Positions 1-42,447 of a stretch of 42,447 nucleotides of DNA are shown piece by piece. Origin of the DNA: Candidatus Zixiibacteriota bacterium (GTDB lineage: Bacteria > Zixibacteria > MSB-5A5 > GN15 > FEB-12); assembly GCA_020344395.1 (NCBI GenBank), contig CP070824.1, positions 2,069,502 to 2,111,948 on the forward strand. Reading direction: 5' to 3'. Under the pieces are notes generated by a model. It searched no databases, was not told the origin of the DNA, and saw nothing but the letters and a program-made list of their open reading frames with translations. A program made the position numbers and the translations under genes. Within the stretch, counting starts at the first letter, position 1, and each line of letters begins with the position of its first letter.

Positions 1-40
1 ATAAAAAACGAAGGAACGAACCCATTTCCCCAACGTTGTG

Positions 41-78
41 TCAGGTCTTGATCCCGTGAAAACGGGGTTGTGACCTGA
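41..78. repeat. Imperfect palindrome, copy 1 of a REP-like element
   Basis: Arms TCAGGTC (41-47) and GACCTGA (72-78) enclose an inner stem ATCCCGT / ACGGGGT closed by a GAAA loop (58-61). With three wobble pairs and one T-T mismatch it folds almost end to end (17 positions). The element closely resembles, in the opposite orientation, the hairpin at 103-150: both carry CAGGTCTTG, CCGTG, AAACGG, TTGTG and GACCTG in the same order. It is not followed by a T run, so it does not look like a terminator. Confidence 0.6.
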
Positions 79-102
79 AACCTGAGCGCATGTCGAGCAA
101 TG

Positions 103-150
103 GCGGCAGGTCACACAAATCCGTTTGCACGGATTCGCAAGACCTGCCGC
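103..150. repeat. Imperfect palindrome, copy 2 (inverted) of a REP-like element
   Basis: A perfect 10-bp outer stem GCGGCAGGTC (103-112) / GACCTGCCGC (141-150) encloses an inner 6-bp stem AATCCG (118-123) / CGGATT (130-135) with loop TTTGCA. Read on the minus strand it aligns with copy 1 at 41-78. The 1-362 stretch contains no convincing gene, only this pair and the promoter below. Confidence 0.6.
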
Positions 151-229
151 AACTTCGAAGGCGGTGGGTGACCCAGCTGTTTCAATTGATTGGGGCCCCG
201 ATATCGCTCTCCCCAGTCTTATGTCGGGT

Positions 230-258
230 TTGAGTTTCAAGTAAGAACTTGCTATACC
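230..258 (+). promoter_or_regulatory. Candidate sigma-70 promoter for the MBL-fold gene
   Basis: -35 TTGAGT (230-235), 17-nt spacer, -10 TATACC (253-258). Predicted start near 265 leaves a leader of about 98 nt before the ATG at 363, which has a good GGAGG seven bases upstream. Confidence 0.45.
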
Positions 259-362
259 TGTACTATGAGGAGCGGTACTCCCTGGAAGATAATAAGAATA
301 AATCGTGACAAGCCCCGAGTTCTGACGTACAAGCAGATAAATATCGAGATGGAGGTATTCGA

Positions 363-1277
363 ATGATCAAGTGTGACTCAAACCTTGTGGTGATTCTAAT
401 GTCCTTCGTCCTGCTATTAATTGCCGGAGCGCGGCAAGAGGGATTCCCAGTGACGGCCGGATCCTACCCGGAGCAAGAACCTGCGGGAAGCTCTCTTCCG
501 GTGAAACAGCCTGAGGGGGGAGACTCACTGACCTTGACCTACATAGCCAACATGGGTGTTCTTGTAAACTCGGCCGATTCCAAGGTTATGATCGACTGCC
601 TTTTCGGCGAGCTAAATAGGAGCAGGTATCCCGCGCCCGAGACCCTCGACAGTATGGTGAAAGGGATACCCCCCTTCGACAATATCGATCTGGTACTGGT
701 CACGCATAAAGACCCGGATCACTTCAATTCTGCTATAGTCTCGCGATACATGGAGACTCGGCCGGAGCCCATCCTAATCGCTCCGACGGATGCGGTAAAG
801 GAAATGCGCAAAGTCGCAAATGACTGGTCGAGAATCGAGTCGCGGATCATTTCCATTGATCTCGAAGTCGGAGAAGAGGTCAAGAAGGAAGTGGCGGGCA
901 TTCCCCTTACCATTGTTCCAACACTCCACCTTGACGATAAGACACCGATGAACCTCATGTATCTTATCGGTATCAACGACTGGCGCATATTCCATCAGGG
1001 AGATTTAGGAAAGCCAGATGATTTTCTGAAGTTTGGATTGGAAGCAGCACCGGTCGATTTAGCCGTCGTTGGGTACGCCTGGCCCCTGAGTCCAAATCCT
1101 GTCTATCCTCGCTTCCTCCAGGTGCTTAAGCCTCGCCACATTGCCTTGGGCCACGTCAGTACAGTTATTGAAAGCGTCGCCGAAGAACGTATAAATCAGG
1201 TCCGCAAATACTATGATGATATTTTCGTGCTTTTACCCGGCATGCCAACCAAGGTCTTTCGGCGGTACAATGATTGA
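363..1277 (+). CDS. Secreted metallo-beta-lactamase-fold hydrolase (UlaG-like)
   Basis: The 304-residue protein starts with a hydrophobic export segment (about residues 8-22), a short low-complexity linker, and from about residue 55 an MBL fold: TYIANMGVLV (59-68) followed by VLVTHKDPDHF (111-121). The metal motif is H115-x-D117-x-D119-H120, so the second His of the usual HxHxDH is Asp. Later metal-ligand candidates are FHQGDLG (about 211-217) and ALGHVS near the C terminus. The closest broad group is the UlaG-like MBL hydrolases; the substrate cannot be read from the sequence. GGAGG precedes the ATG at good spacing, which fixes the start. It stands alone, convergent with the next gene. Confidence 0.75.
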   Translation: MIKCDSNLVVILMSFVLLLIAGARQEGFPVTAGSYPEQEPAGSSLPVKQPEGGDSLTLTYIANMGVLVNSADSKVMIDCLFGELNRSRYPAPETLDSMVKGIPPFDNIDLVLVTHKDPDHFNSAIVSRYMETRPEPILIAPTDAVKEMRKVANDWSRIESRIISIDLEVGEEVKKEVAGIPLTIVPTLHLDDKTPMNLMYLIGINDWRIFHQGDLGKPDDFLKFGLEAAPVDLAVVGYAWPLSPNPVYPRFLQVLKPRHIALGHVSTVIESVAEERINQVRKYYDDIFVLLPGMPTKVFRRYND

Positions 1278-1293
1278 TTGTAAAGTCGTGCAG

Positions 1294-1317
1294 GGCGGGT
1301 CCGTCTTCGAACCCGCC
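1294..1317. repeat. GC-rich hairpin between convergent genes
   Basis: GGCGGGT (1294-1300) pairs with ACCCGCC (1311-1317) around a 10-nt loop. It lies between the convergent stop codons at 1277 and 1338. No T run follows on either strand, so it is a weak terminator candidate at best and may be a dispersed palindrome. Confidence 0.4.
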
Positions 1318-1337
1318 GCGCCAATCTCTGACCTTCC

Positions 1338-1775
1338 CTACGCCCTCTCCAAATACCCCTTCAGCCTTTGCTTGATGAAAAACTCCCAGCCCCCAATACA
1401 GCTCTCTCTTTTGAACTCCGGAATATCCTCAGGAAAGTCCTCCCGCACGTTTACGGTCAGCGTCAGCTTTGCGGAGTCACCGTGTTCGAACAATTCAAAC
1501 ACCACGAACGAATCGCCGGGGTAGCCATCGTATTTCCAGTCGTACGCTATCTTCCTGCCCGGCACCACTTCGGTCACTTTCCACATATGAAGGAAATTCC
1601 TGCCCTGACTCTCCACGTTGAACTGAGTTTCAAACCCGACTTCGGCCTTGAAGTCCGGGATATTCTCAAAATACCACTGCCGCATCAGGTCGATCTGAGT
1701 TATCGAATCCCAAACCGTATCAATCGACGCGTTAAATGTCTGTTCTACGACAATGGGGCCATCATCTTTTATCAT
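1338..1775 (-). CDS. SRPBCC / AHSA1-like protein
   Basis: A 145-residue cytoplasmic protein with the START/Bet v1-like (SRPBCC) pattern: an opening strand IVVEQTFNASIDTVWDSIT, then LMRQWYF, a central run of strands (FLHMWKVTEVVPGRKIAYDW) and a long C-terminal helix GGWEFFIKQRLKGYLE. This matches activator-of-Hsp90-ATPase-like (AHSA1/COG3832) proteins, which bind hydrophobic ligands in a deep cavity; the ligand is unknown. The length is normal for the family. The start is supported by CGGAGG five bases before the ATG. It is transcribed divergently from the amidase gene and has its own promoter. Confidence 0.8.
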   Translation of the reverse strand: MIKDDGPIVVEQTFNASIDTVWDSITQIDLMRQWYFENIPDFKAEVGFETQFNVESQGRNFLHMWKVTEVVPGRKIAYDWKYDGYPGDSFVVFELFEHGDSAKLTLTVNVREDFPEDIPEFKRESCIGGWEFFIKQRLKGYLERA

Positions 1776-1798
1776 AGCACCTCCGAAATACTTCCTTG

Positions 1799-1827
1799 AG
1801 GATACGCCGCACCCCGCACTTTGTCAA
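1799..1827 (-). promoter_or_regulatory. Sigma-70 promoter for the SRPBCC gene
   Basis: On the minus strand: -35 TTGACA (1822-1827, consensus), 17-nt spacer, -10 TATCCT (1799-1804). The predicted start near 1792 gives a leader of about 17 nt that contains the GGAGG. Confidence 0.6.
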
Positions 1828-1934
1828 TCAGACAAGAAAACCACCCGCAACGCGCTAATTCACAATGCAACCTTGCTGTGTCTTATTCAGTCTATACCTT
1901 ATGTATACATGAACAAGAAGCGGAGATTTTTGAC

Positions 1935-3005
1935 ATGACATCCAATTGCAGGAAGACAAAAACTACCTTTCTGACCCTGGTTCTGTTGCTTGCGATTTCA
2001 GCCCTTGTGAGTGCACAGGACGAGATCACCGAACTGGAATTTGCACAGCCTCCTGACTCCGGATCGAATGAATCCAGGACACTGCAAAGCATGGTGAAAG
2101 TCCTGGGCACGGACGGACCTTGTCACGGCGGTCTTTATCTACTGACTCACTCTGGCGACCGTAAGGACTTATTTCAAACAGAAAACCAGAAAATGATCGA
2201 CAACCCTCTCATAGATCAAACCTGGCGGTATTGCAGTGTGTTCTCAGCGACCACCGGGAATTCTGTCACGGCAGGCAGAAACTTCGATAATCAAAATGTG
2301 GGCTCCATTATCATCAGCCTATACCGGCCCCCCGACGGATATTCCTCGATTTCCTTTTCCAGGGCCATCGAACTGGGTTTCGGGTTGAACCTGGACCTGG
2401 AGAGGTTCAGGTCAAGTGAAATGGGAAACAGGCTGCTCCTGGCTCCTTTTTATGCGACGGATGGGATCAATGAACACGGTCTCGTGGTAGGCCTGGCCGG
2501 CGTAAAGCAGATAACTCATGAGGCAAAAGACGGTGCTGGATTGGTATTCGTGACCTTCATGGTACGCAAGATTCTTGATCAAGCGAGAAACATCGAGGAA
2601 GCCATGAACGTAGTCGAAAAATCAATTCCGTTTGATGCCGACAAAAACTCCTTGAACACCCATTTCTTTATCGTCGATGCAACGGGCAGATCAGTTACTC
2701 TGGAATATGACCAGGACCAATGGAGAAGAATACACGGAGACAAATCCTGGCAGGTACTAACCAACAAGCCCATATTCGAAGTGCCGGATGCAGACCTGAG
2801 AGAGAAATGCTGGCGTTATCGAAGCATATCCGAGACTCTCGAGAAGACACAGGGCAATATAGAGTGGAAAGCCGGCATGAAGATCCTGCAGGATGTGACG
2901 CAAGAAGGCACCACATGGTCCGTTATCTATTCCCCGACGACCAAAGACGTGTATTTCTCCGTGTACCAAAACTGGGACACTGTCTACCATCTGACAGTGC
3001 CCTGA
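1935..3005 (+). CDS. Secreted C45/choloylglycine-hydrolase-like amide hydrolase
   Basis: The open frame runs from 1821, but the ATG at 1935 is preceded by GGAG and begins a textbook signal peptide ending in ALVSAQ, so I start there (356 aa). The Ntn-hydrolase core begins at WRYCSVFSA: Cys100 is the likely nucleophile, followed by TAGRNFDNQ (about 112-120), the equivalent of the GRN(L/M)D motif of linear-amide C-N hydrolases (C45 acyltransferase, penicillin V acylase, bile-salt hydrolase group). NEHGLVVGLAG and the later TLEYDQ also fit. These enzymes cleave non-peptide amide bonds; the substrate here is unknown. About 70 residues lie between the signal peptide and Cys100, so activation by self-cleavage before Cys100 is possible. 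Confidence 0.75.
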   Translation: MTSNCRKTKTTFLTLVLLLAISALVSAQDEITELEFAQPPDSGSNESRTLQSMVKVLGTDGPCHGGLYLLTHSGDRKDLFQTENQKMIDNPLIDQTWRYCSVFSATTGNSVTAGRNFDNQNVGSIIISLYRPPDGYSSISFSRAIELGFGLNLDLERFRSSEMGNRLLLAPFYATDGINEHGLVVGLAGVKQITHEAKDGAGLVFVTFMVRKILDQARNIEEAMNVVEKSIPFDADKNSLNTHFFIVDATGRSVTLEYDQDQWRRIHGDKSWQVLTNKPIFEVPDADLREKCWRYRSISETLEKTQGNIEWKAGMKILQDVTQEGTTWSVIYSPTTKDVYFSVYQNWDTVYHLTVP

Positions 3006-3056
3006 TCCGGAGTGACGGAAATCAAGGCGCAGACGGACGGGCGTCCAGTCGATGGT

Positions 3057-4421
3057 TCACTCGTAGTCTCGATACGCGGTTCTCATCCTGTTGAAGACGG
3101 CTCGGGACTTTGACACAGTTGATGGTATATCTCTAAGCGGAAACTTGCTGAGCAAACCCAATCGTTTTCTCAGTGGTATGGCGCCATCGTAGAGCCAGGC
3201 GAACCGTTCGTAGAATTCTTTGAGCGGCAGTTCGGTTGCAAGCAGAGTGTGAATGAAGTCAAAGTAGTCGTAGTTTCGAGTGATCAGCCGGTCTTTCGTC
3301 TCTTCGTAGAGATCGGTTCCGGGCAGGGGCGTGAGCACAGAAAACGATGCATAACTCAGCCCGAGTTCGCCGCAATACGAGCCGAGAGCCGCGAAATCGT
3401 CTCTGGTGAATTCCGGCCGGATTATAAACGAGGCGTAGGTATCCAGTCCAAGGTCCGTCAAAATCCGCACCGCTTCGCGATTGTCTTTTTCCGTGGATGC
3501 TTTGTTTATATAGGCCAGATTGTCATCACTGAGAAACTCCAGACCGACGAAGACACGCTCAAGACCGGCCTGGCACCACAACTCGATCAAACCGGGATTT
3601 TTGGCGATCGTATCGCTTCGGCCATACAGGAAGAACCGCTTCCCAAGCCGTGCATCCCTTATCAGCCGGGCCAGGGCGCTCATTCGCTTAACGTCCACCA
3701 GCGACTCATCGTCGGCAAAAAAGATATTGCCTTCGTGGATTTCCCCCAGTTCCTCCAACACCTTCTCCGGTTGCCTCCTGAGGTACCGTCCACCGGTAAG
3801 CTTCCAAAGGGCACAAAAGGTGCATCGAAAAGGACATCCTTTGGAAGTCCTTATGGACGCCAGCGGTTTCATCCATTCGGAGTAATACTTATGCCGGTAC
3901 TGAGATGTCAGCCTACGGTCAGGGAATGGAAGCTCATCAAGTTCAATGGCTGGCGACGGATCGGAGATCATCAGCTTATTATCTTTCACGAGTGCCACCC
4001 CGGGGATAGTATCCAGTGTTTCACCTCGTTCCGATCTCCTTACGATCTCCCGAAAAGCAGAGACTCCATCCCCCATCACGATAACATCGATCGAAGGCGA
4101 AACGAAGTCGTCAGGTTTGACGGTGGCATGGTGACCTCCTACCACTGTCACTACCTTTCTGTTCCACTCTTTCACCTGCTTCATCAAAGCCCTGGCTACA
4201 TTCACGTGAACTGTGTACGCTGTGACGCCGACGATATCCGGGCAAAACTCGTCAAGGTTCTTCTCTAAATCCGGCTCAAGTCGAAGATCAAGTATCCTGA
4301 CATCGTGGTCATCCCTGACCCCGGCGGCGACGTACTCCAGGGCAAGAGGCTCGTACAGAAAAATGTCCTCTCCACCGATTGAGGCGGGAGACTTGGCCGG
4401 CTGGAGTAAAAGAATCTTCAT
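3057..4421 (-). CDS. B12-binding radical SAM protein
   Basis: The open frame begins at 4487 (GTG) but homology to the family starts at MKILLLQPA, so the ATG at 4421 is preferred (454 aa). An N-terminal cobalamin-binding Rossmann-like domain (about 1-135) contains PLALEYVAAGV, DIVGVTAYT and VVGGHHATVKP; it lacks the DxHxxG base-off His motif, as is common in this class. A radical SAM domain follows with GCPFRCTFCALW (CxxxCxxC, 4Fe-4S ligands) and later VGLEFLSDDNL and LPGTDLYEET. Such class B enzymes methylate or rearrange unactivated carbons (for example in hopanoid or cofactor modification). The target is not evident, and no biosynthetic partner gene is adjacent. It is divergent from the lipoprotein gene at 4644. 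Confidence 0.8.
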   Translation of the reverse strand: MKILLLQPAKSPASIGGEDIFLYEPLALEYVAAGVRDDHDVRILDLRLEPDLEKNLDEFCPDIVGVTAYTVHVNVARALMKQVKEWNRKVVTVVGGHHATVKPDDFVSPSIDVIVMGDGVSAFREIVRRSERGETLDTIPGVALVKDNKLMISDPSPAIELDELPFPDRRLTSQYRHKYYSEWMKPLASIRTSKGCPFRCTFCALWKLTGGRYLRRQPEKVLEELGEIHEGNIFFADDESLVDVKRMSALARLIRDARLGKRFFLYGRSDTIAKNPGLIELWCQAGLERVFVGLEFLSDDNLAYINKASTEKDNREAVRILTDLGLDTYASFIIRPEFTRDDFAALGSYCGELGLSYASFSVLTPLPGTDLYEETKDRLITRNYDYFDFIHTLLATELPLKEFYERFAWLYDGAIPLRKRLGLLSKFPLRDIPSTVSKSRAVFNRMRTAYRDYE

Positions 4422-4567
4422 ATGGCGTCCGAGGTCTTCAATACGCTTATCTTGCCCTTCTACGACATCGAGCTTTGGTTGTTTCACGATACGTAGTAAC
4501 TCAGGCGGACTGGAGATGATCGAAGCCGCAAGATATTATGCTACGCTCTCGATGAGCCGCCGGTCTA

Positions 4568-4596
4568 TTGACTCCGGATCGTCTCTTCGCTAGATT
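4568..4596 (+). promoter_or_regulatory. Candidate sigma-70 promoter for the lipoprotein gene
   Basis: -35 TTGACT (4568-4573), 17-nt spacer, -10 TAGATT (4591-4596); predicted start near 4603, about 41 nt before the ATG at 4644. Confidence 0.5.
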
Positions 4597-4643
4597 ATCA
4601 CAGCTTCGAAAATGACAGAATACTGTGCATGGAGGGATCAATC

Positions 4644-5486
4644 ATGAAAAGAATCATTTTGCTCATCGGCCTCTCGCTGTGCATCTGGGCGGTTGCAGGC
4701 GGATGTGGTGATGACAGCAACCCATCCGGTTACAGGGTATCGGGCCCCAAAGCCGTGCTGTTCGGAACTGTCAACGGCTATTCCTCCCACTGGGATTTCC
4801 GGGGCAGTCTCAGTGGCACGGATGGTCTCATACCTGATGTTGACTCAGTGATGTTTTTGCAGGAGCCATGTTCACTGTATACATACTGGGACCCACGTCA
4901 GGGGTACAGTGTTCAGGCCACCGGATGTGTGTCTACATCGCCGGATGAGTACGCTTCTGGAGATACCCTGAATATCGGCGTGTTCCTGCCGTCCGGCACG
5001 AGCACCATCCGCACAAAACTGGTTGACCGGCTCGTAGATTCGATCCATTTCCAGGGTGTGTCCGATTCCATGTACGTGAGCAAAGGCACAGAGTTGGTCA
5101 TCCGCTGGGAGACTATTCCCAACGCGGACTGGTACCTGGTGTATTACTATGGGACCTTCTGGGATAACTCGGCCGGATACACTCGCTACACCCGTGAATT
5201 CGTGGCACCTGAAAGTACGGTTGTGCGCGTGAGTGGTGAAGAGACCGATCATGATGGGTTCTGGATCTTTAACGTATTCGCAATGACTGGCCCGGAGTTC
5301 CCGGCCTACAGCCGGGAGGTGGAGACACGGGTGTGCGGTGGTGTTGTGAATAGCTATGTCATGAGGCGCATCACCATCTTTGTGGGGACAGGCGACCCCT
5401 ATGATCCGGGTGCGGCTTCGGCGTACGCTGGTGCTGTTGAACATCTATCTCCTGAGGAAATACTGAGCGAATACCGAAGACGGTAG
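4644..5486 (+). CDS. Hypothetical lipoprotein with FN3-like segment
   Basis: The ATG at 4644 is chosen over the upstream in-frame ATG (4629) because GGAGGG precedes it and it opens a proper lipoprotein signal: MKRIILLIGLSLCIWAVAGGC, with Cys21 as the lipidation site followed by GDDSNPSG. The mature part (about 260 aa) is Tyr/Ser/Asp-rich with a fibronectin-III-like stretch near residues 150-200 (LVIRWETIPNADWYLVYYYG). I do not recognise a named family. It probably sits in a membrane, facing the periplasm or the surface. It has its own promoter and shares a bidirectional terminator with the operon on its right. Confidence 0.7.
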   Translation: MKRIILLIGLSLCIWAVAGGCGDDSNPSGYRVSGPKAVLFGTVNGYSSHWDFRGSLSGTDGLIPDVDSVMFLQEPCSLYTYWDPRQGYSVQATGCVSTSPDEYASGDTLNIGVFLPSGTSTIRTKLVDRLVDSIHFQGVSDSMYVSKGTELVIRWETIPNADWYLVYYYGTFWDNSAGYTRYTREFVAPESTVVRVSGEETDHDGFWIFNVFAMTGPEFPAYSREVETRVCGGVVNSYVMRRITIFVGTGDPYDPGAASAYAGAVEHLSPEEILSEYRRR

Positions 5487-5536
5487 ACAGGAGGCCCAAC
5501 CGCAACCGGATCGGCGGCCCATCCATAGATCACACA

Positions 5537-5563
5537 AAAAAACCCCCGCTCTTCAGCGGGGGT
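5537..5563 (-). terminator. Intrinsic terminator of the 5598-8539 operon
   Basis: A 9-bp perfect stem ACCCCCGCT (5542-5550) / AGCGGGGGT (5555-5563) with a CTTC loop. On the minus strand it is followed at once by a T run (5541-5537), a canonical terminator for the leftward operon. For the rightward lipoprotein gene ending at 5486 the hairpin lacks a good T run but may still help stop transcription. Confidence 0.85.
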
Positions 5564-5597
5564 CTTACGTTTCTATGAGGATGTTTCATAGGCGATC

Positions 5598-5888
5598 TTA
5601 AAGTTCAGCCGGCGGGTTACCTTTCTTCGTCTTGGGCGGCTTCTTCTTCAGGTTCTCTTTACGGTCGTCAATGCCGTTCTTGTTCTTGTCCACGAAGTCG
5701 TCATACTTCGGCTTCTTCGGCGGCTCCGGCTTCTTGGTCGGCTTCGGAGGAGTCGGTTTCTTGGCTGGCTTCTTGTCCTTCTGCTCGGTCTTGGGCTTGT
5801 CCTTCTTCTTCTTCTCAACCGAGTATACCGGTCCGGCCAGAGACAGACAAAAGGCCACACAGACTATATATGTAATCAGCCGTTTCAT
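5598..5888 (-). CDS. Small secreted Lys/Pro-rich protein with a calcium-loop-like motif
   Basis: Start at the second in-frame ATG (5888), which gives a clean signal peptide MKRLITYIVCVAFCLSLAGP...VYS; 96 aa in total. The mature protein is almost entirely Lys, Pro, Asp and Glu (EKKKKDKPKTEQKDKKPAKK, then KPEPPKKPK), with DKNKNGIDDR near residues 70-79, which matches the DxNxxGxxD loop of dockerin, thrombospondin-3 or EF-hand-like calcium sites. No known family recognised. It is the last gene before the terminator, 62 nt after the DUF4384 gene, which also has a very basic tail; a shared role such as binding an anionic envelope polymer is inference only. Confidence 0.65.
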   Translation of the reverse strand: MKRLITYIVCVAFCLSLAGPVYSVEKKKKDKPKTEQKDKKPAKKPTPPKPTKKPEPPKKPKYDDFVDKNKNGIDDRKENLKKKPPKTKKGNPPAEL

Positions 5889-5950
5889 TGCTCTATCCAA
5901 TCCTTAATCTAACTCCGATCTTGACATCGTCAACAGTAAAAATGTCGGCA

Positions 5951-7609
5951 TCAGCGACCACCCGACTTAGACTTTGACCGGCCGCCGCCCGACTTCTTGG
6001 ACTTGCTACCGCCGGATGACTTGGGCGTTCCGCCCGAGCCTGACTTGCTCGGCGCCGGACGGGGGCTGACGGTCCTGCTGGAGCCGGAACTCTTGCCTCC
6101 ACCGGACGACTTTGGCGGCGGCTTGCTCTTCACCCTGGTACCCGTAGACTTGGTGGTCTTGCCGCTCGATTTGACAGCAGGCTTCCGGTCGACCTTCCTT
6201 GGCGCGGTCCCTTTCTGGGTGCTCCGCGGCGGGTTGGACCTGGGTTTGACTCTGGCCTTGGTGGTTCGCTTATAACTGTCGGAACCGGACTGCACCCGGC
6301 CGGATTTCTCTCGTTTGGTCCCGGTCGAACCCGAAAAGCCCTTCCCGGTACTGCCGCCTTTCTTCCGATAAAAGTCTCCCGATCCGGTGGTCCCGGATGC
6401 ACGCTCAGAGGTCCGCTTCCCGGTTTCGCTGATCCCCTGGCGGGAACTGGTCCGGCTTTTGGTGCGTGACAACGTGGTTGATTTCTCTGACTGTCTGACT
6501 TTGCCGCCCGGTCCGACCGTAGCCTTCGTCTCGTAGCCACGCTCCGTCCTGACAAGCTTGGTATTGCCGCGAACGTGCTTCTTGGCTACAACAACGTTGC
6601 CGGCGTTGGCTCGCACGGCTGTTTTGCCGCGGACTGTCTTGACTGTTCCCGAACCGGTCTTGGGAGCGATGCCAGCATGCTTAAGGCGCACTTTCTTGCT
6701 CTGGAAGCTCGGATAACCATTATCAAACGGGTCAAGATACTTGGTCTTCGTGACCGAGGCGTACTTGGAGGTAACTATGGCCCGGGTCTTGATCACGGTA
6801 TGGTCAAACACGACCGTATTGTAGCGGCTGACGTGGAAATCAGTTTCCCAGCACCAGTCGTACGGATCGTATATGGTGATGGTGTGCCAGCCGACCAGTA
6901 TCCGGGGGATATAGAGTGGTGCCACACCCCAGTAGATACCGTTGATATAAACGGTCCCGCCATACGGGTAGTCGATGTAGCAGTTCCCGAAGACCGACCA
7001 CGACGGATAGGTCGGATAGTATACCGGGCGATAATAGTAGCGTTCCCACTCTCTGACGAACATCACGGCGCGATCGTAGGCAAAGCGCTGACCGTCGTAA
7101 CGCACAAAGTGCCGGCTGTTGAGATAGTCCATGTACTCATATCGGTCGTCACCTTCAAACACCAGGCCGGAGTTGTTGTACCAGGTCGGAATAGGAAACC
7201 GCTCCCGTGAGGCTATGATCTGGATATGTTCCATACCTTCGGGTCCGGTCACGACCAGATCGTAGTCATCATCGGGTCCCGGCAGGGAGTAGGTCGTGCC
7301 GCCAAAGATATAATTATCCTCGGTGGGCGTGGTCGGGAAGAGCAACTTCACCATACCCTTGGTATCGATCGCATATATGGCCACGAAAGCGTCCCTGCTC
7401 ACGCGGAAATTGATATGGATGTTGTCGCCCTCGTAATACTCACCGTCCGCGTGATCGGTCCACACCTCAGCGTCAAGGTAACGGTCGATCCTGGCTACGA
7501 AATCATAATCCTGTGATACGTAATCCTCATCCTGCGCCGAAGCGCTCATTAGACCGGCGACTATCGTCGCGGCGGTCATCAATCCGATTCTCATCATTCT
7601 GGCTAACAT
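5951..7609 (-). CDS. DUF4384 and PEGA-like envelope protein with a long basic tail
   Basis: The frame opens at 7645, but AAGGAAG sits 8 nt before the ATG at 7609, which starts a good signal peptide (MLARMMRIGL...SASAQ), giving 552 aa. Residues about 50-140 match DUF4384 (GDNIHINFRVSRDAFVAIYA, TKGMVKLLFP). A Tyr-rich stretch follows, then a PEGA-like surface domain at about 215-280 (GGTVYINGIYWGVAPLYIP, HTITIY). From about residue 300 to the end the protein is a disordered, strongly basic Ser/Gly/Lys/Arg/Thr tail with repeats such as KSSGG, SGSSR and KSKSGG. DUF4384-PEGA pairs occur in secreted proteins of FCB-like bacteria; the tail is unusual. It lies 39 nt downstream of the lipoprotein gene, so it is co-transcribed. 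Confidence 0.75.
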   Translation of the reverse strand: MLARMMRIGLMTAATIVAGLMSASAQDEDYVSQDYDFVARIDRYLDAEVWTDHADGEYYEGDNIHINFRVSRDAFVAIYAIDTKGMVKLLFPTTPTEDNYIFGGTTYSLPGPDDDYDLVVTGPEGMEHIQIIASRERFPIPTWYNNSGLVFEGDDRYEYMDYLNSRHFVRYDGQRFAYDRAVMFVREWERYYYRPVYYPTYPSWSVFGNCYIDYPYGGTVYINGIYWGVAPLYIPRILVGWHTITIYDPYDWCWETDFHVSRYNTVVFDHTVIKTRAIVTSKYASVTKTKYLDPFDNGYPSFQSKKVRLKHAGIAPKTGSGTVKTVRGKTAVRANAGNVVVAKKHVRGNTKLVRTERGYETKATVGPGGKVRQSEKSTTLSRTKSRTSSRQGISETGKRTSERASGTTGSGDFYRKKGGSTGKGFSGSTGTKREKSGRVQSGSDSYKRTTKARVKPRSNPPRSTQKGTAPRKVDRKPAVKSSGKTTKSTGTRVKSKPPPKSSGGGKSSGSSRTVSPRPAPSKSGSGGTPKSSGGSKSKKSGGGRSKSKSGGR

Positions 7610-7648
7610 CGTCATCACTTCCTTTCCCATTAACACATTCAGCATCTA

Positions 7649-8539
7649 TCACTGAAAACTTGTATGTTCTTCAACTACGTTGGCGTCTCTTTCAGAATCG
7701 GGCAGCTCCGGCAGGAGTTCGCGGTTGCCCAGCGTGTCCGTGGCGTCAGCGGTCTGGTATGCCCAGTCGAAATTGACCCAACCGCTGGCCCTGCTCAGAT
7801 CGGTGACGCGCATCTTGGCATAGTGGTAATCATGCGTCCAGATCACGTAGGTGTGACCGGCGATGAGTTCGTAGTAACGTAGATCAGACCATCCCTCGGC
7901 CGGTGCCCAGTCGATCTCATCAAAGTCTTCAGTGTAACCAAGATCCTGGATATCTGTCATGTCATCACTGGAATTAAGGAAGAAAATCAACTGGCTGTCA
8001 GGAAGATTGATGAGCCATGCGTGGTCCACGTATACATCTCCGTTGAAGGCATCCCAGGGAAGAATATTCTCGGTGTCGAAATCAAAGGCCGAGGCACCCG
8101 GCTGGAAAAAGAGCGAATATAGGGTTACGTTGCCCTCGGGTCGCGGGGTATCAAAGACCGCTTCAAGGGATGCCTCCGAAACCTGTCCGGCGGCGTCGAT
8201 GGCCCACACTGCGTAAAAGTAGGTGGTGCCGTTATCTACATCGGTATCAACGAAGCCATACCTGTTATCGTCCGGGCGCGGGAAGGCGCTGACCCGGCCG
8301 ACCTCGAAGTATTCGCCGAGCAGTTCGTCGTTCCAGCCAACCACGTATTCGACGATGTCATCCTCATACAGCCCGTTCCAGACAATCGTAACCCGTTCGT
8401 CACCGGTTATCGAAAAAACTCCCTGCGGAGCCAGTGGAGCCGGATCGTGATCGACCAGTATGATGTCATCATTGTCCTCACATCCGAACAATCCGAACAT
8501 GGCCGCGATGGTCACCAGCAATATCGTAATCTTTTTCAT
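7649..8539 (-). CDS. Hypothetical lipoprotein with FN3 domain
   Basis: Start at the ATG of MKKITILLV (8539), which has GGAG nine bases upstream; 296 aa. Lipobox LFGC at residues 17-20 followed by EDNDD. Residues about 35-130 look like a fibronectin type III domain (PQGVFSITGDERVTIVWNG, DNGTTYFYAVWAIDAAGQVS). The remaining acidic, aromatic-rich half has no family I recognise. It is the first gene of the operon that continues into the DUF4384 gene and lies directly downstream of the candidate sigma-54 promoter. Confidence 0.75.
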   Translation of the reverse strand: MKKITILLVTIAAMFGLFGCEDNDDIILVDHDPAPLAPQGVFSITGDERVTIVWNGLYEDDIVEYVVGWNDELLGEYFEVGRVSAFPRPDDNRYGFVDTDVDNGTTYFYAVWAIDAAGQVSEASLEAVFDTPRPEGNVTLYSLFFQPGASAFDFDTENILPWDAFNGDVYVDHAWLINLPDSQLIFFLNSSDDMTDIQDLGYTEDFDEIDWAPAEGWSDLRYYELIAGHTYVIWTHDYHYAKMRVTDLSRASGWVNFDWAYQTADATDTLGNRELLPELPDSERDANVVEEHTSFQ

Positions 8540-8580
8540 TGTCGTCTCCATGTCTATTCTCTGCGTCTGGGTAAATACTA

Positions 8581-8596
8581 ATCAAGCGGCGTGCCC
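8581..8596 (-). promoter_or_regulatory. Candidate sigma-54 (-24/-12) promoter
   Basis: Minus strand reads GGGCACG-CCGC-TTGAT against the consensus TGGCACG-NNNN-TTGCA. The -24 GG and the CACG and TTG elements match with exact spacing; the -12 GC is GA, which weakens it. Predicted start near 8570, about 30 nt before the lipoprotein ATG (8539). An NtrC-type activator gene and a palindrome lie just upstream. Confidence 0.45.
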
Positions 8597-8670
8597 AAAG
8601 CGCTAACACACTATTGAGACTCGACTTACAGGGAATTACAGCAGAGGGAAACGCTTTTTGGCGCACAAAA

Positions 8671-8682
8671 TCTGTGCACAGA
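8671..8682. promoter_or_regulatory. Perfect 12-bp palindrome, possible activator site
   Basis: TCTGTGCACAGA is a perfect dyad. Its centre lies about 107 bp upstream of the start predicted for the sigma-54-like promoter at 8581-8596, the usual distance for an enhancer bound by an NtrC-family dimer. A related half-site, GTGCG on the minus strand, occurs just to its left (8661-8666). Function is inferred. Confidence 0.4.
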
Positions 8683-8716
8683 CAGACTCCCAGGCACCAA
8701 ATTCAGGCGCCGGAAC

Positions 8717-10075
8717 TCAGGGTTTGGACAACCCGTACTCTTTTATTTTTGTTCGGAGGGTGTTGCGGTGTATGCCCAGTTTCTCGGCGGTCAGGCCGAT
8801 ATTCCAGTCCATCTGATCCAGACAGTGTTGGATATGATCCATCTCGACATCCGACAAAGGCCTTACAGACCCACCCGCAGGCATGGGCCTGCCCGGTGTA
8901 AGACCGGGCAAATCCCGCTTTGAGATGTGTTCTGAGCGGCAGAGAACAGCGGCTCTTTCAATCACGTTTTCCAGTTCCCGAACATTGCCGGGCCAGCTGT
9001 ACTCGGTCAGCGCCGAGGCGGCCGCCGGGTCGATCCCTTTGATCTCCTTGCCTATTTTTCGCGAGAACTTCTCGATGAACTTGTCGGCCAGAAGGAGAAT
9101 ATCTCCCGTTCGATCAGCCAGCGGGGGCAGATCGACCTGAATCACATTCAAACGATAGTACAGGTCCTCGCGGAATGTACCCTGTTTAATCCGTTCCTTC
9201 AGGTTGCGGTTGGTAGCCGCAAGTATACGAATATCGATGGGGATCTCGTTAACCGAGCCCAGTCTCTGAATTGCCCTTTCTTCGAGAACGCGCAGCAACT
9301 TGACCTGCATGGTCAGCGGCATATCGCCGATTTCATCGAGGAATAATGTGCCGCCGTCGGCCAACTCGAACCTTCCCTGCTTGGCTCTGTCGGCCCCGGT
9401 AAAAGCGCCCTTTTCATGACCGAACAGCTCGGACTCAAGCAGAGTCTCCGGAAAAGCGGCACAGTTTATGGCTACCAGCCTCTTACTCGCGCGGGGAGAC
9501 AGGGAATGTATAGCTCGGGCCACCAGTTCTTTGCCGGTGCCCGACGGCCCCGTAATGAGTACAGTGGCATCCTTTGGGCCGACCAGCGATATCAGTTCGC
9601 GTACCCGATCAATAGCCGGTGACCGGCCGATAATCTCGGACTGAGGGAACACCTCGGCCAGCCGCTCGCTCATGACCACATTGTCGACAATCAGCCGGTT
9701 CTGGGCGGCCGCCTTCTCCAGCTTCAACAGCAACTCGTTCAGATCTTCAACCGGTTTGGACAGGTAATCAAAGGCTCCCGCTTTCATGGCTGTGACGGCG
9801 GATTCTACCGAGCCAAATGCAGTAAGCACAATGACTTGTATGTATGGGTTTATTTCTTTGAGGCGAGTCAGCAGTTCAAGACCATTGATGCCCGGCATTT
9901 TCATATCTACCAGAGCCAGAGGCGAGAACAGTTTACCGTATAACTCCAGCGCCTGCTCGCCGCTTTCGGCCTGAGTAACCTCGAAACCGTTCTTACTCAG
10001 ATACCCGCCGACCAGTTCTCGCTGTTCGGGTTCGTCGTCGACTACAAGCAGTTTGGGGCGTTTCATAAGAGCCAT
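8717..10075 (-). CDS. NtrC-family sigma-54-dependent response regulator
   Basis: 452 aa from the ATG at 10075. Receiver domain (about 5-120) with [11 protein letters not shown], phospho-acceptor Asp in [12 protein letters not shown], and LTAFGS and LSKP switch residues. AAA+ domain (about 145-375) with Walker A GPSGTGKE, the sigma-54 contact loop GAFTGA and Walker B TLFLDEIG, then [16 protein letters not shown]-terminal Fis-type HTH ending [17 protein letters not shown]. All parts of a working activator are present. No sensor kinase is adjacent, so its partner is elsewhere. The start is set by a -10 box five bases before the ATG and the lack of any SD; the in-frame extension to 10108 would run into the terminator of the previous gene. 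It probably drives the operon at 8539. Confidence 0.92.
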
Positions 10076-10080
10076 ACTAT

Positions 10081-10108
10081 ATTGTACGACAGGTGGAGGC
10101 AAACTCAA
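10081..10108 (-). promoter_or_regulatory. Promoter of the NtrC gene, apparently leaderless
   Basis: Minus strand: -35 TTGAGT (10103-10108), 16-nt spacer, -10 TACAAT (10081-10086, 5 of 6). Only five bases separate the -10 box from the ATG at 10075, so the transcript should begin at or next to the A of the start codon. No Shine-Dalgarno is visible. The -35 overlaps the T run of the preceding terminator. Confidence 0.5.
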
Positions 10109-10136
10109 AAAAGAAGCCCGCCGTCAGGCGGGCTTC
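10107..10136 (-). terminator. Intrinsic terminator after the beta-barrel gene
   Basis: A 10-bp perfect stem GAAGCCCGCC (10113-10122) / GGCGGGCTTC (10127-10136), loop GTCA, followed on the minus strand by six T (10112-10107). It ends the 10164-10850 gene and insulates the NtrC gene. Confidence 0.88.
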
Positions 10137-10163
10137 GGTGATTGTCTCTGACGCGCCTCGGGT

Positions 10164-10850
10164 TTACTCGCCGGTGCTGAAGAATACTTTAACCCCGAGA
10201 TGTACATCTACGAGTATTGACGACTCGTTGAAATCATAGGTTGCGTCCTGAAAACTGCCCTGTGTATTCTTGCTGTTTCCATAGTGTCCGTTGACCTCGA
10301 GGAACAGGCCGCTGTAATCCGACGTATAGTAAAACAATCCACCACCGGCACCGAAACTGAACACCGGATCATAAGACAATTCACGCATCTTGAGCCCGCC
10401 GGATTCAAAGTCAACCACTTGCGTCACAAAACGCGGATTGTCAACTCCAACGTGTATCTTGGCATACGGGGCAAAGTTGGATTCGCCGAACAGGTAATAT
10501 TTGAGGTACACACTCGGATTGTAGAAACGGTGCTTCAGGTCTCCGATCTCCCCGTCAGTGGCGTCGACTGAATGCGTTGAATAGGTGAAATTGACACCGA
10601 GCACGAGGTTTGCGTTCAGGAAAGCTCCGATTTCAGCACCCAGACCCAGACCGGTTTTCGCACCCATGGCAACGTTATAGTCGTCGCCTCTACTTACAAA
10701 GTCAGCCACACCCTCAGAGGGAATCACCATCCCACCGAAGAGGCCGACTTCAAGAAAGTCCCTTTCTTCTTCTTCATCATCCTGAGCCAATACAGTCACA
10801 TTAACGGCCAGCATAAGAACCAGTGTCAGAATCAGTGACAGCTTTTTCAT
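10164..10850 (-). CDS. Outer-membrane beta-barrel protein
   Basis: The open frame extends to 11072, but the ATG at 10850 begins the signal peptide MKKLSLILTLVLMLAVN...VLAQ after a GAGGAT RBS, giving 228 aa. The mature N terminus is acidic (DDEEEERDF). The rest alternates polar and hydrophobic residues in strands typical of an 8-stranded barrel of the OmpA/OmpW-like type (LEVGLFGGMVIPS, NPSVYLKYYLFG, FAPYAKIHVGV, FSFGAGGGLFYYT, GLFLEVNGHYG, ILVDVHLGVKVFF). The C terminus is FFSTGE, not a classical terminal Phe. No specific function can be assigned. It is monocistronic, with a promoter and a strong terminator. Confidence 0.75.
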   Translation of the reverse strand: MKKLSLILTLVLMLAVNVTVLAQDDEEEERDFLEVGLFGGMVIPSEGVADFVSRGDDYNVAMGAKTGLGLGAEIGAFLNANLVLGVNFTYSTHSVDATDGEIGDLKHRFYNPSVYLKYYLFGESNFAPYAKIHVGVDNPRFVTQVVDFESGGLKMRELSYDPVFSFGAGGGLFYYTSDYSGLFLEVNGHYGNSKNTQGSFQDATYDFNESSILVDVHLGVKVFFSTGE

Positions 10851-10937
10851 TATCACATCCTCATGAAAATCCAACAATTCATTCCCAACCTGTCGTGCGG
10901 CAAGCGACGGCCTGGTCACCCGCCGAAACAGGCAGCC

Positions 10938-10967
10938 AAGATAATCAATACTCGGACGTGTTGTCAA
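10938..10967 (-). promoter_or_regulatory. Sigma-70 promoter for the beta-barrel gene
   Basis: Minus strand: consensus -35 TTGACA (10962-10967), 18-nt spacer, -10 TATCTT (10938-10943). Predicted leader is about 80 nt before the ATG at 10850. Confidence 0.5.
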
Positions 10968-11056
10968 CTGATTATGTTCAGCACAACTTCGGCGCCGGGC
11001 GCGCCTCAAACAGCCCGCCGGTAGACTGAAACAAGCCGCGCACCTGTAAAAAACGG

Positions 11057-11084
11057 TTGAATTTTCCGGCACCAGGCATATAAT
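11057..11084 (+). promoter_or_regulatory. Promoter of purD, apparently leaderless
   Basis: -35 TTGAAT (11057-11062), 16-nt spacer, perfect -10 TATAAT (11079-11084). The purD ATG is only 8 nt after the -10 box, so the transcript should carry a leader of 0-2 nt. There is no Shine-Dalgarno upstream. Confidence 0.6.
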
Positions 11085-11092
11085 AGCCTAAC

Positions 11093-12409
11093 ATGCCTAA
11101 GAAGAATGGTCCAAACCAGTTCAAAGTACTGATTGTAGGGTCCGGCGGCCGAGAGCACGCCATTGCCTGGAAACTCAAGCAATCACGAAAAGTCAACCGG
11201 ATATTCTGCGCGCCGGGCAACGGCGGTATGTCGCAGATAGCGCGCTGCGTGAACATCAAGGCGGAAAATATCCGAGGCCTCTCCGATTTCGCCCATCGCA
11301 ACCGAATCAACCTTACCGTGGTCGGCCCTGAACAGCCGCTGGCGATGGGCATAGCGGATGAGTTTCATCGCCGAAAACTGAAAGTCTTCGGACCGGACAG
11401 GAAAGGGGCCCAACTTGAAAGCAGTAAAGTGTTTTCAAAACAGTTCATGGCCAAGTACCACATTCCCACCGCACCATTCAGAGTGTTTGAATCTGCCTCA
11501 GAAGCTATCGGTTTCTGCAAGACCCTGGAGTACCCGGCCGTAATTAAGGCCGACGGCCTCGCAGCTGGAAAGGGGGTCATTGTGGTCAAGAGCCTGGAAG
11601 AGGCCGAACATGCGATCGAGAAGATTATGGTAGACAAGATCTTCGGCAAATCGGGAGATCGCATAATCGTAGAGTCATTCCTGCGCGGTCAGGAGCTCTC
11701 GGTGATGGCTCTTACCGACGGCAAGGCTATCGTTCCATTGTTACCGAGCCAGGATCACAAGCAGGCTTATGAAGGAGACAGAGGCCCCAACACCGGCGGA
11801 ATGGGCGCATACTGTCCGGCAGGTTTCGTGGACGACGCATTGTTGGAGGAAGTGCATGATCACGTGCTGACCCCGACCCTGGCCGGATTACGGCTCGAAA
11901 AAATCAACTATCGTGGGGTTCTCTATGCCGGCCTGATGATTACTAACCGGGGGGTCAAGGTACTGGAGTTCAACTGTCGTTTTGGTGATCCCGAGGCCCA
12001 GGCGGTTCTGCCTCTGCTTAAGACCGACCTTTTGGAGCTGCTGACGCGAGTGGTTAATCGCAGGTTGAGTTCACAAAAGAAGGTGGAGTGGCGTGAAGGA
12101 AGCGCCGCCTGCGTGATCATGGCTTCCAAGGGGTATCCCGGAAAGTACAGGACTGGCAAGAAGATCTCAGGTTTGAGCGACAAAGAAGGCCGCTCCAGCT
12201 TTGTTCTCCACTCAGGCACCCGGCGCGAGAAGGGTCAGTGGTTTACGACCGGAGGCCGTGTTTTGGGAGTCGTGGGAATGGCCGGAGATCTTAAGCATGC
12301 CCTGAATCAAGCATATTCGCTGGTTCGAAGGATTCGGTTTGATGGTGCAACTTTTCGACGCGATATAGGTTACAGGTGCTTAGAGGACGGAAAGAAGGAG
12401 CAAAAGTGA
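11093..12409 (+). CDS. purD: Phosphoribosylamine-glycine ligase (GAR synthetase)
   Basis: 438 aa ATP-grasp enzyme that joins phosphoribosylamine and glycine in the second step of purine synthesis. N-terminal FKVLIVGSGGREHAIAWKL, central ADGLAAGKGVIVV and SFLRGQELSVMALTDG, the PNTGGMGAYCPA nucleotide/substrate loop, and EFNCRFGDPEAQAVLP are all diagnostic. The length is normal (about 420-430 plus a 9-residue basic start). The start is the ATG directly behind a TATAAT box. The last four bases overlap the purE start (GTGA), so the two are co-transcribed and probably coupled in translation. Confidence 0.96.
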   Translation: MPKKNGPNQFKVLIVGSGGREHAIAWKLKQSRKVNRIFCAPGNGGMSQIARCVNIKAENIRGLSDFAHRNRINLTVVGPEQPLAMGIADEFHRRKLKVFGPDRKGAQLESSKVFSKQFMAKYHIPTAPFRVFESASEAIGFCKTLEYPAVIKADGLAAGKGVIVVKSLEEAEHAIEKIMVDKIFGKSGDRIIVESFLRGQELSVMALTDGKAIVPLLPSQDHKQAYEGDRGPNTGGMGAYCPAGFVDDALLEEVHDHVLTPTLAGLRLEKINYRGVLYAGLMITNRGVKVLEFNCRFGDPEAQAVLPLLKTDLLELLTRVVNRRLSSQKKVEWREGSAACVIMASKGYPGKYRTGKKISGLSDKEGRSSFVLHSGTRREKGQWFTTGGRVLGVVGMAGDLKHALNQAYSLVRRIRFDGATFRRDIGYRCLEDGKKEQK

Positions 12410-12861
12410 TAGAGTCACCAAAAGTGCTCATCGTGATCGGGTCGAAATCGGACCTGGAGTATGCCGAGAAGTGCCGGGAGCAACTCGCGGCTTTCCGCAT
12501 TTCGGGCGACGTCGAAATTTCGTCGGCGCACCGGCACCCGGACAAGACTGCAAAACTATGCAGCCAGGCTCAGAAGAATGGTTATGGGTTGATCATCGCC
12601 ATGGCCGGCCTTTCGGCCGCTTTGCCGGGCGTAGCCGCAGCTCATACTGATCTCCCGGTTATTGGTGTGCCGTTGCCGGCCGCCCTTGGCGGCATTGATT
12701 CGCTGCTGTCAATAGTCCAGATGCCACCGGGAATCCCCGTGGCGACGGTAGCCATAGGAGGTCCGGGGGCCAAAAACGCAGCCGTTCTGGCGGCGAGGAT
12801 ACTAGCTCTGAAGTACCCTGAGCTCTCTAAAGCGGTTGCGGCACACCGAAAACAACTGTGA
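12406..12861 (+). CDS. purE: 5-(carboxyamino)imidazole ribonucleotide mutase / AIR carboxylase
   Basis: Start is the GTG at 12406, five bases after AAGGAG and overlapping the purD stop; 151 aa. PurE motifs are clear: IGSKSDLEYAEKC, SSAHRHPDKT with the catalytic His, PVIGVPL, GIDSLLSIVQMPPGIPVATV and NAAVLAARILAL. Where E. coli-type PurE has GGAAHLPG this protein has AGLSAALPG, so that His is Ala. I recall similar ALPG forms in archaeal and deep-branching bacterial PurE. No purK is next to it. The protein carboxylates or rearranges the carboxyl group on aminoimidazole ribonucleotide. Confidence 0.93.
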   Translation: MIESPKVLIVIGSKSDLEYAEKCREQLAAFRISGDVEISSAHRHPDKTAKLCSQAQKNGYGLIIAMAGLSAALPGVAAAHTDLPVIGVPLPAALGGIDSLLSIVQMPPGIPVATVAIGGPGAKNAAVLAARILALKYPELSKAVAAHRKQL

Positions 12862-12934
12862 TCGTTTTAAGCAAAATGAACCAGATGAACGTAGTTCCGT
12901 ATAACGTGTTAGCTATGACTTGAAAGGAGATACC

Positions 12935-13846
12935 GTGGCAGATACACAGACACGTCGGATTTTCTTGAACAGACGGACACTATTCATTCTGGCCCTTGTG
13001 GCCATTTGGTCGGTCGCAGCAGTGGCCGATACGGAAAAAGCAAAAGAGCACTATAATAAGGGTGTCACCGCCATGAAAGATGGTGACACTGATGCCGCCA
13101 TCATTGCCTTCAAGGCTGCCGTGAACCAGGACGCCAATTATGCGGATGCTTACCTGAATCTTGGAGTCATCTATTTCCAGGGGAAAGAGTATGACCAGGC
13201 GCTGGAGATGTTCGAGACCGCCACTGAAAAAGACAACCAGAATGTTGACGCATATTCCAACCTGGGGCGGGTCAATGTTGTCCTGAGAAAATACACCGAG
13301 GCCGAGGCGGCATTCCAGTCGGCCATTGCCATTGCTGGCGACAACAGTGAGTTACACAAAGAACTCGGCAAGGTCTATTACCGCCAGAAGAACTATGCAG
13401 CCCTGATCACGACGCTGGAAGAGTGTCATCGGTTGGAAGGCGGCGATCATTTGACTTATTATATGTTGGGCAAAGCCTACCACCGGCAGGATGACTCGAG
13501 ATCCGGCATAGCGGCACTGACCAGATCGATAGAGTTGAAGAAGGAGAACTACAACGCCCACTTCCTCCTGGGTACTATCTACCTGGGTCAGGAAAAGTTC
13601 CGCCAGGCAGCTTCCGAATTCAGGGCGGCTGAGGGCGTCGACGCAAAAAGGGCTTACAAGGCTGCCTATAATTACGCCGTGGCTATGCAATCGGACAATC
13701 CTGACGCCTATGATGCGAACATCGCTAACTGGGAACGTTTCATAAGTCTCGGTAAGAAGAACCCCAAAGCTAAGAGCGACGTGGCTATGGCCGAAGATCT
13801 GGTCAAGGAACTCAAGGAAGCCAAAGCTGAGGCCGACCTGCAATAG
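12935..13846 (+). CDS. Periplasmic TPR-repeat protein
   Basis: Start is a GTG (12935) six bases after AAAGGAG; 303 aa. An export signal (about 16-36, ending in AAVADT) precedes about six tetratricopeptide repeats: AKEHYNKGVTAMKDGDTDAA, ADAYLNLGVIYFQGKEYDQA, VDAYSNLGRVNVVLRKYTEA, SELHKELGKVYYRQKNYAAL, LTYYMLGKAYHRQDDSRSGI, YNAHFLLGTIYLGQEKFRQA. TPR solenoids bind partner proteins; the partner is unknown. It follows purE by 73 nt with no obvious promoter between, so it may be co-transcribed, although no purine role is suggested. It ends at an intrinsic terminator. Confidence 0.85.
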   Translation: MADTQTRRIFLNRRTLFILALVAIWSVAAVADTEKAKEHYNKGVTAMKDGDTDAAIIAFKAAVNQDANYADAYLNLGVIYFQGKEYDQALEMFETATEKDNQNVDAYSNLGRVNVVLRKYTEAEAAFQSAIAIAGDNSELHKELGKVYYRQKNYAALITTLEECHRLEGGDHLTYYMLGKAYHRQDDSRSGIAALTRSIELKKENYNAHFLLGTIYLGQEKFRQAASEFRAAEGVDAKRAYKAAYNYAVAMQSDNPDAYDANIANWERFISLGKKNPKAKSDVAMAEDLVKELKEAKAEADLQ

Positions 13847-13870
13847 CCGTTTTTTGAATAGAAGAGAATC

Positions 13871-13910
13871 AACCCCTGGCCAGGAGAAGGAAATCGGTCA
13901 GGGGTTTTTT
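13871..13910 (+). terminator. Intrinsic terminator of the purDE-TPR operon
   Basis: Stem AACCCCTGGCC (13871-13881) / GGTCAGGGGTT (13896-13906) with one G-T wobble and a 14-nt loop, running into a stretch of six T that ends at 13910. Confidence 0.85.
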
Positions 13911-13925
13911 GTGTGCATCATCCCA

Positions 13926-13950
13926 GGCAGGCAAGCTCACTTAGCCTGCC
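13926..13950. other. Hairpin at the end of the triple-repeat gene
   Basis: GGCAGGC (13926-13932) pairs with GCCTGCC (13944-13950), extended by AAG/CTT with one bulge. It lies 8 nt beyond the leftward stop at 13958. There is no T run, so intrinsic termination is uncertain; it may protect the 3' end. Confidence 0.4.
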
Positions 13951-13957
13951 GACGCTT

Positions 13958-15196
13958 TCATTCCGAGAGTTCGATCCGATCGAAGTCTTCCCAGTCGACG
14001 ACGATTTCTTCACCGTCATCGGTGAAGATGAATATGCCCTTGTTGTCTTCGTCAACATCGTTGGAGTCACTCAATTCGAACTCACGACCATCCCGCAATG
14101 TGACGACCGAACCTCGATAGGAATCCTTCTGGATCTGCTTTATCAATCCGAACTCAACGTCAAATTCTATTCTCCTGTACTCTCCGTTGAGCAATTCCCA
14201 TGTATATTCTTCATCGTCATCCCAGCGAATAGTGCCGGTGTATTCGTCGCCATCCTCCGTGTAAACTGTACCCTTAATCGGCCGGCCGCCGTCAAAGTCG
14301 TCGTAGCTCACCTGTCTCGGAGGCTCGGTGAAAGTGACCTTGTCGAACTGGCTCCATTCCACCTCCACCTGACCCAGCCCGGGGTCCAGTACCAGGATTC
14401 CGCTGTTGCTGTCGTCCACGTCATTGGTGCCGCGCAAGACCAATTCCTCCCCCGAATCCAGAGTGACCTGGGCCGCGCTCGAAGAATATCGCTCAATGGC
14501 AGCGATTTTCCCGAACTTGATTTTACGCGTCCGCCGCTTGGTCTCCCCGTCAAGGACGTCCTTGGTTAAAACTTCATCCACATCCCAGCAGATAAACCCG
14601 GTAAACTCAATCCCGCGGCGTGTCGTCAGCGTTCCGTACAGACGTTCACCCAAAGCCGAGGGTTCATCGGTGACTGCTCTGGTGAAATCGATACGCTCAA
14701 TATCGTCCCAGCTGAATTCAATTTCCCCTTCGTCCGAATCCTCGATCACAATCTCCCGGATGCTGGTTCCGATATCGGTCGAGCCATTGGTGAGCTCTAC
14801 TTCTTCCCCTGACTTCAATTCCAGTACGACGCGATCATCATCGACGATTTCCATGGCCCCGATGTGACCGAAGCGAATGCCGGATTGCGAGCTGGAAAAG
14901 GAGAGGTCCCCGTTGAATCTCAGACCGAAAAGTCTGAGGCCGCGGCTGCGATCACGGTATCTGCGCCTCGAGGAGGATCGACTGCGGTCATAATCCCGTC
15001 TGCGGTATTCTTTCGTTCCATTCAGCACGTCGACCCAGCTCGCCTCGTTTTTATCCCAGCGGATCATGCCCTCGAATTCATCTCCGTCTACGGTAGTGAT
15101 CTTGCCGTGAATTCGCCCGGAGTTGTCCACAGCGTAGGCAATTCCCGCCACACATACCATCGCGGCCACCAGCACCAAGAGCCTGAAGACAGACAT
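13958..15196 (-). CDS. Exported protein with three tandem repeats (unknown family)
   Basis: Start at the ATG at 15196, which has GGAGGA five bases upstream; 412 aa with signal peptide MSVFRLLVLVAAMVCVAGIAYA. The mature protein is three copies of an about 110-130-residue unit. Each unit opens with a (I/L/V)(H/Y/K)G(K/T) strand, DGDEFEGMIRWD or a variant, and a ..LNG/LDG turn. It continues through (V)xL(K/D/R)(S/D)G(E/R)E(V/L/F)xL and ends in a G(E/Q)(I/V/E) strand plus W(D/S/E)(D/Q)(I/F)(E/D)(R/K). An Arg/Ser-rich insertion (about 70-90) interrupts unit 1. The protein is strongly acidic. Each unit resembles two small beta-barrels (SH3/Sm-like), which is inference. No known family recognised. 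Confidence 0.75.
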   Translation of the reverse strand: MSVFRLLVLVAAMVCVAGIAYAVDNSGRIHGKITTVDGDEFEGMIRWDKNEASWVDVLNGTKEYRRRDYDRSRSSSRRRYRDRSRGLRLFGLRFNGDLSFSSSQSGIRFGHIGAMEIVDDDRVVLELKSGEEVELTNGSTDIGTSIREIVIEDSDEGEIEFSWDDIERIDFTRAVTDEPSALGERLYGTLTTRRGIEFTGFICWDVDEVLTKDVLDGETKRRTRKIKFGKIAAIERYSSSAAQVTLDSGEELVLRGTNDVDDSNSGILVLDPGLGQVEVEWSQFDKVTFTEPPRQVSYDDFDGGRPIKGTVYTEDGDEYTGTIRWDDDEEYTWELLNGEYRRIEFDVEFGLIKQIQKDSYRGSVVTLRDGREFELSDSNDVDEDNKGIFIFTDDGEEIVVDWEDFDRIELSE

Positions 15197-15308
15197 ATTT
15201 TCCTCCATAACCTACTGTGTTACGTATCTACTTGATTGGTATACGAATCGGGCCCCGGGAAGGTTACAGGGAAATCGGGCCGGAGGTAGACTTTGAACGG
15301 GCCGGTGC

Positions 15309-18188
15309 CTACTTGACCAATGCCATTTTTCTTACGGTGGTCCCGGATCGGTGCTGAAGTCGGTAGAAGTAAATGCCTGACGCCGCGGCGCGTCCGGTTC
15401 CGGAGAATCCATCCCAGGTGACGATGTGTCGGCCGACGGGGCACTCTCTATCGACGAGGGTTACGATTTTCTGCCCCAGGACGTTGAAGATATCAAGCCT
15501 GACTCGGTCGGGAGCTGGCACTTCGAACTGGATTCTGGTGGCCATATTGAAAGGATTCGGATAGTTCTGATGCAACTCGAACTCCTGGGGCAGATTGTCT
15601 CCCGCTGTTTCGCCGGCGTCGGTGGAATTGTCTATGAGAATTTCCCCCGGCAACACATCCGGGAACACGTCCAAACCGGCAACAGTTGTAACGCCGGGCA
15701 ATATCGAGCCATCTCGGACCACATCCAGAGTGGTCAGGCCGGTGACGGATCGCGCGGTAAGGTGCAGGTCTGCCAGGGGGTACGCTCCGGTGTCGATCGG
15801 ATTGTCTTCCGAGAGCACCACACCTTCGATCCTGATAATGCCATGTACACTGTCAACCGTCGCTGAAAACGAGGCCCGGTCGATCATGCTATTGGACAAC
15901 GATATCGAATCGCATCTGACCATGGCTGTGTCGAACCGAATCGGAAAGACCATCCGTACGGCCCGGTTGAGCAGTCGAATACTCGATGATATCACTGTGG
16001 AGCTGCCCGGGTTCATGATTGCCGAGGATAACTGGAGCGTATCCACGGCATCTACCAGACGAAGTACGAACGGCACTGTCTGAGAGACATTAAAGGCTGC
16101 ACTGTCAGTCACACTAACGTAGCTAACGTGCTCACCGGTAGCAAGGGAACCTGCGTCAAGGGAAAGTCGGATCACGCCATCGTCGACGCCGGACAACGGA
16201 TCCGCGATGAGCCAGGAATCGTCCGGAGCGGCGTTCCACAAGAGATTACCCACGCCCAGGTTACTTACCACCAAGGATTCCGCGACTGCAACGGGAGCTG
16301 CGGTCTGAACAAACAGACTGTCAGGACAGACCTTCAGGTAGGGACTGTTGTCGACAACTTCGAATACCACCCACAACATTGCGGGCGATCCTTCAGCACC
16401 GTCAGCGTTGATCACCACCGACTCGATATAATTGCCGGCACCAAGTTCAAGAGCGCATGCATGAAGCTCCACCGACGACGGCGGAACACCCGACAAGCTT
16501 GAGATACGCAACCAATCGATAGTCTCTGTGGCGTCCCATGTAAACGTGCCGCTACCCTCATTAGTGATGGAGAATTCGGCTGTGACAGTATCGTCGATAC
16601 CGGAAAACCCACGGAGCCTGATCGTATCGGCAGACAGCGAGAGAATCGGCGAGGTAACGTCGAGGCGCACTGACACTGAAACAGTGGAATCATTGTTGTC
16701 CGTATCGGTTAAAGTCAACGATCCGAAATAGCTACCCCGAGGCAGGGAATCATCACTGATCGAAACAGTCAATGTCCGGGGTGTCAGGCCAGTTACAGGA
16801 TTCACTCCGCACCACTCTGCTGACGAGGATACGGCAAAACTCAGAGGATTGTAGCCCGCATGTTCTACAGTGATCTGTTGCGGTTCGGGCAAAGGGCCGC
16901 CGCGTTCCATTTCGAACTTCAAGGCACTCGGTTGGGGTATCAGAGTAGGATCATTGTACTTTGTAATAGACGCGTAAATGTCCCAGTTACCATTCCGCCG
17001 GTCGGTCCAGACGACGTACCGGTTGCGACCGTCCAGGGCTACGTCAGCCTGCAACTGGGCACTGTCGGCGTAGCTATTAGCCTGGAAGTTGGCCTCACGT
17101 ATTACTCCCGCCACATCGATCATCTGACCGGTGATATCCCATGAACTGATGGCCGAATCCGACCAGATTACGGCAACGTTGCCCATACGATCAGCCGAAA
17201 TAGTGGGCTCTCTTTGAGCCCGGGCAGTCCCGTCCTTGTTAACTTTTACTTCCGCAGCCAGGGGCACCATAGTGGTATCATACTTACGGGCGTATATATC
17301 CGGGTCGGCGGGATACTGGCCGTTTCTCCAGTCCACCCAGACGACCGTAAAATGTCCGGCGCCATCGGCTGCGACGTCCGGGAAGGCTTGCCTGTTTCCA
17401 GTCCCATCGGAGTTCACTTTAACATTTGCGCCCAGTCGCCCTCCCTGCGCGTCAAACCGCTGAACATAGATGTCGTCATCCCCCCACCGGTTATCGTACC
17501 AACCGACGACAATCCACCCTTCAGGAGCTATCGACACCCTCGGAGCATGCTGTTGAGCCGTGCCAATGTCGTCATTAACCCTGAAACTGGTGCCGACAGG
17601 CGTGCCGTCCGGGGATATGAGCTGCCCGTAAATATCCCAGTTTCGATCTCGATAGTCCGCCCAGACTACTACCCCTCCGCCCCAGGTGGCCAGTGCTATA
17701 TCAGGAGTCTCCTTAAGAGAATCCGGCCCGTCGGAGGTGAGATTCCGGTTGGCACCGATCGGAGCCACGGCGCTGTCAAACCGCTGGAAGTATATGTGGG
17801 GATCAAACGGATAGAGTCCATTACGATAATCCTTGAAGACCAGTGAATACAATCCGGACAGATCGACAGCCAGGGCCGGCTCCGCCTGGTGTGCTTCGAT
17901 GACATCGTCGTTCACCTTCAGGTTGTTTCCAATGGGGTTTCCCCCCCCGTCGAACCGCTGCAGGAATATGTCACTGTTGCCGAGTCTCTTGTCCACCCAT
18001 GTGACGGCAAATGATCCGTCGCCAGCCACGGCTACCCTGGGTCGGCTTTGTTCGGCGGTGCCTCCGTCATCGTTGACGCGGAAATCAGGCTGGTCCGCCA
18101 GGACCACCCGCGCACTCAGCCAGATCAGGGTGGTCAGCCAGGCTACATGTGAGATGCCGGTCTTCACCGCCAAAACGTACAGCAACAA
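15309..18188 (-). CDS. Secreted propeller / BACON / cohesin-like protein with sorting domain
   Basis: 959 aa from a TTG (18188); a GTG seven codons in (18167) is an equally good start and gives a better signal peptide (VKTGISHVAWLTTLIWLSARVVLA). Residues about 35-410 are seven repeats of about 55 aa of the form (F/V)xVNDDG...P.VA.....VVW.D.R.G..DIY.Q.(F/Y)D, which suggests a seven-bladed beta-propeller. Three BACON-like Ig domains follow (about 415-705; SAEWCGVNPVTGLTP, IDWLRISSLSGVPP, DDSWLIADPLSGVDD), then a cohesin-like domain (about 710-860). The C terminus (from about 866) is the sorting module ELHQNYPNPFN ... GQKIVTLVD ... WDGFSGTGRAAASGIYFYRL. It is probably a surface or secreted binding protein, perhaps for glycans. 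An intrinsic-terminator-like hairpin touches its start. Confidence 0.85.
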   Translation of the reverse strand: MLLYVLAVKTGISHVAWLTTLIWLSARVVLADQPDFRVNDDGGTAEQSRPRVAVAGDGSFAVTWVDKRLGNSDIFLQRFDGGGNPIGNNLKVNDDVIEAHQAEPALAVDLSGLYSLVFKDYRNGLYPFDPHIYFQRFDSAVAPIGANRNLTSDGPDSLKETPDIALATWGGGVVVWADYRDRNWDIYGQLISPDGTPVGTSFRVNDDIGTAQQHAPRVSIAPEGWIVVGWYDNRWGDDDIYVQRFDAQGGRLGANVKVNSDGTGNRQAFPDVAADGAGHFTVVWVDWRNGQYPADPDIYARKYDTTMVPLAAEVKVNKDGTARAQREPTISADRMGNVAVIWSDSAISSWDITGQMIDVAGVIREANFQANSYADSAQLQADVALDGRNRYVVWTDRRNGNWDIYASITKYNDPTLIPQPSALKFEMERGGPLPEPQQITVEHAGYNPLSFAVSSSAEWCGVNPVTGLTPRTLTVSISDDSLPRGSYFGSLTLTDTDNNDSTVSVSVRLDVTSPILSLSADTIRLRGFSGIDDTVTAEFSITNEGSGTFTWDATETIDWLRISSLSGVPPSSVELHACALELGAGNYIESVVINADGAEGSPAMLWVVFEVVDNSPYLKVCPDSLFVQTAAPVAVAESLVVSNLGVGNLLWNAAPDDSWLIADPLSGVDDGVIRLSLDAGSLATGEHVSYVSVTDSAAFNVSQTVPFVLRLVDAVDTLQLSSAIMNPGSSTVISSSIRLLNRAVRMVFPIRFDTAMVRCDSISLSNSMIDRASFSATVDSVHGIIRIEGVVLSEDNPIDTGAYPLADLHLTARSVTGLTTLDVVRDGSILPGVTTVAGLDVFPDVLPGEILIDNSTDAGETAGDNLPQEFELHQNYPNPFNMATRIQFEVPAPDRVRLDIFNVLGQKIVTLVDRECPVGRHIVTWDGFSGTGRAAASGIYFYRLQHRSGTTVRKMALVK

Positions 18189-18214
18189 AAATGCCCATCG
18201 CGTGCGATGGGCAT
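18187..18214 (-). terminator. Terminator or attenuator hairpin before the 959-aa gene
   Basis: Stem ATGCCCATCG (18191-18200) / CGATGGGCAT (18205-18214) with a 4-nt loop, followed on the minus strand by TTTT (18190-18187). It would end the HU transcript, about 150 nt after the bS22-like stop. Its T run merges into the TTG start of the next gene, leaving no room for a promoter between them. Confidence 0.75.
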
Positions 18215-18363
18215 CAAAAGCAACTGGTCACGTGAAGTATCTACTGTCCGGCATGCAAAGGCCAGAGGATTATCTTTCCTGATATTCGCTCAGGGCCTCA
18301 GGAGTCTCCCCTTTTAAGAAACTAATTCCCGACGAACGAGATTATTTTTCCGGGACCTTTAGC
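18215..18363. other. 3' region between the bS22-like gene and the terminator
   Basis: 149 nt with no supported gene. The minus strand has a 23-codon open stretch ending ETPEALSEYQER but no start codon or RBS. It is probably a long 3' untranslated region of the HU transcript, ending at 18187-18214. Confidence 0.4.
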
Positions 18364-18459
18364 CTAACGGTCTTTCTTCTTGTGACGACTGGCGCGTCTG
18401 CGCTTCTTCCTTTTGTGAGTCTTGATCTTCTGTCGTTTACGCTTTTTTCCGCTAGGCAT
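18364..18459 (-). CDS. bS22/mS38-like small ribosomal protein (AURKAIP1/COX24 domain, DUF1713)
   Basis: A 31-codon gene: ATG at 18459, stop TAG at 18364-18366, with GGAGG five bases before the ATG. The product starts MPSGKKRKRQKIKTHKRKKR and ends RRASRHKKKDR. This Lys/Arg-rich KxxTHKRKKRRRxxRHKKK pattern is that of the AURKAIP1/COX24 (DUF1713) family, the bacterial relatives of mitoribosomal mS38 and mycobacterial bS22, which sit in the decoding region of the small subunit. It lies 27 nt after the HU gene and is very likely co-transcribed with it. It is too short for ordinary gene calling and easily missed. Confidence 0.8.
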   Translation of the reverse strand: MPSGKKRKRQKIKTHKRKKRRRASRHKKKDR

Positions 18460-18486
18460 TAGTCCTCCGAGATGGCTGTCAGTTCG

Positions 18487-18771
18487 TCAAACTGACAACT
18501 TGGTTATCATATTCTTGAACTCATTGGATGGTTTGAACACTGGCACCTTGCGATCCGGCACGGGGACGACCTCGCCGGTGCGGGGATTCCGGGCCATTCT
18601 GGCTTTACGCAGCTTCACCTTGAACGTTCCGAACCCACGGATCTCAATGTTGTGTCCACTCTCGACCGACTTTTTCACAGTGTCCAGGAACGAATCGACC
18701 ACCACAGCCACATCCGTCCGGGTCAGGCCGGTCTTTTCCGCAACCTTTTCAACCAGATCAGCTTTTGTCAC
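18487..18771 (-). CDS. HU/IHF-family DNA-binding protein
   Basis: 94 aa from a GTG start (18771) with GGGAGG six bases upstream. The whole HU fold is present: MTKADLVEKVAEKTGLTR (helices 1-2), GHNIEIRGFGTFKVKLRKAR (the GFG/FGxF beta sheet), ARNPRTGEVVPVPDRKVPVF (the DNA-wrapping arm, with RNPxTG and the conserved Pro) and FKPSNEFK. HU and IHF bend DNA and organise the nucleoid. It is the first gene of the pair with the bS22-like gene. I cannot separate HU from IHF subunits by sequence alone. Confidence 0.95.
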   Translation of the reverse strand: MTKADLVEKVAEKTGLTRTDVAVVVDSFLDTVKKSVESGHNIEIRGFGTFKVKLRKARMARNPRTGEVVPVPDRKVPVFKPSNEFKNMITKLSV

Positions 18772-18978
18772 CGTGACCTCCCTCGAGGTTTACATCTATT
18801 TACTCTGTCCTATTCTCCAATCCGTCGATTCTTCACCTCCGCGGCCAGCTACAAGACCCAGCATCAGCTATAAGCCTTTGGTGCAGGGGAAGATAATCGC
18901 TGTGCCCAGCAAGAAAACACATTATTCGACCGATGTCTACCCTTTTTTTGGCAGAAATGGCCAAAAAATCAATGGAAG
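18772..18978. other. 207-bp intergenic region upstream of HU
   Basis: No gene seen. It contains an AT-rich palindrome, TTTTTTGGC (18944-18952) / GCCAAAAAA (18960-18968), with a 7-nt loop. The T run is on the 5' side and the A run on the 3' side on both strands, the wrong polarity for a terminator, so it may be a protein-binding or cruciform-forming site close to the sppA stop. No convincing -35/-10 pair for HU was found. Confidence 0.4.
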
Positions 18979-19881
18979 TCACTGATACAAATAGAGTAAA
19001 CGGGGTCCCCCGACCTGGTTTTCCAGGCGATGGCCCAGGTTCCCGAGGACCGAGCCGATAAGGTCGAAAATGCCGATCTTTTCGCGTCGATACGGCCTCA
19101 CAACGCTGGGCTTGCCGCCCAGTCCGGCGAGTTCGGCAGCAACCTGAATGGCCTCATGCAGCCCTCCCAGGGTGTCAACCAGCCCGAGATTGTAGGCCTG
19201 AACACCGGTATAGATCGAGCCATCGGCCAAGCGACGTACGTCGTCCAATTCTTGGCTCCTTGATTCAGCCACGACTTGAAGGAACTGCTCATACGAATCC
19301 ATCACGACCGAGCGGAGCATAAGCTCCTCTTTCTTGGTCATTTCGCGTTCGTACGTGCCGACATCCTTGAACTCACCAGATTTGATGGTTTCGGTGCCTA
19401 TGCCCACCTTGTCCATGAGGCCGCCGAAGGTGTGAAACTGGAAAATGACCCCGATGGATCCCGTCAGAGAACCCGGATTGGCTACAATTCGATCGGCCCC
19501 GCATGCAACGTAATAGCCCCCGGAGGCAGCAATCTCAGCCATTGCCGCGACCACCGGCTTTTCGGCAGCCAGCCGGCTCACCGCATCAAAGACCTCCTGG
19601 CTGATGGCCACACCTCCTCCCGGCGAGTTAATGTGAATCACTACCGCTTCGATTGAACTGTTGTCGGCCCAGCGATCCAATTGCTCAATAACTATCCGTC
19701 CGGAGGCTTCCTCAATCGTTCCAAACAGATCGACAACACCCACGTTGTCACCGAGGCCGGCAAGGTCAATCCCGTCTGAAGAGGAAAAGAGACCGACAAA
19801 CATCAGCGCAAAAAACGCAAACGCCACCAGAAAGGCTCCGCCAATTATGACGGCTACTACCACGTCTCTAGTTCTGGCCAT
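18979..19881 (-). CDS. sppA: Signal peptide peptidase SppA (S49 family, short form)
   Basis: 300 aa with one N-terminal membrane anchor (about 8-32) and a periplasmic S49 protease domain. VVIHINSPGGGVAIS forms the oxyanion strand; Ser120 in AEIAASGGYYVA is the nucleophile; Lys172 in KSGEFKDVG is the general base (by analogy to the Ser147/Lys199 pair of B. subtilis SppA, the same 52-residue spacing). The length fits the single-domain, octamer-forming type, not the double-length E. coli form. It degrades signal peptides left in the membrane. It starts 11 nt after the transglycosylase stop, so the two share a transcript. Confidence 0.94.
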   Translation of the reverse strand: MARTRDVVVAVIIGGAFLVAFAFFALMFVGLFSSSDGIDLAGLGDNVGVVDLFGTIEEASGRIVIEQLDRWADNSSIEAVVIHINSPGGGVAISQEVFDAVSRLAAEKPVVAAMAEIAASGGYYVACGADRIVANPGSLTGSIGVIFQFHTFGGLMDKVGIGTETIKSGEFKDVGTYEREMTKKEELMLRSVVMDSYEQFLQVVAESRSQELDDVRRLADGSIYTGVQAYNLGLVDTLGGLHEAIQVAAELAGLGGKPSVVRPYRREKIGIFDLIGSVLGNLGHRLENQVGGPRLLYLYQ

Positions 19882-19892
19882 TTTCCCACCCG

Positions 19893-22175
19893 TTACCTTA
19901 CATAGATTTTCAGCTTATCGCCGATTTTGATATCGTCGGGATCAATCAAATCGTTGTGGGCAAGTATGCGAGCAATAGTCGTTCGATATTTCCTGGCGAT
20001 ACGGCTCAGAGACTCACCTCTCTTGACTTTATGAACAACATACTCCCCGTTCCCTGCCTGGACCTTCAGGATCTGTCCGGGATAGATCCGACTGGATCGC
20101 CCGAGGCCGTTCACGGAGCGCAGTCTACTCGTGGTCATGCCGAACGTCCTGGCGATCTCCCAGAGTGTGTCACCCGGCCTGACTGTGTAGGTTTTGACAG
20201 TACCCGAGGAACCCTTCGAACCTGCCGCCTTTGAACTGCCGTCCGAAGACCTCGATGCGTACCTCGGTGTCGACTTGGTTGACTTCAGATTCTTGGCACT
20301 GGAAGGAATGCGGAGCTTCTGTCCAACATAGATTCGTGATCCGCGTTCGATATAGTTGATCCTTCGGATTGCCGCGACCGAGGTGCCGAAGGCGCGCGCG
20401 ATATCCCACAGCGTGTCGCCTCCACGCACTTTGTAGGTATTGCCATCCGCGGCGTAGGTCCTCTTACTCTTCCCGTTGTAGCTCCTGTCCAGAGGTACCG
20501 GAACAATGAGTGTCCTGCCGGCATAGATTCTTGAGCGGCGCTTGAGATTATTGGCCTCAAGAACGGCATACTGCGACACACCGTATTTTGCCGCAATGGT
20601 GCTGACCGTTTCCCCACGCCTTATCCTGTGCTTCACCCAACTGGTTTCTTTCGGTGATGGCATATCATCGTAGGCCGCAAGGAACTTGTCCTTCGCGCCC
20701 AACGGTATCTTCAGCGAATACTTCTTGGTGTTGGGGGGTGTGTAGTTGCGCAGTAACTCCGGATTGAGAGCTTTCAATTCCTTGAACGAGCAGCCTATTT
20801 CGCGGGCAACCACCTTGAGGTCAAGGCAACGATCCACCTCAACGTTTTCCCAGACGATTTCCGGTTCCGTATCGATGTCATGGAAGCCATAGCGCTCGGG
20901 ATCCTTGGCAATGATGGTGGCGGCATAAATGAGCGGGACATAGTCCATCGTCTGACGACGCAGCCGCATCTTCCAGAAATCGATGGTTTTTTGCCGCTTG
21001 ATAGTCTTCGAGACCCGGCCCGGGCCGCCGTTGTAAGCCGCCATGGCCAGTTCCCAGTTGCCGAATTTCTCGTAAAGGTCCTTGAGGAACCGCGCCGCTG
21101 CATGGGTCGATTTTACCGGGTCTCTCCGCTCGTCCATCCACCAGTTGCGCTTGAGTCCATAGAGCCTTCCGGTCGATGAAATGAACTGCCACAGCCCGAC
21201 CGCCCGCGCCCAGGAGTAAGCATTCGGGTTGTAACCCGATTCCACCATAGACAAATATACCAGATCGTGGGGCAACCCATACTCGTCCAGTATGTCCTTG
21301 AAAAGCCGCTCATACCGTTTGCTGCGCACCAGAAACTTTGTGAAGACTTCCTTGCCGACCGTCTGATAATATATGATCGAGCTCTTGACCCTATCATTCA
21401 TGACGACCGGAAGATCATACACTATTTCCTGGGGTTCAGTCTTCTCTATCACCAGAGTGTCCTGACCCAGCTTTTCTTCCAGTTCCCCGAAACGCTCCAC
21501 CAGTACCGTAGGGGTGGTCTCATCGCTGAGCTGCCCTAACGAGCGAAGGGCCACGCGATAATCAGCCACCACGTTGTCTATAAGACTGCTGTATTTAACC
21601 GCTTCCGGAGACAGCACCGAGTCCCCTTCAATATCCAGTTTGGCCAGTATTCTGAGGCTCTTTTCGAAGTAGTATTGGGCTTCCTCCCAGCTCCCGTCCC
21701 GGTTGGCCAGCACACCCATGGCGTGATATTCCTCAGCCAGGTCAAAAAGCCGCCATATATCGTCATCGACTGCCCTGGCCGAATCGACATTATCCACTCC
21801 AAGCGTATGCTTCGGAGATGCCGGCCTGTCGGCTGTGACGGAAGCCGAGCTTCTTCCCCGATGTACTGGTGCAGCCACGCCGGATGTACTACCCGGGGTA
21901 CTCTTCTCGGGCGTTTTATCGACTTCCGCGGAGGGCTTCCGCACGGCCTTGACCTTGTCGGCGTCGGTCGTTTGCGGCCCGGAAGAAGTGGAATCCTCAA
22001 CTGTGTCGGCTGGCTCTGGAGAATTCCGTTCGGCCTGGCTGGAATTTTGGCCGGAGTAAGTTTGTGGAGAGGAGAGCGATCGGCTCCCCACGCATGCCGT
22101 TAGCATGAATAGAATTCCGGCAACTCCGATTATCTGGCATAAGATCCTGGTAGCACGGTGTTTGGAGTCGGGCAT
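19893..22175 (-). CDS. mltD: MltD-like membrane-bound lytic murein transglycosylase with four LysM domains
   Basis: 760 aa. Lipoprotein signal with lipobox LTAC (about 25-28), then about 90 residues of Ser/Thr/Pro-rich linker and a helical region. The SLT domain (about 280-430) has VYLSMVESGYNP (catalytic Glu), SWARAVGLWQFISSTGRLYG and AMAAYNGGPGRVSK, diagnostic of family 1 transglycosylases. Four LysM modules follow at about 515-565 (RRGETVSTIAAKYGVSQ), 580-630 (VRGGDTLWDIARAFGTS), 660-705 (VRPGDTLWEIARTFGMT) and 710-758 (VKRGESLSRIARKYRTT). They bind peptidoglycan, while the catalytic domain cuts MurNAc-GlcNAc bonds to anhydro-MurNAc. E. coli MltD usually has two LysM modules, so four is on the long side. 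Confidence 0.93.
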   Translation of the reverse strand: MPDSKHRATRILCQIIGVAGILFMLTACVGSRSLSSPQTYSGQNSSQAERNSPEPADTVEDSTSSGPQTTDADKVKAVRKPSAEVDKTPEKSTPGSTSGVAAPVHRGRSSASVTADRPASPKHTLGVDNVDSARAVDDDIWRLFDLAEEYHAMGVLANRDGSWEEAQYYFEKSLRILAKLDIEGDSVLSPEAVKYSSLIDNVVADYRVALRSLGQLSDETTPTVLVERFGELEEKLGQDTLVIEKTEPQEIVYDLPVVMNDRVKSSIIYYQTVGKEVFTKFLVRSKRYERLFKDILDEYGLPHDLVYLSMVESGYNPNAYSWARAVGLWQFISSTGRLYGLKRNWWMDERRDPVKSTHAAARFLKDLYEKFGNWELAMAAYNGGPGRVSKTIKRQKTIDFWKMRLRRQTMDYVPLIYAATIIAKDPERYGFHDIDTEPEIVWENVEVDRCLDLKVVAREIGCSFKELKALNPELLRNYTPPNTKKYSLKIPLGAKDKFLAAYDDMPSPKETSWVKHRIRRGETVSTIAAKYGVSQYAVLEANNLKRRSRIYAGRTLIVPVPLDRSYNGKSKRTYAADGNTYKVRGGDTLWDIARAFGTSVAAIRRINYIERGSRIYVGQKLRIPSSAKNLKSTKSTPRYASRSSDGSSKAAGSKGSSGTVKTYTVRPGDTLWEIARTFGMTTSRLRSVNGLGRSSRIYPGQILKVQAGNGEYVVHKVKRGESLSRIARKYRTTIARILAHNDLIDPDDIKIGDKLKIYVR

Positions 22176-22335
22176 ATTGTGTCACATCCTATGTTTGTTC
22201 GCATTCACTGCCATTTACAGATATATCGGAATATCCGGACAATTTCTCCAGTGCGGCCGACGCTGTAAGCATCACATGGAAATAGCATTGAGCAGCGCTG
22301 TCAACTTTTATCGCATACGGTATCCGGGCCATAGC
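22176..22335. other. Intergenic region between miaA and the transglycosylase gene
   Basis: No gene seen. Reading leftward, a TTGACA occurs at 22297-22302 with only a weak -10 at the right distance, and an RBS-like AGGATG precedes the mltD-like ATG. It probably holds the promoter for the mltD-like gene and sppA. Confidence 0.3.
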
Positions 22336-23262
22336 CTAGTCAAACCTGACCGCCTCGAGAAGTGAACCGGTTGTTTGGTGAAACTTCGACTCGGTCTGGT
22401 TCCTAAACCAGGTCATCTGACGTTTGGCGTAGCGTCGGGTGTTTTGTTTAATCTTCTCGACAGCCTCATCGAGTGTCAACGCTCCCTCAAGATGGTCAAG
22501 TAGCTCGGAGTAACCGATCACATTGGCTTTCCTGATGCCGTCTCTCAGCCCCTGATTGACCAGGTCCTGTACTTCCTGCAGCAAACCGTAAGCCATCATA
22601 GCGTTCACACGGGTGTTGATCCGATCATACAGCCGCGCCCGGTCGGGAGCCAGACAGTGAAAATCGAAGTCGTACTCACACCTCTTATACGCATCTGTGG
22701 CTGCAAGTTCAGTTTTCGTTTTGCCGGTGAGACCGAGAATCTCAAGCGCTCGGATCACCCGCACGCGATTGTTCGGGTGCAAACCGGCCGCTTCCACTGG
22801 ATCGACCTGTTTCAGGCGCTCATGCATGGCTTCAGGGCCCAGTTCCTGCATTTCCGCCTCCAGTCGCTCCCGCACGGTCGGATCGGACCGGGGGATCTCG
22901 ATGACACCCTCGCTGAGAGCCCGCAGATACAGGCCGGTTCCTCCAACCATTACCGGGATTTTACCGCAGGCAAGGATGTCCCGGATAGCACCGGAGGCAT
23001 CCTCGATGAATCGATAGGCCGAATACCTCTCCCCTGGTTCGACGAGATCCAAGAGGTGAAAGCGCGCCTGCTGTCTTTCCTCGGCTGTTGGCTTGGCCGT
23101 GCCAATGTTCAGATGCCTGATAATCTGACGTGAGTCGGCATTGACTATTTCGACCTGATACTGTTCAGCTAATTCGAGTGCAGCGGCAGTTTTTCCAGCG
23201 CCGGTCGGCCCGCAAATAACGGTGATGGGAGTGAGCTCAGCCACGGCCGAACTGGCGATCAA
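22336..23262 (-). CDS. miaA: tRNA dimethylallyltransferase
   Basis: 308 aa from a TTG that overlaps the mutL end by 26 nt; a GTG at 23244 is an alternative start. ITVICGPTGAGKTAAALELA (P loop), IVNADSRQIIRHLNIGTAKP, VPVMVGGTGLYLRALSEG and RRYAKRQMTWFRN identify MiaA, which adds a dimethylallyl group to N6 of A37 in tRNAs reading U-starting codons. The start codon and the close overlap suggest translational coupling with mutL. The mutL-miaA order is common in bacteria. It is the last gene of the lapA-to-miaA run; 160 bp with no gene separate it from mltD. Confidence 0.95.
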   Translation of the reverse strand: MIASSAVAELTPITVICGPTGAGKTAAALELAEQYQVEIVNADSRQIIRHLNIGTAKPTAEERQQARFHLLDLVEPGERYSAYRFIEDASGAIRDILACGKIPVMVGGTGLYLRALSEGVIEIPRSDPTVRERLEAEMQELGPEAMHERLKQVDPVEAAGLHPNNRVRVIRALEILGLTGKTKTELAATDAYKRCEYDFDFHCLAPDRARLYDRINTRVNAMMAYGLLQEVQDLVNQGLRDGIRKANVIGYSELLDHLEGALTLDEAVEKIKQNTRRYAKRQMTWFRNQTESKFHQTTGSLLEAVRFD

Positions 23263-25120
23263 GGTCAGAACGTGACATGCGAATGTAAGTTGGACGACCG
23301 TGTGGACAGCTGTACCGATTCTCGCAGGCCAGAAGGGATCTGACCAGGGAAACAGCCTCCCGATCGGTCAGCCGGTCTCCGGCCATCACCGCCGAACGGC
23401 AGGCAATGGATTCAGCCATAGCCTTTTGCAGGTCATGGCCTCCTTTTCGAGAGGCGGCAATGTCGTCAATGATCGAGAGCACTGACTTCTCCGGAGATTT
23501 TTTAGACAGCACAGCCGGGACCGCTTCGATTCTGATGGTGCGCCCGCCAAAAGGAGACAGGGTGAAACCGCAGTCATTCAGAATCGACCTGGCTTCCTCA
23601 AATATGGCGAGTCGCTCGGGGGATACTTCGATCTGCACCGGGAGCAGCAGTTGCTGCGAAGCAAGGCCCGCCGAGGCTTCTATCCGACGTGAGATATCTT
23701 CAAAAAGGACCCGCTCGTGAGCTGTGTGCTGATCGACGATCAGCAGTTCGTCCGAACGCTGAAAAAGGAGATAAAGGTCAGCGAAGCATCCCAGCAGTCG
23801 CAGTTCACCGCTGCCGCTTTCCGGCAGAGCTTCCCGCCCCGGTGTCGTCAGGGCGGTCGTCTCGACCGGTTCTGAGAGAATCTCCCCGGTCGCTGTGTCG
23901 ACCCGGACAATCTTCTCTCCGGGCTTTAATCCCTTACCGGCTGATGCACTGTACAATTTTGAGAGAAATTCCTGATTTGATGCCGCCAGGTCACGGATCC
24001 CGGGTATTCGCGCGCTGTTTCCTTGGGAGATCGGCCGGTCAGCGTCGCGGGGTGCTCGAACGCCTTCAGGGTGCCCCGGCGAACCGGGCAATCGAACCTC
24101 CGGAATTATTCCATCCTGCTGCAGGGACTGTCTCACCAGACGGTACAGGGCATCGTGAATCTCCCGCTCTCGCGACAGCCTGACTTCGGTTTTGGCCGGG
24201 TGGACGTTGACATCGACTTCGGCCGGGTCAACGACCAGCAGCAGAGCACCCACCGGGAACTTGCCGCGCGGCATCAATTCTCCGTATCCGGCCACCAGGG
24301 CATGAGACAGCGACGGAGCCTGGACGAGACGTCCGTTCACGAATATGTACTGGGCTGATCGGTTACCGTACCCAAGCTCCGGCGGTCCGATCAGGCCCTC
24401 CAGCTTGACCGGCCCCAATTCTCCGCTGACCTGAATCATCGTCTTGCCGGGGGCGAGCAACGAGCCTGCGCGTGTCGCCAGATCCTGATCAGGCGGTTCC
24501 GCAAAAATCTGCCGTCCGTTTGAAGTAAAACTAAAGCCGGTGCGATAGGCGCCGATTGCCAGAGCCGTGCTAGCGCGTGAGATGTGACGCAGTTCGGTGC
24601 TCTCGGCCTTGAGGAACTTCCTGCGGGCTGGAGTATTAAAGAACAGATCTTCCACTTCGATCGACGTGCCGACAGGCGCCGCTACGGGCGCTTTGGACTG
24701 CAGAACACCACCCTCGAATATAATCTCGGTCCCGGTCTCTGACTCAGATGTTCGGGAAACCATCCGCATACGAGAAACCGAGGCAATAGACGGCAGGGCC
24801 TCTCCCCGGAACCCGTACGAGCGGATAGAATCCAGGTCGCGAAACTCAGATATTTTGGACGTGGCATGACGCGAGAATGCTATCTCAATCTGTTCGTCGG
24901 GTATGCCGCAGCCGTTGTCTACAACTTTGATCAGTTTGGTTCCGGACTTCTCGATGCTGATTTCTATCCGGTCGGCCCCGGCATCGAGTGAATTCTCGAC
25001 CAGTTCTTTCACCACTGATGACGGACGCTCAACCACTTCACCCGCTGCGATCTTGTTAACCAGCCTTTCCGGCAGTGGTCTGATCCAATAGCGTCCTTTT
25101 CGATCAGTGGGACGAGGCAT
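23237..25120 (-). CDS. mutL: DNA mismatch repair protein MutL (endonuclease type)
   Basis: 627 aa. GHKL ATPase domain at the N terminus: LVNKIAAGEVVERPSSVVKE, ENSLDAGA, VDNGCGIP and YGFRGEALPSIASVS. The C-terminal dimer/nuclease domain carries DQHTAHERVLFE (the DQHAxxExxxxE metal motif with Thr for the first Ala), ACRSAVMAGD and CPHGRPT, so this is the nicking type, as expected for a bacterium without MutH. It works with MutS to nick the new strand. The ATG shares one base with the mutS stop (TGATG), implying coupled translation. Confidence 0.96.
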   Translation of the reverse strand: MPRPTDRKGRYWIRPLPERLVNKIAAGEVVERPSSVVKELVENSLDAGADRIEISIEKSGTKLIKVVDNGCGIPDEQIEIAFSRHATSKISEFRDLDSIRSYGFRGEALPSIASVSRMRMVSRTSESETGTEIIFEGGVLQSKAPVAAPVGTSIEVEDLFFNTPARRKFLKAESTELRHISRASTALAIGAYRTGFSFTSNGRQIFAEPPDQDLATRAGSLLAPGKTMIQVSGELGPVKLEGLIGPPELGYGNRSAQYIFVNGRLVQAPSLSHALVAGYGELMPRGKFPVGALLLVVDPAEVDVNVHPAKTEVRLSREREIHDALYRLVRQSLQQDGIIPEVRLPGSPGHPEGVRAPRDADRPISQGNSARIPGIRDLAASNQEFLSKLYSASAGKGLKPGEKIVRVDTATGEILSEPVETTALTTPGREALPESGSGELRLLGCFADLYLLFQRSDELLIVDQHTAHERVLFEDISRRIEASAGLASQQLLLPVQIEVSPERLAIFEEARSILNDCGFTLSPFGGRTIRIEAVPAVLSKKSPEKSVLSIIDDIAASRKGGHDLQKAMAESIACRSAVMAGDRLTDREAVSLVRSLLACENRYSCPHGRPTYIRMSRSDLDRQFGRG

Positions 25121-27729
25121 CAGTCGGTGTCCTCTCTCAGTGAGCGGAGGAAATCAAAAGCCTCCACCGGCGTCATATTCTCCAGGTCAGCCTCACCGAG
25201 TTTCCGTTCGATTTCGGAAGGCTCGGTTTCAAACAGGGTGGGTTGCACCTTGGCATTGTAGATTTGCCTGCCCAACTCCGATTTTGCAAACTTCCCGGAT
25301 TCCAGCAGTCTCAGAATCTGCCTGGCCCTGGTCAGTGCTGCGCGCGGAAGGCCGGCCAGCCTGGCCACTTCTATCCCGTAAGAATCGTCACACCCGCCTT
25401 CCACGATCTTGTGAAGGAATACGACCTTCCCCTTGAACTCTTTGACAGCTACCTGAAAGTTGCGCACGTGCTTGAACAGGCCGGCCAGCCCGGTCAGCTC
25501 ATGAAAATGGGTGGCAAAAATCGTCCGTGAATTGTTGTGCTCGTTGATATACTCAACCACCGACCAGGCGACGGAGAGACCGTCAAAGGTTGAGGTCCCC
25601 CGTCCTACTTCATCAAGAAGAACAAGCGAACGTTCGGTGGCGTTGTTGAGGATATTGGCTGTCTCCACCATCTCCACCAGGAAGGTGGACTGGCCGCGGG
25701 CCAAGTTGTCGAGAGCCCCGACCCGGGTGAAGACCCGATCAACCAAGCCGATCTCAGCTCGGTCGGCCGGCACAAAAGAACCAATCTGGGCCAGAATCAC
25801 GATCAGACCAATCTGCCTGAGGTAGGTTGATTTCCCGGACATGTTCGGTCCGGTCAGAATGACGATGCGAGCCTGGTCGGTTCCCAGCTTCGCATCGTTG
25901 GCGACAAACGAGCCTGACGGCAGGACTGATTCGATGACAGGATGACGGCCACCTTCTATCACCAGGCGGTTGTCCTCGAACAACTCCGGTTTTACATACC
26001 CCTTGCGGACAGCCAGTTCGGCCAATGAAGAGACGAGGTCGATCTCGGCCAGCAGGTCGGCGGTACTGAGAATGTCTTCGATTGAATTGTCGAGACGTTC
26101 CAGCAGACCTCCGAACAATCGTTCCTCGAGACTGAATATTTTCTCCTCGGCGGCAAGAATCAGATCTTCCTTTTCTTTCAACTCTTCTGTGATGTACCGC
26201 TCGGCGTTCACCAGGGTTTGCTTCCTGATATAGTGGTCGGGAACAGCCTCTGCATGCACCTTCGTGACTTCCAGGTAGTATCCGAACACTTTGTTGAAAC
26301 CCACTTTGAGGCTGCTGATCCCCGTGCGCTCCCGTTCGACCTGCTGCAGTGAACCTATGTATTCTCTGGCCTCGCGAATTGAGTCATTCAGCCTGTCCAG
26401 TTCGTCGGAATAGCCACGCTTAAAAATGTTGCCTTTGTTAATGGTCAGCGGTGGTTCATCCACCAGGGCATCGTCGATCAGCCGAATGAGCTCGCGGCAC
26501 TCGGGCAGCGAGCCAGCCACAGATCGAAGGAGCGGGCTTTGACCGATGTCGAGATGCGAGCCGATCATCCGACCGACTTGCAGAGCGGTCTTGATGCTGG
26601 CCACCTGCCGCGGATTGATCTTGCCGATCCCCAGCCGGCCGGCCAGCCGTTCCAGGTCGGGCAGCTTCCGGGTTTCCTCTCTAATACTAAAGCATAAATC
26701 TCGACTCTTGACCAACTCGCTGACCCCGGAGAGACGAAACTCGATTTTGTCTTTTACCTTGTAAGGACTGAGCAGCGCTTTCTGGAGGCGCCTGGCCCCG
26801 GGCGGAGTGTGGCAGAGATTCACAATCGTGAACAGAGAGTGATCTTCTGAGTCGGACGACAAATTCTGAATGAGTTCCAGATTCCGGACAGTGTTGTAGT
26901 CCAGCGTCATCTGTTCAGTATCATCATGACAACTCAGACGGTTTATATGAGACAGCTTGTCCCGGTGATTCTCCTTCAGGTAACGAAGTATGGCCCCGGC
27001 TGCGGTGACCGCAAGGCGAGCCCCGTGCACACCGAAACCTTCCAGGGTGGAGGTCTCGAAATGCTGATTAAGCTCACGCTCTGCCGTCCGATAGTCGAAG
27101 TTCCACTGTTCAAATCCGGTCAGGCGCTCCGAGCCGGACTCAATTCCCAGAAGTTCTGCGACTTCATCCCTGTCTGTATCGGCGGGATAGACTATCTCAG
27201 CCGGGCCCGCAACTCTTATTCGTTCCAATATTTCAAGGCGGTCCCCCTGGTCGACCATGAATGAACCGGTAGATAGATCCAGCACAGCCATCCCCAGCCC
27301 CTTGCCGTTAAACCCGCACACCGCAGCCAGACAGCCGGGTGATTGGATGGCGGCAGGGTCGCCGATAGTGGCCGTACCGGGCGTGAGAATCTCTACGATC
27401 TCTCTCTTAACCAGACCTTTGGCCAGCTTTGGGTCTTCAGCCTGCTCAACCACGACGACTTTCTCTCCGGCCGTGAGGAGCCGGGCGAGATACTTGTCCG
27501 CCGCATGGTAGGGTACACCGGCTAAAGGTATTCGTTCACTTCTGCCGTGGGCGCGAGAGGTGAGAGCAATCTCCAGAATCGGAGCAGCTCTGACGGCGTC
27601 GTCGCCGAACATCTCGTAGAAATCCCCCATGCGAAAGAAAAGGATTTTGTCGGGATGCTCTTGTTTGATGGCATGAAACTGACGCATCAAAGGCGTGATA
27701 TTGTCGGGCTTGCCGCCTTTTGTCTTCAT
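25120..27729 (-). CDS. mutS: DNA mismatch repair protein MutS
   Basis: 869 aa, full length for MutS1. Mismatch-contact motif FFRMGDFYEMFGDDA (Phe-x-Glu) near residues 30-45; connector, lever and clamp domains (with REYIGSLQQVERERTGISSL); ATPase domain with Walker A TGPNMSGKSTYLRQ, Walker B SLVLLDEVGRGTSTFDGLS and ATHFHEL; and the C-terminal helix-turn-helix dimer segment. It recognises mispairs and small loops and recruits MutL. The ATG overlaps the stop of the SPOR gene by four bases (ATGA). The C-terminal region ends with EAFDFLRSLRED, a short beta-clamp/tetramer-type tail. Confidence 0.97.
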   Translation of the reverse strand: MKTKGGKPDNITPLMRQFHAIKQEHPDKILFFRMGDFYEMFGDDAVRAAPILEIALTSRAHGRSERIPLAGVPYHAADKYLARLLTAGEKVVVVEQAEDPKLAKGLVKREIVEILTPGTATIGDPAAIQSPGCLAAVCGFNGKGLGMAVLDLSTGSFMVDQGDRLEILERIRVAGPAEIVYPADTDRDEVAELLGIESGSERLTGFEQWNFDYRTAERELNQHFETSTLEGFGVHGARLAVTAAGAILRYLKENHRDKLSHINRLSCHDDTEQMTLDYNTVRNLELIQNLSSDSEDHSLFTIVNLCHTPPGARRLQKALLSPYKVKDKIEFRLSGVSELVKSRDLCFSIREETRKLPDLERLAGRLGIGKINPRQVASIKTALQVGRMIGSHLDIGQSPLLRSVAGSLPECRELIRLIDDALVDEPPLTINKGNIFKRGYSDELDRLNDSIREAREYIGSLQQVERERTGISSLKVGFNKVFGYYLEVTKVHAEAVPDHYIRKQTLVNAERYITEELKEKEDLILAAEEKIFSLEERLFGGLLERLDNSIEDILSTADLLAEIDLVSSLAELAVRKGYVKPELFEDNRLVIEGGRHPVIESVLPSGSFVANDAKLGTDQARIVILTGPNMSGKSTYLRQIGLIVILAQIGSFVPADRAEIGLVDRVFTRVGALDNLARGQSTFLVEMVETANILNNATERSLVLLDEVGRGTSTFDGLSVAWSVVEYINEHNNSRTIFATHFHELTGLAGLFKHVRNFQVAVKEFKGKVVFLHKIVEGGCDDSYGIEVARLAGLPRAALTRARQILRLLESGKFAKSELGRQIYNAKVQPTLFETEPSEIERKLGEADLENMTPVEAFDFLRSLREDTD

Positions 27730-28736
27730 CGCGCCACGACCTGGTACGCTTCGCCGTGGGTGGTCTCCAACTGCGACTTGAATTGACGGGCAGCTTCGAA
27801 GGTGTCAAATCGGCCTATGTACACAACCCGGTACTTCTTTCCGGAGATAGTCTTGGACTTGATATCGATTTTGTGGTCGTACGCTTTAAATTTGTCGGCC
27901 TGGCGCCTGGCGTTGCCCCGGCTGGAAAAAACCCCGACCTGAATCGAATAGTAGGTACCTGTGATGGCCTCAGCTCTCGAGTCCGACGATACCTGGTCAG
28001 AAAGACCGCCAAGCTGTTCTACCAGATCGTCCAGCCCGACCGCAGACGGGTACGCCTCGCGGAGAAGGTTATAGAAGAAAACGGCATCATCCGGTCTCTT
28101 GCGTTCAACAGCATCCACTCCGAGCAGGTAAAGGGCCAGCGGCACCGCCTCACCGGACTTCTCTCGCGAGAGCGAACGCAGAAGCGTATTTGCGCCGTGA
28201 TTCTTGTTACTTTCACGGAGCGCCCGTGCTTTGTCGATTTTCCCCCACTGAGCGTCCTTTCCATCGGCCGTCCGAAGCAGGTATCTGTCGGCCTGTCGGA
28301 TGGCGGCTTCCTGGTCATCGGATAGTTGTTCGACCAGTATTCCGATGCGTCTCATCTGGGACTCGTAGCGGCCGCCCTCCCACCGGGACAGATACTCTCC
28401 TACCAGTTCGGACAGACGGTTGCTGTTTCCGGCAAGAAGGTAGTACTGGGCCAACCTGAAATATATCAGTTCATGATACCTGCCCGGGACGGACGCATTC
28501 AGGGCGGCCTCCATCAACCGGGCCGATTCGACTCCGTCCGTTTCCACCAGCGATTGGCAAAATATCACCCGTCCGTCACGCGTAGCCGCATTGCTATAAA
28601 CAGAAAGAGAATCCCGGGCCTCTTGGAGCTTTCCTCTTTGAATGAGGCCGTAAAGTTCCTCAGCCGGGGCTCCCTGGTACAGACCCAGGCTAAGAATGAT
28701 CAATATTACCAGTTGCCTCGCCATGATTGTAATCAC
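27726..28736 (-). CDS. Exported TPR-like protein with a C-terminal SPOR domain
   Basis: 336 aa from the first start (an ATG four codons in, 28724, is also possible); neither has a clear RBS. A signal peptide (ARQLVILIILSLGLYQGAPA) is followed by helical repeats like Sel1/TPR (about 25-240) and a SPOR domain at about 258-336: YYSIQVGVFSSRGNARRQAD ... KYRVVYIGRFDTFEAARQFK. SPOR domains bind denuded glycan strands at the septum, so the protein is probably periplasmic and linked to division or wall remodelling. It sits between lapB and mutS, overlapping mutS by 4 nt; the association with mismatch repair is operonic only. Confidence 0.82.
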   Translation of the reverse strand: MITIMARQLVILIILSLGLYQGAPAEELYGLIQRGKLQEARDSLSVYSNAATRDGRVIFCQSLVETDGVESARLMEAALNASVPGRYHELIYFRLAQYYLLAGNSNRLSELVGEYLSRWEGGRYESQMRRIGILVEQLSDDQEAAIRQADRYLLRTADGKDAQWGKIDKARALRESNKNHGANTLLRSLSREKSGEAVPLALYLLGVDAVERKRPDDAVFFYNLLREAYPSAVGLDDLVEQLGGLSDQVSSDSRAEAITGTYYSIQVGVFSSRGNARRQADKFKAYDHKIDIKSKTISGKKYRVVYIGRFDTFEAARQFKSQLETTHGEAYQVVAR

Positions 28737-28757
28737 AAATGCAGCGAGCGGAGCAAA

Positions 28758-29852
28758 CTAAGCACCGACCGCCGTACCGTCAGCCGGTCTCTCGACACCG
28801 GTCTCTCTCTGAACTTCGAGCCTGCGCTCCATCGATCGCAGTAAACCGCCGATCTTCTTGCTGTCCCCCTTTTCGAGGTATATTCTGACGAGTTCCAGAA
28901 CCGACCGGAAGTCAGCAGGATAATCGTCCACTACTTTTTCCAGTATCTCGACTGAGGCGGACAGATCGCCTTTCTTTTCGTGGAACTCTGCGAGGGTGCG
29001 ACGACCTTCGATGTTCTTCGGGTCATGCTCCAGAATCGTATTACAGATGCCCACTATATCCCCAAAGCGACCCAGATCAAAGAGCGTTTTCTTCAGACGT
29101 TCAATGACGACATGCCCCTTTTCCGGAACCGCTGTGATCAACTTTGTCCAGTAATTTGCAGCGTCCTCGAAGCGTTCCTCCTCGGCGTAAGAGTCACCGA
29201 TATACAGGTACGCCTGCACGCAGGAAGGATCGAGACCTATGGCCTCCTTAAGGACAATGCGAGACTTGTGGTATTCCCTTTTTTTGAGCAACTCCCTTCC
29301 CAACTCCACCTTGAAACGGGCAAGGGGCTTCTTTGATTTGTCCGCCTGAAGTTTCAGTATCTGGCTTGCAGTATTGTAGGCCGCTTCCCAATTCTGGCTC
29401 TTCTCCTGCAGACCAAGCAGCGTGGTGTTGGCCCAGCGATCCCGCGAATCTAGTTTTATCATCTCGGCCAAAGCCTGTTCCGCGGTGGTTGGCTCTCCGG
29501 CAGCGATGTAATCGAGGGCAAGCTGCTTGAGAATCTGCGCCTTGACCTGCCGTGACAGGCCTGATCTCAGGGTCAGATCCTTGTGCACCTGCAATGCAAG
29601 ATTGGCCCGGCCGTTTTCCCGCAGAATCTGCCCCAGACGAAGATAGGCGTCGATATTATCGGTGTCCTCAGCCACAACCTGTCGCAACCTGCCGAATGCG
29701 GATTCCTGCTTGCCATCCAGTAAATCAATCAGGGCCTGAACGTAAGTCGATGACTCGGAGGCCCGGCGCCTGGCGGTGAAACGCTCATAGCCCAGGTAAA
29801 AGGCGACGGCGCCGAAAAACAGGGCCAGCAAGGCCAGAATGTATTCTATCAT
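28758..29852 (-). CDS. lapB: LapB/YciM-like TPR protein without the rubredoxin tail
   Basis: 364 aa. An N-terminal membrane anchor (about 3-22, IEYILALLALFFGAVAFYLG) then eight or so TPRs, including QALIDLLDGKQESAFGRL, IDAYLRLGQILRENGRANLA, KSRIVLKEAIGLDPSCVQAY and DAANYWTKL. This matches LapB, which in E. coli docks at the inner membrane and controls LPS assembly by handing LpxC to FtsH. The C-terminal rubredoxin-like CxxC...CxxC metal domain that is essential in E. coli LapB is absent; the protein ends in a charged tail. It overlaps lapA by 4 nt, supporting the pair. RBS AAGGAA sits about 9 nt before its ATG. Confidence 0.8.
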   Translation of the reverse strand: MIEYILALLALFFGAVAFYLGYERFTARRRASESSTYVQALIDLLDGKQESAFGRLRQVVAEDTDNIDAYLRLGQILRENGRANLALQVHKDLTLRSGLSRQVKAQILKQLALDYIAAGEPTTAEQALAEMIKLDSRDRWANTTLLGLQEKSQNWEAAYNTASQILKLQADKSKKPLARFKVELGRELLKKREYHKSRIVLKEAIGLDPSCVQAYLYIGDSYAEEERFEDAANYWTKLITAVPEKGHVVIERLKKTLFDLGRFGDIVGICNTILEHDPKNIEGRRTLAEFHEKKGDLSASVEILEKVVDDYPADFRSVLELVRIYLEKGDSKKIGGLLRSMERRLEVQRETGVERPADGTAVGA

Positions 29853-30223
29853 TGATCAGGTTCCTTGCCCAACGACACCTGCTCCTGATCGGCTTTCATG
29901 TCCAGTCCTTTAAGAAGATCCGCTGATTCTTCGATCGTGCGGTTGCGCAGGATTGTCACCTCGTTCTCGAGCGAACGTATTCGTTTACGCGCTGTTCTCA
30001 GTTGGTAGGATTGTCCAATGTAGCCGATCAAGAACAAGAAGGCCGACAGCAGAACTCCTGCGGCCAGGGACCAGAAGACGATCTCAGCAAGGGCGACGTT
30101 GTGGAATTTCCCATCTGCGAACGGCTCCTTGTTCACATTGACCCGTTCGTCCGCATTGTTGAGACTGAAAATCATAAAGCAGATGGCTAATACAATTACG
30201 AACAAAAACGCTGCAATTCGCAC
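29849..30223 (-). CDS. lapA: LapA-like (DUF1049) membrane protein
   Basis: 124 aa from a GTG with GGGAGG upstream. Two membrane segments (about 3-20, FLFVIVLAICFMIFSLNNAD, and about 47-70, EIVFWSLAAGVLLSAFLFLI) followed by a coiled coil (about 78-105, ARKRIRSLENEVTILRN) match LapA/YciS (DUF1049), the small partner of LapB. The E. coli protein is about 100 aa; the extra 20 residues are a charged tail. It is the start of the operon that continues to miaA or is joined to the 30299-30982 gene 75 nt upstream. Confidence 0.82.
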   Translation of the reverse strand: MRIAAFLFVIVLAICFMIFSLNNADERVNVNKEPFADGKFHNVALAEIVFWSLAAGVLLSAFLFLIGYIGQSYQLRTARKRIRSLENEVTILRNRTIEESADLLKGLDMKADQEQVSLGKEPDQ

Positions 30224-30298
30224 GTTACCTCCCGGGAGACTTCAACCGCATGATAAACCAGTTTAACTGCTGGTTATGTCTGGGTCCTCCTCTCAAGC

Positions 30299-30982
30299 TT
30301 AAGTCTCGGGTTCTTCTTCGGTTTCTGGCCACTTCAGGCTGGCCATTATTGTGCCGGCCTCGGTCAGGATTGACTGGAAGAAGTCGTATTCACAGAAGAG
30401 GCCCGCGACCACAATGACATCACCATGCTTGACCGCAAAAATCGCTCCACCATATTCTCCCTTTTTCCTCTCTCCTCCGGCTGCACTGGGCGACGCCTGT
30501 ATCTCGATGGTATAGGGTGCCTTGGCCTTCCATACCGTGCCGCGCTCACCTCCAGCCTCAAAGCTGCCACGGCCAACAGGGATAATCTCGTTTTGATTGA
30601 GGATGTCGAACTCTTTTAGAATCTCTTTCTTCTGATCGGATTTGTATGTCTCAGACCTCAGAGAATCCAGAAAAGGGTGAATGCCCATGGTGCTCGTGTC
30701 AGCAAAAACCACGAGCCTCGGAAACTGAGTATATTCCTTTGCGTCCTGGAAGTGGGCTGGGATGGCCGGCTTTTTCTGAGTGAAGACAACACGGATATGA
30801 TTGTCCTGTTTTTCCTTGAATGTCTTGGCTTTCCAGTTTTCATGCAGGGCCAGCGAAAACGCAGACTCGTTGTCAAGGTACTTACCGTCTTTGACTTTGC
30901 CGGTCTTGGGACGCTTTCTGCCGGCCTCGACGGCCGGAACAGCCAATATCAAAACCAGCAGTACTGATATAAATCGTCTCAT
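30299..30982 (-). CDS. Hypothetical exported protein
   Basis: 227 aa with a short signal peptide MRRFISVLLVLILAVPAVEA and GAGGTG before the ATG. After a basic linker there is one soluble domain (about 35-220) with SAFSLALHENWKAKTFK and, near the end, VKHGDVIVVAGLFCEYDFFQ; the last ~10 residues are acidic (PETEEEPET). The opening FSLALHENWKAKTFK is reminiscent of the small PsbP/DUF1795 lipoprotein-like folds, but I cannot assign a family. It precedes lapA by 75 nt and has its own promoter, so it may head the lapA-miaA transcript. Confidence 0.6.
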   Translation of the reverse strand: MRRFISVLLVLILAVPAVEAGRKRPKTGKVKDGKYLDNESAFSLALHENWKAKTFKEKQDNHIRVVFTQKKPAIPAHFQDAKEYTQFPRLVVFADTSTMGIHPFLDSLRSETYKSDQKKEILKEFDILNQNEIIPVGRGSFEAGGERGTVWKAKAPYTIEIQASPSAAGGERKKGEYGGAIFAVKHGDVIVVAGLFCEYDFFQSILTEAGTIMASLKWPETEEEPET

Positions 30983-31022
30983 TTTTCACCTCGCTATTTA
31001 TAGCAATAGTCACCATTACTAA

Positions 31023-31050
31023 GTTTTATCCTTATACCACGGATAGTCAA
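31023..31050 (-). promoter_or_regulatory. Candidate sigma-70 promoter before the 30299-30982 gene
   Basis: Minus strand: -35 TTGACT (31045-31050), 16-nt spacer, -10 TAAAAC (31023-31028). Predicted leader is about 33 nt. The rest of 30983-31197, between the two genes, holds no gene that I can see. Confidence 0.4.
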
Positions 31051-31197
31051 GCATTTATTCCGAAAGATACATCTTCATCTGAGAACTGAGAACCCGGCCG
31101 GCAAGGACATTATAGCGGCGGTCGGGGGCTTAAACCTGGTTCCGCCCGGATGTCACGCGGGGGGCTGCTGTCCTGGTGCTAATTCTGAAAAACGCTG

Positions 31198-32064
31198 TCA
31201 GTTTCTTTCAAACCCGATCTTCTGGCGCGTTACATATTTGATGTAGTCGGCCATGGTAGCGAACTCGAATTCATCGAGCAATCGACCGAGTTTTGCCATC
31301 AGGGTTGAGGTGGAACCATACGTTCGAAACTTCTGTATCGCCGACAGACCCTTGACACGCGGAGAAGAAGGATCCGTTTCCCACGGATGTATATAGACTA
31401 TGGCCGGCCGATCCAGGCTGTTCAGTTTCCTGATCATACTGCTGGAGTACCAGTACGGAGAATGACGGAGATATCCGCCGCCTCCGACCGGCAAATTCCG
31501 ACCTAAGATCCTGATGGTGGAAGCCGGCATCTCGTAGAGAAATCCGCCGTCCTTCAGCGCCATCCGGAATAATTGCCTGGGACCGTCCGGCATACCGTAG
31601 AGGTCGTGCTTGATCGGAAAGATGGAACTATCGTATTGAAAACCGAGATCAGCGAGAATCTCGAAGGCCCAGCCGATCGACGAGTCAATCGACCAACTCG
31701 GTGCTCGGTACCCCGTGGGGCGAAAGCCAACCGCGGCGTGGATGGCAGCCAAGGCCCTCTCGGTATCCCTGCGAAAGTCCTCTGGAGTCATGTCAGTTAC
31801 CTTCGTATGCCGATAACTGTGACAGCCGATTTCGTGACCGGCGGCGTTTATTTCTCCGATCAATTCGGGATGCTGTTCTGCGACCCAGCCGAGCACGAAC
31901 CAGGTGGCCCGAGCATCTTTGCGATCGAAGAGGCGGAGCAGACGCCTGGCGTTAGTGACTACTGTTGAGGTCAGGTTCGGCCATTCCTCAAACGGGAATC
32001 GGCGGGACAGAGCCTCTGCCACAAACCATTCTTCAAGGTCGACTGTTATTACGTTCAGTTGCAT
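31198..32064 (-). CDS. Polysaccharide deacetylase (DUF3473-type)
   Basis: 288 aa cytoplasmic-looking NodB-fold enzyme. The catalytic Asp pair is in NVITVDLEEWF, the metal site is GHEIGCHSYRHTKV (HxxxH), with TGYRAPSWSID in the middle and IVYIHPWE near the end. The C-terminal region (about 165-285, with SPYWYSSSMIRKLNSLDRPA) is the DUF3473 extension typical of deacetylases in XrtA/PEP-CTERM exopolysaccharide loci. It removes acetyl groups from GlcNAc-type polymers. The partners upstream (kinase, TPR, Wza-like) suit an exported polysaccharide; no exosortase or glycosyltransferase is in this window. Confidence 0.88.
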   Translation of the reverse strand: MQLNVITVDLEEWFVAEALSRRFPFEEWPNLTSTVVTNARRLLRLFDRKDARATWFVLGWVAEQHPELIGEINAAGHEIGCHSYRHTKVTDMTPEDFRRDTERALAAIHAAVGFRPTGYRAPSWSIDSSIGWAFEILADLGFQYDSSIFPIKHDLYGMPDGPRQLFRMALKDGGFLYEMPASTIRILGRNLPVGGGGYLRHSPYWYSSSMIRKLNSLDRPAIVYIHPWETDPSSPRVKGLSAIQKFRTYGSTSTLMAKLGRLLDEFEFATMADYIKYVTRQKIGFERN

Positions 32065-32087
32065 GGCCGTTAATATGGCCGAAAGTA

Positions 32088-32897
32088 TTATCGGCGAGGA
32101 GACTTGTCGGCATCCGGCCGGTCGATGGAAGTCGTAGTTTTCTCCGCCGACCTTTTCTTCCGGGAACCCCCGCCGGATTGTCGAGCGGTTTTCCCCCCGT
32201 CAGCGCGATCGATACTGTATTCGTAGCTGTAATGGCTGCTATCATAATAGGCTGGCAGGCTGCCGGTCAGGTTATTTAACACGGTACCGAGCAGTTTATC
32301 ACCATTGCTTCTCAGTATATCGAGCGCCCGAAGCACGACCTCGCGCGGCGTTGCACCCGCTTTGACGACCATCAGGACACCGTCGACTGCCGAGGCCAGC
32401 AGCATTGGATCTGACACCGGGATCACCGGGGGGCTGTCCACCAGTACTAGATCATAGTAAAGCTTGAGGCTGGAAAGAAAATCGCCTATCGAACCGATAT
32501 CGAGAATATCACCTACGGGGAATCGCGTCAGTCCGGCTGTCACGAGGTCAAGTTTGTCAAGGCTGGTCTTCTTGGTCACTGTCTTGGCCGTTTGCCCTGC
32601 CGCGAGAATATCGGACATCCCCATCTGCTTCGGTACGTTTAAGAGGGTGTGAAGATTCGGGCGACGGAGGTCGCAGTCTACCAGGATCGTTCTGATTCCC
32701 TTCTGAGCGGCCACCACGCCCAGCACGGCGCACACTGTCGACTTCCCTTCCGCCAGCAAGGCCGAGGTTATCAAAATCGATTTAAGTTCCTCTCTGTCCC
32801 GGGGTTGTCTCAAGCGATGCAGAAGGCGACGAAACTCTGTGAGAAAAGGCGCATCGGAATTGCAGTACTCGACTATAGAAACGGGGGTGTGAGCCAT
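32088..32897 (-). CDS. CpsD/CapB-like tyrosine-protein kinase (BY-kinase)
   Basis: 269 aa. Walker A SALLAEGKSTVCAVL, A' TILVDCDLRRPNLHTLL and Walker B YDLVLVDSPPVIPVSD define the bacterial tyrosine kinase domain (about 35-225). Downstream of the domain is a Tyr cluster AYYDSSHYSYEYS, the expected autophosphorylation site, and a basic tail. The Wzc-type membrane domain is absent, so it needs a separate adaptor; none is evident here. It controls polymer length and export by phosphorylation cycles. It lies 23 nt before the deacetylase. Confidence 0.88.
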   Translation of the reverse strand: MAHTPVSIVEYCNSDAPFLTEFRRLLHRLRQPRDREELKSILITSALLAEGKSTVCAVLGVVAAQKGIRTILVDCDLRRPNLHTLLNVPKQMGMSDILAAGQTAKTVTKKTSLDKLDLVTAGLTRFPVGDILDIGSIGDFLSSLKLYYDLVLVDSPPVIPVSDPMLLASAVDGVLMVVKAGATPREVVLRALDILRSNGDKLLGTVLNNLTGSLPAYYDSSHYSYEYSIDRADGGKTARQSGGGSRKKRSAEKTTTSIDRPDADKSPRR

Positions 32898-32907
32898 GCT
32901 GGACTGC

Positions 32908-34029
32908 CTAACCTCTGTCCTCTAGCCTTTTTACCAGATCACATATTCGCGAGTGAACCTCTTCGGCGGCTTCTGCGTCCTCAGAGACCCTGGATAGAGA
33001 CGGGTTCAGCTCAATAGTCTTGCGAAGTTTCTCAAGGCCGTTCTTCCAGGCCAGTTGCGCCTGTTCAAAGTAGCAGTGAGACAACTCCAGGAGCAGGTCG
33101 GCATAGGTCGGGTTGCGTTTCAGCTCAGATTCCAGAAATCTTATGCGGTCTGCGACAGCCTTCTCAGAGATCAGTTCCGGATGCAGCACGAACCTCATGT
33201 AGAAGGATGCAAACTCGACCCGGTGTTGCTCTTTTTTCTCTTCTCTTACCCGCTGAAACATGTTCATGGCCTGAATCAGATCATGCCGCTTGAGGGCCTC
33301 CATTGCACCGCTGAAGGCTTCTCCCTTCAGATCGGCGTAGGTTAGAGAGGCACGGTGGAAAAGGTCGCCCGCCTCCTGGATATCCGCACTGAACGTCGAT
33401 GGTTCAGGCTGGGTCACCAGACGCAGCAGCTTGGCAAGGCCCAGATTATAGTAAGCGTCGCTGTAATACATGTTAAGACGAATGGCTTGTTCCAATTCCT
33501 CAATAGCAGCGTCGGTCTGATTATCCGCCAGCAAAGCTTCAGCATAATTGTTCCGAAAGTCAGGATAATTGGGCTTTTCCTCGACAGCCTTCCGGCCAAC
33601 GGCTACCGCGGCTTTGAAATCTCCGCGGGCCAACTCGGTCCTGCCAAGGAAATCCAGTGCCTGGTGGTTATCGGGATCCAACTTTGTGACGGCTTCCAGA
33701 AGTTCACGAGCCTCGTTGTAGAATCCCTTATAGAAGAAGGCCGTGCCGAGATTGTAAAGCATCTGCGGATCGCTCTCGGGAGTAATCTGGCGGTATGCCC
33801 GCAAGACTGTCTCAAGCTCCCGTTTCTTTTCCTCGTGGGTTGTCTTGACAAGAGACAAAACCTCTTTGGCATCGATATTTACCGGATGAGGATTGTCCAA
33901 CGATTCAGCCGGTACTCCGTCGATAAATACCGTCGTGCGGACAGTACCAAGTCCGGCATCGTTAGTCGTCTTTATCAGGTATTCGCGATCTTGCTCGGTA
34001 ATCTTGCTGCTAAGCCGATATGTTTCCAT
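32908..34029 (-). CDS. TPR protein of the exopolysaccharide cluster
   Basis: 373 aa, no signal peptide. The first about 65 residues form a small beta-rich domain (METYRLSSKITEQDREYLIK, VRTTVFIDGVPAESLDNPH). Five or so TPRs follow (MLYNLGTAFFYKGFYNEARE, HQALDFLGRTELARGDFKAA, SDAYYNLGLAKLLR), then a helical region with two more (TYADLLLELSHCYFEQAQLA). It is cytoplasmic. It lies 10 nt before the kinase gene and 53 nt after the Wza-like gene. It could scaffold the kinase; this is inference. Confidence 0.75.
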   Translation of the reverse strand: METYRLSSKITEQDREYLIKTTNDAGLGTVRTTVFIDGVPAESLDNPHPVNIDAKEVLSLVKTTHEEKKRELETVLRAYRQITPESDPQMLYNLGTAFFYKGFYNEARELLEAVTKLDPDNHQALDFLGRTELARGDFKAAVAVGRKAVEEKPNYPDFRNNYAEALLADNQTDAAIEELEQAIRLNMYYSDAYYNLGLAKLLRLVTQPEPSTFSADIQEAGDLFHRASLTYADLKGEAFSGAMEALKRHDLIQAMNMFQRVREEKKEQHRVEFASFYMRFVLHPELISEKAVADRIRFLESELKRNPTYADLLLELSHCYFEQAQLAWKNGLEKLRKTIELNPSLSRVSEDAEAAEEVHSRICDLVKRLEDRG

Positions 34030-34082
34030 GGTGGATCCCCGGTATAATCCTCAGGTTGACTCGCCCTCGAATGATATCTCTC

Positions 34083-35066
34083 TCATCGCGCGCCTCTGTC
34101 GTCGCCCAGACGGTCAAGTATAATCACCAGTGAGGTAACAAGGCCGGCCACACCGGCTGCAACCGGCAGGCCAACACCGAGAAACCCTGCCTTTCGACGA
34201 GGCAGCACAATAGTATCTTCCTTCCTCAGAATATATCGCGCAGGGCGACCGCTCGAGGTGTACTTATTCAGATCAATGGTCATCGTCTGAGAATACTCGC
34301 CATCCTTCATCAGTATTCTGGCATGTTTCAAATCAGCGTCGGGGGACGGTCCGCCCGCAATGGCCAGAGCATCGAGAATATCAACGCCCTCCTCGAACGT
34401 TTTGACGCCCGGATCATTGACGGCCCCGAGAATGTAGATGAGGTTCTTCCGGTCTGTGGTCAGAGCCAGATTCGGAGTCGAGGAGGCACCGACGGTACGA
34501 GGAATTTCAATTGTGTCCATGCGGCCGATCGCAGGAAGGCTTGCGATCTTGCCTTCCGATACTGCCTTCTGAACATCCACCACTTCCACCTGCCCGGCCC
34601 GGTCGCCGCCCCGCACAATGGTGACACGCGTCAGGTCGGCAGTTTCCGTCACGCCGCCGGCTTCATTGATCAGTCTCCACAAATCCGGGATCATTTCGTA
34701 ACTCCTCTTACCCGGATTTCTGACCTGACCGATTATAAACACACTGAGGTAGTTGAACTCAACCACTCGGACCACAGCTTGCGATATGTTTTTATTCAGC
34801 CGGGAGATCTGACTTGCGATTTCATTCTGAAGCTGTTGAGTCGTCCTGCCGGCAGCATCAAGCTGACCTATAATGTCCAGGGAGATTTTCCCATCCTCAC
34901 TCACCCTGACTTCGGCATTGAGTTGGGGGTCCTGCCAGAAGCTTATTTGAAGTATATCCCCCGTCCCGATAATGTACTGGTTATCAGCAGGTGCGCTGAG
35001 GGCACCGCCGAGGACCAATACCATAACGCAAACGACTGTTTTGCAGAGGCGTTGACGAATAATCAT
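34083..35066 (-). CDS. Wza-like polysaccharide export protein
   Basis: 327 aa with a signal peptide (about 10-27, ending in SAPADN). Poly_export domain at about 28-110 (YIIGTGDILQISFWQDPQLN, VSEDGKISLDIIGQL), then SLBB domain 1 (about 108-165, LSVFIIGQVRNPGKRSYEM ... INEAGGVTETADL) and SLBB domain 2 (about 210-280, NLIYILGAVNDPGVKTFE ... LAIAGGPSPDADLKH). A hydrophobic segment near the C terminus (FLGVGLPVAAGVAGLVTSLV) suggests an inner-membrane or barrel-forming end; no lipobox is present, so it is not a typical lipidated Wza. It begins the leftward polysaccharide cluster. The ATG has a purine-rich GGTAGGG nearby. Confidence 0.88.
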   Translation of the reverse strand: MIIRQRLCKTVVCVMVLVLGGALSAPADNQYIIGTGDILQISFWQDPQLNAEVRVSEDGKISLDIIGQLDAAGRTTQQLQNEIASQISRLNKNISQAVVRVVEFNYLSVFIIGQVRNPGKRSYEMIPDLWRLINEAGGVTETADLTRVTIVRGGDRAGQVEVVDVQKAVSEGKIASLPAIGRMDTIEIPRTVGASSTPNLALTTDRKNLIYILGAVNDPGVKTFEEGVDILDALAIAGGPSPDADLKHARILMKDGEYSQTMTIDLNKYTSSGRPARYILRKEDTIVLPRRKAGFLGVGLPVAAGVAGLVTSLVIILDRLGDDRGAR

Positions 35067-35161
35067 CGAACCCTACCTTCAAGTATTCCAATACCTTAGA
35101 TCGGCAATTTTGGTCACTCGTTAAGCTAACAAATATAGAGTCCCCCGGAACAGGAGTAAAG

Positions 35162-35187
35162 AAAAAACGGCACCCTCTAATCTGCCG
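35162..35187 (-). terminator. Weak terminator overlapping the GGDEF stop codon
   Basis: Minus strand CGGCA (35183-35187) / TGCCG (35168-35172), loop of 10 nt that includes the stop, followed by TTTTTT (35167-35162). The stem is only 5 bp, so termination may be partial and the polysaccharide genes may also receive read-through. Confidence 0.45.
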
Positions 35188-36838
35188 AAATGTCCCTTTC
35201 GGCTGTGGTGTACAGTCGATAACTGTTGCGACCTGATTCCTTGGCTCCCAGCAGGGCCATATCAGCTGCGAATATAAGCTGCTCGGAATCCTGGGCGTGA
35301 TCGGGGAATACAGCTCCCCCCAGCGAGATGGTACACTCCAACTCCAGGTCGGCCGACCCGATGGAAAACCGCGATCCGGCAATCTTGCTCTGCAGTCGAT
35401 CCATGAAACGCTCACAGGTAGCCGCCCCGGCCTCCGGCATGATAATACAGAACTCGTCCCCGCCGTATCTTGCTATTATATCGATGGCCCGGATGGAACT
35501 GCGCAATATGTGCCCCATCCGTCTTATGACACTGTCACCGGCCTGGTGGCCGTAGTTATCGTTGATGCTCTTGAGATCATCCATATCGAATATGATCAGG
35601 GCCAGCGACCGCGTGTAACGTTTGGCCCGGTCTATTTCCTCCCTGAGTCGCTTACGGAAATACCGCTGATTGGCTAATCCCGTGAGACCGTCACTATATG
35701 ACAACTCATTGGCGCGTTCGAATGACTCGGCATTTTGAATGAGTGTCTCCATAGCGGCCTTGTACTCACGTAGTCTTTCGACTATCATTTTCGGAGGTCG
35801 TCCGTTTGACCAGGCCATTACAGCCGGGCGACCCGCGGTGAGCGGCAGCAGGGTGAGGTGGTTGAGTCCGGCCTCCGCAAGCTCTCTAGCGGCAGGCGTC
35901 AGTTCGGCTTCGATAGATCCCAGGCGAGCGGCCTCAATCATCTCATGGTCAGTCAGCACCGACACTATCCGGTCGAACTGCTCCGGACCAGGCGCACCGA
36001 GGTCTCCGGCGGAATCCGTCCGAACCAGCTTCGGCGCCTCGTTCTCGCCGCGTCCCCTGTAGAACAGGGCGGCTTTGTCCAGACCCACTTCGGCGTGGAT
36101 CGCTTCAAACAAAACGCGCACTACTGATTCGGAATTACGGCTGCGCACCAGTTTGAGAATCTGGTCGACGCTGCTGGTCACACCGGACCCGGAGGTCGAT
36201 CCAGCCTTCTCTAGCTGCTGGCGGACCCGGTCGAGCTTGTTTTCATGCCACTTGACGTGATAGGCAGCCGAAAGCGACTGGGCCAGCGCCGCCACCAATA
36301 CTATGAAGGAATGCTCCGATGTTCTCAAGTTCGACTTTACAAAGTATACGCCGTACAGATTATCTCGCCAGAAGATCGGGAAACAGAGGTCCAGCGAATG
36401 ACGCCGCAGCTGTTTGCGCAAACCATCAGGAATCAATTCTCCCAGCGAGTCAACCGATCGCGGCACAAAGCCATCGCATAAACCCTCAGCCAGTTCTCTG
36501 GAGTATCTGGTTCGAAAATCCTGGCGATCAAACCTCTCGATATTGTGATAATAGTTCAGCTCCAAAAAACCTCGGCGTTTCCGCAGAAAGATTATGTGCT
36601 CACAGTCAAAACTGGCCTTGAGGAGGTCAGACACCTTGCTGGCAACGATCTGTATGGCCCCTTCCAGGGAATTCGACCGCAGGAACTCACAGAACTCATC
36701 CAGGCTCAGTTTCTTGACAGCTTCATTCCGTCGCCGTTCCCTTCTGATCCTGATGTACAGGAGCCCGGCCAGCTCCAAAACTGCCGCCAGTAGCAGTAAT
36801 ATCAGTATAGAGCGGACATCCATACCCACGATAACCAC
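35177..36838 (-). CDS. GAF-like / GGDEF diguanylate cyclase
   Basis: 553 aa from the GTG at 36838 (ATG at 36823 is an alternative start). One N-terminal membrane anchor (about 8-30), two GAF-like sensor regions (about 45-190 and 230-360), and a GGDEF domain (about 385-545). It has DGLTGLANQRYFRKRL, DMDDLKSINDNYGHQAGD and RYGGDEFCIIMP, the active GGDEF signature. RAID lies five residues before GGDEF, a complete RxxD inhibitory site, so product feedback is expected. It makes cyclic di-GMP from two GTP. The polysaccharide export genes immediately downstream are the type of system that c-di-GMP often switches on; that link is inference. Confidence 0.9.
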   Translation of the reverse strand: MVIVGMDVRSILILLLLAAVLELAGLLYIRIRRERRRNEAVKKLSLDEFCEFLRSNSLEGAIQIVASKVSDLLKASFDCEHIIFLRKRRGFLELNYYHNIERFDRQDFRTRYSRELAEGLCDGFVPRSVDSLGELIPDGLRKQLRRHSLDLCFPIFWRDNLYGVYFVKSNLRTSEHSFIVLVAALAQSLSAAYHVKWHENKLDRVRQQLEKAGSTSGSGVTSSVDQILKLVRSRNSESVVRVLFEAIHAEVGLDKAALFYRGRGENEAPKLVRTDSAGDLGAPGPEQFDRIVSVLTDHEMIEAARLGSIEAELTPAARELAEAGLNHLTLLPLTAGRPAVMAWSNGRPPKMIVERLREYKAAMETLIQNAESFERANELSYSDGLTGLANQRYFRKRLREEIDRAKRYTRSLALIIFDMDDLKSINDNYGHQAGDSVIRRMGHILRSSIRAIDIIARYGGDEFCIIMPEAGAATCERFMDRLQSKIAGSRFSIGSADLELECTISLGGAVFPDHAQDSEQLIFAADMALLGAKESGRNSYRLYTTAERDISAD

Positions 36839-36862
36839 TATCCCTTACCTTTACCTCGTTGC

Positions 36863-36890
36863 AATATAACAGATTAAGGCAGTGTGTCAA
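36863..36890 (-). promoter_or_regulatory. Sigma-70 promoter for the diguanylate cyclase gene
   Basis: Minus strand: consensus -35 TTGACA (36885-36890), 16-nt spacer, -10 TATATT (36863-36868). It lies between the end of the STAS -1 extension (36908) and the GTG at 36838, so the cyclase can be transcribed independently of the STAS gene. Confidence 0.6.
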
Positions 36891-36907
36891 CCTCAATGTC
36901 CGGTCAA

Positions 36908-37204
36908 CTAGCGACCCCAGGCGTACCGAAATCTGGAACGTCGCCTCAGCAATTTCTTGCGTCGCAGCACTGAAAATACCTGCCAGAACCGAATCCTGCT
37001 GCCGGCGAGATGCCTGGACGTCTCCCTGCGAATCTCCGGAATGGTCGAAAAGGGGTCCTGCTTCACGATCCTGCATATCAGCGTCTCCAGGGCTTCTTCA
37101 GCCCGGTTCGAAACCTCAGCACGGCCTGCTTGTGACCCCTGCGATTCCGACGGCTCGATTTGCGTTACAGCCTCAACGACCGTTCTGCCACCTACCGCTG
37201 ACGT
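36908..37204 (-). other. 98-codon -1 frame extension of the STAS gene (winged-helix-like)
   Basis: Directly after the A10 run (37204-37213) the -1 frame stays open for 98 codons to a TAG at 36908. The translation is protein-like: a linker TSAVGGRTVVEAVTQIEPSE, then AEEALETLICRIVKQDPFST, IPEIRRETSRHLAGSRIR and FWQVFSVLRRKKLLRRRSRF with the end RYAWGR, a pattern like a winged-helix or basic nucleic-acid-binding tail. It has no ATG or TTG start of its own and only one late internal GTG without a proper RBS. Slippage of the STAS ribosomes by -1 at AAA AAA AAA would give a 228-aa fusion. A homopolymer sequencing error (10 instead of 11 A) would give the same picture. Confidence 0.55.
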
Positions 37205-37593
37205 TTTTTTTTTGCCGGCGGCTGATCGCCTCCGCCGAATTCTCCGGCCGCCTCGCCCACTGACCCGTATGCCTGCAGCACATTGTCAAATTCGAGCAGC
37301 TCGTAGATTTCATATACGTCAGGAACCATGTTGGCAAGTTTGATGTCGCCGCCATTAGCCCTTACATCCCTTATGTGCGAGAGGAATATGCCCCAGCCGG
37401 CCGAGGAGATATAATCAACGCCGGCCAAATCAATCACGATGTTGTATCGTTCCCGCTTGAGTAGCGAACTCATGACTTCGTCGAGTTCCCCGGCGGTCAT
37501 GGTGTCGACCACTCCGTCCACCCGGACTTCAGAGACATCCTGATTTAAGGGGTTTTCCGACAGTGAGATACCAATATTGTCCATACCGTGCAA
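37192..37593 (-). CDS. STAS-domain anti-sigma factor antagonist (RsbV/SpoIIAA-like), short form
   Basis: 133 aa from a TTG at 37593 (AAGGAG four bases upstream; an ATG at 37584 is possible). STAS fold: VRVDGVVDTMTAGELDEVMS, YNIVIDLAGVDYISSAGWGI with the phosphorylatable Ser in YISSAG, FLSHIRDVRANGGDIKLAN and LEFDNVLQAYGSVGEA. The frame ends ...PPAKKKRQR just after a run of ten A (37204-37213). An SD-like GGAGG lies 15 nt upstream of that run (37229-37233). The unphosphorylated protein would be the partner of the kinase domain encoded next door, which inactivates it, while the phosphatase domain in the same protein reactivates it. Confidence 0.88.
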   Translation of the reverse strand: MHGMDNIGISLSENPLNQDVSEVRVDGVVDTMTAGELDEVMSSLLKRERYNIVIDLAGVDYISSAGWGIFLSHIRDVRANGGDIKLANMVPDVYEIYELLEFDNVLQAYGSVGEAAGEFGGGDQPPAKKKRQR

Positions 37594-37658
37594 CGGGCTC
37601 CTTCCAAGATCGCTGTAACAGAAGCAATGGTATCAGGTTGACGACGGCAAGTAAAATC

Positions 37659-39707
37659 TTAATCGCGCTGAGTCTCAGGATTGTCGGAAACTTTCTCAAC
37701 GCTCAGAGCAGCGGTGTCGTCTGTAGTCTCGGGGCGCGACCGGGGCTTTTCAACAGGAACACGTGCCAGGATAAAAGTGATGTCGTCGTTTTGTTTGCTG
37801 AAGCCGGAGAAGGTGTCGATTTCGTTAACGATGCCGCCAGAGACGTCCTGCAACCGCTCAGCTGAATCCCGGCCGGCTTCCCGCAGAACCAAATCAGCGA
37901 GACGATCCAGCCCGTATTGTTCTCCGCCGCGACTGGTGGCTTCCGTAATACCGTCAGTGTACAGAAGAACCAGGTCACCCGGCTGCAGACGGAGCTCCAC
38001 CTCCTGCAGAGACTCGCCAAATGAACGACCCAGAGTGGTCGGCATCCCTAACGGCATCCCTGATGGGTTGACTCTGGAAACCAGTTGCGTGCCCTGGTGA
38101 AGATGCAACAGAGGATTATGGCCGGCAGAGACAAACCTGAGCGTGCTGTCTGAGGCGTCGAAAACAGCCATGAGAACAGTGATAAACATTCCCGGAGGCA
38201 TGTTGTTCGATAAGTAGTCGTTGACAGTGATCAGGGTATCGCGCGGTGATTCACAGCCGTCCGCGAAAATCCGTATGACCGTTCGCAGCATCGACATAAC
38301 CATAGATGCCGGCACGCCCTTGCCGGACACATCGGCCACGGCCAGACAACACCGGTTTTCAGAGACCGGAAAAACATCGTAAAGGTCACCGCTGACCATA
38401 GAAGCGGCCCGGTAAAAGGCGTCAACCTCCAGTCCCGGAAGCTGAGGCAGGTTACGCGGAAGCAGAGTTTTTTGGATCTGGGAGACAAGCTCGATTTCCT
38501 TGGCCATTTTCTCGCGCTCGATTACAGTCTTGCGATCTCTGCTGACCCTGGTCATCATCTCGTTAAAAGCATGGGAGATCTCAAGGAACTCGGCGGCACC
38601 ATCAAGGGGCAGTTCGGTCTCCAGCTCGCCCGAGGAGAAACGTCTGACGCGCTGTACAATCCGGACGATTGGGGTCACAAAATAACTCGATAGCAGATAG
38701 ATGCCTATGACGCCAAACACGAGCAGAACAGATGTCAACATCCAGGATCTGCCGGCCGCCTGACCGAGGCGCGAGTCGATGAGTTCGGTCGAGTACAGCA
38801 GGTGAATCGTACCGAGTCTCCGCTCACCCCACGAGAGCGGAACCATAAGGTAGTTCAATTGCTCCCCGGCCCCATCGATGCGGCGCGCCTGCCCAAGGCT
38901 GCCCGCGGGGATTGGATAGGGCGGTACATACGGCTTTCTGATTTTATGGATATCTTCAGAGTGCGCCAGCACCATGTTAGCTGTATCGGTAATGGCTATC
39001 AGTCTTAGAAACGGATTGGATTTCTGGTAGCTGACGACAAGCCGATCAAACTCGACATCACTGCGGCGATTGGTAACATACCCGGACGCCTGGTCGGCAA
39101 TAGTGTTAGCCAGGGCCTCGGCGGTGCCGTCAAGATGCGCATACAGTTCATTGACGGTGTTCGTCCGGATATACCAGAACGCCGAAACAACAATGAGACA
39201 AACAATAGAAAAGGTCCAGAACGAAAACTTGGCGCGAAGAGTGAACATGCGACGCCACAGTCCGGGTGCGCCGCTCGGTTCGGCGGAGATCCGCTTGGTC
39301 ATGCGCAGTTCGTTAAATCCGCCCGAGGTGATATATTCGACTGAATCCATGATCTTCTGAATCATAAAGAAGCCAAGTCCGCCACGTCGACCGGTTTCGA
39401 CCAGCTTGTTAAGGTCCAACCGCCCGGTCGCATCCGGCTGAAACGAACGCCCGGTATCGATAAGGGAAAAAACAATCAGCTTCCTGTAGATGACGATACG
39501 AACTCTGAGCATCCCCTTTTCATGAAGGTAGGCATGACGCAGGATGTTGGTGACACCTTCTTCGATGGCCAGTTGTACCGAGGTCATCTGCTTGCGGCGC
39601 ATCCCGGCTGCGATGCATGCCTCCCTCACCACGCGCTGAACCGAGTCGAGGTGTCTTTCCTGGGCCGGAAACTCGGCATTTATTTCCTTGATCGGTCGAC
39701 GAAACAT
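37659..39707 (-). CDS. RsbW-like kinase / sensor / RsbU-SpoIIE-like phosphatase fusion
   Basis: 682 aa. Residues about 1-135 are an HATPase_c_2 (RsbW/SpoIIAB-like) domain: QLAIEEGVTNILRHAYLHEK (N box), FSLIDTGRSFQP and RRGGLGFFMIQKIMDSVEY (G boxes). Then a membrane helix (about 163-183), an extracytoplasmic sensor region (about 185-325), a second helix (about 328-348) and HAMP (about 350-400). The C-terminal PP2C-type phosphatase (about 430-655) has VSGDLYDVFP, VADVSGKGVPASMVMSM, FVSAGHNPLL and YTDGITEATSRGGEQYG with the metal Asp residues. A kinase domain that phosphorylates STAS and a phosphatase that removes the phosphate are in one polypeptide, with the STAS gene 65 nt downstream. No sigma factor is adjacent. 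Confidence 0.9.
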   Translation of the reverse strand: MFRRPIKEINAEFPAQERHLDSVQRVVREACIAAGMRRKQMTSVQLAIEEGVTNILRHAYLHEKGMLRVRIVIYRKLIVFSLIDTGRSFQPDATGRLDLNKLVETGRRGGLGFFMIQKIMDSVEYITSGGFNELRMTKRISAEPSGAPGLWRRMFTLRAKFSFWTFSIVCLIVVSAFWYIRTNTVNELYAHLDGTAEALANTIADQASGYVTNRRSDVEFDRLVVSYQKSNPFLRLIAITDTANMVLAHSEDIHKIRKPYVPPYPIPAGSLGQARRIDGAGEQLNYLMVPLSWGERRLGTIHLLYSTELIDSRLGQAAGRSWMLTSVLLVFGVIGIYLLSSYFVTPIVRIVQRVRRFSSGELETELPLDGAAEFLEISHAFNEMMTRVSRDRKTVIEREKMAKEIELVSQIQKTLLPRNLPQLPGLEVDAFYRAASMVSGDLYDVFPVSENRCCLAVADVSGKGVPASMVMSMLRTVIRIFADGCESPRDTLITVNDYLSNNMPPGMFITVLMAVFDASDSTLRFVSAGHNPLLHLHQGTQLVSRVNPSGMPLGMPTTLGRSFGESLQEVELRLQPGDLVLLYTDGITEATSRGGEQYGLDRLADLVLREAGRDSAERLQDVSGGIVNEIDTFSGFSKQNDDITFILARVPVEKPRSRPETTDDTAALSVEKVSDNPETQRD

Positions 39708-39768
39708 GGCCTGAACCTACTGCCCAGGACGGCTGGAGTCTACTAAAACAGCTTGACCTGCGGGGCGA

Positions 39769-41595
39769 CTACTCACTCTCCAGACGCAGCCTTGCCTGCT
39801 CGATATTATCAAGCGTGCTCTGATTGTCCGGAAAGACTTCCAGCACCTTTTCCCATTCATCGATTGCCTGCTGGTACTGGCCGTCGCGCATGAACCGCAG
39901 GCCGTCGGTGTAGTGCTTCCAGATGCGCGGGTTCTTCTGCAGATCTTCCAGGGTGGAGCCTCCGGGGGGAACCTGACTTTCGGCCTCGTCTATCCTGCGA
40001 AGGTAGTCAAGAGCCACCGCTTCCTGAGGCCTGATCGAAAGAACCTGGTTGAACTGTCTGCGTGCCGCTCTGTACGCTCCCCGCTCAAACAGGTCTATGC
40101 CAAGAGCCAGTCGCTGTGGAATATCAAGTGACCCGATAATTCGTTCACGTGATTCAACAGCCTCTCGATTGGTTGGATCCAGCTCAATGACACGGTTTAG
40201 TGCTTCTATCGCGCGTACGGCTCTTCCTTCGCTCTCCGCCACCCGGGCAGTGTCCAGTGTAAAGCTAATCTCGACGGCTTTTTCCCGTTCAACGATCTTC
40301 CTGAGCTCTCGGGCAAACGGATGACCGGGGTCGATTTCGATGATTAGATCGAGGAAATCCAGAGCAGCAGTGTAGTTTCTCTGTGCCAGGTAAAGTTGGG
40401 CCCGGGCATAGAAGCTGCGCACGAATTTCTGCTGGTCGTCCGCGGCGATCTCCAGGCGATCCGCCTGGTCCTTCTGCACACGGTCGGCCATCTCGATGGC
40501 TTCAATGCTGATGGCGGCTTCCTGATCGTTCGGATCCAGCCTCTGAACCAGCCGGAAATACACCAGGGCTGAATCCAGTTCAAACTGGTGGAAGAAACGA
40601 TTGGCTTTCTCTCTGAGCCGGTTCAACCCTGCCTCTTCCCTCGGCCGAAAAGGCAGACGAGTCACTTGCTCCCGCAATTCGGCTTCTCTTTGAGCTACAC
40701 TCTTTCCGAAGCGCAAAGAAAGAGATATATGGTGTAGATCCCCGACATGGTCGACCAGTTCATAGGCATAATCGATGCGAAGGCGATTTCTCGAAAATCC
40801 GGCACCCACAACAGGATTGTCCCGGCCATACCCAAGACGAAGAGCGAGAGTATTTTTGTGAACGATCTCGCTGCCGACCCGCAGCCCGACTTCTTTATCA
40901 TCGGTGTGTTCAATGTCCAGACTGGCTGTCAATCTAAGATCAGTGCAGATAGCCAGGTCGTTCAGCGAGGCACCCACTACCAGCGACCGCGGTGTTTCTT
41001 CAGCTCGGCCGGCCAGCCTGAGTTCAGGTTGTACCAGGTCACGCACTATGGCTCCCAGATTGACGTGGCGACGTATCATCGAACGCACGCCGACATCCAC
41101 GCCGACGCCATAGGCCGTGATATCATCCAGTGACTGATTTACAACTTTGAGGCTGGCTCCAAACCCGAAGAGCTGTCTTAATTGCCGTCCATATGACACG
41201 ACAAGCTGCGATGTGGAATAGCTGAAGGTTCCGGCATGAACGTATTCCCGGCGCCGTACGATATCACCGGTGCCGAGCCGCATGAAACCAATGCCGAGCC
41301 CGCTGGACGAAGACATGGGGTAAACATATGAGCCAAAGTTGTAACGAGAACCCTCAAACATCAGCGACTGCATGAAATCAACTTCCTGAAATTCGAGGTA
41401 TCCCAGCCCGGCCGGATTATAGAAAACCGATGAGCCGTCAACAGCCAGTGAGGTCAGGCTTCCTCCCAGCGCCACTGATCGCGCTCCGGCTCCGATCGAA
41501 AACGGAGACTCACGACCGGCGTCACCGGCCGTTACGCAGCAGACAGGCAACAGAATCACGGTCCAGGTCAAAATAAGAGTCCGCATGCTGTTCAT
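39769..41595 (-). CDS. PorV-like outer-membrane protein with C-terminal TPRs
   Basis: 608 aa. A signal peptide (about 5-24) and a PorV/UPF0164-type beta barrel: GAGARSVALGGSLTSLAVDG, SSVFYNPAGLGYLEFQEVDF, LGIGFMRLG, GVGVDVGVRSMIRRHVNLGA (about 30-300). From about 310 the protein becomes a long helical TPR solenoid (for example NRFFHQFELDSALVYFRL, RNYTAALDFLDLIIEIDPG, AIEALNRVIELDPTNREA, AARRQFNQVLSIRPQEA, YQQAIDEWEKVLEVFPD). PorV proteins in FCB bacteria tether secreted proteins carrying the C-terminal sorting module at the outer membrane. The stop of the upstream gene, which has such a module, overlaps its ATG by 4 nt (ATGA), which fits. Confidence 0.85.
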   Translation of the reverse strand: MNSMRTLILTWTVILLPVCCVTAGDAGRESPFSIGAGARSVALGGSLTSLAVDGSSVFYNPAGLGYLEFQEVDFMQSLMFEGSRYNFGSYVYPMSSSSGLGIGFMRLGTGDIVRRREYVHAGTFSYSTSQLVVSYGRQLRQLFGFGASLKVVNQSLDDITAYGVGVDVGVRSMIRRHVNLGAIVRDLVQPELRLAGRAEETPRSLVVGASLNDLAICTDLRLTASLDIEHTDDKEVGLRVGSEIVHKNTLALRLGYGRDNPVVGAGFSRNRLRIDYAYELVDHVGDLHHISLSLRFGKSVAQREAELREQVTRLPFRPREEAGLNRLREKANRFFHQFELDSALVYFRLVQRLDPNDQEAAISIEAIEMADRVQKDQADRLEIAADDQQKFVRSFYARAQLYLAQRNYTAALDFLDLIIEIDPGHPFARELRKIVEREKAVEISFTLDTARVAESEGRAVRAIEALNRVIELDPTNREAVESRERIIGSLDIPQRLALGIDLFERGAYRAARRQFNQVLSIRPQEAVALDYLRRIDEAESQVPPGGSTLEDLQKNPRIWKHYTDGLRFMRDGQYQQAIDEWEKVLEVFPDNQSTLDNIEQARLRLESE

Positions 41596-42447
41596 CGTTT
41601 TACTACCGCCAGCTTGAGGAACCCTTCCTCTCCGGATCGCTCTATCCGAAGCATGGCCACATAGACGCCGTTCAGAACAGTGTAGCCTTCGTCGTTTCGT
41701 CCGTCCCAGCGGACAGTGTTGAGTGTACCCGGTGCCAGTTCACATTCAGAATACTCATGCATGTAGACTTCTTCACCCGTCAGAGTCAGCACCCGGAAGA
41801 CGACATCGCTCGGCTCAGGAAGATAGAACTGTAGTTCGGCCGCTTCCATCAGCGGATCGAAGGGGTTATCCTTGATTATGAACGAGTCGTCAAGGCTCAA
41901 CCCTGTCACGGGCGTAAATACGCCAGAGAACACTAGACCGCTGGTGGCCCCGGTACTTACGTTAACGGGTTGTCCGGCATGTGGTCCCGAGGCATAGACG
42001 GCCGATATCCCTGCCGCCGAAAGCCGTGCCGTGAAGGATTCCGCCACACCATAATTCATGGCGAGTCTGAGCGTAACGGTCCGCGTTGTTCCACCGGCAG
42101 TCAATGTGAAGTTGTCGAGGGTGAATACTAACTGATCCTCATGCACGTACGCAACGGACACCAGTTGGCCGTCTTCGTAAAGGCCGCTGCGGTCGGGATC
42201 GATCAGAGGTTCTGCCGGGAACACATTCCCGCTGGCGGCTGCGAATCTGAGTTTGATCGAGTCAACCCGGATATCCGGATCCGCAGGCAAACCAGCATTA
42301 GTCAAGTGGAGACGGAATAACTCCGTGACGGCACCCGGCAACACCGGGCCCGAGGCGATCGGTTCCGAATTCGCGATCAGAGCCGCTGACGGATCCGTCA
42401 CAATAACAACTGTTTCGAATGATGTAACATTGGGCTCTACCGGAAGG
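41592..42447 (-). CDS. Secreted protein with C-terminal FlgD-like/sorting module (5' end outside window)
   Basis: The frame is open through the window edge at 42447, so the start is not in this window; the GTG at 42401 is internal. The visible 285 codons give a beta-rich region with AVTELFRLHLTNAGLPADPD and TLDNFTLTAGGTTRTVTLR, typical of adhesion-type domains. The last about 85 residues are the FlgD/sorting-like module: DNPFDPLMEAAELQFYLPEP, VVFRVLTLTGEEVYMHEYSE, GTLNTVRWDGRNDEGYTVLN, GVYVAMLRI, ending LKLAVVKR. It is the first gene of the pair with the PorV-like gene (4-nt overlap). Confidence 0.75.
   Translation of the reverse strand, partial: LPVEPNVTSFETVVIVTDPSAALIANSEPIASGPVLPGAVTELFRLHLTNAGLPADPDIRVDSIKLRFAAASGNVFPAEPLIDPDRSGLYEDGQLVSVAYVHEDQLVFTLDNFTLTAGGTTRTVTLRLAMNYGVAESFTARLSAAGISAVYASGPHAGQPVNVSTGATSGLVFSGVFTPVTGLSLDDSFIIKDNPFDPLMEAAELQFYLPEPSDVVFRVLTLTGEEVYMHEYSECELAPGTLNTVRWDGRNDEGYTVLNGVYVAMLRIERSGEEGFLKLAVVKR

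Follow-up and report, generated by a model that had tools for sequence, protein, structure and literature searches.

A run of ten A's at the end of a STAS-domain gene from the uncultured Zixibacteria is probably (about 80%, judged from comparison of related genes) a programmed RNA-polymerase slippage site of the Thermus dnaX type, through which a single gene would give both a STAS-only protein and a STAS protein with a C-terminal helix-turn-helix (HTH)-like domain. Five observations carry this reading: a run of at least nine A's is kept, the tail beyond it is kept, the alternative frames are closed, the frame has flipped repeatedly, and such runs are nearly absent elsewhere. To our knowledge, few cellular genes are known to use programmed transcriptional slippage. 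The present site is conserved over two families, an order-level branch of these bacteria, and recurs in several unrelated genes, with the DNA frame flipping freely, which makes it directly testable whether slippage rather than the DNA frame sets the product ratio. If the reading is right, a single gene would supply a partner-switching STAS protein and, linked to it in fixed ratio, a DNA-binding form. Our literature search, which lay outside most subscription papers, found no paper joining Zixibacteria and slippage.

The A run and its frames in the window

The window, by which we mean the whole 42,447-nt stretch of Candidatus Zixiibacteriota DNA analysed here, carries the gene on its minus strand (Table 1). 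The run stands in the context GGC-A10-CGTCAGCGGTAG and is read in the zero (STAS) frame as GCA AAA AAA AAA CGT CAG CGG TAG, giving a protein that ends in KKKRQR. A first-pass annotation of this DNA had placed ten A's three codons before the STAS stop and had read the -1 frame onward for 98 codons with no usable start; the sequence agrees on each count, and no ATG, GTG or TTG occurs in the tail frame of the window gene between the run and the HTH-like domain. The same annotation had predicted products of 133 and 228 aa, which is arithmetically right if translation begins at TTG 37593, but relatives begin at the equivalent of ATG 37584, from which the STAS frame is 130 aa long. It was also correct that the promoter match ahead of the cyclase gene begins after the -1 frame has ended. 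The conclusion drawn below is independent of whether the window carries A10 or A11.

Table 1 Features of the STAS/tail locus in the window, with positions counted along the window.
Feature	Position	Strand	Basis
STAS (anti-anti-sigma type) ORF	37192..37593	-	Pfam STAS 5.6e-16; TIGR00377; SpoIIAA/RsbV/TM1442 fold
A10 candidate slippery run at the STAS/tail junction	37204..37213	-	A9-A11 in 62/62 f1+f4 tail genes
Tail read in the -1 frame, a linker and an HTH-like domain; 98 codons beyond the run, with TAG at 36908-36910	36908..37213	-	Homologues in 80/99 relatives
Four-helix HTH-like part of the tail, with conserved DPF..I.E, WW and RR.RFR	36911..37102	-	AF2; Pfam HTH_Tnp_Tc3_2
TAG terminating the unslipped (zero) frame, 9 nt past the run, three codons on	37192..37194	-	Sequence
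TGA closing the third frame, 28 nt past the run	37173..37175	-	Stops at +28/+29 recur in relatives
GGAGG, 15 nt upstream of the run	37229..37233	-	Not conserved; SD-like in only 12/61 relatives
HATPase_c_2 (RsbW-like kinase)-HAMP-SpoIIE phosphatase, 682 aa, directly upstream of the STAS gene	37659..39707	-	Domain matches
GGDEF diguanylate cyclase, downstream neighbour of the STAS/tail gene	35177..36838	-	Domain matches
Sigma-70-like promoter match (11/12), TTGACA-16-TATATT, after the tail stop and ahead of the GGDEF gene	36863..36890	-	1 found vs 0.8 expected by chance

Conservation of run, tail and frame classes

With the tail protein as query, a homologue was present in 80 of 99 related genomes, an occurrence far above chance that marks the tail as a protein family; five of the 54 other genomes of the window's family (G006, G007, G012, G040 and G043) had no tail match. 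The ORF carrying the tail is 213-276 aa long in some relatives and only about 100-140 aa in others. Throughout the window's family (f1) and its sister family in the same order (f4), both Candidatus Zixiibacteriota, a run of A9-A11 sits exactly at the STAS/tail junction (62 of 62 tail genes, comprising 61 fully analysed and one, L037, at a contig edge). Tail genes from outside these two families (f2, f3 and further families of the class) lack the run in 19 of 19 cases, and in these the tail is fused to STAS in frame.

The relatives are Candidatus Zixiibacteriota/GN15 metagenome assemblies; the contig names of many are of short-read style, and several are MEGAHIT-style (k141). Runs were A10 in 53 genes, A9 in eight and A11 in one, with none below nine, and 25 of the 61 genes are in frame, 32 need -1 and four need +1; assembly from metagenomes may miscount a run by one A in single cases, and the four +1 genes and the single A9 or A11 cases are the least certain of these assignments. 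Run phases 0, 1 and 2 all occur among run-bearing STAS genes, as do both shift directions. Out-of-frame genes are mostly short of one A (32:4), in line with the extra A's carried by Thermus dnaX mRNAs (PMC5009743). On a STAS-plus-tail tree, the step between run and no run requires two changes, versus 16 for frame class within the run-bearing genes; the tree is a quick one with many weakly supported forks, and its well-supported branches alone force nine changes of the -1 label.

Two local patterns were noted within genera. L011 (G003) and L013 (G031), from one genus and with like flanks, carry A9 and A10, the former out of frame and the latter in frame, and this pair is a natural test of whether frame matters. 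Four genomes of genus g13 share one frame state.

Selection on the tail and closure of the other frames

Close pairs gave tail pN/pS values of 0.12-0.36, the out-of-frame class included, while the window's own pairs gave 0.52-0.58 and are saturated; these ratios indicate that the tail is under purifying selection even where it is out of frame. The first-pass annotation had proposed comparing related genomes for A count, tail frame and selection, and its claim emerges from that comparison unrefuted, with the run kept and selection on the tail purifying.

Both frames other than that of the tail close early. The nearer stop falls on average 9.8 nt past the run versus 23.7 +/- 3.4 nt in shuffles, and the later one 27 nt past it versus 86 +/- 9 nt (0/500 in each case, the null being 500 synonymous-codon shuffles uncorrected for shared ancestry). 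Stops at about +9/10 and +28/29 reappear across relatives even though the codons differ, and early closure is common to in-frame and out-of-frame genes; for every frame to give dual output, both non-tail frames have to be closed in all classes.

Probable transcriptional slippage and alternative explanations

In many bacteria, selection against slippage shows once an A run reaches nine (PMC1088944), and nine A's are what Thermus dnaX uses for slippage (PMC5009743). Under the mechanism that we propose, RNA polymerase would stutter on the A10 run and produce mRNAs with varying numbers of A's, mostly extra ones. One mRNA phase would give STAS alone (about 133 aa), with a stop 9-28 nt past the run, and another would give STAS, a flexible lysine linker and the C-terminal HTH-like domain (about 228 aa). 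Slippage would thus fill every frame and the DNA frame would hardly matter, which would explain why species keep the run yet differ in frame. Interrupting the run, for example by replacing it with AAGAAGAAG, would be expected to abolish slippage. We infer all three elements from sequence, namely that slippage occurs, that it takes place in transcription and what it does; the transcriptional level is favoured because runs have at least nine A's, neither phase nor direction of shift is constant, the two other frames are closed, mostly one extra A is needed, and neither a Shine-Dalgarno (SD) element nor a stem-loop accompanies the run. That one gene yields two products joined at the A run, with a DNA-binding-like tail, had been suggested from the window alone and gains support from conservation in relatives.

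Slippery heptamers are present in every run, ribosomes, too, can slip on A runs (PMC4363877), most out-of-frame genes need -1, and the window has its GGAGG 15 nt upstream of the run, all of which would suit programmed -1 ribosomal frameshifting on A_AAA_AAA or A_AAA_AAG in an unaltered mRNA, as in E. coli dnaX. We nevertheless consider this unlikely because seven A's would suffice, yet no run is shorter than nine; because +1 genes exist and the run phase varies, leaving no fixed heptamer in a fixed frame and no single direction of shift; and because both alternative frames are closed, not one. The GGAGG lies where the first-pass annotation had placed it, but the suggestion that it acts as an SD stimulator of a ribosomal -1 shift is not supported: the motif is not conserved, an SD-like element stands upstream in only 12 of 61 genes, and a scan of +3 to +60 for stem-loops gave no preference for one downstream of the run (mean z between -0.15 and -0.65). 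A pattern search for the tRNA-Lys anticodon yielded nothing usable. Translation of the tail as a separate protein, by re-initiation after the STAS stop, would be helped by the nearness of that stop to the tail frame and by the tail-frame GTG, TTG or ATG found in 14 of the 32 -1 genes. We give it little credence, since the remaining 18, the window's gene among them, have no start codon before the HTH, no out-of-frame gene has an SD before such a start, and 25 relatives, like all outgroups, have a plain fusion; across all 61 genes, a start codon with SD for the tail is absent in 60.

Changes at the level of DNA fare no better. An A10 run is mutable, frame class flips often, and the same-genus genes L011 and L013 differ in state, as would be expected if replication slippage toggled the tail between cells. 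Such phase variation is nonetheless very improbable: length is 10 in 53 of 62 runs and the change of frame is carried by the flanks, the four g13 genomes are in the same state, both other frames are closed close by, and the same kind of site occurs in the housekeeping genes coaBC and dnaX, where an off state would be harmful. A sequencing or assembly error in the homopolymer of a plain STAS-HTH fusion was the fallback that the first-pass annotation had offered, and the source genome gives some cause for it, being a single contig, only 84.8% complete, in which three A10 sites each require the same -1 shift. However, 35 genes of relatives, drawn from many assemblies, are likewise out of frame, making 36 with the window's own, and error would leave both the conserved run of at least nine A's and the closed alternative frames unexplained. 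The error reading is refuted for the clade, and overall we give it next to no chance of being correct; if the window carried A11, its gene would be in frame with the same candidate slippage site.

Domains, neighbours and likely function

The STAS domain matched TIGR00377 in 44 of 44 fused relatives and has fold matches to TM1442 (5.4e-9) and SpoIIAA (1e-8), and also to RsbV; its serine motif SSAGWG (S60 S61 A G W G) is invariant in the 44 fusions. In the AF2 model of a natural in-frame relative, STAS is followed by a disordered linker of about 40 residues that holds the lysine run and then by a four-helix HTH-like domain with pLDDT mostly above 92. The tail had been proposed to be a winged helix; the helix-turn-helix part is borne out by this model and by Pfam, but the wing is not, as the model has four helices and no strands. 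The proposed search of HMM and structure databases gave a similarly divided answer: HTH_Tnp_Tc3_2 was matched in 34 of 75 members (best 4.6e-6), with nothing beyond it in Pfam or NCBIfam, but the PDB gave no significant match by sequence or fold, only weak PadR/PerR matches with E above 1. As modelled, the tail is HTH-like and putatively DNA-binding.

A SpoIIE-type gene lies upstream within 2.5 kb in 69 of 80 related loci and a GGDEF gene downstream within 3.5 kb in 55 of 80. A GHKL kinase and a PP2C-type phosphatase adjoin the STAS gene as one HATPase_c_2-HAMP-SpoIIE protein, which is likely the regulator of the STAS domain, and this gene pair upholds the earlier suggestion of a link to a partner switch. 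The upstream protein would control phosphorylation of the conserved STAS serine; by analogy with CapS, the STAS-HTH form would be a DNA-binding regulator under its neighbouring kinase/phosphatase, and the STAS-only form may set the ratio through competition for the kinase or for dimerisation. No target promoter or cognate sigma factor was identified for STAS or STAS-HTH.

CapS is the nearest characterised protein to STAS-HTH. It is a STAS-wHTH repressor that is released from DNA when CapK phosphorylates its STAS serine (PMC13373217), and it shares with the present protein an N-terminal STAS domain with a conserved Ser, a C-terminal HTH and a neighbouring GHKL-type kinase. It differs in that no slippage site is reported for it, its wHTH is MarR/ArsR-like whereas the tail here is Tc3-HTH-like with no visible wing, and the kinase here is fused to HAMP-SpoIIE, with no immune operon seen beside the STAS-HTH gene. 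SpoIIAA and RsbV have the STAS fold, the SSAGWG serine motif and an adjoining kinase and SpoIIE phosphatase in common with the window's protein; unlike them, it would bear an HTH tail in one of its two forms and is without an identified cognate sigma factor.

As to the site itself, Thermus thermophilus dnaX (tau/gamma at A9) is alike in having 9-10 A's within a gene, early stops in the other frames and long and short products, and the same Zixibacteria clade has such a site in its own dnaX. Here, in contrast, the gene is a signalling gene, the unslipped product is long or short depending on the species, and slippage is predicted from sequence. The Chlorobium-type split dnaX, a GeneTack cluster with 10 A's, likewise has its long product in the -1 frame across A10 and was inferred to use transcriptional realignment (accessible portion of PMC3711429); gene and phylum differ, and a mix of in-frame and out-of-frame genes within one family is not described in that portion. 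In Shigella mxiE, as cited in PMC1088944, the two frames of a regulator are likewise joined by an extra mRNA base at a homopolymer, but there, according to that citation, the joined form is required, whereas the short STAS protein here is a complete domain.

Long A runs elsewhere in the genomes

Only four A10 runs occur in the 3.44 Mb of the window's own genome, at dnaX, coaBC, the STAS gene and the 5' end of mnmE. Pattern searches of 18 whole f1 and f4 genomes (60 Mb) counted 65 runs of at least ten A's in all, and 41 of these sit at STAS, coaBC or dnaX junctions, against about 0.004 if the runs were placed at random; the 41 divide into 17 in the STAS gene, 16 at the coaC/coaB junction and eight in dnaX, the last mapped only in the nine f1 genomes of the census. 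Genomes G010, G014, G063, G074 and G075 have no A10 run beyond these three genes.

At the CoaC/CoaB junction, A10 or A11 is present in 28 of 30 f1 loci (own genome G000:C1:2570910, L104; others among L187-L216 and L305-L330), with 14 in frame, 12 needing -1 and one needing +1, so that out-of-frame copies are mostly short of one A (12:1). The f4 genes also have the run and are mostly in frame, otherwise needing -1, and it is lacking in f2, f3 and other families, where the longest A run is 8. The site has the same architecture as that of the STAS gene. Coenzyme A synthesis requires CoaB. Since a single-copy coaB is out of frame in several genomes, crossing of frames must work there. Papers on coaBC and frameshifting appear, from their titles and abstracts, to be unrelated. 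In dnaX, A9 or A10 is found in 23 of 30 family genomes (own genome G000:C1:875016, L093; others among L217-L246), in frame in all but G032 (A9), and the other frames stop soon after; by analogy we take this to be a Thermus-like tau/gamma site.

On balance we favour the view that A10 slippage by RNA polymerase is a general device in these bacteria by which one gene gives a multi-domain protein both fused and unfused, with the frame across the run nearly neutral and runs almost absent elsewhere. This would cover STAS-HTH, coaBC and dnaX and, in some species, mnmE, the membrane anchor of a PP2C phosphatase and a Mg-chelatase-like pair. Gene callers will split or truncate such genes, be they essential or regulatory, or label them pseudogenes, and apparent genome completeness may drop.

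Several further runs were seen. G084 and G090, from other families (2.9-3.8 Mb), have no A10 run anywhere; long A runs are avoided in these genomes as well, which are without slippage sites. In four genera, mnmE (G000:C1:1298544, L096; G041, L288; G021, L291; G073, L343) begins with a start codon and at most a few further codons before an A10 run, after which the -1 frame continues without a start of its own. A PP2C phosphatase has A9 or A10 in the linker before its C-terminal transmembrane helix in some genera (L092 in the window's own genome, L259, L260, L264, L266, L267 and L290), and in G008 (L290) the frame stops right after the run. This could yield soluble and anchored forms; the run is not kept across the family. 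A Mg-chelatase/MoxR-like ATPase (L277, G018:C3:98825) ends KKK-stop at an A10 run, past which the -1 frame continues as a vWA-like protein. Finally, a second STAS-like match in the window's own genome (G000:C1:785945, L007) contains an internal TAG and is possibly a pseudogene or another recoded site.
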